Positions 1 through 25,198 of a DNA stretch of 25,198 nt are shown here, one piece after another. The notes below the pieces were generated by a model. That model searched no databases. It was given only the letters and a program-made list of their open reading frames with translations, and was not told where the DNA came from. The stretch comes from a virus. The stretch lies in IMG/VR virus record IMGVR_UViG_3300024348_002021, positions 1-25,198 of that record. One strand, given 5' to 3'. Made by a program: the position numbers and the translations under genes. Positions within the stretch are counted from its first letter, which is position 1. The number at the start of each line of letters is the position of its first letter.

Positions 1-1
1 T

Positions 2-550
2 CTTGGTCTAAATGTTGAAAAGGGCATCCGTAGTGGTGGTGGTATTACAGTTGTTTCAAATATGACGGCAAGAAATGCAATGACTCCTCTTACTGGTGAC
101 CAAGCACACGTACTAGACACAGGCGAAGGCGAATGGGCATTGTATCTATATTCAGGTTCTTCTTGGACATTGATTGCTAACGAAGACAGTGCGGCAACAG
201 ATGCCAACTCATTATCACACACATTTACTACTCCAGTTGGTGGATTTGGTAACACATCAACTGTTACTCTTGGTAGAATTAGTAGTAACTCACGAGTATT
301 GAGTGTTCTTGTCGAATGTACAACTGTATTATCAGGACATTCTGGTGGTACACCATCATTAATAGTTGGCGTTCAATCAGACACAGATAGATTTATGGCT
401 GATTATGAAAATGATATTGAAACTACGGGTTCATATGTAACTAATCCAGATTATCATTATGCGGGCGCAACTGAACTAGAAATTAAGTGTGCATTAGCAC
501 ATTATGGTGCAACTACTGGCGATATCAAAGTCACAGTAACATACGTTTAA
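2..550 (+). CDS. Phage virion structural protein, probably tail fibre C-terminal part (5' partial)
   Basis: The reading frame is open from base 2 with no stop before 550, so the gene begins upstream of the window; the ATG at 62 is an internal methionine, because in-frame codons before it encode a Gly/Ser-rich stretch that continues smoothly. The segment around the internal Met (ARNAMTPLTGDQAHVLDTG, then EWALYLYSG) resembles a module common in tail fibres and other virion proteins of T4-like marine phages, where a short beta-structured unit with D-T-G and W-x-L-Y is placed near the carboxy end. The rest is Ser/Thr/Gly-rich and beta-prone, without charged clusters, membrane helices or catalytic motifs. 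A structural role in the virion (fibre or baseplate-associated) is inference from this composition. The following gene lies 104 bases downstream behind a late-type promoter box. Confidence 0.6.
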   Translation, partial: LGLNVEKGIRSGGGITVVSNMTARNAMTPLTGDQAHVLDTGEGEWALYLYSGSSWTLIANEDSAATDANSLSHTFTTPVGGFGNTSTVTLGRISSNSRVLSVLVECTTVLSGHSGGTPSLIVGVQSDTDRFMADYENDIETTGSYVTNPDYHYAGATELEIKCALAHYGATTGDIKVTVTYV

Positions 551-615
551 CACAAATCCCTAACATCTTTCTCGATTTTAATCAAGTGTGAATTTGTATA
601 TTCACGTTTTCAAAA

Positions 616-623
616 GATAAATA
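616..623 (+). promoter_or_regulatory. T4-type late promoter box GATAAATA
   Basis: GATAAATA lies in a 104-base intergenic gap, 31 bases before the ATG at 655. The T4 late promoter consensus is TATAAATA, and cyanophage relatives use NATAAATA. The same octamer recurs in two other long gaps (3459-3466 and 8053-8060), which supports a real element. Confidence 0.55.
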
Positions 624-654
624 CATATAGAAATGATTAACAATAGAGAAAACT

Positions 655-942
655 ATGGCAAATAACAGAGAAACAACAGGTATTAGATTCTGGTTAGATA
701 AAGCACCAGAGTATTTTAGTCGTTGGAGAATATTCCCAAGAGTATTCATTTCGATGTATATCTTTTTATTGTATGATGTAGTACAATGGTTTATGTTATT
801 ACCAGACCCAAACTCACAACAAGCAGGATTAGTATCAGTTCTAGTAGGTTCAGGCGCGGCATGGTTTGGTCTTTACGTGAATAGTGTACCATCTTCAGTT
901 AAACTAGACGCAACCAATGTTCCACCTTCGCAGAGAAAATAA
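655..942 (+). CDS. Small two-helix membrane protein, phage type
   Basis: A 95-residue protein. A conserved-looking amino-terminal part (RFWLDKAPEYFSRWRIFPR) precedes a hydrophobic helix at about residues 30-48 and a second Gly/Ala-rich helix at about 57-75; the carboxy tail is polar. Similar small proteins containing a W-L-D-K-A-P-x-Y segment and a G-x-G-A-A-W-F-G-L-Y segment occur in T4-like marine phages, usually without assigned function. Two helices and small size are compatible with a holin or another inner-membrane protein, but I see nothing that decides this. The ATG is preceded by AGAGAA and a late-type GATAAATA box, suggesting late expression. The stop codon overlaps the next ATG by one base (TAATG), so the two genes are probably cotranslated. 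Confidence 0.7.
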   Translation: MANNRETTGIRFWLDKAPEYFSRWRIFPRVFISMYIFLLYDVVQWFMLLPDPNSQQAGLVSVLVGSGAAWFGLYVNSVPSSVKLDATNVPPSQRK

Positions 943-1412
943 TGAATAAAAGCAACTTCAAATATCATATTAGATTAAAAATGACTGAAGAGTTGGCTAA
1001 GACTGATATCAGTGGTATCATTAATGTTCTCAAAAAGGCAATTGCAAACATATTTCAGCCATTAGAAGACGGAACAGCAGTAATATATCATATGGGTGAT
1101 GATGCAATGTATCAACACATATACGATTTTAGATTAAATCGGAGTGTAACTGAGGCAGAAGCAGAAGTGATATTAGAACTTCTTACAGAATGGACGGATG
1201 ATGATTTTATTATGGAAATCACAACTAGTGAAAACTATGATATACCAGGTGATGACACCGAAATTGACCTTTCTGCTATGAAACATAACAGATGGATAGA
1301 TGAAAAACTAAGCGAAGGCTGGAGATATGGACTTGAATTCAGTGAAGAAAGCAAGACCGACCCTAGATTACAACCTTATCATCAATTGACAAATAAGTTA
1401 AAAAATATCTGA
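942..1412 (+). CDS. RyR-domain-containing protein
   Basis: A 156-residue acidic protein. The last 42 residues (about 115-156) fit the RyR domain pattern (PF02026): W118, then G-W-R-Y-G at 126-130, K138, P141, P145-Y146 and a terminal hydrophobic-Lys stretch. The first 110 residues have no motif I recognise. RyR domains occur in ryanodine receptors and, in prokaryotes, in proteins linked to nucleotide-dependent conflict systems, where they have been proposed to bind NAD-derived or other nucleotide ligands. Whether this copy binds a ligand is unknown. The gene is translationally coupled to the upstream membrane protein. A stand-alone phage RyR protein could act as a ligand sink or as a virion or regulatory protein; both ideas are inference. 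Confidence 0.65.
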   Translation: MNKSNFKYHIRLKMTEELAKTDISGIINVLKKAIANIFQPLEDGTAVIYHMGDDAMYQHIYDFRLNRSVTEAEAEVILELLTEWTDDDFIMEITTSENYDIPGDDTEIDLSAMKHNRWIDEKLSEGWRYGLEFSEESKTDPRLQPYHQLTNKLKNI

Positions 1413-1420
1413 CAAAACAC

Positions 1421-1449
1421 TTGACTTATTAGTTAAAACGATGTATTAT
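1421..1449 (+). promoter_or_regulatory. Sigma70-type promoter of the Fe-S gene pair
   Basis: TTGACT (1421-1426) and TATTAT (1444-1449) are separated by 17 bases, just after the stop codon at 1412 and 22 bases before the ATG at 1472. It is weaker than the other sigma70-like promoters in the window, but the spacing is ideal. Confidence 0.6.
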
Positions 1450-1471
1450 ATAACAATAGATAGGTAAAAAT

Positions 1472-2014
1472 ATGTCAGGAACAAAACGATTATATAATTT
1501 AGAAGAAAAGAATTACTTCAAATTCTTTGGTGTGGAGGAGAAGCAAGGAACTAGTATTCGAAGCCTTTCTACGCATTATAAAAAGATTCTTAATATATTA
1601 AAAGACGATAACTCATTTATCGGTAGAGACCATAAAGAATTCGCTCACAGAGCCTTCAATACGTTAGTAGACCCTATATTACGAGCAAGATATATCTTAG
1701 AAACTAATGGGCACGAATGGGACTTTCGTGATGGTACTACACCAGAAGATTTAAGTTTTATTTCTGAATTACGAATACAACTTTCCAAAGCAAATTTACA
1801 GTTTGAACTTGAGAATTTCGTTTTTGAGTTAAAAGGACATACCACATTTATTATAGAACAAATTGAAGAAAGTATCGATACTTATCAGAATTATAAAACA
1901 GCAATTGGCTTAATTAATAGATTTTACGAGATATCTCATTTACACGAAGAGGCAATAAGTAAAAAATATGAAGTTGAACAAGGAATTCATCACGGCGTGT
2001 TTGACCAAAACTAG
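1472..2014 (+). CDS. HscB-like J-domain co-chaperone lacking the HPD motif
   Basis: A 180-residue protein with the overall plan of HscB: a J-like amino-terminal domain (YFKFFGV at 15-21, L-S-x-x-Y at 32-36, then A-F-N-T-L-x-D-P-x-x-R-A-x-Y at 61-74) and a helical carboxy domain beginning with a segment like the HscB D-x-x-F-L/I-x-E-L-R-x-x-L motif (DLSFISELR at 92-100). HscB delivers the scaffold IscU to the Hsp70 HscA for Fe-S cluster transfer. When aligned by eye to E. coli HscB, the catalytic His-Pro-Asp lies opposite Lys44-Asp45-Asp46. The protein should therefore not stimulate Hsp70 ATPase in the usual way, but it could still bind IscU. It is followed 17 bases later by an A-type carrier gene in the same unit, supporting an Fe-S role. 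A generic degenerate J-protein is the alternative. Confidence 0.7.
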   Translation: MSGTKRLYNLEEKNYFKFFGVEEKQGTSIRSLSTHYKKILNILKDDNSFIGRDHKEFAHRAFNTLVDPILRARYILETNGHEWDFRDGTTPEDLSFISELRIQLSKANLQFELENFVFELKGHTTFIIEQIEESIDTYQNYKTAIGLINRFYEISHLHEEAISKKYEVEQGIHHGVFDQN

Positions 2015-2031
2015 AATTAGAGGGGAATAGT

Positions 2032-2352
2032 ATGATTTTTACAGAAAACGCGGCAGAGCGTGTAAAAGAAATCATTGTTGAAGACAAAGAAGACGTTAAA
2101 GCACTTAGAGTATTTGTTCAAGGTGGCGGATGTCACGGATTTAGTTATGGTTTTGGTTTTGAGAATGATATCGCAGATGATGATACCATTATTGAAACAA
2201 ATGATGTAAAATTAGTAGTAGATAGTATGAGTATAATGTATCTAAATGAAGCAACAATTGATTTTGTTAGCAATCTTCAAGGAGACCGTTTCACAATCGA
2301 TAACCCAAGCACAAGAACATCTTGTGGCTGTGGTTCGAGTTTTTCAATGTAA
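2032..2352 (+). CDS. A-type Fe-S carrier protein, ErpA/IscA family
   Basis: A 106-residue protein of the HesB/IscA family, closest by eye to ErpA. The family's three cluster-binding cysteines are present: Cys34 in GGGCHGF, and Cys98 and Cys100 in the TSCGCGSSFSM carboxy terminus. The stretch F-x-F-E-N-D and the segment VVDSMSIMYL also fit ErpA. Such proteins receive Fe-S clusters from the scaffold and pass them to apo-enzymes in the cytoplasm. The length and all key residues are intact, so the protein should be functional. It follows the HscB-like gene by 17 bases with an AGAGGGGA ribosome site, implying a two-gene Fe-S unit from the promoter at 1421. The likely use is maturation of host or phage Fe-S enzymes during infection; the specific client cannot be read from this window. 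Confidence 0.9.
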   Translation: MIFTENAAERVKEIIVEDKEDVKALRVFVQGGGCHGFSYGFGFENDIADDDTIIETNDVKLVVDSMSIMYLNEATIDFVSNLQGDRFTIDNPSTRTSCGCGSSFSM

Positions 2353-2407
2353 ATATCAATATCTTACGTTATTTTTAGCAAAATAGAGAAAATAATCAGA
2401 TAATCAC

Positions 2408-2437
2408 TTGACATCGGGTCAGATGTCGTGTTATAAT
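2408..2437 (+). promoter_or_regulatory. Strong extended -10 sigma70 promoter of the outer-membrane-protein gene
   Basis: TTGACA (2408-2413), an 18-base spacer and TATAAT (2432-2437), with TGT just before the -10, making TGTTATAAT an extended -10. The spacer contains GGTCAG, which recurs in the promoter at 20159. The predicted start near 2444 falls at the foot of a stem-loop. Confidence 0.8.
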
Positions 2438-2445
2438 TAAACATA

Positions 2446-2487
2446 TAATCAAGTTATAATGTACTATGTACATTGTATGCTTGGTTA
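2446..2487 (+). promoter_or_regulatory. 5'-end stem-loop in the leader of the barrel protein gene
   Basis: An imperfect hairpin: outer arms 2446-2453 and 2480-2487 pair over 8 bases with one G-U. The inner arms AATGTAC (2458-2464) and GTACATT (2468-2474) are a perfect 7-base palindrome around TAT, with a short asymmetric internal loop between. It begins within a few bases of the predicted transcription start, like the stabilising 5' hairpin of ompA mRNA. The inner palindrome could instead be a protein operator. Confidence 0.5.
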
Positions 2488-2527
2488 TTATTAAGGCTTA
2501 ATATTTTTAACTTTTAAAAGGAGAACT

Positions 2528-3385
2528 ATGAATAAATTATTAAGAACCGCTATTGTGGGGACTGCATTGCTAACAGTCCCATACATCGCATTCGCGGATG
2601 AAACGGCAACAGAAACGACAACAGAAACGACAAACAGTGTTTCTGTTACTGGCACATATGAAGGTACGGCTTCTGTAGATTCAACTACAAAAGATTTAAC
2701 GTACACTCAAGGTCTAGACCTTGTTATGGTTGGAACTTCTCCACATGGTAGTGTTACAGTAAACATCGATGAAACTGCTACTGTTGGTGATTTATATCTA
2801 GATACTAATCTCTTTAATTTTGATGTACGCCTTGGTAAGGTTGACAGCGTAACAGGAATTAAAGTAAGTACATCTATTGCAGGTTTCACAGTATCAGTGC
2901 ATAAAGCAACTGGTAGTGGTGGAGCAACTACAGTAGATGCAAGTACAGTATTTGGACCACTTACTGTTTCTGGCGAAGACATCTTAGATGATAGTCGTCT
3001 ATTAAGTGCGGGAATGGGAATTGCTGGTATTGACTTAAATGGTTCATATCAAAACACAACAACAGGAACAAATACTATTGTTGACGCTGGTTTAGGAATA
3101 CAAGGTATCTCAGTCGATGTTGCTCACGCTTCAATCGGTGATGCTAGTGTTACTAAAACTGGAACAAGCAAACATGCGTTGTTAGGTACTATGACTAGTG
3201 CTACAAATGGCACAAGTGTTAAAGGTGTAAAGGCATCTATGGGTGACCTTTCTGCTAAACTTGTAAATTTAAATAGCAACAACACTTATACGTTATCATT
3301 AGAACGTGGAATCATGACTTACTCATATGAGAAAGTTTCTGGTGGCGCTTCTACGGTTTCAGCAGGTGTAAAAGTTACGTTTTAG
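2528..3385 (+). CDS. Secreted outer-membrane beta-barrel (porin-like) protein
   Basis: A 285-residue protein with a classical signal peptide: Met-Asn-Lys-Leu-Leu-Arg, a hydrophobic core to about residue 20, and a probable cut after AFA at residue 23. The mature part is rich in Thr, Ser, Gly and Val, has alternating hydrophobic residues typical of beta strands, no cysteine, and ends in V-K-V-T-F; a terminal Phe is the usual signal for insertion by the BAM machinery. A barrel of roughly 12-16 strands is plausible from the length. The gene is a self-contained unit with a strong promoter, a leader hairpin, an AAAAGGAGA ribosome site and a strong terminator. It could be a small porin improving nutrient uptake by the infected cell, or a protein that masks receptors against superinfection. 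The family is uncertain; export and a barrel fold are the better-supported parts. Confidence 0.7.
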   Translation: MNKLLRTAIVGTALLTVPYIAFADETATETTTETTNSVSVTGTYEGTASVDSTTKDLTYTQGLDLVMVGTSPHGSVTVNIDETATVGDLYLDTNLFNFDVRLGKVDSVTGIKVSTSIAGFTVSVHKATGSGGATTVDASTVFGPLTVSGEDILDDSRLLSAGMGIAGIDLNGSYQNTTTGTNTIVDAGLGIQGISVDVAHASIGDASVTKTGTSKHALLGTMTSATNGTSVKGVKASMGDLSAKLVNLNSNNTYTLSLERGIMTYSYEKVSGGASTVSAGVKVTF

Positions 3386-3403
3386 ATTTTATCTCATAAC
3401 TTG

Positions 3404-3432
3404 AAAAAGCCCGTCAATGACGGGCTTTTTTT
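3404..3432 (+). terminator. Rho-independent terminator
   Basis: GCCCGTC and GACGGGC (3409-3415, 3419-3425) pair around AAT; the stem is extended by AAAAA/TTTTT and followed by seven T. It isolates the barrel-protein gene from the envelope operon that follows. Confidence 0.93.
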
Positions 3433-3458
3433 GTTAATAATTTTATTGAGCAAAATGT

Positions 3459-3466
3459 GATAAATA
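3459..3466 (+). promoter_or_regulatory. T4-type late promoter box GATAAATA
   Basis: GATAAATA lies 42 bases before the ATG at 3509, directly after the strong terminator at 3404-3432. It is therefore the only visible promoter candidate for the envelope operon 3509-6568. Confidence 0.55.
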
Positions 3467-3508
3467 GATTATGAATGATATCATAATACAAAGTGGGAGA
3501 GTAACACT

Positions 3509-3949
3509 ATGACAAAAACATTTCTACAATGGTGGTTATTTTTTGTGCTACAATTAATAATCTTAGGGGCTTCATACATATACGAATTACATTTGTATAT
3601 TCTTAACAACGACCAAACTTATATTTCTTTTATACTAATAGGTATTTGGTTACTTACAAGTATGCGAATTGGATATAAATTAGTAAAAAATATATCAACA
3701 TCAAACGAAAAATTCTGGTTTATTGCTGAAACTTGTATGGCAATAGGTATGATGGGAACTGTTTTAGGTTTCATTCTCATGCTCGGAAGCAGTGACTTAG
3801 GAAGTATAGATCCATCAGATGTAGAAGGTATGAAAAACGTAATAGGACATCTGGCGAAAGGAATGGCAACTGCTCTATTAACTACTCTTACCGGTCTAAT
3901 AGTATCCGTTTCTTTAAGAACTCAATTAATGATTGGAGAGGGTGAGTAA
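3509..3949 (+). CDS. MotA/TolQ/ExbB-like proton channel protein
   Basis: A 146-residue protein with four predicted membrane helices (about 7-27, 40-58, 74-93, 118-135). The last two carry the MotA/TolQ/ExbB signature: GMMGTVLGFI at 80-89 and GMATALLTTLTGLIVS at 118-133, matching the G-x-x-G-T-V-x-G and A-L-x-T-T-x-x-G-L patterns. Family members form a pentameric inner-membrane channel that couples the proton gradient to work in the periplasm through an ExbD/TolR/MotB partner. It is shorter than ExbB (about 240 residues) and lacks the large cytoplasmic loop. The next gene starts immediately after its stop codon and has the expected partner architecture. It is the first gene of a five-gene operon behind a late-type box. 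The family call is fairly secure; the cellular task is unknown. Confidence 0.78.
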   Translation: MTKTFLQWWLFFVLQLIILGASYIYELHLYILNNDQTYISFILIGIWLLTSMRIGYKLVKNISTSNEKFWFIAETCMAIGMMGTVLGFILMLGSSDLGSIDPSDVEGMKNVIGHLAKGMATALLTTLTGLIVSVSLRTQLMIGEGE

Positions 3950-4708
3950 ATGTCTGTAAATCGATACGGTTCAAACCTGTCGTTCAATGATGTATTGTTC
4001 AATGCACTATTAGGGTTTGTAGTATTATTCGTATTAGCACTTCTGTTAATCAATCCAATAACAAAAAAATCTGATATTCCAGCGAAAGCAGAGATAATGA
4101 TTATCGTAGAATGGGACGATGAATCTCCTGACGATATAGATACGTGGGTAAAAGGTCCCCTTATGGGCGCACCAATTAGTTTTCAAAATAAACATAGTGG
4201 AATGATGCACTTAGACAGAGATGACTTAGGTAGAACATCAGATACTATGATTATTGATGGCAAAAAAATAGTTATAAAAGTAAATCGTGAAGTTGTAACT
4301 ATGCGTGGTATAGTAAAAGGTGATTACTACATCAATATACACGTATATAACAAACCAAAGGGAAGTGAACCGACTAAATATACAGTGACACTGATGGATG
4401 TTAATCCATATAAAGAAGTTTACGTTATACAAGGTGAAGTTACGAGTCGTGGCGATATTGTTCGACTTCCTGGTTTCACATTAGATGAAGAAGGTGAAGT
4501 AACGGATATATGGACAAGTGATAAAATAATAGTAGGCACAAGAGACCAAGCATCAGTCATTGATGGTGCTGGTGGTTATCAAGCCTATGATGAAGCAATA
4601 CGTACCTCAGCAGAGGCCGCACTGGCCCAAGACGATGATATGCATAGTTCAATGGATGATGCTGAAGCAGATGCGGCAGTACGCCTAGCGACTGGTGATG
4701 AAGAATAA
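3950..4708 (+). CDS. ExbD/TolR-like anchor with periplasmic YfaP/DUF2135-like domain
   Basis: A 252-residue protein with one membrane helix at about 16-36. Its start (SFNDVLFNALLGFVVLF) recalls the ExbD/TolR/MotB helix, in which a conserved Asp before V-L carries protons; here that residue is Asp14. The periplasmic part begins near residue 40 and contains D62-I-D64-T-W66-V-K-G-P, followed by H-L-D-R-D-D-L-G, a pattern like the DxDxW-V-x-x-P-x-G beta-sandwich domains (YfaP/DUF2135 type). The last 50 residues are acidic and Ala-rich. Position and topology pair it with the upstream channel gene, to which it is directly abutted. The combination of an ExbD-type helix with this domain, rather than the usual TolR/ExbD fold, is unusual. 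It suggests force or signal transmission to an unknown periplasmic partner. The domain name is moderately certain. Confidence 0.62.
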   Translation: MSVNRYGSNLSFNDVLFNALLGFVVLFVLALLLINPITKKSDIPAKAEIMIIVEWDDESPDDIDTWVKGPLMGAPISFQNKHSGMMHLDRDDLGRTSDTMIIDGKKIVIKVNREVVTMRGIVKGDYYINIHVYNKPKGSEPTKYTVTLMDVNPYKEVYVIQGEVTSRGDIVRLPGFTLDEEGEVTDIWTSDKIIVGTRDQASVIDGAGGYQAYDEAIRTSAEAALAQDDDMHSSMDDAEADAAVRLATGDEE

Positions 4709-4727
4709 ATTAATAACGGAGAAGTAA

Positions 4728-5417
4728 ATGCTTATAAATGGTGTGACAATTGATATGATGATTCAATTTTATATAGTTGGATTATTCACTCTTATATTAG
4801 TATGCTTGTACGCATTGATACAAAGTAAAGCGAATAAACTTTATACTTTTACGATAATACCATTAGCATTGATTATAGCAAGTATGACTTGGCAAGGTAT
4901 CAAAATGTTACAAGGTATGCCAGTATATGGATTACCAATGCAACAACAGGTTCAAGTAATGTTTGTACACGATAGTAAACCTTGGATATATGTATTATTG
5001 AATTCAGAGAATGGTCCAAAATTTTATAAAATAGATTGGACAGAAGAAAATAAAAAGAAAATGAAAGACTTACAGAAGAAAATAGGTTCAAGTGATGGTG
5101 ATGGAGAATTTAAAGAAGGTAATCCAGGAGAATCAGATTCATTCTTCTTTACTCCAATGATGAATATGGGAGAGTTTCAAGGAAAAGAACCAGAAGAATC
5201 GAGAAATTCAGGAGTAACATTTGAAAATAATGTTATAACTGGAAGCGGACCAGGCAATACAACAAATCCAGATAGACCTAGTTTGGAACACGAACATGAA
5301 TCTGAAGAAGACGGAATTATAAGAGGCGATAGTATCACTATCCCATGGTCTACCCTATTTTCAGTTCCAGAACATAAAGAAACATTTATTGGTCCATTAA
5401 ATGAGGGAGAAGAATAA
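4728..5417 (+). CDS. Unknown envelope protein with two membrane helices
   Basis: A 229-residue protein not recognised as any family. Two hydrophobic helices lie at about residues 8-28 and 37-55, so the carboxy 170 residues should be on the same side as the amino end. That soluble part begins with a short hydrophobic, beta-prone stretch (VQVMFVHDSKPWIYVLL), then a lysine-rich helix near 100-117, and continues as a Gly/Glu/Ser-rich, probably disordered region with F-F-F-T-P, ending in an acidic tail. A GGAGAAG ribosome site precedes the ATG. The stop overlaps the next start by one base (TAATG). Membership of the ExbB/ExbD-like operon suggests it is a third membrane component of the same assembly; that is inference. 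Confidence 0.6.
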   Translation: MLINGVTIDMMIQFYIVGLFTLILVCLYALIQSKANKLYTFTIIPLALIIASMTWQGIKMLQGMPVYGLPMQQQVQVMFVHDSKPWIYVLLNSENGPKFYKIDWTEENKKKMKDLQKKIGSSDGDGEFKEGNPGESDSFFFTPMMNMGEFQGKEPEESRNSGVTFENNVITGSGPGNTTNPDRPSLEHEHESEEDGIIRGDSITIPWSTLFSVPEHKETFIGPLNEGEE

Positions 5418-5710
5418 TGTTATCAGAAAGTGTAGGAGCAGTTTTAATGATAGGACATTTTATTGTGTCAATTTTTAATGTACAACTTGGTGCACCAGTT
5501 ATCTATACAATGCCATTTGAAACTATGGAGCAATGTCAATTCTATGGCGAACAATTGCCAAAAGACATGCAGATAGATATTGAGTGGAAGCATAGTACAA
5601 GATATCAATGTTACACACTTGCACAATTTCAAGAAATGCAACGACAACAGATTGCGGCACAACAAGGTACTGCACCTGAACCACAAGATTCAGAGGAACC
5701 AGGAGTATAA
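5417..5710 (+). CDS. Unknown small exported or anchored protein with a Cys pair
   Basis: A 97-residue protein. A hydrophobic stretch at about residues 6-28 could be an uncleaved anchor or signal peptide; the rest includes Cys39 and Cys65, which could form a disulphide if it lies in the periplasm, and a Gln/Pro/Glu-rich tail. The segment F-E-T-M-E-Q-C-Q-F-Y-G between the hydrophobic start and the second cysteine resembles small phage proteins of the type with a single disulphide-bonded helix pair, but no family can be named. It is translationally coupled to the upstream gene (TAATG) and only six bases from the protease-like gene that follows, so it is part of the same five-gene operon. Confidence 0.58.
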   Translation: MLSESVGAVLMIGHFIVSIFNVQLGAPVIYTMPFETMEQCQFYGEQLPKDMQIDIEWKHSTRYQCYTLAQFQEMQRQQIAAQQGTAPEPQDSEEPGV

Positions 5711-5716
5711 TATCTA

Positions 5717-6568
5717 ATGAAAAAAATATTCAGTTTTATAAAAGAATTATTACTAATAAGATTATTAATTAAACTTATAAAAAATCCTATGTTATTAGTG
5801 ATAGTTGTTTTGCTTGTTTTTCTAAGTAAAGACCAAGCAGTCGAATGGTATGATGAATACATGGTACTATATGAAGAAGCAAATAACAAAATAGAAGAAG
5901 ACGAAAACTCTGGAGGATTAACTTTTACGAAGATTGACGAAAACTTATATACCTTAACAGGTACAGTAAAAGAAGGTGATTGTGAAAAAATCGCACCCCA
6001 AATGCCAGATGCATTTGCTTTAATTTTAGAGAGCCCTGGTGGAAATCTAGCAGAAGGATCATGTCTTGCGGCTCATATAAAACTTCGTAGCGTAGTTACA
6101 GTCGTTAGGTCTGATGAGGTAATGAATGAATTTGGTGAAATTGTTTACATTCCCGGCTCATATATGGACGAGGAAGATACCGCCGATTATATGAAAGATA
6201 AGGCAATATGTGCATCAGCATGTGGATTAATGTTCTTAGGTGGTGATAAACGATATTTAATAGGAGATGTATACTTTGGAATACATGGACCTGGCACTCC
6301 ACCAGGTAGTATGAATGGCGCAAGTCCAGGGGCTATTGAGTCTTCAGCGTTTAGAAGTGCATCGTCATTAATGAAATTACTTAAATCTCTAGGAGTTGCA
6401 GACGAAGATTTAAGATTATTATTCATTCAAATTCCAAACGCATCGATGTATTGGCTACATCCTAGAGACTTCGAAATAAAACCAGCATTGACATCAATTG
6501 CTACTAATTATGTAAATTTCTTTGGTTTCACAGGAAGCGATTTAGAAGGTGGTATTCGCCAAAGATAA
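5717..6568 (+). CDS. Membrane-anchored ClpP/SppA-fold protease-like protein (COG3904 type)
   Basis: A 283-residue protein with a basic amino end, one membrane helix at about 24-40, and a soluble domain that should face the periplasm. The domain has the hallmarks of the ClpP/crotonase fold as seen in predicted periplasmic COG3904 proteins: E105-S-P-G-G109 with E-G-S-x-L-A-A-H-I following, the probable nucleophile Ser167 in C-A-S-A-C-G-L-M-F-L-G-G (165-176), and His190 in G-I-H-G-P. In ClpP/SppA-like enzymes the Ser lies after the oxyanion glycines and works with His or Lys. Cys165 and Cys169 flank the serine, as in family members. It is the last gene of the operon with the ExbB/ExbD-like pair, suggesting a protease that processes or is activated by that machine. 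Proteolytic activity is inferred, not shown. Confidence 0.72.
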   Translation: MKKIFSFIKELLLIRLLIKLIKNPMLLVIVVLLVFLSKDQAVEWYDEYMVLYEEANNKIEEDENSGGLTFTKIDENLYTLTGTVKEGDCEKIAPQMPDAFALILESPGGNLAEGSCLAAHIKLRSVVTVVRSDEVMNEFGEIVYIPGSYMDEEDTADYMKDKAICASACGLMFLGGDKRYLIGDVYFGIHGPGTPPGSMNGASPGAIESSAFRSASSLMKLLKSLGVADEDLRLLFIQIPNASMYWLHPRDFEIKPALTSIATNYVNFFGFTGSDLEGGIRQR

Positions 6569-6590
6569 TTTTACAATATGTTCTGATTTA

Positions 6591-6598
6591 ACTAAATA
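6591..6598 (+). promoter_or_regulatory. Weak late-promoter-like box ACTAAATA
   Basis: CTAAATA with flanking A, 54 bases before the ATG at 6653, differs from the GATAAATA boxes at two positions. TATAAATT at 6625-6632 is an alternative in the same gap. Either could drive the SbmA-like gene, but neither is convincing. Confidence 0.25.
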
Positions 6599-6602
6599 CA
6601 TA

Positions 6603-6627
6603 ATATACGAAGATTAAAGTCGTATAT
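6603..6627 (+). repeat. Perfect 8-base inverted repeat upstream of the SbmA-like gene
   Basis: ATATACGA (6603-6610) and TCGTATAT (6620-6627) are exact reverse complements with a 9-base spacer. There is no T-run after it, so it is not a typical terminator; an operator or leader hairpin is possible. Confidence 0.45.
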
Positions 6628-6652
6628 AAATTTATTAAATTAGAGGTGAAAT

Positions 6653-7687
6653 ATGTTAAAATCATTTTTTCTCACAAAAGAATATGGTGTATATGCGTGG
6701 CTAATGCTTTCCTTTCTACTAGGAATAATTTGGTACAACGTAGAAATACTAGTATTCTACAACAGTTGGAACAAAGAAATATATGATGTAATTCAATCAC
6801 TACAAGAAGATAGATTCTGGGAGTTATTTCTGGGATGGGACGCTGGTAGATTTTTGAATTTCATGGCTTTAACTGAGGGAGTTCAACCCTCATTCTTAGA
6901 GATTATTGTACTTTATATTCCCATAGCAGTATATTCCACATGGCAAACCCAACGATATTGTTTTAAATGGCGAGAAGCCAATACTAAACACTATATGTCT
7001 AGGTGGGAACACTCACCAGCAAAAATTGAAGGTGGCTCACAGCGTATACAAGAAGACTTAATGATATTTGGTAAGACTCTGCAAGGTTTATTTACTGGAT
7101 TCTTTAGTGCGATACTTATATTATTTGCGTTTCTTCCTATCTTGTGGAATTTATCAGAGAGTTTACCCGTCTGGAATGGTCAAATTATTCCTGGATTCTT
7201 AGTATGGGTTGCTTTAACTGTATCAATTGGTGGTACTTTAATATCACTTATACTGGGTTGGAAACTACCTAAACTTGAATATAATAATCAGGTAGTAGAA
7301 GCAAAAATGAGAAAACAATTAGTATTCTCTGAAGATGATTTTAATGCAAGAGCAACAGCAGTCTTATTTCCTATGTTCTATTCTGTACGTAGAAACTACT
7401 ATAGACTATTCAACTGGTATATGGGATTTGGTGTATGGCAAACAGCATTTGGATTATGTGTAGGTAACTTAGCACTAGTTGTTCTAGCACCAGCATACTT
7501 CGACCAATTAATCACACTTGGAGTATTATTCCAAGTACTCAACGCATTCGGACGAGTAGAAAGTTCAATGGGCTACTTTATAGACCGTTGGACAACGATT
7601 GTTGATTTCTTATCAGTCATTAGACGTATTCGAGAATTCAATAAGGCACTCGATGATGCTAAAGATGTAACATTTGATAATCCATAA
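6653..7687 (+). CDS. SbmA/BacA-family peptide transporter
   Basis: A 344-residue multi-helix membrane protein that aligns by eye over most of its length with E. coli SbmA (406 residues). The start (M-L-K-S-F-F) and the segments W-R-E-A-N-T-K-H-Y-M-x-x-W, I-E-G-G-S-Q-R-I-Q-E-D, K-L-P-x-L-E-Y-x-N-Q-x-V-E-A, S-E-D-D and S-V-R-R-N-Y-Y-R-L-F all match family-conserved stretches, as does I-T-L-G-V-L-F-Q-V-x-N-A-F-G-x-V near the end. SbmA/BacA proteins are homodimeric inner-membrane importers driven by the proton gradient that take up antimicrobial peptides, bleomycin-type drugs and short peptides. There is no ATP-binding domain, as expected. It is shorter at the amino end, lacking part of the first helical region. 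An AGAGGTGA ribosome site fixes the ATG. It follows the envelope operon by 84 bases and may or may not be cotranscribed. Confidence 0.9.
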   Translation: MLKSFFLTKEYGVYAWLMLSFLLGIIWYNVEILVFYNSWNKEIYDVIQSLQEDRFWELFLGWDAGRFLNFMALTEGVQPSFLEIIVLYIPIAVYSTWQTQRYCFKWREANTKHYMSRWEHSPAKIEGGSQRIQEDLMIFGKTLQGLFTGFFSAILILFAFLPILWNLSESLPVWNGQIIPGFLVWVALTVSIGGTLISLILGWKLPKLEYNNQVVEAKMRKQLVFSEDDFNARATAVLFPMFYSVRRNYYRLFNWYMGFGVWQTAFGLCVGNLALVVLAPAYFDQLITLGVLFQVLNAFGRVESSMGYFIDRWTTIVDFLSVIRRIREFNKALDDAKDVTFDNP

Positions 7688-7726
7688 AATACATTAAATA
7701 TACAGTTTTCCTCTGTCTCTTTCCTC

Positions 7727-7733
7727 TTAAATA
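7727..7733 (+). promoter_or_regulatory. Possible late-type box TTAAATA
   Basis: TTAAATA lies 33 bases before the ATG at 7767, in the same position relative to a start as the GATAAATA boxes at 616 and 8053. It lacks the full consensus. Confidence 0.25.
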
Positions 7734-7766
7734 ATAGTAGAGAGAAAGATTTAGAGGAGAACTAGT

Positions 7767-7985
7767 ATGAAATTCTTATATGTAGATGTTGACCACCGAA
7801 AAGTGGTTGGAATATTTAAAAACACTAATGAAGAAATAATAAAACTTAATATGAAAGAGTTGCAAATACTATCACAGAAAGAACGATATGTACTTAATTC
7901 GAAGATATTACCCGAAATAGATGAGGCTCTTTATGCTGTAGGTCAGTATACTAAGGGGCATAGTCCCTGGTGGAAGTTTTGGTAA
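7767..7985 (+). CDS. Small protein of unknown function
   Basis: A 72-residue soluble protein not assigned to a family. It starts with a beta-like segment (MKFLYVDVDHRKVVGIF), followed by a polar helix-prone middle, and ends in an aromatic cluster S-P-W-W-K-F-W that could be a membrane-interface or protein-binding tail. A strong ribosome site, AGAGGAGA, seven bases before the ATG supports translation. A terminator starts 22 bases after the stop, making it the last gene of the unit. There is no signal peptide. Confidence 0.55.
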   Translation: MKFLYVDVDHRKVVGIFKNTNEEIIKLNMKELQILSQKERYVLNSKILPEIDEALYAVGQYTKGHSPWWKFW

Positions 7986-8007
7986 AAATTTCAATCTATT
8001 ATTAATT

Positions 8008-8031
8008 ATCCCAGCAAGTCTGGGATTTTTT
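8008..8031 (+). terminator. Rho-independent terminator
   Basis: ATCCCAG (8008-8014) and CTGGGAT (8020-8026) form a perfect 7-base stem with a 5-base loop, followed by T-rich sequence. It separates the transporter region from the late operon starting at 8094. Confidence 0.88.
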
Positions 8032-8052
8032 ATGTCTGGTCGTCTTCAAAAT

Positions 8053-8060
8053 GATAAATA
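8053..8060 (+). promoter_or_regulatory. T4-type late promoter box GATAAATA
   Basis: GATAAATA lies 33 bases before the ATG at 8094 and directly after the terminator at 8008-8031. It is the only promoter candidate for the 9-kb gene run 8094-16999. Confidence 0.6.
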
Positions 8061-8093
8061 CAAATAAGTATAATTTAATGTTAGAGATATTTA

Positions 8094-11000
8094 ATGAATT
8101 TATCAGAAATACTAGAAGATGAAACAAAGGGCTTGGTTATTATATATCCAGGACGTTTTCACCCATTCCATATTGGTCATGGCAAAGTATACAAATATTT
8201 AAAGCAAAAATATCCTAACGCACAAGTGTTTATTTCTACTTCTGGTAAAGTCGATGGCGACAGGTCACCTTTTACTTTTGAAGAAAAGAAAAAGATGATG
8301 ATACTGGCTGGTGTTGATTCTGGTGCTATTGTTCAGTGTAAATCTCCATATCAATCTATAGAGATTGTGCAACGATTTGATGAAGATAAGACAGTTGTTG
8401 TCTTTGCTGTATCTGAAAAAGATATGGCAGAAGAACCTAGATTTGATTTCTCTGGCGGTATCAAATTGAAGAAAAATGGTGAGCCAGCATATATGCAGAA
8501 ATGGACTGGTTTAGATTCTGCTGAAACTTATAGAAAACACGGTTACTTAGCAACAACACCTACATTTCCATTTGAAGTATTAGGACAAGAAATAAACAGT
8601 GCGTCACAAATTAGAAATATGATTACGGCGAGTGACGATACTAAACTTAGTCAAATTTTACAAGACTTATATAACATCACTGATGTTCCAAATGATATAA
8701 TCGAAATATTTAAGAGAAAGATTGGAAACAAAGAAACAATGAATGAAAACTGGAGTGAATATTCACTTTCTGAGTTTTTAATTGAAATCGAACACGAGGA
8801 AAAGACAATGAAAAACGGCATACTACAAACAATAACAGAAGGATATGGACCAATGACTTGGGACAGAATGAAAAGTATTGCGGCAGACATGAAAGATTAT
8901 GTTGATGACCACAAAGAACACTTTGACGCTTATCCTCAAGATGTAGAAATAGATGATAAAATCTATGATTGGGACGAATACTGGGGAATATTAGATAAAG
9001 TTTATCCAGATGCTTATGATAATCAGTATGCAAATGAATCTATTGATGAAGAATTTGATAGAAAAGTAAAAGAAATTGTTGAAGCAAAATTTAGTATTAA
9101 AGAAGAATCTGGTCAAGAAGATTTAGACTGGAGTCTCTTTATTGATTACGTAGGGAATTTTTATGGAACTAATGGAATATATGCTGATTTCTTCAAAAAT
9201 GACGATGGTTCTGAAGGCGTTAGTAAAAAAGAAATCGTAAAGACAGTAAAAGCCCTACTCAAAGACGAAACTTGGGAATGGGGATCAGGTGACACAATGG
9301 ACAGAGAAAAAGTTAGAGATATGATGCTTACCGCGAGGGAAGATGATAAAAACTTTGAGTCAATTAAAGAAGGTGATTATGCCAACGAACAACATGAGCA
9401 ACTAGAATACATTCATCACGTGTTACAAGAATGTGGTGATGGAAATGTAGACAACGCAATGGTTGACCAAGCAATCGCATTTGTTGAAGATATTAGAGAA
9501 CAACATTTTAATACTGACGGTTCTACAAAATCAGAGAGTCGAGTACGAGAATCTCAAGGTTATCAAGACCTAGGTAACATTGAGGGCTACTTAGATACGA
9601 TTGATGAGTATGTGGAAAAGTTATTCATAAAAGATGCAGGTCATGCCCAACCTGGTTCAACATCAATAAAAGAGATAGCATACAGAATTCAAAATGCTGT
9701 TGATGATATTAGAACTAGAGAACTTGAATTAAAGCCAAGTTTAATCAGAGCAAAATACAATGAAGAAGACCATAAAGTTGATGAATGGGTTCAAGACCAA
9801 GATGCTGGAAACTGGAGTATGTGGACAGCACAAGAGAGAAGTTTTATACAAGAACTATGTTTACGACACGATGGTATTAAAATGGACCCAGCGGGATTAA
9901 AGTATCTTGGAAAATCTGAATTATGGGATGAAGGCAGTATTCTAAAAGATAAAGGAAAATTGACTACTCTAATGCTTTGGGTTAAGAAAAACAAAGACGA
10001 TATTGAAGGTCGTTTTACAAGAATGTTCAAAGTATACAGTAAAGATAATAACAACGGACAATCAGATGGTAACCAAGTTCTTCAAAACATTATTGGAAAG
10101 ATTGGTAGTGTTAAAGTAGAAGAATCAGAAGAACGTCCTTACATTTGTGTTCATGCCAAAAAAGGCAAATACGAAACTCACGCAACATCATCTTATGATG
10201 CGGCCAAGAATGCGGCGAAGCATTGGGGATTAAAATCAACAGCAGGCATTGATGCACATTTGGCTGACGTAGAACATGTTGCTGAAGAACTTGATGATGA
10301 TGCACTTATACAAATCGTAGAGTCTAACGGAATAGGAGACTTGATTGTGTTAGATGAAGATGGAAAATTAGTTAATAGAAATGAATTACTTGAAATTGCA
10401 CCTGTACTTATCCCTGCGTTAGCCGCTTTAGCCAGAGTCGGCACAGCCGTTTATAAATATGGCAAACCGACCTATAAGGCAGTAGCAAAAAAAGTAGGTA
10501 AATGGGCAGATGATATTGACAATTACTACGCAAGGCCTCAACCTTCCCCAAATATGAGCAAAGCAGAAAGACTGGCGAATTACGGACCGAATACTACGAA
10601 ATTCAGTAAAGAACTAATACAACAACAAAAGCAATTTCAAAAGAATTTACGAAATGGTATTAAAAACGAAGGAGAAGAGGCGATAGATTTAGGATTAGGA
10701 AGACGCCATAAGACAGATGTATTAAAATCACGCATTCCAAGATATTCATATGATGGCATCCCAGTAAATTCCAAAGGAGAGTTAGGATATGATGATGCAG
10801 AAGTATCAAATTGGAAAGACCTATATCCCAACGACTACGATGATAGAATTCAAAGAATAGCAAGAAGAAGAAAAATTAAAGAATGGCTAAAAGAAGATGC
10901 TCAGGCAGAAGAAAAAGTATCTACATTAACAAAAATGCAGACAGTATACAAACATAACGAAGACCGAAACAATCACTCAGAAAACATTCTTATGTTAGCA

Positions 11001-12404
11001 CAAGCATTCGGAGATAGAGGAGAAATAAAAGCAATTGAAGGACTTCTAAAAACAACCAAACAACAAGGATACGTTACTCCAGAACAATCAGAAGTAATGT
11101 ATAATTCAATACATAAAAAATATTACAAAGAATTGTTTCCACTTAATGAACTCTGGCCAGCGTTAGCAGTAGCCGGAGCGGCAGGTTATGGACTTTATAA
11201 AGGTGGTAAAGCAATAGGTAAATGGATGGCAAATAAAACTAAACAAGTTGGTAAGTATGCAAAAGCAACACAAGATGTTGCAAAAACAACAGTTCCAGAG
11301 AGCATAGCAAATGAGATTATGACAAAAGCAACGGAACAGTCTATTGATGAAGACGATAGTTGGAAGTTAGGACCACATGGTACTGCAGGCAAGAGAACGG
11401 CCCAGATGAAGGCACAAGCACAAGACGATAGTTGGAAACTTACAGGAACCGATGCAATGAGAGACTTATGGTATGGTCCAAAAAAACCAAAATCAGTTGC
11501 AAAAGGAACAGGTAAACATGGCCCAGCAAATCGCTATGCAAGAGCCAATACCGGACCCGGCGACAAAACACATTTGAAAAAGAGGGAAATTGAAGAAGGT
11601 CCAGGAGACAAAACACAGTTGAAAAAGCGGGCGGCTAAACAAGCATTAGCAAAACAAACTGCTCGTGATTCAGGAGACTTCCCACATGACTCTCCTGAAT
11701 ATAGAGTTTTAATGCATAAAAGTCAACAGGCAGGCGTTAGAGCCGCAACTGATAATAGAAGTGATAGGAAAGGAGTTGTCGCAACAGCAAAAGCAGTAGC
11801 ACAACAAAATGCAGTTAAGAAAGCAAATAAGCAAAATAAGGCAGCAGACGCAAAGTTAGTATCAACCCCACCATTTACTAAAACAGTAGCAAAAGGTACT
11901 GGCGCAAAGGGACCAGCCGGTGGTGCAACAGCACCAGTCAGCACAGTGGCTAAGCCAGGTAGAGTAAAAATGAAAATTAAGAAGTCAGATTTATTTGGTA
12001 AAGGTTCAAGTAAATCAACTAAGCCATCAGATAATACAATTGATTGGAATCTTGGCTATGATGATGAATTTGGTTCTAAACCAGTTACTGGACGAGAAAA
12101 GATTCTAAAGATTAATAAGAAGAAGACTAATATACCTAGAGATGATATATTTAAAGGTGCAGATTTAGGACATAAAGGAAATTGGGTAGAATCAATACTA
12201 CATTATTCTGATGCTAAAGGAACACCCAAGTATAAAGAAGGTTATAAAGCCGCTAGAAAAGGGGTGAAGTATGATGAAAATCCTTACAGTGGTGCTGAGA
12301 AACTACAATGGTCTAAAGGACATAATGATTTTAGAGCAGATAAATTAAGAGCCGCTGGTGAACCAAATTATGGTGCTAGAGGACAGTTTGAGAATAAAAG
12401 GTAA
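8094..12404 (+). CDS. Giant multidomain protein: NMN adenylyltransferase-like head, repeat-bearing linker, RMF-like tail
   Basis: A 1436-residue protein. Residues about 14-205 form a nucleotidyltransferase domain of the NMNAT/cytidylyltransferase type: GRFHPFHIGH (H23, H26-x-G28-H29) and a carboxy N168-S-A-S-Q-I-R174 resembling the S-x-T/S-x-x-R motif. Such enzymes make NAD from NMN and ATP. The next 500 residues are acidic and helical, then a phage-type module at about 684-730 (VHAKKGKYETHATSSYDAAK). Two Ala/Gly-rich hydrophobic segments follow L-L-E (765-767) and L-N-E (1017-1019). Residues 1080-1320 are basic and repetitive, and 1379-1416 resemble ribosome modulation factor (G1383-Y, N1396-P-Y, W1406-x-x-G). 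The first residues, MNLSEILED, resemble a T4 capsid-targeting peptide. A packaged protein cut inside the head into several peptides would explain the architecture; this is inference. It could alternatively be a virion structural protein. Confidence 0.72.
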   Translation: MNLSEILEDETKGLVIIYPGRFHPFHIGHGKVYKYLKQKYPNAQVFISTSGKVDGDRSPFTFEEKKKMMILAGVDSGAIVQCKSPYQSIEIVQRFDEDKTVVVFAVSEKDMAEEPRFDFSGGIKLKKNGEPAYMQKWTGLDSAETYRKHGYLATTPTFPFEVLGQEINSASQIRNMITASDDTKLSQILQDLYNITDVPNDIIEIFKRKIGNKETMNENWSEYSLSEFLIEIEHEEKTMKNGILQTITEGYGPMTWDRMKSIAADMKDYVDDHKEHFDAYPQDVEIDDKIYDWDEYWGILDKVYPDAYDNQYANESIDEEFDRKVKEIVEAKFSIKEESGQEDLDWSLFIDYVGNFYGTNGIYADFFKNDDGSEGVSKKEIVKTVKALLKDETWEWGSGDTMDREKVRDMMLTAREDDKNFESIKEGDYANEQHEQLEYIHHVLQECGDGNVDNAMVDQAIAFVEDIREQHFNTDGSTKSESRVRESQGYQDLGNIEGYLDTIDEYVEKLFIKDAGHAQPGSTSIKEIAYRIQNAVDDIRTRELELKPSLIRAKYNEEDHKVDEWVQDQDAGNWSMWTAQERSFIQELCLRHDGIKMDPAGLKYLGKSELWDEGSILKDKGKLTTLMLWVKKNKDDIEGRFTRMFKVYSKDNNNGQSDGNQVLQNIIGKIGSVKVEESEERPYICVHAKKGKYETHATSSYDAAKNAAKHWGLKSTAGIDAHLADVEHVAEELDDDALIQIVESNGIGDLIVLDEDGKLVNRNELLEIAPVLIPALAALARVGTAVYKYGKPTYKAVAKKVGKWADDIDNYYARPQPSPNMSKAERLANYGPNTTKFSKELIQQQKQFQKNLRNGIKNEGEEAIDLGLGRRHKTDVLKSRIPRYSYDGIPVNSKGELGYDDAEVSNWKDLYPNDYDDRIQRIARRRKIKEWLKEDAQAEEKVSTLTKMQTVYKHNEDRNNHSENILMLAQAFGDRGEIKAIEGLLKTTKQQGYVTPEQSEVMYNSIHKKYYKELFPLNELWPALAVAGAAGYGLYKGGKAIGKWMANKTKQVGKYAKATQDVAKTTVPESIANEIMTKATEQSIDEDDSWKLGPHGTAGKRTAQMKAQAQDDSWKLTGTDAMRDLWYGPKKPKSVAKGTGKHGPANRYARANTGPGDKTHLKKREIEEGPGDKTQLKKRAAKQALAKQTARDSGDFPHDSPEYRVLMHKSQQAGVRAATDNRSDRKGVVATAKAVAQQNAVKKANKQNKAADAKLVSTPPFTKTVAKGTGAKGPAGGATAPVSTVAKPGRVKMKIKKSDLFGKGSSKSTKPSDNTIDWNLGYDDEFGSKPVTGREKILKINKKKTNIPRDDIFKGADLGHKGNWVESILHYSDAKGTPKYKEGYKAARKGVKYDENPYSGAEKLQWSKGHNDFRADKLRAAGEPNYGARGQFENKR
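11352..11633 (+). repeat. Short in-frame duplications within the giant gene
   Basis: The protein repeats DDSWKL at residues 1087-1092 and 1111-1116 (24 residues apart) and GPGDKTxLKKR at 1154-1164 and 1169-1179 (15 apart). A third pair, AKGTG-x-x-GPA, recurs farther downstream. They mark a low-complexity, strongly basic region that could bind packaged DNA. Confidence 0.6.
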
Positions 12405-12407
12405 CAA

Positions 12408-12707
12408 ATGAGATTATACGAATTAATAGATACATCTAAATTAGGATATGGCGAAGATCCGCAAGGACGCGGATTCATAGTAGTCGGCTCAACAGGTCAT
12501 TACAAAGATATAGTAATCTTTAGAGGACCTAAATACGATGCCGAAGACTTTCTAGTCAATCCAAATAATGCTTTTCGAATAAGTAAAAGATGGCCTGAAG
12601 TATATAACTCAAGATATCTAGAAGTAGGTGATAAATTCGATCCTAAAAAACAAGTCAAATATGATTCTTTTGATGACCATAGACATATGGTACAAAAAGG
12701 AGGATAA
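12408..12707 (+). CDS. Small protein of unknown function with capsid-targeting-like start
   Basis: A 99-residue protein of no family known to me. It begins MRLYELID, sharing the M-(K/R)-L-Y-E-L start of the neighbouring MKLYELTQ protein at 12708, followed by a beta-rich, Gly-containing stretch (GRGFIVVGSTGHYKDIVIF) and a charged carboxy half with a terminal G-G. It starts 3 bases after the giant gene and abuts the next start directly, so it is cotranslated in the late operon. The shared start suggests that it is head cargo in the manner of T4 internal proteins; no enzymatic motif is visible. A GGTAACA sequence before the ATG is a poor ribosome site, consistent with coupling. Confidence 0.6.
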   Translation: MRLYELIDTSKLGYGEDPQGRGFIVVGSTGHYKDIVIFRGPKYDAEDFLVNPNNAFRISKRWPEVYNSRYLEVGDKFDPKKQVKYDSFDDHRHMVQKGG

Positions 12708-13574
12708 ATGAAGTTATACGAATTAACACAACAGAAAGCAACTGTTGAAACTATTAAATTAACCGAGGGCGGTGCTATGCCTGGAGTTGGTGCTATTCAT
12801 ATTGATGAAATTAATCCAACACTAGTTCCATTAGAGAAAGAGTTGGGAATTGATTTACGTAATAACACATTAGGTAGTGTTGGTAAAAGAGAATTCAGTG
12901 GTGACATAGACGTTGCATTGAATATTGAAACAGACCAGATACCAGAATTCGTAGAAAGACTTAAAAAGAGTAATCAAATTCTTGATATTGCAAAGTCAAG
13001 TGTAATTATGACGAAAGTTAAAATTCAAAACTATGATGAAAATAAAGAAACTAATGCGAACAGAACAGGATATGTTCAGGTAGATTTTATGCCAGGTGAC
13101 CCAGAATGGTTAAAGACATATTATCATTCGCCTAATGAAAAAGATAGTCAGTATAAAGGTGTGTATCGTAATATAATGATTGCCTCTATTGCTGGTGAAT
13201 ATAACATTAAGTCAAGTGAAGAAAAGATTGATGACGGTAGACCACTAGAGTCAAAAAGATTTATGTGGAGTCCAAGAGATGGATTAGTAAGAGTTTTGCG
13301 TAGACCTGTTCCTAAGAAAAGCGGTGATGGATACACAAAAAAGAACAATAACAAGATTATTGGTGGTCCTTGGAAGACAGCAGATAGTATAGCAAAGAAT
13401 TTAGGATTAGACAATGGAGACGATTTGAATAGTTACGAAACATTAGTTACAGCAATTAGAAAGAATATGTCTGATGAAGAACAAAAAGAAATATTTACAG
13501 CATTCGCAAGTAATAATACAATTCAAAGTCTAGGCGTACCACCAGATACACAACAATACAATCAGGAACTATAA
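12708..13574 (+). CDS. Minimal nucleotidyltransferase (pol beta-fold) with capsid-targeting-like start
   Basis: A 288-residue protein. The nucleotidyltransferase signature is clear: G56-S57-V, eight residues, then D66-I-D68, with a third acidic residue candidate D126 in Y-V-Q-V-D-F. The two aspartates and the distant third would bind the metals for transfer of a nucleotide to a protein, RNA or small molecule. Residues 1-8, MKLYELTQ, match the starts of the other late-operon proteins, and KLTEGG at 17-22 contains an L-x-E that fits the cleavage pattern of the T4 prohead protease. The next segment (AMPGVGAIHIDEI) recurs in my memory in T4-like phage proteins. The carboxy half is mixed and includes a basic stretch around the middle. 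The substrate is unknown; toxins such as MenT and antibiotic adenylyltransferases share the fold, so a host-modifying enzyme is possible. Confidence 0.68.
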   Translation: MKLYELTQQKATVETIKLTEGGAMPGVGAIHIDEINPTLVPLEKELGIDLRNNTLGSVGKREFSGDIDVALNIETDQIPEFVERLKKSNQILDIAKSSVIMTKVKIQNYDENKETNANRTGYVQVDFMPGDPEWLKTYYHSPNEKDSQYKGVYRNIMIASIAGEYNIKSSEEKIDDGRPLESKRFMWSPRDGLVRVLRRPVPKKSGDGYTKKNNNKIIGGPWKTADSIAKNLGLDNGDDLNSYETLVTAIRKNMSDEEQKEIFTAFASNNTIQSLGVPPDTQQYNQEL

Positions 13575-14800
13575 TGAGATTAGACGAGGTAGACAAACAA
13601 ATCACACCATCTGACCTAGAAGCGTTAGAAACATTTGCAGATAGAATATTTGGCAAAGTCGGTATTGATGTGGAATTCACTCGTCATTTCTTAGATAGAG
13701 TGAACGATGAACGTAACGGCAAACAAATCACAGCAAGTGAACTTACACGTCTATTCAAACAAGAATATAAGAAATGGGGTCAGCCTATTGCTAAAATGGG
13801 TCCAGATGCTGAAGCAGTAATGAAAGACTTGCAAACAGATATTAATATGCCATTCGCATTGCGTTGGGATAACAAGAACAAAGAACTTGATTTGATTGCT
13901 AAAACAGTAATGCGTAAACAAGATTTCAAAACATCTAACAGAGAGTTCGAAATAGAAGGACAATCTGAAGAAGCAGAAGATTGTTCTGCTTGTAACGGCA
14001 CGGGTTGGGAAAGAGTTTCTAGTGACGAAGATGAAAGAGGTTGTGATGAATGTGATGGTACTGGTAAGATTGAAGAATCAGTTATAAACGAAGAATCTCA
14101 AATATGGAAATTCAACAAAGAAGACCCAAATAATCCTGAAGTATTAATTCAAGGATTTGGAAGACTAATGCTTAATCAAATAGAAGATAGTGTAATTGGC
14201 AAACTAGAAGACTTAGTTAAAAGAGCAAAGGGTAGAAGAGATTGGCAACAGATAGATTCATTGCTAGGTAGAGATGTTATGCAAATTATGATTAAGGCGA
14301 TTGTTGATACAAAGAAAGATTTAGAAAAAACACGTAAAAGAGGTGGACCTAAGTCACGAGGTATTAACAAAGACATCAACTATGAAAGCAAAGAAAGAAC
14401 TTCTATACTTGATGTGGTTGGTGAAAGTAAGATAGAAGAGGGAATGTTTGATAAATTAAAAGTCGCATCACATAAGAAAGCATATGAACGTGCCGCTGAA
14501 CGATTACACGAAATGTTACAAAGAAAATACAAAGAGAATAAAGGTGTCTGGAGACACGCTCTGAGTTGGTATGTGTCTAGAATCGCCAGCAGTTTTGATA
14601 ATGTTGATAGTAAAATTCTTTACGATTTTTATTTAGACAACTATAAATCAGCATTTATCACAGAAACGGGCGGAGTTGGCAAAATAGTACCAGGTGTAAA
14701 CACAACTATTGATGTTGGTCCAGATGAAATTAAGAAACAAGCGGCTAAATTCGGCAGTGTTGTTAATAAAGATGGGTTGCCAAAGAAAACTTTTAGATAA
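13574..14800 (+). CDS. Phage protein with DnaJ-type zinc knuckle, capsid-targeting-like start
   Basis: A 408-residue protein in four visible parts. Residues about 30-125 (FTRHFLDRVNDERNGK through TVMRKQDFKTSNREF) match a domain found widely in T4-like phages and often joined to other modules; its role is unknown to me. Residues 137-164 hold two DnaJ-type CxxCxGxG knuckles, C137-x-x-C140-N-G-T-G and C157-x-x-C160-D-G-T-G, which together should bind one zinc. The middle is helical and basic. The last 45 residues (GGVGKIVPGVNTTIDVGPDE) resemble another recurring phage module. The start MRLDEVD is a variant of the motif shared by this operon. The ATG overlaps the upstream stop by one base. A packaged, processed protein is my preferred reading; a virion scaffold role is possible. 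Confidence 0.62.
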   Translation: MRLDEVDKQITPSDLEALETFADRIFGKVGIDVEFTRHFLDRVNDERNGKQITASELTRLFKQEYKKWGQPIAKMGPDAEAVMKDLQTDINMPFALRWDNKNKELDLIAKTVMRKQDFKTSNREFEIEGQSEEAEDCSACNGTGWERVSSDEDERGCDECDGTGKIEESVINEESQIWKFNKEDPNNPEVLIQGFGRLMLNQIEDSVIGKLEDLVKRAKGRRDWQQIDSLLGRDVMQIMIKAIVDTKKDLEKTRKRGGPKSRGINKDINYESKERTSILDVVGESKIEEGMFDKLKVASHKKAYERAAERLHEMLQRKYKENKGVWRHALSWYVSRIASSFDNVDSKILYDFYLDNYKSAFITETGGVGKIVPGVNTTIDVGPDEIKKQAAKFGSVVNKDGLPKKTFR

Positions 14801-14803
14801 ATA
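14796..14803 (+). promoter_or_regulatory. GATAAATA box overlapping a stop codon
   Basis: A perfect GATAAATA includes the TAA stop of the 13574 gene. It is only 5 bases before the ATG at 14809, so a transcript from it would be nearly leaderless for that gene, but it could serve the 671-residue gene at 14984. Confidence 0.35.
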
Positions 14804-14808
14804 CTATT

Positions 14809-14976
14809 ATGAAAATATACGAGATTTTAGGTGAAAATTTTGCTGGTGCTTTTGCGAGTGTTCCCATGGCATTAGGTGGTGGAGACCCAAAGGCGAGCAT
14901 TTATGATAAATCTAAGAAGTCAAAGAAAAAAGATAAGAAAACTGAACAAACTAAACATATAATGATTAAAAGGTAG
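14809..14976 (+). CDS. Lysine-rich 55-residue protein with capsid-targeting-like start
   Basis: A short ORF between two long genes, 8 bases after one stop and 7 before the next start. It encodes 55 residues: MKIYEILGEN, a small hydrophobic/Gly stretch (FAGAFASVPMALGGG), and a strongly basic tail with Lys and Lys-Lys runs. The start is the closest in the window to the T4 internal-protein leader MKTYQEFIAE, and ILGE-N fits an (I/L)-x-E cleavage site. A small basic peptide is what a packaged DNA-binding internal peptide looks like. It has no ribosome site beyond the box upstream and is too short for most automatic gene callers; coding is supported mainly by the shared start and the tight packing. 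Confidence 0.6.
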   Translation: MKIYEILGENFAGAFASVPMALGGGDPKASIYDKSKKSKKKDKKTEQTKHIMIKR

Positions 14977-14983
14977 TAGGCTT

Positions 14984-16999
14984 ATGAAAATAACACAAAT
15001 AACAGAAGGACCTTGCGATGTAGCAAAGCCAGAAGAGATTGAAAAAATGTCTGGTGTTGAATACGACAAATACGCACAATGGAAAAAAGATTGTGAAGCC
15101 GAAGAAAGAACTACACCTTTATCAACAAAACGCCTAGAATCAGAAGAAACAGTTAAAGAGTTTGATGGTGACCCTCAAACAGACATGAGTGACTTAGGGA
15201 GAAAATATCACAATATTAATACCAATGGTATTAATAGCAAACCAGACAAATTCTTACAAAAACGCCTGGACATTAAACGCAAGAACACCCATAGAAAAGG
15301 AGTTGCTTATGTAGACCCAGTTTTCGGTTCTCAATCCGGCACCGGTGGCTCTTTAGGACATAAGGGCGTTGATAAAGTGGATCTTACATATACAGGCATT
15401 CCAGCAAAACGTGGTGGACATAAGAGTGTGTCTAAGTTTTATCCTACAGACAAAAAAATTCTTAAGCCTGTAAGTACAAATGCACCAATTAAAGGACCTC
15501 ACACTAATACTTCTAACAGATGGGCAGAATCAACTGAATCTTATGATGATTATCACGGCGATATGTCTAAAGAAGAATACGACAAAACAGTAAATGATTC
15601 TGAAATGGAATATACTGTTTGGGTTGGTGGTACTGAAGCGAATGACAATTGGTTATCGTATGACGAGGCTGTTGCTCTATACGACAAATACAAAGCACAG
15701 GGTTATGATGATGTTCAATTAGATGCTAGAATAAAACAAGAGATCCCCCAAGACATCCCTATGGGTATTAGACCATATCCAAAAGGAGTGACTGAAAAAG
15801 CAAAGCCAGACTTCTTAGACCTTGACAAAGATGGCGATAAGAAAGAGCCAATGAAAAAAGCAGGTAAAACTAAAAAAGAAGTATGTGCAAAAGAAGCCTA
15901 TAATCCTGAAACAGGAAGAGATCCCAATGTAGACACAACAGAGTGGGATAATCTTATTGCAAAAGCAAAGAAAAAGCAAGGTATCAGTGACGAAGAAGAA
16001 GTATATTTTAACTATGGAGACATTGGCGGAAACATAATTGTTAATCCTAAGTCAACTATAGAAGACCAGATTTTTGAATTGTTAAACAGATATTACGACA
16101 TTAGTGCAATGGAATTTGATCCTAGTAAAATAGAAATACAAGAGACTCAATTGAAAAGTGAAAACGAATTTAGTAAGAAAGTAAAAGAAGCCACAGATGC
16201 AGATGCAGCCGCAATTAAAGACAGAGATGACTTTATAAAGATGGTGAGTGCAAGACCAAAGAGTAGCAATAAAGCAATTGATACGATTAAAAAGATTGTA
16301 GCAGACAAACAAAACATGCAAGTAAAATTTGACGATGGCAAGATGAAAGTAGATTTATATACAGCATCAGCAGTCTCGGCAGTGTATGATGCACTTAAGC
16401 CAGAAACTCAAGAAAAAGTTGATAATATGTTAAGAACTAAAGAAGGTATGCTCAAACTATCAAACTTCGCATTTAGCAAACTTAATGAAGCGATTCATGA
16501 AGGTCGTTTAGATGAGTGGGCGTTTGTGCCTGCTATTGGTAGAGCAGTTGTTGGTGGAGTAGCAAAAGTGGCAGGTAGTGGTGCGGCAAGAGTGGCAGGT
16601 AATGTTGTTAAAGCAAATGCTATAGGAAATATGGTGAAAGACAAGTTAGGCAAAGAGCATGACGCAAATAGTCCACAAGGCAAGATGATTACAAATATGA
16701 AAAAGAAAGATGATGATGACAATAATAAAGACAAAGATGGTGATGGCAAAGATGATGAAAAAGAACTTGAGAGACAACTAGCACAAGCAAGTAAAGATGT
16801 AAAAGCCGCTGACAGAGCCGCTAACATTAAAAGTGGAATGAACGCTGTGGGTAGGGCTGCAAAAGTGGGTGGTGGAATGCTATCAAAAATGGCAACAAGT
16901 TCTGGCTTCGGTAATCCACTTAGTGCATCAAAATATTCTCCTGAAGACAAATCTATAGAAATGATGAAAGAAGCAATGGATAAAGCGAATTCTAAATAA
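14984..16999 (+). CDS. Large Lys/Asp-rich phage protein with capsid-targeting-like start and EF-hand-like loops
   Basis: A 671-residue protein, mostly charged and probably partly disordered. It starts MKITQITEGPCD, where ITE-G fits the prohead-protease pattern. A small domain at about 205-245 (EYTVWVGG, then LSYDEAVALYDKYK) resembles a module in T4-like phage proteins. Two acidic loops look like EF-hands: D279-L-D-K-D-G-D and D583-K-D-G-D-G-K-D-D-E-K-E594, the second matching the D-x-D-x-D-G-x5-E loop. R508-L-D-E511 precedes an Ala/Gly/Val-rich hydrophobic segment at 512-548 that resembles segments in the giant 8094 protein. The last 60 residues are Gly/Met/Ser-rich. It is the last gene of the late operon. 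A packaged internal protein is likely by context; the function is unknown. Confidence 0.62.
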   Translation: MKITQITEGPCDVAKPEEIEKMSGVEYDKYAQWKKDCEAEERTTPLSTKRLESEETVKEFDGDPQTDMSDLGRKYHNINTNGINSKPDKFLQKRLDIKRKNTHRKGVAYVDPVFGSQSGTGGSLGHKGVDKVDLTYTGIPAKRGGHKSVSKFYPTDKKILKPVSTNAPIKGPHTNTSNRWAESTESYDDYHGDMSKEEYDKTVNDSEMEYTVWVGGTEANDNWLSYDEAVALYDKYKAQGYDDVQLDARIKQEIPQDIPMGIRPYPKGVTEKAKPDFLDLDKDGDKKEPMKKAGKTKKEVCAKEAYNPETGRDPNVDTTEWDNLIAKAKKKQGISDEEEVYFNYGDIGGNIIVNPKSTIEDQIFELLNRYYDISAMEFDPSKIEIQETQLKSENEFSKKVKEATDADAAAIKDRDDFIKMVSARPKSSNKAIDTIKKIVADKQNMQVKFDDGKMKVDLYTASAVSAVYDALKPETQEKVDNMLRTKEGMLKLSNFAFSKLNEAIHEGRLDEWAFVPAIGRAVVGGVAKVAGSGAARVAGNVVKANAIGNMVKDKLGKEHDANSPQGKMITNMKKKDDDDNNKDKDGDGKDDEKELERQLAQASKDVKAADRAANIKSGMNAVGRAAKVGGGMLSKMATSSGFGNPLSASKYSPEDKSIEMMKEAMDKANSK

Positions 17000-17012
17000 T
17001 CATAGATTCCTA

Positions 17013-17041
17013 TTGACTTTTTGAGTCAGTTATGTTAATAT
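17013..17041 (+). promoter_or_regulatory. Extended -10 sigma70 promoter for the replication block
   Basis: TTGACT (17013-17018), a 17-base spacer and TAATAT (17036-17041), with TGT before the -10. The spacer holds GAGTCAG, related to GGTCAG in two other promoters. The predicted start near 17048 lies inside the hairpin at 17044-17065. Confidence 0.65.
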
Positions 17042-17043
17042 AT

Positions 17044-17068
17044 AAAGAGTGAGTAATCACTCTTTTTT
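17044..17068 (+). terminator. Hairpin with T-run, nested with a promoter
   Basis: AAAGAGTGA (17044-17052) and TCACTCTTT (17057-17065) form a perfect 9-base stem with a GTAA tetraloop and end in six T (17063-17068). It looks like a terminator of the late operon, yet begins at the predicted start of the overlapping sigma70 promoter, so it would be the 5' end of that transcript. Confidence 0.7.
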
Positions 17069-17093
17069 ATTGTCCAACTTATAGGAGATTTAT

Positions 17094-17354
17094 ATGTCAA
17101 TTGACGCAATTAATACAGAAGAAAAGGCCAGACTCATACAGTTAGTAAATGAGGGTTGCCTTGTTTTACAAGAAGTAGATGACCTTAAAGGTGGATTACG
17201 TGATACTGTAAGAGCAATTGCCGAGGAAATAGATGTAAAACCATCAGTATTAACCAAAGCAATCTCGGTAGCACATAAGGCCAAACTAACTGAAACACGA
17301 GCAGACTTCGAAGATATGGAAACTATTCTCGAAACTGTTGGACGAACTCTTTGA
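17094..17354 (+). CDS. DsbA-like phage DNA-binding protein (tentative)
   Basis: An 86-residue helical protein with no cysteine cluster or membrane helix. It resembles the small protein found next to the DNA polymerase gene in T4-like marine phages, with the recurring pattern DDLKGGLRDTVRAIAEE, then V-L-T-K-A-I-S-V-A-H-K-A and E-T-I-L-E-T-V-G at the end; in T4 the DsbA protein (89 residues) is a double-stranded-DNA-binding factor acting on late promoters. The similarity to T4 DsbA itself is weak, so the name is provisional. An AGGAGA ribosome site precedes the ATG, and its TGA overlaps the TTG start of the polymerase gene by four bases, so the two are coupled. Confidence 0.55.
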   Translation: MSIDAINTEEKARLIQLVNEGCLVLQEVDDLKGGLRDTVRAIAEEIDVKPSVLTKAISVAHKAKLTETRADFEDMETILETVGRTL

Positions 17355-20158
17355 GTTATGTAGATGCATTCTACAATAAAGATAAAGATATTGTTCAAGT
17401 TGTAGAACGAATTAAGGGTAAACGAGTTTACAATGATTATCCTGCGTGGCGTACTTTCTATGTGAAAGACCCACGCGGTGACCATATAAGTATTCATGGT
17501 GACAAAGTACGACAAATCAAATGTAAACGTCTTAAAGACTTACACAAAGAACGAAAAATAAATACTGGTAAAACATTTTACGAAAGTGATATGAAGCCAG
17601 AAGTAAAGTGTTTGAGTGAGAATTACAATGGAATTGATTCGCCAACTCTAAATACTGCCTTCTTTGATATTGAAACAGACTTCGATGCAAGTCGAGGGTT
17701 TGCTGACCCTAGTGACCCGTTCATGCCGATTACAGCCATATCTGTCCATCTTCAGTGGATTGATTTACTCGTAACTCTTGTTATTCCACCCAAGTCAATG
17801 AGAAGCGGTGAGGGTCTTAAAGAAGCAGAACGAATTTGTGAGCAATTTGAAAACACGCAATTGTATTTGAGTGAAGCAGACATGCTTAATGATTTTTTAG
17901 ATGTCATTGAAGATGCTGATGTTTTAACTGGTTGGAACTCTGAGGGTTATGATATTCCTTATACTGTTAACAGAATTACGCAGGTATTAAGTGCATCACA
18001 TACACGTAAGTTGTGTCTGTGGAATTTGGAACCTAAAACTCGTGAAGTTGTCAAGTATGGCAAGAAGCAAAAGACATTTGATTTATTTGGACGAATTCAT
18101 CTTGATTATCTAGAACTCTATCGTAAATATACATATCACGAAATGCATTCATACGCACTTGATACAATTGGTGACCACGAAGTTGGTGAAAAGAAAGTTG
18201 CATATGATGGAACATTAGACCAGTTATATAATAATGATTTTTATAAATTTGTAGAATACAACAGACAAGACGTTGCATTACTTGATAAGATTGATAAGAA
18301 ATTAAGATTCATTGAACTAGCAAATGAGATTGCACACGACAATACAGTTAACATCAAAACCACAATGGGTGCGGTTGCTGTTACAGAACAAGCAATTATC
18401 AACGAAGCCCATAGACGTGGCATGGTTGTTCCTGATAGAAAGTCACGTACTTGGTCAGATGATGATGTAGATTATACAGATGAAGAACTCTATGAAATCG
18501 AGTTACAAAAGGCCGCAGGTGCATATGTGGCAGTACCAAAAGCAGGATTACAACGATGGGTAGCAGGTATTGATATCAACTCTCTTTATCCTTCAGTTAT
18601 CCGAGCAATGAATATGTCACCCGAAACTATTGCTGGTCAATTAAGACCAGACATAACTGAAAAAATGATTGGTGATAGAATAAAAGAAGGAAGAAAAACA
18701 GGGGCAAAAACATATGGTGCCGCCCAAGCATGGGATGAAACTTTTAGTTCAGAAGAATTTCGTCTAGTAAATGAAAAGAACAAGGCAAGTAATATTACTT
18801 TAGTGCTTGAAGATTCACCGTTTGAAGAACTTAAGACAACTCAAGAACTTTCTGGTGCTGAAGCATATGATTTAATATTCAATAGTGATTTGAATTGGAC
18901 TCTCACGGCTAATGGTACTATATTTAAACAAGATATTCAAGGAATCATTCCTAGTTTACTAGAACGATGGTATGCAGAACGACAAGTGATGCAAAAGAAA
19001 AAGAAAGAGGCGATTAAAAGAAACGATACAGATGAAATATCACACTGGGATAAGCGACAGTTAGTTAAAAAGATTAACTTGAACTCATTGTATGGCGCAT
19101 TGTTAAATCAAGGATGTCGTTTTTACGATAAACGCATCGGACAATCAACAACTCTCACGGGTCGTTGTATAACAAGACATATGGGCGCAAAATGTAATGA
19201 AGTAATCGTTGGCAAATATGACTATAAGGGACCAGCAGTTATATATGGTGACACAGACTCTATCTATTATTCTATGTATCCTGTTTACAAACAAGAGATT
19301 GATGATGGCACTATTGAATGGGATAAAGATAAAGTATTAACATTATACGATGAAGTCACGAACCAAGTCAATGTTAGTTTTCCAGAGTTTATGAAAACAT
19401 TCTTTAATGTTCCTAGAAAAGAGGGCGAGATTATTGTTGCAGGTCGTGAGAATTGTTCGACTATGGGTATCTTCATTAAGAAGAAACGATACGCATTGCT
19501 TATGTATGATGACGATGGTGTTCGCCGGGACGTAGATGGTTCACCGGGTAAAGTCAAAGTAATGGGTATTGACATAAAGAGAAGTGATACTCCATCATAT
19601 ATGCAAAACTTTTTAAGTGAAGTTCTACTGAAAGTGCTAACTGATGGCACACGTGAAGAAGTCATTGAGATGGTTAAAGAGTTTAAGAAAGAGTTTAGAA
19701 CAAAACCAGGTTGGGAAAAAGGTTCTCAAACTCGTGTAAACAACTTGACTTCTTATAAGAATAGAGTGAGTGCCGCCAAGAAGGCATTAACAAGAGATAT
19801 GAATATGGGTGGTGACAAATCTAAAAGAGATAAAGTTCACTTGCCTGGGCATGTTGCCGCGGCATTGAACTGGAATATGTTACGAGAACTCAATCAAGAC
19901 CGATATGCAGTAGAAATTGTAGATGGCATGAAGTGTATTATATGTAAACTAAAGCCAAACACATTCAAACTGAAAAGTGTTGCATACCCAGTTGATGCAA
20001 CAAAGATCCCCCAATGGTTTCAGGATTTGCCATTTGACCACGAATTGATGGAACAGACGATTGTTGATAAGAAGTTGGAAAATCTAATTGGAGTATTAGA
20101 TTGGGATATGAGTGATGCAAATGCATCAGAAACATTTGATAATCTTTTCGATTTATAG
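17351..20158 (+). CDS. 43: Family B DNA polymerase, T4 gp43 type
   Basis: A 935-residue replicative polymerase (T4 gp43 is 898). The 3'-5' exonuclease motifs are intact: Exo I D106-I-E108, Exo II N-S-E-G-Y-D in GWNSEGYDIPY, and Exo III Y-N-R-Q-D. The polymerase motifs are intact: motif A D408-I-N-S-L-Y-P-S, motif B K-I-N-L-N-S-L-Y-G and motif C Y-G-D634-T-D636-S. Asp408 and the motif C pair bind the catalytic metals. The reading frame opens with TTG, overlapping the stop of the upstream DsbA-like gene as TTGA; the aligned amino end Y-V-D-A-F-Y fits the gp43 beginning, supporting this unusual start, and it would be made by translational coupling. It replicates the phage genome together with the clamp encoded next. 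The carboxy terminus D-N-L-F-D-L looks like a clamp-binding tail. All key residues are present, so the enzyme should be active. Confidence 0.97.
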   Translation: MSYVDAFYNKDKDIVQVVERIKGKRVYNDYPAWRTFYVKDPRGDHISIHGDKVRQIKCKRLKDLHKERKINTGKTFYESDMKPEVKCLSENYNGIDSPTLNTAFFDIETDFDASRGFADPSDPFMPITAISVHLQWIDLLVTLVIPPKSMRSGEGLKEAERICEQFENTQLYLSEADMLNDFLDVIEDADVLTGWNSEGYDIPYTVNRITQVLSASHTRKLCLWNLEPKTREVVKYGKKQKTFDLFGRIHLDYLELYRKYTYHEMHSYALDTIGDHEVGEKKVAYDGTLDQLYNNDFYKFVEYNRQDVALLDKIDKKLRFIELANEIAHDNTVNIKTTMGAVAVTEQAIINEAHRRGMVVPDRKSRTWSDDDVDYTDEELYEIELQKAAGAYVAVPKAGLQRWVAGIDINSLYPSVIRAMNMSPETIAGQLRPDITEKMIGDRIKEGRKTGAKTYGAAQAWDETFSSEEFRLVNEKNKASNITLVLEDSPFEELKTTQELSGAEAYDLIFNSDLNWTLTANGTIFKQDIQGIIPSLLERWYAERQVMQKKKKEAIKRNDTDEISHWDKRQLVKKINLNSLYGALLNQGCRFYDKRIGQSTTLTGRCITRHMGAKCNEVIVGKYDYKGPAVIYGDTDSIYYSMYPVYKQEIDDGTIEWDKDKVLTLYDEVTNQVNVSFPEFMKTFFNVPRKEGEIIVAGRENCSTMGIFIKKKRYALLMYDDDGVRRDVDGSPGKVKVMGIDIKRSDTPSYMQNFLSEVLLKVLTDGTREEVIEMVKEFKKEFRTKPGWEKGSQTRVNNLTSYKNRVSAAKKALTRDMNMGGDKSKRDKVHLPGHVAAALNWNMLRELNQDRYAVEIVDGMKCIICKLKPNTFKLKSVAYPVDATKIPQWFQDLPFDHELMEQTIVDKKLENLIGVLDWDMSDANASETFDNLFDL

Positions 20159-20188
20159 TTGACAAGATGGTCAGATTTATGTTATAAT
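20159..20188 (+). promoter_or_regulatory. Strong extended -10 sigma70 promoter of the clamp gene
   Basis: TTGACA (20159-20164), an 18-base spacer and TATAAT (20183-20188) with TGT before it (TGTTATAATTAA). The sequence GGTCAGAT and TGTTATAATTAA recur almost exactly in the promoter at 2408. It begins at the stop codon of the polymerase gene. Confidence 0.8.
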
Positions 20189-20218
20189 TAATCTAATAAT
20201 TAAATAAAAGGAGCGAAA

Positions 20219-20974
20219 ATGCGTGATATTTTAAAGGACATTGTTAAACATACACATTCTCTTGGAATCATCCAAGCGGCAAAAGTGACAACCGACAATG
20301 AAAGTACAACTATTGATGCAATGGATGATGACCGTACTGTTGTATTGATAGGTAAATTACACAAGCCAGTTCCTGAATTTGAAGGGAAGTTTGGTCTAGG
20401 TCGACTAGGTGTGTTAAGTGGATTACTTAGTTATACTAGCGAGGACAAAGAAGGAAATCCAATTGAAGCAGATGTTAGTGTAGGAACAGAAACACGAAAT
20501 GGTGAAGATGTTACTACTGAACTTAACTTCTCAATGGATGGTGGGTTTGATAGTTCATATCGTGTAATCGTAAGTGAATTAGTGGATGCACAAATTAAAA
20601 CAGCAAGTTTTAGAGGTGCAAATTGGAATGTAGATATCATGCCAACACAGAAAGCAATCAAAGATTTACAATACTTTGCGGGCATTCTAGGTGCATTTGA
20701 CCCACTACTTACTGCAAGAACAGTAAATGGTAATTTAGTTTTCTTTATTGGTGATAGTTCAACAGATAAAGTAGAACTTCCATTTGCATTAAATGTCGAA
20801 GGTGAACTGAAGACTGGATGGAGTTTTCCACTGTCAACGGTTCTTACTATTCTTAGATTAAGTGATACAAGTACAATGAATATGAAAATCTCAGACCAAG
20901 GTGCTATGATGATTCAAGTAGACAGTGGACTGGGGGTGTATGAGTATATTCTTCCAGCAAAAGCGGGACACTAA
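20219..20974 (+). CDS. 45: Sliding clamp, T4 gp45 type
   Basis: A 251-residue protein matching the plan of T4 gp45 (228 residues), the trimeric ring that tethers the polymerase and, in T4, activates late transcription. Recognition rests on the position after the polymerase gene, the beta-rich composition and segments such as G-R-L-G-V-L-S-G-L-L-S (compare G-F-L-G-I-L-S-L in T4), and a carboxy part with alternating strands and Y-E-Y-I-L-P. Sequence identity with T4 is low, as is usual for clamps. An AAGGAGCGAAA ribosome site precedes the ATG, and a strong promoter lies in the 60-base gap. If the late-type GATAAATA boxes are genuine, this clamp is the expected coactivator at them. Confidence 0.82.
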   Translation: MRDILKDIVKHTHSLGIIQAAKVTTDNESTTIDAMDDDRTVVLIGKLHKPVPEFEGKFGLGRLGVLSGLLSYTSEDKEGNPIEADVSVGTETRNGEDVTTELNFSMDGGFDSSYRVIVSELVDAQIKTASFRGANWNVDIMPTQKAIKDLQYFAGILGAFDPLLTARTVNGNLVFFIGDSSTDKVELPFALNVEGELKTGWSFPLSTVLTILRLSDTSTMNMKISDQGAMMIQVDSGLGVYEYILPAKAGH

Positions 20975-21012
20975 GTAAGAATATGAACAAAAAATAACTA
21001 TAGGAGAAGTGG

Positions 21013-21210
21013 ATGGCAAGAGACATAATGAAAAAGAAACGCACACGTCTTATATATTTAAAAAAACAACATAGAGATTTAGATGATGGTATAATTACTG
21101 CATATAATATGCATACTAAAGATAATATTGTTTCTAAATTGAAATTAAAGAAATTACATATAAAAGAAGAAATATCACAACTAGAAGAAGAATTATCTCT
21201 AAGCGAGTGA
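21013..21210 (+). CDS. YdcH/DUF465-like small helical protein
   Basis: A 65-residue basic protein forming a probable helical hairpin. The pattern L-x-x-Q-H-R-D-L-D-x-x-I, then L-K-L-K-K-L-x-I-K-E-E-I-x-x-L fits the YdcH/DUF465 family, best known from proteobacteria and common in alphaproteobacteria, where the function is unknown. It is expressed from an ATAGGAGAAG ribosome site. Its last four bases, GTGA, contain both the GTG start of the apt gene and its own TGA, so the two genes are translationally coupled. This suggests that it came from a bacterial host; that is inference. Confidence 0.62.
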   Translation: MARDIMKKKRTRLIYLKKQHRDLDDGIITAYNMHTKDNIVSKLKLKKLHIKEEISQLEEELSLSE

Positions 21211-21758
21211 CCATTATTAAGCCAACTTCTGATACTATACAAAATCTGATTAGAGTTATACCAGACCATCCTAGGCCTGGTGTTCTCTATCAAGATATGG
21301 CAAGTGTGTTTAATGCTCCGCAAGGTGTACAACATGTTATGTCATTGTTCCGAGATTATATCTCTGATAATAATATAGAATTTAATAGAATTATTGGATT
21401 AGATGCTCGGGGATTTCCGATGGCTGGTGCTTTAAGTTCAGAAACTGGTATACCATTTTCAATGGCTAGAAAGAAAGGCAAACTACCTGGCGAAACAATA
21501 TTTACTGAATATGAACTAGAATATGGAACTGATGAGTTACATTTACAAACAGACGCAATAAATAAAGGTGACCAAGTATTAATTATAGACGATGTTATTG
21601 CAACAGGTGGAACAATCGAGGCTGTTATTAAATTAACAGATAGATTTGAAGCAGATGTTGTGTGTATATTAAGCATAATGGAACTTGAGTTTTTAGGTGG
21701 TGGTGCGAAGTTACGTGATACAGGACATGACGTGTACTCAATATTACAAGAACAGTAG
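21207..21758 (+). CDS. apt: Adenine phosphoribosyltransferase
   Basis: A 183-residue protein, the same length as E. coli Apt. It contains the family signatures: I-P-D-H-P-R-P-G-V near the start, GLDARGFPMAGAL, and the PRPP-binding loop V-L-I-I-D-D-V-I-A-T-G-G-T. Apt converts adenine and phosphoribosyl pyrophosphate to AMP and pyrophosphate, salvaging adenine for nucleotide and DNA synthesis. The start is GTG, overlapping the stop of the YdcH-like gene (GTGA); no earlier ATG exists that would add conserved sequence. It sits 72 bases before the SAM synthetase gene, which has its own promoter. The key residues are intact, so the enzyme should be active in the infected cell cytoplasm. Confidence 0.93.
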   Translation: MTIIKPTSDTIQNLIRVIPDHPRPGVLYQDMASVFNAPQGVQHVMSLFRDYISDNNIEFNRIIGLDARGFPMAGALSSETGIPFSMARKKGKLPGETIFTEYELEYGTDELHLQTDAINKGDQVLIIDDVIATGGTIEAVIKLTDRFEADVVCILSIMELEFLGGGAKLRDTGHDVYSILQEQ

Positions 21759-21768
21759 AATAAACCAC

Positions 21769-21797
21769 TTGACCTTTGCCCTATTATTTGATATAAT
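21769..21797 (+). promoter_or_regulatory. Extended -10 sigma70 promoter of the SAM synthetase gene
   Basis: TTGACC (21769-21774), a 17-base spacer and TATAAT (21792-21797) with TGA before it, so the -10 is extended. It lies 33 bases before the ATG at 21831. Confidence 0.8.
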
Positions 21798-21830
21798 AGT
21801 AGGAAAGATTAACTTTTATTAAGGATTTGA

Positions 21831-22919
21831 ATGAATAACTATATTTTTACAAGTGAGAGTGTTAGTGATGGACACCCAGATAAGGTTGCTGACCAGATTA
21901 GTGATGCGTTAGTTGATGCAGGACTTAAAAATGGTGACGAAACAACAAGAGTTGCAGTTGAAACATTAGTAACTACTAATCATGTAACACTTGCAGGGGA
22001 AGTAAAGAACTTTAACGTAACCAAGGATGAGGTAGAAGAAATCATCCGTGATGTAGTGAAATACATTGGATATGAACAAGAGGGATTTCACTGGGATAAA
22101 CTAAAAATCTATAATGAAATTCACTCACAGTCAGGCGATATCGCACTAGGAACCGATGATTTCGGTGCTGGTGACCAAGGACTAATGTTTGGGTATGCTT
22201 GTAATGATAATGAGGCTATGCTACCAGCACCTATATATTACGCACATGAGATACTTAAAGAACTTAAAGAGAAACGCATCACAGGCGCTGATTCCTTGCT
22301 TCCAGACGCTAAATCCCAAGTAAGTCTACAATATGAGGGTGGTAAAGTAAAACGTTGTGACCAAGTAGTAATATCGACTCAACACGCAGTAGACCGAGGA
22401 GATGAAGCAGGAGCAGAGGCCAGAGTGGCTGGTGCGTACGTACTAGAAGATTTGATTGATAGTGACACTATATGGCATATCAATCCTACGGGCAAATTTG
22501 AAATTGGTGGCCCAGATGGAGATGCTGGATTAACGGGTAGAAAGATTATTGTTGATACATATGGTGGTTATGCACCCCACGGTGGTGGTGCATTCTCAGG
22601 AAAAGACCCTACGAAAGTAGATAGAAGTGCCGCTTATATGGCACGTTGGATTGCGAAAAATGTTGTAGCAGATAACATGGCAGATTGGTGTCAAATTCAA
22701 TTGAGTTATGCTATCGGTGTTAAAGAACCAACAAGTATCTATGTAGATTCAAATGGACACAACAGAACTATTCAAAAGTATATTGCTGATAATATTGATT
22801 TAACACCAAAAGGGATTATTGATAGATTTGATTTATTCAATTTTCATCAATATAGTAAGAATTGTGTATACGGACATTTTGGTGACAAAGATGTTCCATG
22901 GGAGAAAATAGGATGGTAA
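21831..22919 (+). CDS. metK: S-adenosylmethionine synthetase
   Basis: A 362-residue enzyme making SAM from methionine and ATP. The hallmark motifs are present: SESVSDGHPDKVADQISD at the start (catalytic His and ATP site), GAGDQGLMFGYAC, the N-P-T-G-K-F-E-I-G-G-P segment, and GGGAFSGKDPTKVDRSAAY for phosphate binding. It is about 20 residues shorter than E. coli MetK (384), with differences in the loops and a cut-back carboxy terminus, F-G-D-K-D-V-P-W-E-K, that keeps the conserved P-W-E. An ATTAAGGATTTGA ribosome region precedes the ATG, and a clear promoter is upstream. In a phage it would raise SAM for methylation reactions or affect host methionine control; the purpose is not evident from this window. 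Confidence 0.95.
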   Translation: MNNYIFTSESVSDGHPDKVADQISDALVDAGLKNGDETTRVAVETLVTTNHVTLAGEVKNFNVTKDEVEEIIRDVVKYIGYEQEGFHWDKLKIYNEIHSQSGDIALGTDDFGAGDQGLMFGYACNDNEAMLPAPIYYAHEILKELKEKRITGADSLLPDAKSQVSLQYEGGKVKRCDQVVISTQHAVDRGDEAGAEARVAGAYVLEDLIDSDTIWHINPTGKFEIGGPDGDAGLTGRKIIVDTYGGYAPHGGGAFSGKDPTKVDRSAAYMARWIAKNVVADNMADWCQIQLSYAIGVKEPTSIYVDSNGHNRTIQKYIADNIDLTPKGIIDRFDLFNFHQYSKNCVYGHFGDKDVPWEKIGW

Positions 22920-23185
22920 ATTTTACAGTTCTATGGGAAGTAAATTACTATGATGCTGAAAAGAAATTCTTTGTACGAGAAGGAAATACTGCTGAAAGTT
23001 TAGATGATTTAATGGACGATTTGGGTGAGAACGCAATCGACCATGAACCAGAAAATGAAACGCCAGTTGGGCTAGGAGACTTTGACATTGAATGGATTAA
23101 AATTTTAGATGAAGAAGATAACGAAGTCTGGCGAGATGAGGATTACGATTTTAAAAACAAAGATTGGTTGAAATATATTAGTTAG
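22913..23185 (+). CDS. Small acidic protein of unknown function
   Basis: An acidic protein of about 90 residues. It begins with a beta segment (VNFTVLWEVNYYDAEKKFF), followed by E-S-L-D-D-L-M-D-D-L and an acidic, Trp-containing carboxy half. I chose the ATG at 22913 because a GGAG ribosome site lies 8 bases upstream within the SAM synthetase gene and the ATG overlaps its stop codon (ATGGTAA). An earlier in-frame ATG at 22898 would give five extra residues and lacks such a site. No family is recognised. Similar small phage proteins with this beta start are often nucleotide- or protein-binding, but no claim can be made. Confidence 0.62.
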   Translation: MVNFTVLWEVNYYDAEKKFFVREGNTAESLDDLMDDLGENAIDHEPENETPVGLGDFDIEWIKILDEEDNEVWRDEDYDFKNKDWLKYIS

Positions 23186-23201
23186 AAAAGGAGAAAGTAT
23201 A

Positions 23202-23489
23202 ATGCTTAAAGCGTTATTTAATCAAGGCTATTCGAAGAAGTTTATGGAACGAATAGAATTTAGAAGAAAAGAATACTATGAGAAACGTAGGATTCAAACT
23301 ATACGTGACAATGCTATGAAGATGGCTCATAATTGGAGTCATGAATATCCTACTGGTACTCCATTAGAATATATCAGAGATGATATTATTGAGTGCTGGG
23401 AAAGAAACTCTAAGGTTGGCATCTTTAGTGGTATTGATGAGAAACAAAACATTCCAGTAGACAGACAGAAAGGAGACGAAAATGAGTAA
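23202..23489 (+). CDS. Small basic protein of unknown function
   Basis: A 95-residue protein that is strongly basic in its first half (K-K-F, R-R-K-E-Y-Y-E-K-R-R) and helix-prone throughout, with no family I recognise. The second half contains H-N-W-S-H-E-Y-P-T-G-T-P-L-E-Y-I and a single Cys. The AAAGGAGAAAG ribosome site is good. Its last 8 bases overlap the start of the next gene, which suggests cotranslation. A nucleic-acid-binding role would fit the charge pattern but is inference. Confidence 0.6.
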   Translation: MLKALFNQGYSKKFMERIEFRRKEYYEKRRIQTIRDNAMKMAHNWSHEYPTGTPLEYIRDDIIECWERNSKVGIFSGIDEKQNIPVDRQKGDENE

Positions 23490-23949
23490 AACGCTTAATC
23501 CGACTACTTGGTTTGGAACACCAGAAGAAAAAGAAAGAGCCGTAGCAAGACGAATTAGTGATGAAAAAGAACAAGCAATCGCACTTGAAAAGATTAACTT
23601 TAAGTATGAACATATAGACCAACACGAACACGACAAGAATATGGCAACCTTAGAAGGCAAAGAGTATGTCAGAGTTGTTGGTATGGAACTAGATGAAGAT
23701 TCACCAGGTCAAGGATTCTTTGAATTAGATTTCAATGATAACTTTGTAGAATATCTTGCACAGAATGGATATGAGGGAGTTGAGCAAGACCAAATAGTTG
23801 ATAATTGGTTTAGCGATTTATGTAAGAATATTGTTCTGAATGATTTAGAGGATGAAGAAGGCGTCAGAAAAAGTGTAATGTCTGATAGTAAAGATGGACT
23901 AATCATTAGTAAGATAAAAACAGACGAAAATACTTCTGAGTATTCATAA
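23482..23949 (+). CDS. Acidic protein of unknown function
   Basis: A 155-residue, strongly acidic soluble protein with no membrane helix or signal. The first 50 residues are charged and helical (EEKERAVARRISDEKEQAIA, then K-Y-E-H-I-D-Q-H-E-H-D). The rest contains mixed helix and strand. The start follows an AAAGGAGACGAAA ribosome site and overlaps the upstream gene by 8 bases. It lies 3 bases before the 5' nuclease gene, so it belongs to the replication operon. No family is recognised. Confidence 0.6.
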   Translation: MSKTLNPTTWFGTPEEKERAVARRISDEKEQAIALEKINFKYEHIDQHEHDKNMATLEGKEYVRVVGMELDEDSPGQGFFELDFNDNFVEYLAQNGYEGVEQDQIVDNWFSDLCKNIVLNDLEDEEGVRKSVMSDSKDGLIISKIKTDENTSEYS

Positions 23950-23952
23950 GAT

Positions 23953-24954
23953 ATGGCTACCTTTATTCTAGTAGATTCGTTCAATATGTATCACCGAGCA
24001 AAGCACGTAGCAATGAGAGGAGCCACTATTGATATGAAGATTGGTATGGCATATCACATAATGCTTAGTAGTGTTAAACTATGTTATAACAAATTCAATG
24101 CGGACCATGCCGTGTTCTGTTTAGAAGGTCGTAGTTGGCGTAAAGATTTCTATGAGCCATATAAGAAGAACCGACAAGTTGCTCGTCTGGCCAAGAGTGT
24201 CAGAGAACAAGAAGAAGATGAAATCATGTTTCAATCATATGATGATATGATTACATTCTTAGATGAAAAAACAAATGTAACATTGTTACAGAACAATGAA
24301 GCCGAAGCAGATGATATGATTGCTCTGTTTATTGAGGCTCATCCAAACGATAATCATATTATTGTATCAAGTGATAGTGATTACTTTCAACTAATTTCAG
24401 ACAATGTAACTATGTATGACGGTGTTCAAAATCGTATCATTACTAAAGATGGGTTCTTTAAAGATGATAAGAATATGACTCCGATAAAAGAAAAGAAAAC
24501 TGGTGAAGTTAAAGAAGCACCAGACCCAGAATGGTTATTGTTTGAGAAATGTATTCGTGGTGATACAAGTGATAATATCTTTTCAGCATATCCTGGTTGT
24601 CGTAAGAAAGGTACTAGAAACAAAGTGGGCATGTTAGAAGCATACGCAGATAAAGATACGGGTGGGTTCAACTGGAATAACTTTATGTTACAGCGATGGA
24701 CAGACCACAATGGGGAAGAACATACAGTGCGTGATGATTTTGAACGTAACGTTCAACTGATTGATTTAACTGCTCAACCATTAGAATTAAAGATTAAATT
24801 CGTGGAAACGATTGCTGAAAATAGTGTGAAAAAAACAAAAACTGCTGTTGGTATGAATTTCTTAAAATTCTGTGGTATACATGATTTACAAAATCTTGCT
24901 AAATCACCGGACGAACTTGCGTCTATACTTAACAAAAGTTATCCAAATGAATGA
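23953..24954 (+). CDS. rnh: 5'-3' exonuclease / RNase H of the FEN family (T4 rnh type)
   Basis: A 333-residue nuclease (T4 RNase H is 305) that removes RNA primers and flap structures from the lagging strand. The FEN metal-binding acidic motifs are present: L-V-D8-S-F-N in the first strand, R-K-x-F-Y-E-P-Y-K-x-N-R (the conserved helical-gateway basic patch), E-A-E-A-D-D, S-S-D-S-D-Y-F-Q-L, and G-D-T-S-D-N with P-G after it, which matches the helix-hairpin-helix entry. The start ATG at 23953 has the conserved L-V-D close behind it, so it is well placed. It lies in the replication block, downstream of the polymerase and clamp, as expected for primer processing. The stop overlaps the next gene by 8 bases. 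Confidence 0.88.
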   Translation: MATFILVDSFNMYHRAKHVAMRGATIDMKIGMAYHIMLSSVKLCYNKFNADHAVFCLEGRSWRKDFYEPYKKNRQVARLAKSVREQEEDEIMFQSYDDMITFLDEKTNVTLLQNNEAEADDMIALFIEAHPNDNHIIVSSDSDYFQLISDNVTMYDGVQNRIITKDGFFKDDKNMTPIKEKKTGEVKEAPDPEWLLFEKCIRGDTSDNIFSAYPGCRKKGTRNKVGMLEAYADKDTGGFNWNNFMLQRWTDHNGEEHTVRDDFERNVQLIDLTAQPLELKIKFVETIAENSVKKTKTAVGMNFLKFCGIHDLQNLAKSPDELASILNKSYPNE

Positions 24955-25198
24955 CCATATTTACATTTTTGATGTAGACGGCACACTTACCCCTAGCAGA
25001 GCAAAAATGAATAAAAAATTCCAAGAGTGGTTCTTGGAGTTTATACACACTCACGAGGTACATTTAGTTACTGGAAGTGATTCAGAGAAAACTATAGAAC
25101 AGATTGGCAATGAACTATTTAAAAAAGTAAAGTGCGTATATAATTGTTCAGGTAATACAAAACATGAAAGGGGTATTTGTGTGTTCAATACTAAAGAT
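24947..25198 (+). CDS. HAD-superfamily phosphatase, phosphomannomutase-like (3' partial)
   Basis: The first 84 codons of a gene that runs off the window. The start has the HAD motif I, I-F-D9-V-D11-G-T-L-T, with the nucleophilic Asp9 and acid Asp11, followed by P-S-R-A-K-M and, later, L-V-T-G-S-D-S-E-K-T-I-E-Q-I-G. This resembles the eukaryotic-type phosphomannomutase beginning (F-D-V-D-G-T-L-T-x-x-R, then G-S-D-x-x-K). The enzyme could act on sugar phosphates, but many phage HAD proteins are deoxynucleotidases or polynucleotide phosphatases, and the distinguishing cap domain is outside the window. It overlaps the upstream nuclease gene by 8 bases. Confidence 0.7.
   Translation, partial: MNDHIYIFDVDGTLTPSRAKMNKKFQEWFLEFIHTHEVHLVTGSDSEKTIEQIGNELFKKVKCVYNCSGNTKHERGICVFNTKD

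Follow-up and report, generated by a model that had tools for sequence, protein, structure and literature searches.

A predicted outer-membrane porin encoded by a tailed phage forms part of a viral lineage related to chromosomal porins of the Thioglobus/SUP05 family

The gene described here, carried on a fragment of a large tailed-phage genome, appears to encode a viral porin of the outer membrane that belongs with the chromosomal porins of Thioglobus/SUP05-type bacteria in one family. The fragment, the whole 25,198-nucleotide (25-kb) stretch of DNA analyzed here and called the window below, encodes a DNA polymerase closest to those of Sinorhizobium phage Phosso and Agrobacterium phage Atu_ph07 (47%); the porin-like gene (positions 2528 to 3385, + strand) specifies 285 residues that begin with a Sec signal peptide and end in phenylalanine. 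Virus-encoded porins are already known singly. The porin described here belongs to a separate viral lineage that is traceable to a host family and that has selectively lost surface loops. Such a lineage would make outer-membrane permeability something that marine phages take over, and through it a probable host group can be proposed for the phage of the window.

RESULTS AND DISCUSSION

A single-gene expression unit

The barrel gene is monocistronic, with its own promoter, ribosome site, and intrinsic terminator (Table 1), and both the unit and the gene order around it are kept in six related contigs (60 to 82% identity). The initial annotation had proposed an autonomous unit with a near-perfect extended -10 promoter, an upstream stem-loop, a strong ribosome site, and a strong terminator, expressed early and highly apart from its neighbors, and most of this was borne out. 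The promoter parts (TTGACA at 2408 to 2413, an 18-nt spacer, and TG-T-TATAAT at 2429 to 2437) make up the sole fully consensus site within positions 1 to 8000 of the window, and the ribosome site and terminator are as strong as had been claimed. The consensus promoter, 5' hairpin, and strong ribosome site that were found are features expected of a highly expressed gene and suggest an abundant product. Separation from the neighbors was also upheld, as the next operon has just GATAAATA upstream (3459) and other phages with that operon lack the barrel.

TABLE 1 Positions of features in and next to the barrel gene unit
Feature	Position	Strand	Evidence or remark
Sigma70-type promoter: TTGACA, 18-nt spacer, extended -10 TGTTATAAT	2408..2437	+	12/12 consensus matches; same place in 6 relatives
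Palindrome GACATC-GGGTCA-GATGTC in promoter spacer	2410..2427	.	Seen in sequence; not in relatives (ATAAATA there)
5'-terminal mRNA hairpin, about 1 nt past predicted start (2444)	2445..2488	+	MFE -18.7 kcal/mol; z -4.05 for whole leader; covariation
Shine-Dalgarno AAGGAG, 4 nt 5' of ATG	2518..2523	+	Sequence; relatives keep GGAGAA
Sec signal peptide, residues 1 to 23, AFA/DE cut	2528..2596	+	By eye; all homologues begin with a signal peptide-like segment
Mature porin-like barrel (predicted)	2597..3385	+	AlphaFold2 pLDDT 84.3, pTM 0.69; Foldseek; VIA-align; dN/dS
Predicted surface loop L7 (GDASVTKTGTSKHALLGTMTSATNG), only long loop	3137..3211	+	Unusually conserved
Intrinsic terminator AAAAAGCCCGTCAATGACGGGCTTTTTTT	3404..3432	+	z -6.55; kept in relatives
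GATAAATA, T4-late-type -10 candidate for next operon, outside the barrel unit	3459..3466	+	Sequence

Two of the earlier claims stand in part. The promoter is indeed the unit's own, but it is not unusual for the phage, since similar promoters recur across the phage: the window has two copies of TTGACA-N16-18-TATAAT (at 2408 and 20159), where 0.08 would be expected, and host-type promoters also lie upstream of the genes at 1472 and 17094 and of those for a sliding clamp (20219) and an SAM synthetase (21831). Each of the six related contigs has 4 to 14 exact TTGAC..TATAAT pairs, most of them in the coding orientation, whereas a reversed control gave 0 to 1. The stem-loop is real, but it is not upstream, since it lies just 3' of the predicted start (about 2444) and inside the transcript.

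This hairpin begins about 1 to 15 nt from the predicted start in seven loci, across which 81.5% of cells pair, five pairs are changed on both sides, and none of 500 shuffles was as good. The first 50 nt at the barrel gene fold at -18.7, -18.9, and -19.3 kcal/mol. Because the corresponding 50 nt at the other sigma70-type sites in the window, G001, and G005 fold only at 0 to -9.2 kcal/mol, the hairpin belongs to the barrel mRNA; a comparable one was absent from every other sigma70-type promoter examined in these three. The ompA 5' untranslated region has an mRNA stabilizer, a stem-loop that occupies its extreme 5' terminus (Emory and Belasco; Chen et al., as summarized in PMC7509114). Like it, so far as that summary describes it, the barrel leader pairs a stem-loop within a few nucleotides of the 5' end, here a predicted one, with a strong ribosome site on an mRNA for an outer-membrane protein. 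The two sequences are unrelated as far as known, and by analogy the barrel hairpin probably slows decay of its mRNA.

The barrel promoter looks dependent on host RNA polymerase, and a promoter of this type suggests that expression starts early. Early timing is plausible rather than established because relatives carry a late-type ATAAATA in the same promoter. ATAAATA is the core of T4-type late promoters, in which a TATAAATA-like -10 is read by a late sigma factor. It lies inside the same promoter spacer in all six close relatives and is absent there in the window. Four divergent homologues have NATAAATA 51 to 83 nt 5' of the start codon, with no sigma70 match upstream. It is possible that in the relatives the barrel is expressed in both early and late phases. 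The palindrome in the window's spacer could be an operator or could have arisen by chance; as a conserved operator it was ruled out, being missing from the relatives.

An 18-strand barrel with the marks of a porin

The signal peptide and C-terminal phenylalanine from which outer-membrane insertion had first been proposed both held up: the signal, assigned by eye, reads MNKLLRTAIVGTALLTVPYIAFA with cleavage before DE, and the phenylalanine is invariant in 18 of 18 homologues. The AlphaFold2 model was computed from an 18-sequence alignment; five close sequences gave a pLDDT of 28, and adding the divergent homologues yielded the confident model of Table 1. The strand number, which the initial annotation had proposed to obtain by structure prediction, came out as 18 (first strand at 2636), with eight 2-residue periplasmic turns, short surface loops, and one long loop; a non-barrel fold did not come out. 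The best Foldseek matches are porins (best E value, 1.2e-6). VIA-align gave Z scores of up to 18.9 across all 250 residues, with Campylobacter MOMP at the top, and of 18 to Occ/OprD and ChiP over 240 to 250 residues, which bears out the proposed outer-membrane barrel. Against the solved porins as a set (Campylobacter MOMP, OprD/Occ, ChiP, AlgE, and LamB), the barrel aligns full-length at Z scores of 15.5 to 18.9, whereas these proteins share 8 to 16% identity with it and have chains of 350 to 470 residues and long loops, and we do not claim membership among them. Ratios of dN/dS of 0.14 to 0.32 overall, and of 0.16 to 0.28 for the window's gene against its relatives, indicate that the gene is under purifying selection.

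Gram-negative porins, which form a water-filled channel and are often trimers, are marked by a Sec signal, an even number of strands, tight periplasmic turns, and a C-terminal aromatic residue, and the barrel has all of these. The constriction loop L3, typical of general porins though not universal, is reduced to 2 residues in the window's clade against about 15 in other phages and hosts; on the model, L7 might serve as the constriction loop in its place.

Curated families gave no porin match for the barrel (Pfam, NCBIfam, and PHROGs), nor did a search of G001, G005, and G007 with Pfam Porin_4 (PF13609), and the barrel had no match by tblastn against phage records or by sequence search of the PDB. 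A Pfam OTU1_UBXL match (E value, 0.007, under the cut-off) was spurious. The host porins tested, described below, were likewise without a match in curated models. Annotation pipelines miss the viral and host porins because neither, as tested, matches a curated family.

Homologues in phages and in the Thioglobus/SUP05 family

A wider search recovered eleven divergent phage homologues, about 29 to 35% identical to the barrel, and the viral porin lineage comprises at least 17 phage contigs beyond the window. The phage neighbors of the divergent barrels include genes for RNR, PhoH, ThyX, DsrC, and TusA, and relatives of the barrel are carried by phages that encode DsrC, TusA, or cytochrome c. One divergent homologue adjoins TusA and DsrC; this DsrC shares 95% identity with its counterpart in a gammaproteobacterial metagenome-assembled genome, and its best named matches are mostly from Thioglobus, Ruthturnera, and Bathymodiolus symbionts.

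These neighborhoods bear on a rival view of the product, in which it is no porin but a protein of the virion or tail or an outer-membrane factor that acts at lysis. In the window's clade the gene does lie 3' of a probable tail protein gene, but elsewhere it sits beside RNR, PhoH, ThyX, DsrC, and TusA, and it has its own promoter and terminator. Tail-protein identity is unlikely because the model is a confident 18-strand porin barrel, and with the homology to chromosomal porins added we regard this whole alternative as very improbable.

Small secreted proteins are encoded near several divergent barrels. One is a cytochrome c (L128, 3089 to 3415; PF00034, E value, 2.9e-7); others, at L012 4525 to 4857, L127 896 to 1258, L145 2531 to 2809, L142 5160 to 5465, and L124 6049 to 6300, had no Pfam match. 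The secreted protein of L142 has homologues in 48 of 83 host-family genomes, often in tandem.

The host family searched was that of the genome holding the Thioglobus pontius record (83 genomes), and the barrel profile covered the mature part only. Chromosomal homologues were found in 21 of the 83 Thioglobus/SUP05 family genomes (E values down to 7e-28). A pattern scan of genomes had returned no host homologue, a failure of sensitivity, and the whole-genome profile search then found them. In samples of 369 genomes of the class and 398 of the phylum, matches came solely from genomes already found within the family; among sampled genomes the homologous chromosomal porins are confined to it. In the controls, real proteins scored 20 to 108 bits and the best of 1,428 shuffled or reversed sequences scored 9.2. 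The window's clade alone matched the short host porins with 98% probability (E value, 2.7e-13; 234 columns) and the long ones weakly (43%), and all phages together matched the long ones with 96.8% probability (E value, 2.6e-10). Homology to the Thioglobus/SUP05 porins thus extends beyond the signal peptide.

In the host genomes the locus runs from the puuD/mutM side through the porin, in up to three tandem copies, to ygfZ and nhaD (gene names by eye). The host genes are ordinary cellular porins, judging by this conserved chromosomal place beside ygfZ and nhaD, and the phage copies sit instead in phage gene neighborhoods. In the tree the phage proteins form one clade (support, 100/99), and the window's clade lies across a long branch (1.09 changes per site); by gene neighborhood and tree, the phage porins are a viral branch and not the host gene itself. 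Both groups share homologous sequence, Sec export, the C-terminal phenylalanine, and the same inferred strands, but the phage proteins have 244 to 273 mature residues and short surface loops, whereas the chromosomal porins average 323.

Judged by the porin, the window's phage likely infects a Thioglobus/SUP05-type family, and so probably sulfur-oxidizing marine bacteria. We infer this host rather than assert it because the branch is long and because the available parts of the contigs of the window's clade contain no DsrC or TusA.

Loss of surface loops and possible roles in infection

For the loop comparison, host and phage proteins were mapped on one predicted model through an alignment of about 30% identity, with the outer face assigned by the rule commonly applied to barrels of this kind. 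The strands add up to 171 residues in the window's clade, other phages, and hosts alike; surface loops total about 58, 75, and 128 residues and turns 16, 21, and 24 residues, respectively. From the host mean to the window's clade, L1 shrinks from 9 to 3 residues, L2 from 21 to 5, L3 from 15 to 2, L8 from 24 to 2, and L9 from 9 to 4. On this model the barrel would be full-size and its surface loops reduced to under half of those of host porins. L7 is the exception, as its length is retained and its identity exceeds that of the strands both in the clade (0.88 versus 0.72) and in other phages (0.63 versus 0.46). In porins the strands are usually better conserved than the surface loops, the opposite of what is seen for L7.

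We give roughly an even chance to the reading that a virus-optimized porin maintains a permeable outer membrane while infection proceeds, whatever the reason for its compaction. A single-gene mRNA would be made from a promoter that host RNA polymerase can read, its very 5' end protected in the manner of ompA, and the product, exported by Sec/BAM, would supplement porin or substitute for it at a time when the host's own synthesis is shut down. The membrane would then stay permeable to substrates while the compact form shows little surface. Since the barrel is kept and most loops are removed, the infected cell could keep a pore open yet offer other viruses hardly any hold. Economy, perhaps plain genome economy, may explain the trimmed loops, or the compact form may avoid displaying receptor loops. 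A wide pore might be toxic to the cell.

More doubtful is a rival reading, in which the host porin is the phage receptor and a flood of the loop-less form blocks superinfection and stops progeny from binding debris. The concentration of loss on surface loops (L1, L2, L3, L8, and L9) and the strong promoter readable by the host would fit it. The receptor role of the host porin is, however, an assumption, and conservation is highest in a surface loop, L7, which points to a positive function. The late-type promoters found upstream of several homologues are harder to reconcile with exclusion, although they would be compatible with release. The corresponding origin, a "stealth porin" in which one widely shared viral lineage arose from the host's receptor porin by surface-loop deletion, keeping the pore and removing the handle of other phages, is for us similarly tentative.

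The conservation of L7 would also fit a porin tuned, through L7 and the pore lining, for sulfur species or another limiting substrate, and the neighbors of the divergent homologues (TusA, DsrC, cytochrome c, and the secreted protein found in 48 of 83 host-family genomes) point the same way. The window's clade, however, is without DsrC and TusA, and the model reveals no substrate. We consider this substrate-specific role unlikely, and equally improbable that the porin forms one program with DsrC, TusA, cytochrome c, and the small secreted protein. The initial annotation had offered nutrient uptake or receptor masking as candidate roles, a choice that becomes directly addressable by expression of the protein.

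Among other phage-encoded porins, Lc from phage PA-2 and NmpC, which a defective prophage encodes, have been reported to alter receptor display. They differ from the window's porin in belonging to temperate phages, in being near-copies of host OmpC-type porins, and in having untrimmed loops. Predicted viral porins are also contained in BFVD. An OmpL porin gene, reportedly acquired from Bacteroidetes, lies beside glnK-amtB in oxygen-minimum-zone phages assigned to Bacteroidetes hosts (PMC8115048); like the window it is a case of a virus-encoded porin gene in marine phages, but neither the reported Bacteroidetes origin nor glnK-amtB was seen for the window's porin, which is set apart from OmpL by description. 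In superinfection exclusion by T5, the small periplasmic lipoprotein Llp jams FhuA (PMC9586334). There, as proposed for replacement of a receptor porin, a phage product alters outer-membrane receptor display and receptor loops decide, but Llp is a periplasmic lipoprotein and not a porin (PMC9586334). The main text of the eLife SUP05-virus and sulfur-phage papers makes no mention of a porin, and a literature search, outside which most subscription papers lay, returned no report of this viral porin lineage.

Neighboring genes

The operon adjoining the barrel (3509 to 7687) encodes a MotA/TolQ/ExbB-like protein (PF01618; E value, 7e-8), an ExbD/TolR-like protein in which an LDRDD motif is conserved, a pair of small proteins (that of the third gene being membrane-like), a ClpP-like protein identified by eye, and an SbmA/BacA-like transporter (E value, 2.5e-76). 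Viral contigs contain at least 199 relatives of its second gene, and the set of its first three genes is found again in Rhizobium phages (Pootjesviridae). The operon may encode a stator carried by the phage or an envelope machine driven by ions. An energized transporter formed by the barrel and the ExbB/ExbD-like operon was ruled out, as 34 phage contigs bearing the cassette (several of them fragments) lack the barrel and the divergent barrels have no cassette nearby. There are four GATAAATA sites in the window, all on the + strand; this count is not above chance, and an enriched late motif was accordingly rejected.

On the other side of the barrel, the stretch from 1472 to 2352 encodes a protein that by eye, without Pfam support, resembles the co-chaperone HscB, next to an IscA-type Fe-S protein (PF01521; E value, 1.1e-18); the two are possibly an Fe-S assembly pair of the phage. 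In the relatives L001 (5538 to 5819) and L004 (5534 to 5806), an acyl carrier protein gene, absent in the window, lies between the IscA-like gene and the barrel. Farther upstream, at 942 to 1412, the window encodes an RyR-domain protein (PF02026; E value, 2.6e-9).

Follow-up and report, generated by a model that had tools for sequence, protein, structure and literature searches.

The window analyzed here is a 25,198-nt stretch of the marine phage record IMGVR_UViG_3300024348_002021. It contains a run of abutting or overlapping, co-oriented genes (Table 1), the first three of which we call B, D and T. The original prediction described this run as a phage-encoded machine of five genes behind one late-type box. 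All five open reading frames are present at the positions given. The limits of the machine have to be redrawn, however: its core consists of the three genes B-D-T, and the block does not end at position 6568, as the SbmA-like gene, which comes next in every contig having all five genes, also belongs to it. Three genes are clade-specific add-ons to B-D-T, found in identical order in 12/12 contigs of one clade: the fourth gene, the gene for the anchored ClpP-like protein, and the SbmA-like gene.

Table 1. Features of the B-D-T locus and its neighbours in the window
Feature	Position	Strand	Description and basis
Porin-like gene	2528..3385	+	Signal-peptide protein upstream of B-D-T; separate transcription unit
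Intrinsic terminator	3403..3431	+	Between the porin-like gene and the B-D-T operon; RNA fold
T4-type late promoter box GATAAATA	3459..3466	+	Operon start; ATAAATA at 3460-3466
B	3509..3949	+	146-aa MotA/TolQ/ExbB-family proton-channel subunit; GT...TT motifs (T84, T126)
D	3950..4708	+	ExbD-topology partner; AlphaFold, 73/73 invariance, PDB fold comparison
T	4728..5417	+	Third core subunit; profile search beside D and alignments
Fourth gene	5417..5710	+	Small anchored or secreted protein, clade-specific; kept in 12/12
ClpP-like gene	5717..6568	+	Membrane-anchored serine-protease-type protein; Ser167 in C-A-S-A-C, His190
SbmA/BacA-like transporter gene	6653..7687	+	3' neighbour of the five-gene block; Pfam PF05992

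The predicted late-type box is indeed found ahead of the operon and is kept in the 7/7 closest contigs. Its core, ATAAATA, is the most enriched 7-mer 5' of B in phages (p 1.4e-8): it occurs upstream of B in 23/46 phage loci versus 57/449 (13%) other genes, and before neither D (0/48) nor T (0/47). The T4-type late box thus lies directly 5' of the first gene of the operon only, which points to late-type expression of B-D-T in marine phages. Because a search of 32 contigs for the Gp23 capsid protein found it in four only, we do not call all carriers T4-like.

Upstream, the porin-like gene is served by a separate sigma70 promoter (2408-2437, 12/12 matches), kept in 7/7 close contigs, and is closed by a strong terminator hairpin (-21.1 kcal/mol, z -7.54) kept in the same proportion. 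This gene is restricted to the closest contigs; its product matches no Pfam family above cut-off and is labelled a porin by appearance.

The core subunits B, D and T

B is a minimal member of the MotA/TolQ/ExbB channel family, as had been predicted. It matches Pfam PF01618 (MotA_ExbB) above cut-off (32.7 bits versus 22.9, E 7e-8), and its profile matches solved MotA (8gqy, E 6e-6), ExbB, TolQ, PomA and ZorA. Of the pore threonines in the last two helices, T126 is invariant in 38/38 proteins; T84 is kept in phage B proteins and in the majority of the rest, and is replaced by Lys in several Burkholderiales.

The AlphaFold model of D (pLDDT 86) comprises one transmembrane helix (residues 9-34) and a periplasmic all-beta domain (49-188). 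Asp14, within the helix, is invariant in 73/73 aligned D proteins, as are the periplasmic carboxylates D62, D64, D91, D92 and E114. The ExbD/TolR-like helix of the original prediction is therefore retained, and Asp14 would be the proton-carrying residue. The periplasmic domain had been called YfaP/DUF2135-like. A beta-sandwich is predicted, but Pfam support for the DUF2135 label stays below threshold: DUF2135 (PF09906) has no match on the window's D and a sub-threshold one on a bacterial relative (13.3 bits versus 22, E 0.088). The best structural matches are DUF4425 (3u6g, 4qey) and the related 2lge, all below significance thresholds; one DUF4425-like template is described as calcium-bound. 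D resembles DUF4425/DUF2135 (YfaP-type) proteins in its sandwich, here fused to a proton-channel transmembrane helix. D has no Pfam or NCBIfam match, and no ExbD/TolR fold was among the folds listed. Membership of the ExbD/TolR family by the soluble domain was rejected, the domain being an all-beta sandwich with no alpha-beta fold.

T, in alignments, has two N-terminal hydrophobic segments, a conserved short periplasmic part with a G-(W/Y/M)-P motif, and a variable tail. A T profile finds it adjoining D in 78/80 of the phage loci sampled and in 80/80 of the bacterial ones. Neither Pfam nor NCBIfam gives T a match above cut-off. Given this lack of a family match, the two hydrophobic segments and the short periplasmic part, a TonB/TolA-like transducer was rejected.

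B and D thus share with ExbBD, TolQR and MotAB the channel family (PF01618 and the solved MotA, ExbB and TolQ), a partner with one N-terminal transmembrane helix bearing a conserved Asp, and adjacent genes in the order channel, then partner. Unlike these systems, B has almost no cytoplasmic domain at 146 aa, and the periplasmic part of D is neither ExbD/TolR nor OmpA-like; the third gene, too, is not the TonB or TolA of the Ton and Tol systems.

Since B shares the MotA/ExbB channel domain with ZorA, and ZorA models are among its best curated-family matches, one might suppose, by analogy with Zorya ZorAB, a function in superinfection exclusion or counter-defence. We consider this highly improbable. 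The NCBIfam matches score far under the cut-offs for ZorA, and every match covers the shared channel domain only; B is too short to have a ZorA tail, no ZorB model matches D, the genes are phage-encoded, and PADLOC gives no match for D, for T, for the fourth gene or for the ClpP-like one. Late expression would also be poor timing for exclusion. Membership of Zorya, which has a long-tailed ZorA, a ZorB with an OmpA-like domain, and ZorC/D or ZorE, was accordingly rejected on the weak channel-domain matches and the absence of PADLOC matches on the neighbours.

Uncharacterized proton-motor operons that add a new third component or appendage have been reported as motor-coupled vWA force transducers (PMC12204202) and generic ion transporters (PMC12505986). 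Unlike these operons, B-D-T has no vWA or TPR protein; a word search of both papers for DUF2135 gave nothing, and the phage mentions shown there concern Zorya. A pelagimyophage survey (PMC7029224) does not mention Clp, TolQ or porin. No description of a phage ExbB/TolQ operon was found in the literature searched, in agreement with the original prediction, which knew of no described phage system of such makeup.

Distribution in phages and on bacterial chromosomes

B, D and T are found side by side in 78/80 of the phage loci sampled and in 78/80 of the bacterial ones, and D is present on at least 267 viral contigs. In phages and bacteria alike, the operon is conserved and its genes are translationally coupled. 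With tblastn, the window's D retrieved only Rhizobium phages from phage records, and other marine D queries uncovered phage 16-3. About 4% of Pseudomonadota, Comamonas badia and Hydrogenophaga pseudoflava among them, carry a single chromosomal copy with the same gene order. The machine is phage-borne, as originally described, but not phage-only, since the same three genes lie on these chromosomes.

The existence of a chromosomal version with the same order might suggest that phages recently captured a host metabolic cassette, as ordinary auxiliary genes with an unchanged host function. The D tree makes such a capture unlikely: the phage/bacterial label changes only twice (shuffled mean 23), and the window's relatives are all phage. 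Furthermore, 69/80 bacterial loci have a DUF3108-like lipoprotein that the phage loci lack.

Chromosomal B-D-T tracks lanthanide-type PQQ alcohol dehydrogenases. Where a strong D was present on the chromosome, 15/15 of the genomes sampled encode a PQQ alcohol dehydrogenase, and 22/23 nearby enzymes have the Asp-x-Asp motif. For this reason, uptake or metal handling stays a rival to the reading that we favour below.

Protease partners, lysis genes and transporter neighbours

Unrelated temperate phages lend further weight to the suggested periplasmic protease partner. In the rhizobial phages 16-3, NV1.1.1 and RHph_X2_25 (X2_25) and in one prophage (L192), B-D-T is paired with a secreted trypsin-like protease. 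In NV1.1.1 and X2_25 the gene directly 5' of B encodes a Trypsin_2 protein, and in 16-3 one small gene separates the Trypsin_2 gene from B; in L192, an HtrA-like lipoprotein lies upstream of B. The three rhizobial phages have B, D, T and the trypsin-like protease in common, and the ClpP-like partner of the window is absent. In 16-3, B is p038, D is p040, T is p042 and the protease is p036; the record annotates p036-p042 as a protease and unnamed proteins only, recognizing no motor or system. Of the four, X2_25 has lysis genes just 5' of B-D-T, and so have L192 and 16-3, as judged from sequence resemblance.

An M15 peptidase is found near B in 3/48 marine loci. Against the leading reading given below, most marine loci show no recognizable lysis gene or secreted protease beside B-D-T, and in rhizobial myophages (Pootjesviridae, RHph_I1_18) no protease adjoins B-D-T.

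In the window's clade, the fourth gene, whose product has two invariant cysteines (C40, C65; 12/12), always has the ClpP-like gene after it. The ClpP-like protein had been described as a membrane-anchored ClpP fold with an intact Ser167 motif. Ser167 and His190 are invariant in 12/12. The fold is claimed from motifs and remote homology rather than from structure, because the AlphaFold model (12 rows) has a pLDDT of 43. None of the 12 members matches Pfam CLP_protease; the protein is remotely homologous to bacterial secreted proteins that carry these motifs, presumably of COG3904 type, two of which weakly match CLP_protease (E 0.004-0.005). Profile-profile comparison of the anchored and soluble phage ClpP gave a weak probability of 19%. 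With ClpP S14 and secreted ClpP-like proteins it shares an SPGG motif and C-x-S-[AS]-C with the Ser and a following His. Unlike these, it is anchored by one transmembrane helix; Ser167 and His190 are candidates for the Ser and His of a Ser-His-Asp triad. No Clp ATPase is expected outside the membrane.

The SbmA-like protein is a full-length family member (PF05992, E 2.5e-76, profile positions 2-314/315), here phage-encoded and co-oriented with a proton-motor operon. An SbmA gene lies 3' of B-D-T in 10/48 non-redundant phage loci, including a distant lineage (L098). Fe-S genes also occur near B-D-T.

These neighbours bear on a second reading, in which a phage-supplied porin, the proton-driven machine, the protease and an SbmA-type importer would bring peptides, metals or cofactors into a starved marine host. 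The porin-like gene, B-D-T, fourth, ClpP-like and SbmA gene order of close contigs, the recurrence of SbmA, the nearby Fe-S genes and the chromosomal association with PQQ alcohol dehydrogenases are in line with such salvage, and the acidic cluster of D with its DUF4425-like fold would fit metal binding. We nevertheless regard it as rather unlikely, though far from negligible. B is preceded by a late promoter, whereas the porin-like gene, present in the closest contigs only, has its own promoter and is split off by the terminator; no TonB-like protein or TonB-dependent receptor is seen in the operon; and temperate phages have B-D-T near lysis genes instead.

Possible role of the motor

The architecture of B-D-T is well supported. 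Its job we infer from gene identity and order, invariant residues, the late-promoter motif, the predicted D fold, the repeated pairing with secreted proteases and the lysis genes near several loci. Our leading reading, held tentatively, is a late proton-driven envelope machine that works with a secreted serine protease and most likely loosens the envelope ahead of lysis. Five B subunits would probably surround two D subunits, with protons carried by Asp14, and the beta-sandwich of D would project with T into the periplasm. The machine would be made late in infection, in a membrane still energized, and may act on or with the protease, anchored and ClpP-like in the window's clade, trypsin-like in temperate rhizobial phages. 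The periplasm and outer envelope would then be remodelled, most likely by cutting or loosening envelope proteins or tethers before lysis. As holins destroy the proton gradient that the motor needs, it could act only before holin triggering.

Membership of a proton-channel family, the late-type promoter and the lysis genes near B-D-T in X2_25, L192 and 16-3 could also fit a simpler, holin-like switch: B-D-T would be a regulated proton channel that paces or triggers lysis by lowering the membrane potential at a fixed moment, the protease being accessory. This is quite improbable, since holin-like genes are apparently present in all three, a leak would need neither the strictly conserved periplasmic domain of D nor T, and bacteria, to which a leak would do harm, keep the same genes on their chromosomes.

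Further observations weigh against our leading reading. Chromosomal relatives beside PQQ alcohol dehydrogenase genes point to a housekeeping periplasmic role. Separately, the SbmA and porin-like neighbours fit uptake equally. Of the three jobs originally proposed (envelope breach, driving a protease, altered uptake), none is shown; we favour late envelope breach over uptake. A bolder version, to which we give a low probability, is that a new class of proton motor drives or positions periplasmic serine proteases late, for the outer-membrane step of lysis instead of or before spanins, having recruited two unrelated protease folds.

The 5:2 proton motors known so far power motility, uptake of nutrients, stability of the outer membrane, secretion and defence against phages. 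B-D-T would form a distinct branch of these, its periplasmic domain and third subunit both being its own; it is carried by hundreds of phage contigs and about 4% of Pseudomonadota, and no account of it was found in the literature searched. Its occurrence in the classical temperate phage 16-3 makes its function genetically testable at once, and the chromosomal version offers a testable lead on a component of lanthanide-type alcohol oxidation. Together with its protease, B-D-T suggests that viruses have an undescribed means of working on the cell wall and outer membrane of the host; a proton-powered protease machine, if true, would be a new answer to how the outer membrane is opened by many phages of marine and rhizobial hosts.

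The B-D-T core and its proteins

An alignment-based search detected relatives of D, the protein of ExbD-like topology, both in viruses (267 contigs) and in bacteria (at least 560 genome stretches). Using profiles of D and of its neighbors B (channel protein) and T, we scored co-occurrence in the best 80 phage and best 80 bacterial loci. All three genes were detected in 78 of 80 loci of either kind, in the order B-D-T in 78/78 phage and 73/78 bacterial loci. We take the five exceptions to be scoring artefacts: in their GC-rich DNA, stop-to-stop frames are long and begin ahead of the neighboring frame. Phage B-D-T genes show translational coupling, with median gaps of -8 and -1 bases. Co-occurrence, order and coupling therefore define a cassette of three genes. 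The original prediction of a five-gene operon holds in part: five ORFs do run head-to-tail in the window (3509-6568), but the core comprises only B-D-T. Gene calls in the retrieved loci, whose contigs are mostly fragments, come from our own scripts.

B belongs to the MotA/TolQ/ExbB family; its profile matches solved MotA, ExbB, TolQ and PomA chains, and ZorA chains weakly. The window B is very short, leaving scant space for a cytoplasmic domain, and bacterial B proteins are longer. In several Burkholderiales (L103, L116, L122, L136), Lys replaces the ExbB-type pore Thr at the T84 position, which may alter ion coupling.

The predicted structure of D (pLDDT 86) consists of a helix (9-34) followed by an all-beta domain (49-188), most of which scores above 90. 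Among solved structures it comes nearest to DUF4425 proteins (probability 0.94-0.98 at E values of about 0.01-0.03) and to 2lge, which is labelled a calcium-bound form, rather than to ExbD or TolR. Asp14, Asp62, Asp64, Asp91, Asp92, Glu114, Trp55 and Arg119 are invariant in 73 D proteins from phages, a prophage and bacteria. Aligned T proteins share two hydrophobic segments, whose topology we infer from charge distribution, and a G-(W/Y/M)-P motif; bacterial T also carries a C-terminal LPEK-type motif. Given family membership and the invariant Asp, B-D-T probably has the architecture of a proton motor. That it acts as a proton leak or timing switch appears improbable, and that it excludes superinfecting phages slightly more so.

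Promoters and surroundings of the window locus

We took 46 non-redundant loci of marine phages and counted motifs within 110 bases before B. ATAAATA, the most enriched 7-mer of all (p 1.4e-8), occurs in 23/46 loci vs 57/449 for other genes, and was not found before D or T in marine phage loci. Among the closest relatives of the window, GATAAATA stands before B in 7/7. The motif points to a T4-type late timing of B-D-T. The sigma70 promoter of the porin-like gene holds an ATAAATA box within its spacer in 6/7, the window being the exception, which suggests a dual early and late promoter in these six relatives. The window (virus record, 25,198 bases) also contains a phage-type DNA polymerase gene.

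Features surrounding the cassette in the window
Feature	Position	Remarks
RyR-domain phage protein	942-1412	Pfam E 2.6e-9; kept in close contigs
HscB-like protein	1472-2014	resemblance by eye, without Pfam support; adjoins A-type Fe-S gene
A-type Fe-S assembly protein	2032-2352	Pfam E 1e-18
Extended sigma70 promoter, perfect	2408-2437	before porin-like gene
Intrinsic terminator, strong	3403-3431	closes porin-like gene
Late-type box GATAAATA	3459-3466	
1436-aa protein	8094-12404	N-terminal nucleotidyltransferase domain; weak C-terminal RMF-like match

Secreted protease-like proteins and lysis-gene neighbors

Twelve contigs (the window, L006-L011, L029, L030, L045, L050 and L061) bear the anchored ClpP-like gene. 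Gene order is conserved: all 12 show B-D-T-fourth-ClpP-SbmA. D identity among them drops to about 40%. The fourth protein keeps two Cys. In the ClpP-like protein S167 and H190 are invariant (12/12), and genome searches tie it to proteins secreted by bacteria that carry C-x-S-[AS]-C followed by His; two of these match CLP_protease weakly.

Neighbor genes were sampled from the loci of the 80 best matches. Among 48 non-redundant phage loci, 10 have an SbmA-like gene downstream of B-D-T and 16 a soluble ClpP no more than about 7 kb upstream; an IscA-like gene is nearby in 10 and an M15 peptidase in 3. Soluble ClpP is a short way upstream in one large marine phage clade (L079, L085, L097 and others) and is distinct from the anchored family.

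Other marine D proteins, used as queries, led to Sinorhizobium and Rhizobium temperate phages. In phage 16-3, B, D and T correspond to p038 (E 9e-8), p040 (E 4e-26) and p042 (E 5e-10), preceded by p036, which the annotation calls a trypsin-like protease of typically periplasmic location (Trypsin_2, E 4e-20). NV1.1.1 and RHph_X2_25, the latter with a lysozyme upstream, share this protease-then-B-D-T order; RHph_N3_19 has a trypsin-like gene downstream, and rhizobial myophages carry B-D-T without one. In prophage L192, from one sampled genome, an HtrA-like lipoprotein directly precedes B, with holin-like and endolysin-like proteins farther upstream. By eye, p029 and p032 of 16-3 resemble this pair; Pfam gives p029 only a sub-threshold GH19 match and the endolysin-like protein of L192 none. 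It appears that p029 and p030 (NC_011103 19471-20071) belong to a single endolysin gene, broken in two by a frame change in that record. L192 also encodes an O-antigen ligase-like protein (11725-13095; Wzy_C, just under cut-off).

The motor thus has secreted serine-protease-type partners whose folds are unrelated, ClpP-like in the window's clade and trypsin-like in rhizobial temperate phages. Promoter, partners and lysis neighbors argue, at somewhat short of even chances, for a late envelope role with these proteases.

Ancestry and chromosomal relatives

A tree of 83 D proteins requires only 2 phage/bacterial label changes (shuffled mean 23) and places the window D within a 16-row all-phage group; L192 is a long-branch row of uncertain placement. 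The phage cassette is old, and plain recent capture of host genes is improbable.

Of 399 evenly drawn Pseudomonadota genomes, 17 have D. A PQQ alcohol dehydrogenase is present in 15/15 genomes with a strong D match, against 96/399 overall (Fisher p about 2e-10, ignoring relatedness of genomes); the two D genomes lacking it are one weak match and the prophage. In 14/25 carriers checked, the nearest such dehydrogenase is no more than 20 kb away and on the same contig, and 22/23 readable nearby enzymes have the Asp-x-Asp motif, which marks lanthanide-dependent PQQ alcohol dehydrogenases. In 69/80 bacterial loci T is followed by a gene for a DUF3108-like lipoprotein; genes for PedC-type permeases and quinoprotein relays are also recurrent neighbors. 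This chromosomal context, together with SbmA, the porin-like gene and the acidic cluster of D, lends some support to uptake or metal handling as the role, a reading we rank second and consider rather unlikely. The chromosomal B-D-T (L103-L182, sampled genomes) is itself likely an unrecognized component of the lanthanide-type alcohol dehydrogenase pathway.

Follow-up and report, generated by a model that had tools for sequence, protein, structure and literature searches.

The window, a stretch of 25,198 nucleotides of viral DNA, encodes a short transporter of the SbmA/BacA (SLiPT) family, which lies in a conserved cassette of envelope genes of large marine phages. At domain level the protein is a member of this family and a variant inside it. 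We tentatively read it, with a probability of roughly 0.4, as a working importer of periplasmic peptides which would be made early in infection. This functional reading is shaped by the combination of protease-, importer- and motor-like genes more than by the transporter alone. Membership in the SbmA/BacA family is of an already known kind; what is newly noticed here is a phage variant which lacks both the TM0 domain and the full ladder of glutamates. Phages are mentioned neither in the main text of a 2025 survey of the transporter family (PMC12003926) nor in that of a 2026 paper on how the family evolved and works (PMC13316013), and among the papers searched we found none linking SbmA to phage auxiliary metabolic genes.

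A short-form SbmA/BacA-like transporter

The gene and its translation signal are located as follows:

6642..6649, + strand: ribosome-binding site AGAGGTGA of the SbmA-like gene, 3 bases before the ATG, kept in loci L002 and L007
6653..7687, + strand: SbmA/BacA-like (SLiPT) transporter, short form, 344 amino acids, ATG start

The original prediction, made from the letters of the sequence, had called this gene SbmA/BacA-like, and the comparisons confirm the assignment. The protein matches the Pfam family SbmA_BacA (PF05992) with 257.6 bits (2.5e-76; family cut-off 24 bits) over profile positions 2-314 of 315, as well as the E. coli SbmA structures 9g3d and 7p34 at ~1e-51. When the phage family was aligned with E. 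coli SbmA using hhalign, SbmA residues 91-397 were covered with a probability of 100%; in the transport core, the identity between the window protein and E. coli SbmA is ~34%. Membrane-domain families alone match the 344 residues in Pfam and a nucleotide-binding domain is absent; furthermore, no ABC ATPase family was found among the 20 ORFs of the window scanned against Pfam.

The alignment of the phage protein begins at about SbmA residue 88-91, the TM0 domain (residues ~1-87) being absent. The prediction that part of the amino-terminal region is missing is therefore correct with respect to E. coli SbmA, but not in the sense of a defect: short bacterial members of 324, 336 and 338 amino acids, and a fourth represented by an open frame of 323 codons, also lack TM0, so that by the standard of the short form nothing is missing from the phage protein. 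Indeed, the NCBIfam model PRK12369 (326 positions) is aligned end to end, residues 1-334 of the window protein to model positions 1-323. The score (288.8 bits) is under the equivalog cut-off of 385, and that with the SbmA equivalog PRK11098 (230.2 bits) is under the cut-off of 492. Since both NCBI equivalog cut-offs are missed, the window protein is a divergent family member and not SbmA proper. Finally, the dN/dS ratio of ~0.07-0.11 between close relatives indicates strong purifying selection and, together with the full-length short form, leads us to reject a truncated gene or pseudogene.

Most of the proton ladder is retained

Peptide import by the SbmA dimer follows an alternating-access mechanism which relies on a ladder of glutamates; the ladder positions E193, E203, E269, E276, E287 and E378 were taken from the study describing it (PMC13316013) and followed through the phage sequences. 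Four of the six glutamates (E193, E269, E276 and E287) are invariant. Position E378 is Asp or Glu, mostly Asp (D318 in the window), and the gate residue Y368 is Tyr or Phe. The equivalent of E203 in the window is Q144; among the 48 informative phage sequences, whose counts do not represent independent events, this position is occupied by Gln (42), Trp (3), Asn (1) and Glu (2), the glutamate being kept in the two lineages L040 and L051. In contrast, 30 of 31 bacterial sequences have Glu there, the exception being L088, with Gln. Thus, the ladder of the window protein is incomplete, with E203 replaced by Q144 and E378 by D318 and the other four positions retained. It had also been proposed that the conserved core is kept: this holds for most of the ladder glutamates, but not for E203, which hardly any phage copy retains. 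The missing TM0 and the incomplete ladder, both of which were tested, are what makes this protein a variant rather than SbmA itself.

Ladder mutants of E. coli SbmA are reported to be inactive or impaired (PMC13316013), and the substitution E207A, at the residue matching E203, inactivates S. meliloti BacA (preprint PMC12486126). Because a residue reported as essential is changed in almost every phage copy, the energetics of the phage importer, as judged from this alignment, may differ from those of SbmA. The phage clade constitutes a natural experiment on proton coupling, in which a glutamate reported as essential has been replaced under purifying selection.

An envelope cassette with protease- and motor-like genes

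The SbmA-like gene belongs to a proposed transcription unit whose other elements are listed below.

2408..2437, + strand: perfect sigma-70 promoter with extended -10, TTGACA-18-TATAAT (12/12 consensus match), start of the proposed unit
2528..3385, + strand: outer-membrane beta-barrel-like secreted protein (signal peptide and C-terminal Phe, by eye; no convincing Pfam family)
3509..3949, + strand: MotA/TolQ/ExbB-like proton-channel subunit (PF01618, 7e-8, over the cut-off)
3950..4708, + strand: MotB/ExbD-like partner, with one transmembrane helix starting at the invariant Asp D14 and a predicted periplasmic domain
4728..5417, + strand: small two-helix membrane protein after the MotB-like gene, an order conserved in phages
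5417..5710, + strand: small anchored and probably periplasmic protein with conserved Cys, found upstream of the protease-like gene in ~40 loci
5717..6568, + strand: membrane-anchored ClpP/COG3904-like putative serine protease, recognised from motifs and predicted to face the periplasm
7767..7985, + strand: small protein, last gene before the terminator, conserved in L002-L007, no membrane helix predicted
8008..8034, + strand: terminator-like hairpin (8008-8026) and T-run, intrinsic type

These neighbours bear out the earlier statement that the transporter gene lies beside envelope genes. The most constant of them is the protease-like gene, which is located directly upstream of SbmA in all 59 loci with an evaluable flank, at a distance of 1-24 bp in most lineages measured. 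In 23 sequences of its product, the ESxGG motif, S167 in CASxC, H190 in GIHxP and four Cys are invariant, and the N-terminus is basic. The hhalign match to ClpP is weak (probability 20%) and no Pfam family was assigned. In addition, many loci have a gene for a true cytosolic ClpP (PF00574, down to 2.6e-33) inside the cassette or close to it.

The MotA-like protein carries the invariant motifs G..GT..G and TA..T...G, and the invariance of D14 emerges from an alignment of 20 MotB/ExbD-like sequences. The hhalign match of the partner to MotB at this Asp is weak, and so is the support for a DUF2135-like domain. Nevertheless, a MotA_ExbB domain and a partner with Asp at the helix start, which are the features expected of an ion-driven motor, are both present. 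The pair adjoins the protease and SbmA genes, upstream or downstream, in 28 loci, nearly always followed by the small membrane protein gene. There is also a large clade in which the motor pair is not adjacent; in its members G007 and G008 the MotA-like gene lies, with its partners, elsewhere on the contig (74 kb versus 41 kb, and 11 kb versus 60 kb, respectively). In L020 and L024, the pair was not found in the DNA examined around SbmA. As for the remaining genes, homologues of the barrel-like protein occur in L002-L007, in L066 and, more distantly, in the L069 contig, and PDB profile searches with the cassette neighbours gave nothing significant.

The MotB/ExbD-like protein has bacterial homologues (up to 5e-58) encoded beside a MotA homologue. 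In the bacterial genomes L131-L138, which belong to the same phylum, the MotA-MotB pair is present without SbmA or the membrane ClpP-like gene within ~8 kb, and the small third gene leaves at most weak signs beside it (a weak match to the 4728..5417 protein in the locus L124/L131 and a resemblance by eye in L137). This bacterial pair is possibly an undescribed family of ion-driven motors. Since it is found in bacteria away from SbmA, the module was probably borrowed and combined by phages. The sampled short bacterial SbmA genes, for their part, have no cassette gene in the surrounding ~4-16 kb.

The promoter and the terminator bracket the barrel-like gene, the motor-like genes, the genes for the small Cys protein and the protease-like protein, SbmA and the last small gene. 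The promoter arrangement recurs upstream of the homologue of the 2528 gene in L002-L007. At the position of the terminator, L002, L003 and L007 likewise have a hairpin, though its stem differs in sequence. The window contains a single further exact copy of the promoter pattern, at 20159-20188, where the spacer also shares GGTCAGAT. The ORF which follows at 20219 has no match in Pfam; by position and length, it is a probable sliding clamp. The repetition of the pattern before this ORF hints that the cassette, too, is expressed early, as far as can be judged from a promoter predicted by consensus match.

Other gene blocks were noted in passing. Between 942 and 2352, the window encodes three proteins in a row: one with a RyR domain (PF02026, 2.6e-9), one which by eye resembles HscB, and an iron-sulphur carrier of the A type (PF01521, 1.1e-18). 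A comparable block, seemingly with two such carriers, stands beside MotA/MotB-like genes in a 342-kb relative (L107), where nine tRNA genes are clustered close to the MotA/MotB-like genes (L107:316-2971); no tRNA genes were found in the window. At 21207-22919 of the window, an S-adenosylmethionine synthetase (three Pfam domains) is encoded beside a phosphoribosyltransferase-like gene (by eye).

Distribution among phages and phylogeny

The window is a virus record of 25 kb, whose family-B DNA polymerase (PolB) is at 47% to its nearest named phages, Sinorhizobium phage Phosso and Agrobacterium phage Atu_ph07, both jumbo phages. Scanning IMG/VR yielded 65 related loci, 60 of which form one group (clade A) at an identity of at least 63%. 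On several contigs the clade-A gene is accompanied by genes for a T4-type Gp23 capsid protein and a terminase, the largest of these contigs being 342 kb long; these genes, as well as the jumbo-phage kinship of the polymerase, establish that the gene is carried by phages, as originally claimed. The other 5 loci belong to a second T4-like lineage, in which SbmA is 40% identical, a clamp-loader gene is close by and, in part of the loci, the SbmA gene stands directly before PolB. In one locus of this second lineage (L064:8963-11598), the SbmA gene is followed by a gene for a TctA tricarboxylate-transporter membrane protein (PF01970, 3.2e-87) and then by one for a secreted protein which looks TctC-like by eye and has no match in Pfam.

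In the tree, 23 clade-A representatives form one clade (support 100/100) outside the sampled bacterial SbmA sequences, from which it is set off by a branch with 100/100 support and a length of 2.3; the bacterial sampling comprised 398 genomes of one phylum. A recently host-acquired auxiliary gene would be expected to nest among bacterial sequences, and such nesting is not seen. The phylogeny against host genes, which had been suggested as a check of the origin of the gene, thus lends no support to a recent transfer from a sampled host. Within the phages, the window SbmA and its L008 counterpart share 85% identity, but the MotA-like neighbours of the two just 30%; in quick trees the MotA- and MotB-like genes of the window group with those of L021/L022. 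The simplest reading of these conflicting kinships is that phage lineages exchanged SbmA without the genes next to it, and the quick trees suggest that the gene has probably moved in this way.

Four matches were obtained in annotated phage records, all distant to the window protein. Two come from Acinetobacter contigs under one phage name, and in the one examined chromosomal genes surround sbmA; the third is a 7.5-kb unverified Salmonella contig and the fourth is MT839843.1 (24% identity). One record labelled Acinetobacter phage MD-2021a (L067, CAKLQF020000003.1) consists here of bacterial chromosomal DNA, with gatA/gatB, tdcB and pepO, a mislabelling which would mislead surveys of phage-borne genes. 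Conversely, a contig filed under a Gammaproteobacteria MAG (L069, PBDY01000027.1) has the cassette and a terminase; because of the latter we treated it as phage, and it was probably binned by mistake. MAG binning is weak evidence for a host.

Possible functions of the cassette

The preferred reading is that the cassette would feed the infected cell. The membrane-anchored protease-like protein would act as a periplasmic trimming enzyme for proteins or peptides; the peptides produced would then enter the cell through the SbmA-like dimer, which would work by alternating access at the expense of the proton gradient. In the lineages with a cytosolic ClpP in or near the cassette, this enzyme could help degrade the imported peptides, while the MotA/MotB-like pair may be powered by the proton gradient as well and work on either the outer envelope or the import complex. 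Phage production would thereby be supplied with amino acids and nitrogen, and clearing peptides from the periplasm could be an added advantage. The data suggest, in this sense, that phages remodel the envelope of the cells they infect so that these take up peptides.

It is rather unlikely that the importer is primarily protective, that is, that it clears antimicrobial or microcin-like peptides from the infected cell's periplasm, or that the cassette makes the envelope more resistant to rival phages and to lysis from outside, feeding being secondary. SbmA-type import usually makes free-living cells sensitive to peptides, which argues against protection; moreover, we recognised no immunity-like gene, and the TctA gene after SbmA in L064 points to nutrient transport. 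Nonetheless, upkeep of the envelope would be a plausible task for the motor- and protease-like neighbours (compare the Tol and Ton motors), and bacteria do use SbmA, BacA and BclA to cope with peptides (PMC12003926).

The replacement of E203 brings in a different explanation, namely a paralogue with altered coupling, or without transport, which would not use its own proton ladder and would be a structural or gating part of a MotA/MotB-protease assembly, or else form inactive mixed dimers with the host SbmA. The near-constant Glu of the bacterial sequences, the loss of BacA function in E207A and the proton-driven motor-like pair adjoining SbmA are in line with such a role. We consider it unlikely, however, given that the other ladder positions stay Glu or Asp under strong purifying selection, that L040 and L051 keep Glu and that bacterial L088 also has Gln.

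A non-peptide substrate, such as a cofactor, a vitamin or a modified oligomer, is quite unlikely. The family is promiscuous, and the structure 6tqe of a full ABC transporter, which we take to be the related cobalamin transporter Rv1819c, was matched at 8.5e-14; yet SbmA is a far closer match, and the protease-like neighbour favours peptides. Very unlikely, in our view, is a single import machine spanning the envelope, whose SbmA-like dimer, uncoupled from its own ladder by the replacement of E203, would be driven or gated by the MotA/MotB-like motor and fed by the protease. Finally, bacterial DNA misassigned to a phage, of which the Acinetobacter records with chromosomal genes around sbmA are a reminder, is hardly credible and was rejected for the clade-A family in view of its 60 loci, the T4-type capsid and terminase genes on several contigs, the adjacent phage replication genes and the separation of the phage clade from sampled bacterial SbmA.

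The conservation of a phage version of this transporter implies that large marine phages invest in inner-membrane transport, and probably in a protease and a proton-driven motor alongside it. If the peptide-import reading is true, peptide uptake joins the ways in which viruses reprogram ocean bacteria.

Comparison with known systems

With E. coli SbmA and S. meliloti BacA, the phage protein shares the fold family and the transport core, including R190, E193, E269, E276 and E287, and it likewise carries no ATPase domain. It differs from them by lacking TM0, by having Gln (in some cases Asn or Trp) for E203 and mostly Asp for E378, and by being phage-borne and part of a cassette. The phage protein resembles in form the short bacterial SbmA proteins (PRK12369, 'putative transporter'), with a full-length alignment, a similar M(L/I)(K/R)SFF start and 39% identity; however, the phage proteins fall in a separate clade, and the sampled short forms keep E203. 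The 324-residue short form is encoded in a 1.2-Mb genome which looks SAR11-like by gene content. The full ABC transporters YddA and BclA have a homologous membrane domain, and YddA also lacks an equivalent of E203 (PMC13316013); unlike them, the phage protein is without a nucleotide-binding domain, and it keeps E287, which is absent in YddA.

A common logic, by analogy only, may link the cassette to the Fus system of Pectobacterium and to YddB-PqqL of E. coli, which couple a periplasmic protease with uptake (PMC6793856). The E. coli gene order is yddA-yddB-pqqL, so that an SbmA-related transporter is part of this operon. On the other hand, the protease of the phage cassette is ClpP-like and not of the M16 type, and a MotA/MotB-like pair takes the place of the TonB-like protein; the defining Fus-type set of a TonB-dependent receptor, an M16 protease and a TonB-like protein is missing, none of the three being recognised by Pfam in the cassette genes. 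The 5:2 ion-driven motors (MotAB, ExbBD, TolQR and ZorAB) have in common with the phage pair the MotA/ExbB domain and the partner Asp at the helix start, whereas the periplasmic domain of the phage partner is different.
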